Below, piece after piece: positions 1 through 6,214 of a stretch of DNA of 6,214 nt (the first letter of the stretch is position 1; every line of letters begins with the position of its first letter). This DNA is from Pseudomonadota bacterium. Lineage in GTDB: Bacteria; Bdellovibrionota_B; Oligoflexia; Silvanigrellales; Silvanigrellaceae. The position numbers were made by a program, and so were the translations under genes. The stretch lies in NCBI GenBank assembly GCA_027490595.1, contig JAIXXU010000193.1:1-6214 (forward strand), in the 5' to 3' direction. Below the pieces are notes generated by a model, which saw nothing but the letters and a program-made list of their open reading frames with translations, had not been told where the DNA came from and made no database searches.

Positions 1-51
1 AGCTTCTGCAAATCTAATACCCTGTCCTGCCATTGGTATTAAAATATTCAT
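1..51 (-). CDS. Second nucleotidyltransferase, N-terminal fragment (cut by window edge)
   Basis: Only the first 17 codons lie in the window; they read MNILIPMAGQGIRFAEA. This is the typical start of a sugar-phosphate nucleotidyltransferase: a beta strand followed by the glycine-rich nucleotide-binding loop P-M-A-G-x-G-x-R-F. The ATG (positions 51-49) overlaps the TGA of the preceding nucleotidyltransferase gene as ATGA, so it is the next gene of the same leftward operon. Nine of the 17 residues match the preceding enzyme when that one is read from its internal Met6, suggesting two related NTP-transferases in tandem. It is too short for the open reading frame to be called by length alone. The family is inferred from the loop; the substrate is unknown, and the rest of the gene lies left of position 1. 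Confidence 0.72.
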   Translation of the reverse strand, partial: MNILIPMAGQGIRFAEA

Positions 52-830
52 AAAAAATTTCCCACTAGTTTTGTCCAATACAGAAAATCATTGAGGTCTT
101 GAGGAGTGCCCCATTGACAAAAATGAGAGATATTAGGAGGGCAGTAAACTTTAAGCCCTTCTAAAACCATGTGTTTGTAAACCATACTTACATAATATTC
201 CCCATTGAGAGAATCTTTTTGGCTCATCAGTTTGTTAGCAAAATCCTTGAAAAGGCGACCCGATCGAAAATAATAGACTCCAGGAGAATGCAGTGATTTA
301 GTTTTGTCCAGTGTAAAAGAATATTTCTCTCGAATTTCAGTTAAAAAATTTTCAGAATCGACATTACAACAGGCGTATAAATTTTTTATTGGAATTAAAT
401 GTGGATGAAAACCACTATAGCAAGGCACAGCGCCATCTATATCTAAACTAAAAATCTGTTCTTTAAATTTTAAATAATCCCAGTGCATGTAATAATCACA
501 ATAACTTATTATAGTTGGCAAACTATCCTCAATAAATTCCCTTGCCTTCAATAAGGCATCTACAGGACCAAGTTTTGCCCCCTCAATGCTAATAATTTTT
601 CCATTTGGTTTGAGTGCTCTTAAAGTTTCACCCATGGAAGTATTCTCAATATGATCTTTCCTACAAATAAAAATAGGGTCAAACTCACCTGGAAACATTT
701 TTAAAACCCATTCAATCATTGGCTTTCCAAGAACTTCAATCATCGGCTTTGGTTTGTCGTAGCCAGCTCTCAAAAAACGAGAACCAAGGCCCGACATGGG
801 AATGACCAGTTGCATACTACGCTGCGTCAT
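48..830 (-). CDS. BcbE-like sugar-phosphate nucleotidyltransferase
   Basis: Encodes 260 residues, probably a cytosolic enzyme that transfers a nucleotide from an NTP to a phosphorylated sugar or polyol, giving an activated precursor for a surface glycan. The N-terminus carries the signature loop PMSGLGSRF (residues 11-19) followed by DKPKPMIEVLGKPMI (25-39), with Lys26 and Lys28 in the usual substrate-contacting place. KLGPVDALL (86-94) and YCDYYMHWD (110-118, Asp112 as probable metal ligand) follow. The overall pattern fits the capsule-associated BcbE-like branch of the GT-A-fold NTP transferases, and the length is normal for a stand-alone catalytic domain. The chosen ATG overlaps the aldolase stop as ATGA and has an AAGGTGG ribosome-binding site seven bases upstream (838-844 on the complement). 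Met6 is an alternative start that aligns better with the next gene. Which NTP and which sugar are used cannot be read from sequence. Confidence 0.87.
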   Translation of the reverse strand: MTQRSMQLVIPMSGLGSRFLRAGYDKPKPMIEVLGKPMIEWVLKMFPGEFDPIFICRKDHIENTSMGETLRALKPNGKIISIEGAKLGPVDALLKAREFIEDSLPTIISYCDYYMHWDYLKFKEQIFSLDIDGAVPCYSGFHPHLIPIKNLYACCNVDSENFLTEIREKYSFTLDKTKSLHSPGVYYFRSGRLFKDFANKLMSQKDSLNGEYYVSMVYKHMVLEGLKVYCPPNISHFCQWGTPQDLNDFLYWTKLVGNFL

Positions 831-1699
831 TTAGAGGCCACCTTCTGTCTGTATTTTTCAGACTCCATGCTTATAATATGATGTACGTCATTGTTTGAAA
901 GAAATTTAGGATTCAAGCCATGCTTCTTCATTTGATTCATTAAAAAATTAAATACTAGAATAGTTTCTTTTCCTGCTTTTGTGTTTCTAAGGTCTTCATT
1001 TTGAAGGTACACAATTTGATCTGGGAATAATATGTTAGAAAAGCATTCATTTAAATTACTATTTTCTAAGTATAAGTGTTCATCTAACTTGAATTTAACT
1101 TTTATTCTCTTTGAAACATATTCATGAAGCTCAAAACTTTCTAATGCAGAATCCGAGCCCACTATAACACCATGGTTTTCCATAAAAATAACAGATGAAC
1201 CTTGAAAATATTTTGCTATGGCTAAAGTTACAGGCAAACCTGGTGGAGCATATGGAATCCAAGCAGCCTCAGGAAATAATTCACGAACAATAGATAAACC
1301 TTCCAATGAACAAGTTAAAATATTTGCAAAAATAGAATGACTGTGAAGAATGCATTTAAATGGTAAAAAAGCGTGAAAACCAGTTTCAATTGATGGTCTA
1401 CTGTTTTTTGCATCATCTTCAGTATTAACTGAAGATTTAATCAAGCCTGTATAGTCATCCTCAGTCAAACACTTCAAAAGATTATTTCTGACTTGATGGT
1501 AATTAACAGATACAAATCCTTGTGATTCAGTAGCTTGGGATAACTCGATTCCTGATGCCTTTACGAGCATAAGATTACTATCAACCTTATAAGAAGTATT
1601 CCCGCCCCCTCCCTGAACATAAATTACTTGTTTCCCTAGTTCTCTCGAAATATTTATAAAAGAATCAATTTCAGAATTTACTTGAAGACAATGTTTCAT
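827..1699 (-). CDS. Class II aldolase/adducin-family protein
   Basis: A 290-residue, probably cytosolic, metal-dependent enzyme of the class II aldolase/adducin family, which includes fuculose- and rhamnulose-1-phosphate aldolases and ribulose-5-phosphate 4-epimerase. Visible motifs are the phosphate-binding glycine-rich segment QGGGGNTSYK (29-38), KASG (47-50), PSIET (102-106) with Glu105 in the usual acid position, HSH (119-121) and ENHG (174-177). His119, His121 and His176 match the expected zinc ligands, so the protein looks catalytically competent. The segment around PYAPPGLP (149-156) resembles the rhamnulose-phosphate aldolase-like subgroup. The frame can be extended to a TTG at 1717, but the ATG at 1699 is preferred because the family fold starts right after it; neither has a clear ribosome-binding site. 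It overlaps the upstream fusion gene by 29 bp, so translation may be coupled. In this setting it may make or rearrange a short phosphorylated sugar for nucleotide activation (inference). Aldol cleavage, condensation and epimerisation are all possible. Confidence 0.85.
   Translation of the reverse strand: MKHCLQVNSEIDSFINISRELGKQVIYVQGGGGNTSYKVDSNLMLVKASGIELSQATESQGFVSVNYHQVRNNLLKCLTEDDYTGLIKSSVNTEDDAKNSRPSIETGFHAFLPFKCILHSHSIFANILTCSLEGLSIVRELFPEAAWIPYAPPGLPVTLAIAKYFQGSSVIFMENHGVIVGSDSALESFELHEYVSKRIKVKFKLDEHLYLENSNLNECFSNILFPDQIVYLQNEDLRNTKAGKETILVFNFLMNQMKKHGLNPKFLSNNDVHHIISMESEKYRQKVASK
838..844 (-). promoter_or_regulatory. Shine-Dalgarno site of the nucleotidyltransferase gene
   Basis: Read on the minus strand this is AAGGTGG, one mismatch from AAGGAGG, seven bases before the ATG at 830-828. 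It lies inside the last codons of the aldolase gene and supports the upstream ATG over the internal Met6. It also shows that at least some genes here use Shine-Dalgarno initiation. Confidence 0.55.
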
Positions 1700-3785
1700 G
1701 ACAAACACAATACACAATTAAAAGTTGTAAGATGCCATCCCATCCCTCAAGCCATACCGGAGAGTATAGTCCAAGGTCTTGAACAGAAGTTAAATGTTTT
1801 TCACCAACTTGCTCTAGCACATAAACTGGAAGCGTGTCACGAAATTTAATGACCTGCCAGTCTTCTTTGTCATAATAATGCTCAATTTTATCTTTCAAAT
1901 GGTCACACAGATCTTCAAGAAGAGGGTCCAAAAAAAATGTGTTCAAAATTCTAAGCTCAAGCACTATATTAAAATCAAGCTCAGTGCGATTGTAATCTAT
2001 AGACGGATCAGAAGAAAAGGAGACTACTATATCTGCATGTTCTTCTTGCACTGTAATATATTTACGAGAATCATCCTGACGCCTTAAAATGCTCTCTAAC
2101 ACTTTTTCCTTAGAATAACCTCTGCACTTCATATCTCTTGTAATTTTCCAATATATAAGCAAGTTATCTTCAGGTCTTACAAAAATTTTTAAATCCATTA
2201 ACTCTCTAGCAGGTTTAAGATAAAAACTATGAAGACCCTCAAAAATCATGATTGGCTTAGGCTTTATTGGTACTTCATGTGTGAAGCGGCCTGTATCATG
2301 ATCGTAATGTCTTCTAAATATAACTTTATTATCACGAAGCATGGAAATATATTTCAAATCTCTATGGAGCTCATTAGCTCTAGGATCTAGATGTGTGAGC
2401 TCTAGCCACTTGCTATCACCTCTTTGCCACTTGTGCATATCATCTCCACAAATTAGAGCTGAAAATCTCTGAGAAAAGAAGTATTGTAATGCGCGGGCCA
2501 ACGTTGTTTTTCCGCTACCTGAATTACCGCTTATACCAATAATATAAGCTCTTGCGGTAACTTTACTTTTTTGCAGGGAAGTGACACCTCTGTAATATAT
2601 CCAAAGACAGTTTATAATTAAAAAAACCTGAAGCAAAGTATAGGAAAAATTCAATATTAAAGCAGAACTATAGCCACTCAAAGATAAAAAATTATATATA
2701 TTAAAATTATTTGCATCTTTGCTAAAAAAGCTAGACAAAATCGAAATGTAATCTGAATGTTGATGAAACCCAAAGTAAACGAAATAAGAAATCTGAAGAA
2801 GGAAAAATAGAGGAAGCTGACGAACAGGAGATTTAATATAAAAATAAGCAAAAAATGGGATAACCCAAAAGTACCATCCTTGCATGGGCACTACAAAAAA
2901 CAATAAAAATCCAAAGCTTGTTCCCAGAAACATAATAAAAAGATCTCTATTCAGAACCCGCATGAGCAAAGATCTAAAAATCAACACTAAATAAGCACCA
3001 ACAATTACATAAAACTGAGGAATATTTTGATTACCATATGATAATTTTGCAAAACTTAGTCTATGAAGTTCTGGGTTTAAAAAGACCATATTAATAAAAT
3101 GTGCTTTGAAAATAAATGGGAGGTTGCTTATAACAAAGGATAAACTTGTAAGACACGAAAATTTAATAGGATCTATAATATTAAAATTGTATCGCCAAAG
3201 AAAAATAACAAAAAAAGGCAGAGCTATAAACAAATGTAGTTTTGCAGACAAAGCTAAACCAAACACAATAGCAGCCAAAGTAAGCTTATCTTTAAACAAA
3301 CAATATAAGGCAACGAAGAGAAAAGCCGATGGAACTATATCTAATTGTCCATGAAGATAAGTGACATAAAACAAAACTGGAGAACACCAGTACAAGTATA
3401 AAACTTTCTTATTTTTTTTAGGAAACCAAGACAGAAAAATCAATAATATTAAAAAGTCACACATCAGCAAAGGTAATCTGTACGCAAAAAACAAAAAATG
3501 CAAATTAGAAACACTGAGGCCACAATAAAAGAAAATGAATCTGAAAAAACTCATTACATAGAGCATTAAGGCAGGATATGGGAAAATACTATTTTGATCA
3601 ATTTTATAGAAAAAATCATAAGGATCGGCAATAGGATGGTGCGCGAAATACTCTAAAAATGGGATAAACATGTCAGATAAATACTTAGAAGCAAACAAAG
3701 TTCCTGCAATAACTTTAAGGACTAGTGTTAGCCAAAATACAGGTTCTTTTTTTAAACTTTTAAATAAAACTAACATCTCAGACAT
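1671..3785 (-). CDS. GT-C-like membrane protein fused to phosphoribulokinase/uridine kinase-type domain
   Basis: A 704-residue two-part protein. Residues 1-400 are very hydrophobic, with roughly 11-12 possible membrane segments (for example 15-35, 65-90, 100-120, 147-163, 168-197, 208-226, 256-274, 281-317, 322-340, 372-398). The loop with DPYDFFY (54-60) and FPYPALMLY (68-76), then HGQLDIVP (145-152), resembles GT-C mannosyltransferases related to Gpi18 or GT87, which normally use lipid-linked sugars. Residues 413-704 form a P-loop kinase: Walker A GISGNSGSGKT (417-427), GDDMHKW (447-453) with a likely catalytic Asp, LDPRANELH (466-474), IMIFEGLHS (512-520) and a lid-like region RRQDDSRKYI (568-577). 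The LDPRAN and EGLH pattern favours a phosphoribulokinase-like enzyme over a classical uridine kinase. A C-terminal extension of about 110 residues follows. The frame is continuous, so the fusion looks real. The ATG at 3785 lacks a clear ribosome-binding site; Met4 is an alternative. The kinase substrate is unknown, perhaps a sugar or polyol later activated by the downstream nucleotidyltransferase. Confidence 0.83.
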   Translation of the reverse strand: MSEMLVLFKSLKKEPVFWLTLVLKVIAGTLFASKYLSDMFIPFLEYFAHHPIADPYDFFYKIDQNSIFPYPALMLYVMSFFRFIFFYCGLSVSNLHFLFFAYRLPLLMCDFLILLIFLSWFPKKNKKVLYLYWCSPVLFYVTYLHGQLDIVPSAFLFVALYCLFKDKLTLAAIVFGLALSAKLHLFIALPFFVIFLWRYNFNIIDPIKFSCLTSLSFVISNLPFIFKAHFINMVFLNPELHRLSFAKLSYGNQNIPQFYVIVGAYLVLIFRSLLMRVLNRDLFIMFLGTSFGFLLFFVVPMQGWYFWVIPFFAYFYIKSPVRQLPLFFLLQISYFVYFGFHQHSDYISILSSFFSKDANNFNIYNFLSLSGYSSALILNFSYTLLQVFLIINCLWIYYRGVTSLQKSKVTARAYIIGISGNSGSGKTTLARALQYFFSQRFSALICGDDMHKWQRGDSKWLELTHLDPRANELHRDLKYISMLRDNKVIFRRHYDHDTGRFTHEVPIKPKPIMIFEGLHSFYLKPARELMDLKIFVRPEDNLLIYWKITRDMKCRGYSKEKVLESILRRQDDSRKYITVQEEHADIVVSFSSDPSIDYNRTELDFNIVLELRILNTFFLDPLLEDLCDHLKDKIEHYYDKEDWQVIKFRDTLPVYVLEQVGEKHLTSVQDLGLYSPVWLEGWDGILQLLIVYCVCHETLSSSKF

Positions 3786-3818
3786 AATTAGTATGACACC
3801 AATTTTGCACCATAATAA

Positions 3819-3850
3819 CCTATAACAGCAAAGAGGTTAATAATAAACAA
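3819..3850 (-). promoter_or_regulatory. Possible promoter of the leftward operon
   Basis: On the minus strand, TTGTTT (3850-3845) is followed 17 bases later by TGTTAT (3827-3822). The overlapping TGTTATAGG also resembles an extended -10 element. Either would start transcription a few tens of bases before the ATG at 3785. Matches are only partial and the region is AT-rich, so chance is a real alternative. Confidence 0.3.
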
Positions 3851-3866
3851 AAACTTAATAAATAAC

Positions 3867-3895
3867 TTTAAAACAAAGCTAAACGAAGGCATAAT
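3867..3895 (+). promoter_or_regulatory. Possible promoter of the HAD gene
   Basis: TTTAAA (3867-3872, four of six matches to a -35 box) is followed after exactly 17 bases by CATAAT (3890-3895, five of six matches to a -10 box). Transcription would start near 3902, leaving a leader of about 37 bases before the HAD gene. Spacing is ideal, but AT-rich DNA gives such matches by chance. Confidence 0.38.
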
Positions 3896-3926
3896 AACTC
3901 TAGCTAACAACCAAGCTCCCAGCAAC

Positions 3927-3933
3927 AAAGGAA
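3927..3933 (+). promoter_or_regulatory. Shine-Dalgarno site of the HAD gene
   Basis: AAAGGAA ends five bases before the ATG at 3939. It is a good purine-rich ribosome-binding site and supports that start codon. Confidence 0.55.
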
Positions 3934-3938
3934 ATAAT

Positions 3939-4598
3939 ATGAAAGAAACATTATTCACTCAAATATCTCTTGTCAAGATTAAAGGAATTCTTTTAGATCT
4001 CGATGATACCCTCTATTGTTACCAAAGAGCTCACGATCAAGCTTTGGAAGCTATTTTTGAACACATCATAGTACAAGGCATATATACCAACCTTAGTGAA
4101 TTTAAATTTGCATATAAAGCATTTCGACAAGATATTGTGACGAGATTAAGTCCCCAAGGTTGCTGCCGCTCAAGATTACTAGCATTTCAAAAGATGTGTG
4201 AAGAAAAAAAAATTAAAAATCCATATATTTTTGCGGAGCTATTAGATAGGATATATTGGAAAGAATTTCTTTATACAATAAAAATTAACCCCGAAGCTCT
4301 GGAGTTTTTAAAACAATGCAAATTTAAAAATATTCCAATTTGCATTGTTACTGATATGACTTCAAGTATACAAATTCAAAAAATTGAAGTTCTAAAAATA
4401 ACCGAATATATAGATCACCTTGTAACATCTGAAGAAATAGGAGAAGAAAAACCAAGCTCAAAAATGTTTTTATCAGGTTTAAAGAAACTTGGTTTAAAAC
4501 CAGAAGAAGTTATTATGATTGGTGACGACTTTAACAAAGATATTATAGGCTCTTCAAAAATAGGCATCAAAGGCTATTTGGTTAAGTCTATTGAGTAG
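3939..4598 (+). CDS. HAD-superfamily hydrolase (probable sugar-phosphate phosphatase)
   Basis: A 219-residue soluble haloacid dehalogenase-type hydrolase, most likely removing phosphate from a small metabolite. All four HAD motifs are present: DLDDTL (20-25) with nucleophile Asp20 and acid/base Asp22; Thr138 in IVTDM (136-140); Lys171 in EEKP (169-172); and GDDFNKD (195-201) with the metal-binding acidic residues. A helical cap of the C1 type lies between motifs I and II (about 30-115), as in YjjG-like or phosphoglycolate phosphatase-like enzymes. The ATG is supported by AAAGGAA just upstream. It is transcribed away from the kinase-aldolase-nucleotidyltransferase operon but shares the intergenic region, so it may serve the same pathway (inference). 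Its stop lies only about seven bases before an insertion-sequence remnant, so its last residues may have been altered by the insertion, although the length is normal. The substrate is not readable. Confidence 0.85.
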   Translation: MKETLFTQISLVKIKGILLDLDDTLYCYQRAHDQALEAIFEHIIVQGIYTNLSEFKFAYKAFRQDIVTRLSPQGCCRSRLLAFQKMCEEKKIKNPYIFAELLDRIYWKEFLYTIKINPEALEFLKQCKFKNIPICIVTDMTSSIQIQKIEVLKITEYIDHLVTSEEIGEEKPSSKMFLSGLKKLGLKPEEVIMIGDDFNKDIIGSSKIGIKGYLVKSIE

Positions 4599-4605
4599 AG
4601 TATGT

Positions 4606-4969
4606 GAGGTCTGTGTTACAAGTTCATCTTTTCAACCCCTGAATATTGTCAAATGTCTGGATTTCATGTTTAGGAGGCTTTCAGAATTCCGTCGACAAAT
4701 TCTACTTTATCTGCGACATCAACTTGTTCTTCTGCATCATTTTGTGCATTTTGATCAAGTTTAAAACCATAACTAGGCAAGTTTTTGGGTCAGCTAACTC
4801 TTTTGTTTTTCGATGCCCCTAGTATTACGGTAGCCAATAGATTCAATTGAATTAGAGGTATAAATATGTATCCAATGATACGCAGGGAAATCATAAAAAG
4901 TTATGCTTCCGACCTTTTACTTTTAATTGCTTTCTCGTAAAAGCGTGTCTTTTTTTACTGCTTGTCTAG
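4606..4969 (-). mobile_element. Remnant of an IS256-family insertion sequence (3' part)
   Basis: This gene-free gap between the HAD gene and the glycosyltransferase is explained by a decayed insertion sequence lying on the minus strand. It includes the C-terminal part of a Mutator/IS256-type transposase and then about 65 bp of non-coding end sequence. That end contains GAATATTGTCAAATGTC (4641-4657), resembling the motif usually found downstream of IS256-family transposases, and the probable outer terminus GAGGTCTGTGTTACAAG (from 4606). The other end is missing: no matching inverted copy is seen near 4970-4992, so the 5' two-thirds of the element has been lost. The exact boundaries, particularly the right one, are estimates by eye. 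Confidence 0.65.
4670..4969 (-). pseudogene. IS256-family transposase, C-terminal remnant with frameshifts
   Basis: Read leftward, transposase-like protein segments appear in successive frames. First comes a segment with FYEKAIKS; then a second frame with ITFYDFPAYHWIHI and TSNSIES; then GYRNTRGIEKQKS before a stop; then a segment with KTCLVMVL; and finally, in another frame, a tail with GFKLDQNAQ and VEFVDGILKAS ending at TAA (4672-4670). The Y-D-F-P-A-x-H-W and T-x-N-x-I-E-S patterns are characteristic of IS256-family (Mutator-type DDE) transposases; the Glu of I-E-S is probably the third catalytic residue. At least two frameshifts, in-frame stops and loss of roughly the first two-thirds, including both catalytic Asp regions, make it non-functional. 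Recognition is by motif memory, not a database search. Confidence 0.72.
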
Positions 4970-4992
4970 TATTAGGGGGATTTTTTTAATTT

Positions 4993-6214
4993 TCACAGTG
5001 GGCTAATTGCTTCAAAGAATTTTTCCCAACAATCAAGTATGGTCTTTGAACTAAACTTCTCTTGTATTTTAAGCCAGTCATGATTAAAACGTTGCTCTAA
5101 ATTCGTATCATTTTCGTTAGATAAAACACTTTTTATCTTGTTAGCGATATCTTCTTCATCATAAGGATCGCAGTAAAGGGCTGCGTTTTCAAGAAGAAAT
5201 CTGTTTGAAGGATTATCTGACACAACAGCCGGACAACCACAGCTTAAAGCTTCAAGTGGGGCAGAACATAGAGTCTCAGAAAATGATGGTGCAACATAAC
5301 AAGATGCCGCAGAGTAGAGAAGCGCAATATCGGAGTTTCCTACATTTTCTAGATAAATTAAATCTTTTGATATTATGTAGGGTTTTATGCACTTTAGAGC
5401 ACTATCGCAAAGCTGCTGTTGTTCTATTTCCTTGTGTGTCTTGTCCTCTTTAATCTGATTAATTTTATTACCAAATATTAACAGCTTAACATCACTTTTT
5501 GTTTCTAATCTTAAGCGAGACCATGCGTCAACAAGCGTGTTTATATTTTTTTTACTCTCTAAGTTTGAAAAACAGACAATAAATTTAGGAATTTGAATTT
5601 TCTCGGAAAACCAGCAAGAAATAAAGTCATTTGTCTTTAATCGAAGGCCCCCATACTTGGAAAATATGCTTAATGAAATAGACTTTGTTATGACATTTTT
5701 TAATAGCTCGACTGTTGGTTTAATCCTTGCAATACTAGGAATAACGTTAGGAATAATAAAAACTCTTGTTGAAATACTAGGGTCTAGCTTTATAAGATCA
5801 TTTGCAACAACAGGAGAGGGGCATACAAAAAAGGAGTCTTTTGAACAGTTTTTAAAAGATTTTAAAAACATTTTAGCAGCTTTGGGGTCATCAAGTAAAT
5901 CAGGATGTTTTAGTAATGACAAATCATCTAGCTTAATTATTTTTTTTGTGTTTGTGGATAATTTTGCGCCCGTTAGGCAGTCAAATATTACAAAATTATG
6001 AGTGTTTGTGTCTAAAGAAAGACGATAATTTCCTCGCATAGTAGCATTTTGAAAAGATTTTAAGCCTGCAGACGATAAAAAGAAATTACACCTAAATATA
6101 TTCTCTCTATGTTTAACTGACAAAAGTGAGTGAAAAAATTTTCTCCATATGATATCTTTTCCAAACTCGTCTTGCATTTTTTGGACTATAAATCGTTTTT
6201 TTGAAAAAAATTTA
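4993..6214 (-). CDS. GT4-family glycosyltransferase, 5' end outside the window
   Basis: A GT-B-fold glycosyltransferase of the GT4 (glycosyl transferases group 1) type, probably a cytosolic or membrane-associated enzyme moving a sugar from a nucleotide donor onto a growing glycan. Counting from the ATG at 6177, the C-terminal donor-binding domain is clear: FSNLESKKNINTLVDAW (203-219), LLIFGNK (232-238), SETLCSAPLEALSCGCP (300-316) and ENAALYCDP (330-338). Glu301 and Glu309 form the E-x7-E motif of retaining GT4 enzymes. The acceptor-side domain is less conserved, with FVCPSPVV (117-124) and IIPNVIP (141-147) in the expected order. The frame stays open for 12 codons upstream of that ATG to the window edge and the ATG has no ribosome-binding site, so the gene probably begins outside the window and is listed as partial. 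It reads toward the insertion remnant, ending 23 bp from it. Sugar specificity is unknown. Confidence 0.85.
   Translation of the reverse strand, partial: KFFSKKRFIVQKMQDEFGKDIIWRKFFHSLLSVKHRENIFRCNFFLSSAGLKSFQNATMRGNYRLSLDTNTHNFVIFDCLTGAKLSTNTKKIIKLDDLSLLKHPDLLDDPKAAKMFLKSFKNCSKDSFFVCPSPVVANDLIKLDPSISTRVFIIPNVIPSIARIKPTVELLKNVITKSISLSIFSKYGGLRLKTNDFISCWFSEKIQIPKFIVCFSNLESKKNINTLVDAWSRLRLETKSDVKLLIFGNKINQIKEDKTHKEIEQQQLCDSALKCIKPYIISKDLIYLENVGNSDIALLYSAASCYVAPSFSETLCSAPLEALSCGCPAVVSDNPSNRFLLENAALYCDPYDEEDIANKIKSVLSNENDTNLEQRFNHDWLKIQEKFSSKTILDCWEKFFEAISPL

What the first reader, a model, noticed from the sequence alone, without database searches (positions are those of the whole stretch)
1671..3785. 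Membrane GT-C-like domain fused to a phosphoribulokinase-like kinase
One uninterrupted frame joins about 400 residues of multi-pass membrane protein with HGQLDIVP and DPYDFFY motifs to a P-loop kinase with Walker A at 417-427, LDPRAN at 466-471 and EGLH at 516-519. GT-C enzymes normally use lipid-linked donors and kinases of this family act on soluble pentose phosphates or nucleosides, so a physical link is unexpected. It could place synthesis of a phosphorylated precursor at the membrane, or the kinase could act on a lipid-linked or glycan-bound substrate. The motifs are seen; the coupling is inference.
Basis: partly seen in the sequence, partly recalled or inferred. Interest (0 to 1): 0.72.

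Follow-up and report, generated by a model that had tools for sequence, protein, structure and literature searches.

The report
Glycan-decorating cassette with fused sugar kinase
A bacterial membrane protein with the predicted fold of sugar-transferring enzymes is fused to a phosphoribulokinase-like kinase inside a set of genes that recurs across bacteria and, in part, in viral sequences; the set is predicted to build an unusual sugar from a five-carbon sugar phosphate and attach it to surface glycans.

Summary
It is no assembly error: a capped search scored 154 proteins, and the 120 listed align over 84-100% of it. The fusion sits in a recurring gene set: HAD phosphatase, class II aldolase, two nucleotidyltransferases, a polyprenyl-phosphate-type GT2, a small glycerophosphodiesterase-like (GDPD-like) protein and, in half of the loci, GtrA. 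Eleven PRK residues are all kept in 94 of 106 chosen homologues; 5 of 6 fusion genomes searched gave no RuBisCO hit. Viral contigs carry a related kinase fused to the aldolase instead, beside the same nucleotidyltransferase and a mini-GDPD, which suggests a soluble sugar-activation pathway that does not need the membrane half. Most likely the cassette makes an activated pentulose-derived sugar and adds it to a surface glycan, a new variant of three-component glycosylation. The sugar, the aldolase step and GT-C catalysis (the usual loop-1 acid is not conserved) remain open. A lipid-linked kinase substrate is not supported.

The parts
1671..3785 (-). GT-C / PRK fusion gene, 704 aa (kinase cytosolic by charge pattern, inferred)
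2571..3785 (-). membrane half with predicted GT-C fold, residues 1-405
1674..2555 (-). PRK-family kinase half, residues 411-704, including the C-terminal PRK subdomain
2505..2537 (-). P-loop (Walker A), residues 417-427
   Evidence: K426 kept in 104 of 106
827..1717 (-). class II aldolase (FucA-like), overlapping the end of the fusion gene; start codon uncertain
   Evidence: PF00596 E 1.5e-19; invariant H125, H127, H182 and E111 in 14 rows
48..830 (-). nucleotidyltransferase 1 (NTP1), overlapping the aldolase gene by 4 bases
   Evidence: PF12804 E 3.1e-6, PF00483 E 9.5e-5; cassette HMM 438 bits, the HMM containing this sequence
1..51 (-). first 17 codons of nucleotidyltransferase 2 (NTP2), cut by the contig end
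   Evidence: MNILIPMAGQGIRFAEA, like the NTP2 N-termini in A2
3939..4598 (+). HAD phosphatase, closest NCBIfam model ribulose-1,5-bisphosphate 5-phosphatase; divergent from the fusion
   Evidence: NF053830 E 1.4e-42, 145.9 bits against a cut-off of 330; conserved Asp/Lys/Asp positions
4993..6213 (-). GT4 glycosyltransferase, neighbour, not a conserved member of the cassette; open at the contig end
   Evidence: PF00534 E 5.9e-26; only two counterparts of about 20 bits in the other 18 loci

Best explanation
The 704-residue protein is a conserved fusion of a membrane domain with a predicted GT-C fold and a PRK-family kinase domain, and with its neighbours it likely forms a glycan-decorating cassette that would activate a pentulose-phosphate-derived sugar in the cytoplasm, load it on a polyprenyl-phosphate carrier, flip it and add it to a surface glycan. 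Shown: the fusion, the intact PRK residues and the recurring gene set; the folds are high-confidence models. Inferred steps: (1) the kinase half phosphorylates C1 of ribulose-5-phosphate or a near isomer; (2) the HAD enzyme removes the 5-phosphate, leaving a ketose-1-phosphate, as in the relay that makes ADP- and GDP-heptose (recalled); (3) the class II aldolase remodels that ketose-1-phosphate by aldol chemistry; (4) the two nucleotidyltransferases, helped by the GDPD-like protein, make a nucleotide-activated sugar; (5) GT2 transfers the sugar to undecaprenyl phosphate; (6) GtrA flips it; (7) the GT-C half transfers it to the glycan. The fusion would tie the first enzyme of the route to the last, probably to match precursor supply to transfer at the membrane.
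For: Recurring gene set: in 18 named-genome loci fetched by the fusion, HAD 15, aldolase 15, NTP1 15, NTP2 14, GT2 14, GDPD-like 12, GtrA 10; in 3 plasmid loci (E. coli, Hirschia, Azospirillum; fusion 25-28% identical to the window's) all seven partners in 3 of 3; in 7 loci of the window's own phylum NTP1 6, NTP2 6, GT2 6, GDPD-like 7, HAD 5, aldolase 4, GtrA 1. Co-occurrence in genome samples: 397 genomes of Martelella's order, fusion in 4, GDPD-like in 9 (5 above 200 bits), both in 4; 58 genomes of the own phylum, 8 and 8, both in 7. Leaving out the two centre genomes: 3 of 3 against 1 of 393 (5 of 393 with the weak hits), Fisher p 4e-7 (5e-6), and 7 of 7 against 1 of 50, p 3e-8 (with centres). 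Kinase: 11 PRK residues all intact in 94 of 106 chosen homologues; H451, R455, H496 and K547 are shared with the 7 standalone PRK-type proteins in A12 and with none of its 12 uridine-kinase-type rows P0166-P0181. HAD: best NCBIfam model is RuBP 5-phosphatase; the aldolase keeps FucA-type residues. GT-C fold is closest to enzymes that use polyprenyl-phosphate sugars. Domain joins link the steps: GtrA-GTC-PRK (P0025; P0032 by domain list), GTC-PRK-aldolase (P0057), PRK-aldolase (P0147, P0149, P0152). Viral contigs: aldolase in 59 of 65 loci, NTP1 in 58, mini-GDPD in 58, mini-HAD in 42; five of the loci end inside the kinase ORF. Variant cassettes have ribulose-phosphate 3-epimerase domains at the front. 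RuBisCO family hit in 1 of 6 fusion genomes searched; the hit in the window's own genome lies between mtnA- and mtnB-like genes.
Confidence: 0.58

Rival explanations
1. The cassette makes a phosphate-linked substituent (polyol, ketose or C2/C3 unit joined by a phosphodiester) rather than a glycosidically linked sugar; nucleotidyltransferases make a CDP-type alcohol and the GDPD-like protein acts on the phosphodiester.
For: GDPD-like protein in 12 of 18, 3 of 3 and 7 of 7 loci, with GDPD fold by model (3ks6 E 2.2e-7) and GDPD-type His-Arg, Glu-x-Asp and His-Asp motifs (motif meaning recalled); a PF03009 GDPD stands beside the fusion in L016 and L017; ketose-1-phosphates are non-anomeric phosphates; loop-1 acid missing in GT-C.
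Against: GT2 resembles dolichyl/undecaprenyl-phosphate sugar synthases and GtrA family proteins serve Und-P-sugars (recalled); the GT-C half resembles glycosyltransferases.
Confidence: 0.15
2. The kinase half is mainly structural or regulatory and the GT-C half is the only working part, or the reverse (the GT-C half only anchors the kinase).
For: P0211 and P0213 keep the domain without kinase residues; no conserved acid in GT-C loop 1; PIG-U similarity.
Against: 94 of 106 kinases have all 11 tested residues; D110, D149, K182, W304, W307 of GT-C are invariant in the 106.
Confidence: 0.1
3. One reading: the kinase phosphorylates a lipid-linked or glycan-bound sugar at the membrane.
For: Physical link to a GT-C half of a kind that uses lipid-linked substrates.
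Against: Related kinases in viral contigs lack the membrane half and share an ORF with an aldolase in 50 of 65 loci; PRK phosphosugar-binding residues kept; GT-C catalysis would be extracytoplasmic, ATP is not.
Confidence: 0.07
4. A metabolic module: kinase, HAD and aldolase break ribulose-5-phosphate down to DHAP and glycolaldehyde as in the haloarchaeal RuBP pathway, or feed RuBisCO; the glycan genes are incidental.
For: RuBP phosphatase and ribulose-1-phosphate aldolase are successive enzymes in halophilic archaea (PMC9700705, abstract and passages seen) and HAD's best model is that phosphatase. Brucella pecoris has two RuBisCO-family hits that I did not classify.
Against: Nucleotidyltransferases, GT2 and GDPD-like travel with the fusion; kinase physically fused to GT-C; no RuBisCO hit in 5 of 6 fusion genomes, some of them possibly incomplete; the hit in the window's genome sits with mtnA- and mtnB-like genes.
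Confidence: 0.08

Closest known systems
Three-component pentofuranose addition systems of Citrobacter youngae O1/O2 (Kelly et al. 2024, PMC11127046; abstract, first part of the Discussion and search passages seen)
   Same: A lipid (undecaprenyl) phosphate pentose donor is made in the cytoplasm, flipped and used by a GT-C outside to decorate a glycan; a HAD-family phosphatase and a sugar-editing enzyme take part.
   Different: There the donor comes from PRPP by a polyprenyl phosphoribose synthase and a MATE flippase; here a PRK-type kinase, HAD, aldolase, two nucleotidyltransferases, a GT2 and GtrA are found, and the kinase is fused to the GT-C. The words ribulose, xylulose, ketose and phosphoribulokinase do not occur in the main text held.
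GtrA/GtrB/GtrC-type periplasmic glucosylation (recalled; mentioned in PMC11127046 as the earlier prototype)
   Same: GtrA family flippase, GT2 making Und-P-sugar, GT-C transferase.
   Different: Gtr systems use a common UDP-sugar (recalled); this cassette brings its own sugar-phosphate kinase, phosphatase, aldolase and nucleotidyltransferases.
Phosphoribulokinase (archaeal and cyanobacteria-specific forms, PDB 5b3f, 9qkp)
   Same: Fold over the whole kinase half, P-loop, ribulose-5-phosphate-binding residues.
   Different: Fused to a membrane domain or an aldolase; a separate group in the tree, with moderate support (96/67); RuBisCO hit in only 1 of 6 fusion genomes searched; subfamily residues W453 and R491.
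Non-carboxylating pentose bisphosphate pathway of halophilic archaea (PMC9700705; abstract and passages seen)
   Same: RuBP 5-phosphatase-like HAD and FucA-like aldolase in one operon.
   Different: Catabolic; the abstract and passages name a ribose-1-phosphate kinase and an isomerase upstream, no PRK, and no nucleotidyltransferase or membrane partner.
ADP/GDP-heptose relay (HldE/HddA kinase, GmhB HAD phosphatase, nucleotidyltransferase; recalled)
   Same: Kinase, HAD phosphatase, nucleotidyltransferase in series on a sugar phosphate.
   Different: Different kinase family, ketose rather than aldose phosphate, extra aldolase and GDPD-like protein.

Membership tests
Phosphoribulokinase (EC 2.7.1.19) | PF00485 domain above gathering score and P-loop | tested here: met
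   133.3 bits against 22; K426 in 104 of 106
Phosphoribulokinase (EC 2.7.1.19) | Residues that bind ribulose-5-phosphate and ATP (His, Arg, Tyr, His, Lys, Arg named in PMC5241800, passages seen) | tested here: met
   H451, R455, Y494, H496, K547, R550 each kept in 104 of 106; H451, R455, H496 and K547 absent from the 12 uridine-kinase-type rows of A12. The mapping is by alignment motifs, not by superposed coordinates
Phosphoribulokinase (EC 2.7.1.19) | Curated cut-off of the nearest NCBIfam PRK model NF005655 | tested here: not met
   191.7 bits against 236; so not filed as a bona fide PRK
Phosphoribulokinase (EC 2.7.1.19) | Ribulose-5-phosphate kinase activity | not testable with these tools
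   needs protein
GT-C glycosyltransferase | GT-C fold | tested here: met
GT-C glycosyltransferase | Conserved acidic residue in extracytoplasmic loop 1 (recalled as typical) | tested here: not met
   position 54 Asp in 17, Asn in 80 of 106; no loop-1 column reaches 70% Asp/Glu
Three-component pentofuranose system (Kelly 2024) | Polyprenyl phosphoribose synthase and MATE flippase | tested here: not met
   the recurring neighbours are GT2 and GtrA instead; no dedicated search for these two families was made in every locus; not filed as a member, only as working like one
GtrA/GtrB/GT-C system | GtrA plus Und-P-sugar-type GT2 plus GT-C | tested here: inconclusive
   GT2 in 23 of 28 loci, GtrA in 14 of 28; neither on the window's own contig
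RuBP 5-phosphatase (NF053830) | Curated cut-off 330 bits | tested here: not met
   145.9 bits, E 1.4e-42
Class II aldolase (PF00596) | Domain above cut-off, metal histidines and acid kept | tested here: met
   71 bits against 22.2; invariant H125, H127, H182, E111 in 14 rows; the catalytic roles of these positions in FucA are recalled
Ribulose-1-phosphate aldolase (NF053831) | Curated cut-off 300 bits | tested here: not met
   12.8 bits
Glycerophosphodiester phosphodiesterase (small GDPD-like protein) | PF03009 domain, GDPD fold, His-Arg / Glu-x-Asp / His-Asp motifs | tested here: inconclusive
   no PF03009 hit in the seven family members scanned but GDPDs are the top Foldseek matches (3ks6 E 2.2e-7) and the motifs are invariant in 12 rows; record annotation names three of them PI-PLC/GDPD family

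The most novel reading that the evidence does not exclude
A phosphate walk that makes a nucleotide-activated ketofuranose, the first known to me: the PRK-type kinase puts a phosphate on C1 of a pentulose, HAD strips C5, NTP1 activates the C1 phosphate, the neighbouring anomeric C2 hydroxyl closes a 1,2-cyclic phosphate, the GDPD-like protein opens it to the 2-phosphate, and NTP2 activates that as an NDP-2-pentulose. GT2, GtrA and the GT-C then deliver ribulose or xylulose to glycans. This would explain why two nucleotidyltransferases and a phosphodiesterase-like protein tend to travel with a pentulose-type kinase, and how the rare D-xylulose found in some bacterial polysaccharides (PMC8707391, passages seen) is made.
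Probability: 0.1. Interest if true: 0.88.

Novelty: new variant of a known kind. Interest (0 to 1): 0.66.

Why it matters
If true, it places a Calvin-cycle-type kinase in surface glycan assembly, outside carbon fixation, and explains a group of proteins that sources name uridine kinase or phosphoribulokinase. It gives a concrete candidate route to glycan pentuloses or other pentose-phosphate-derived sugars. The kinase, aldolase, nucleotidyltransferase and GDPD-like set in viral contigs suggests that viruses carry the soluble half of the pathway. The cassette is also on plasmids, including one in E. coli that is found in 2 of 5426 complete genomes.

Tried and rejected
Assembly or sequencing error as cause of the fusion: rejected. 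Uridine kinase, as many sources name the homologues: rejected on residues and tree. Calvin cycle supply: there is a RuBisCO family hit in the window's genome, but its neighbours read as mtnA and mtnB (by eye from the translations), so methionine salvage; 5 of 6 fusion genomes searched gave no hit, Brucella pecoris gave two that I did not classify. Aldolase as an AraD-type epimerase: the invariant Glu111 sits in the motif position where FucA has Glu and AraD Asp (motifs recalled), so aldolase is favoured but not proven. E. coli O95, whose O-polysaccharide contains xylulose (PMC8707391): a distant-DNA search of 5426 E. coli genomes with the plasmid NTP1-NTP2/GtrA/GT2/GDPD-like stretch found only the two plasmids; I do not know whether an O95 genome is among them, and protein-level relatives are not excluded. 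Named phages in INPHARED: only weak, partial kinase matches. P0155 in viral contigs: none. Rfam (gathering threshold) and tRNA: nothing in the window. Membrane topology: charge bias fits a cytosolic kinase from residue 88 on, but helix 72-87 does not fit a simple count, so the number of crossings is left open. Literature: ten searches were answered; eight of them asked about the cassette or its sugars and none listed a paper that describes it, judged from titles and abstracts; the library lacks most subscription journals. Passages of PMC9978339 on PRK catalysis were seen too. The origin of the fusion could not be dated: the tree needs 3 changes for the fused state (2-3 in bootstraps, at least 1 forced).

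Choices before counts: A7 holds 106 rows that I chose from the 213 proteins found (short, near-identical and extra-domain ones left out); the tree holds 54 rows of my choice; the cassette profiles were built from 11-14 rows each, mostly from the loci later scored, so only the own-phylum loci and genome samples are free of that circle; thresholds and the 200-bit line in the order sample were set after seeing scores; the fusion search of the order sample scored only 2 candidates per genome.
Full report

Not an artefact. A full-length search, capped at 7997 scored candidates, found 154 proteins including the window's own, and the 120 listed align over 84-100% of the query. Eighteen loci came from named genome records, titled Acetobacter, Martelella, Aureimonas, Brucella pecoris, SAR86, Bacteroidota and a spirochaete symbiont, among others. 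Of 58 genomes of the window's phylum 8 have the full fusion, the window's included; of 397 genomes of Martelella's order 4 have it, Martelella included. One homologue is labelled Nanoarchaeota (P0200). Further joins exist: GtrA-GTC-PRK (P0025; P0032 by domain list), GTC-PRK-aldolase (P0057) and PRK-aldolase without GT-C (P0147, P0149, P0152).

The gene set. Window neighbours are a class II aldolase and a nucleotidyltransferase (NTP1) on the same strand with overlapping gene ends, the first 17 codons of a second nucleotidyltransferase (NTP2) cut by the contig end, and a divergent HAD phosphatase. In the 18 named-genome loci the counts are HAD 15, aldolase 15, NTP1 15, NTP2 14, GT2 14, GDPD-like 12, GtrA 10; three plasmid loci have all seven; seven loci of the own phylum have HAD 5, aldolase 4, NTP1 6, NTP2 6, GT2 6, GDPD-like 7, GtrA 1 (thresholds set there; several loci are short, and the profiles were built partly from these same loci). 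In L016 and L017 a PF03009 GDPD stands beside the fusion, and L020 has a relative of it. L012 and L019 have only GtrA, fusion and aldolase; L017 has no aldolase. Gene order changes while content stays: in the E. coli, Hirschia and Azospirillum plasmids NTP1 and NTP2 are one gene. In the genome samples the GDPD-like protein tracks the fusion. With the centre genomes left out it is in 3 of 3 fusion genomes against 1 of 393 others in the order (5 of 393 if weak hits count), and in 7 of 7 against 1 of 50 in the phylum. In the window's own incomplete genome it was not found.

What each part would do. Kinase: all 11 catalytic or substrate residues tested are intact in 94 of 106 chosen homologues, including the equivalents of the ribulose-5-phosphate-binding His, Arg, Tyr, His and Lys and the ATP-binding Arg named for PRK in PMC5241800 (passages seen). 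The 7 standalone PRK-type proteins in A12 share H451, R455, H496 and K547, and the 12 uridine-kinase-type rows have none of the four; W453 and R491 of the fusions differ from both. In a 54-row tree the fusion, PRK-aldolase and related kinases group together (96/67, not a starred branch) apart from standalone PRKs (100/98) and uridine kinases (100/100). HAD: nearest NCBIfam model is the haloarchaeal RuBP 5-phosphatase (E 1.4e-42, below cut-off), an enzyme reported to turn RuBP into ribulose-1-phosphate (PMC9700705, passages seen). Aldolase: FucA-like, with metal histidines and Glu111 invariant in 14 rows; its profile matches fuculose-phosphate aldolases among others. NTP1 and NTP2 resemble sugar nucleotidyltransferases. 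GT2 resembles polyprenyl-phosphate sugar synthases. GtrA is of the flippase family. The small protein has a GDPD fold by model and GDPD-type motifs.

Viral and variant cassettes. Scans of viral contigs returned 65 loci with 55 distinct kinase ORFs (L091 and L099 lie on one contig, and five loci end inside the kinase ORF). Kinase and aldolase are in one ORF in 50 of 65, an aldolase is in 59 loci, NTP1 in 58, a GDPD-like protein of about 155 residues in 58, a HAD-like protein of about 100 residues in 42. Strict motif patterns were met in part: P-loop 56, YxHxTG 52, DDxHKWxR 33, WKIxRD 26 of 65. A helicase cluster occurs in 13 loci, and the member next to the set in L118 is DnaB-like by PHROGs. 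One contig in the viral collection (L095) carries the complete bacterial-type cassette. Three bacterial variants keep NTP1, NTP2, GT2 and GDPD-like but lack the fusion: L058 has a ribulose-phosphate 3-epimerase, a xylose-isomerase-like barrel and two zinc dehydrogenases; L059 has a 1303-residue protein with PRK-like (weak, E 0.0005, below cut-off), class II fructose-bisphosphate-aldolase-like and ribulose-phosphate-epimerase domains; L085 shows no front end. So pentulose-phosphate chemistry recurs at the front of the same activation module in two of these three.

Mechanism. The simplest reading is a relay: kinase, HAD and aldolase prepare a ketose-1-phosphate from ribulose-5-phosphate, the nucleotidyltransferases and GDPD-like protein activate it, GT2 puts it on undecaprenyl phosphate, GtrA flips it, and the GT-C half adds it to a glycan. 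All of this is inference from sequence, model and neighbourhood. Two points do not yet fit: the aldolase is not needed to make ribulose-1-phosphate from ribulose-5-phosphate, and a ketose-1-phosphate nucleotide is not a glycosyl donor. The bold reading in the section on the most novel reading would resolve the second point. In the GT-C half no acidic residue of loop 1 is conserved (position 54: Asn 80, Asp 17, Ser 8 of 106) while D110, D149, K182, W304 and W307 are invariant, so its catalysis, if any, is unusual.

Relation to known systems. It works like the three-component pentofuranose systems of Kelly et al. (PMC11127046; abstract, first part of Discussion and passages seen) and the older Gtr systems, but the recurring neighbours are not the polyprenyl phosphoribose synthase and MATE flippase of the former, and it brings its own sugar-phosphate enzymes. 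D-xylulose is a rare but real glycan sugar, reported in Devosia submarina, E. coli O95, Yersinia enterocolitica and Campylobacter jejuni RM1221 (PMC8707391, passages seen); I could not test whether those strains carry the module. None of the eight paper searches aimed at the cassette or its sugars listed a description of it.

Noticed in passing
L089-L153 (viral contigs): Viral contigs carry a related kinase, mostly fused to a class II aldolase, with NTP1, a mini-HAD and a mini-GDPD; 43 of 65 loci also hold an NAD-dependent epimerase/dehydratase-like gene cluster (by eye). The use that viruses make of the product is unknown.
   Followed up: partly
L058 about 9-18 kb, L059, L085: Variant cassettes keep NTP1, NTP2, GT2 and GDPD-like but replace kinase/HAD/aldolase by ribulose-phosphate 3-epimerase plus dehydrogenases, by a 1303-aa multidomain protein, or by nothing visible.
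   Followed up: partly
P0211, P0213: Fusion homologues whose kinase half has lost the P-loop and nearly all catalytic residues while the domain is kept: natural pseudokinases.
   Followed up: partly
window 4600-4992, minus strand: Stretch with stops in all three minus-strand frames; one frame reads HIYTSNSIESIGYRNTRGIEKQKS, which looks like the end of a decayed IS256-type transposase (recalled motif).
   Followed up: partly
L040 6022-14984 (NZ_CP145712.1): Whole cassette on an IncR E. coli plasmid with an IS26 element 1.6 kb downstream; found in 2 of 5426 complete E. coli genomes, at 100% identity.
   Followed up: partly
L050: The RuBisCO-family protein of the window's genome sits between mtnA-like and mtnB-like genes (by eye), so methionine salvage rather than carbon fixation.
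   Followed up: partly
L012 6890-7689, L019 13728-14975: Next to a reduced cassette (GtrA, fusion, aldolase) lies a gene that looks like a dehydroquinate-synthase-type sugar phosphate cyclase (by eye, not searched).
   Followed up: no
P0155, P0156, L134 7353-8786: Kinase of this kind with a different N-terminal domain of about 200 residues of unknown nature.
   Followed up: no
29 of 397 genomes: Proteins matching the kinase half but not the GT-C half in Martelella's order (mostly open frames of 300-360 aa, for example L081); L081 groups with standalone PRKs in the tree.
   Followed up: partly
window 4993-6213, minus strand: GT4 glycosyltransferase reaching the contig end; may belong to the host glycan locus.
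   Followed up: no
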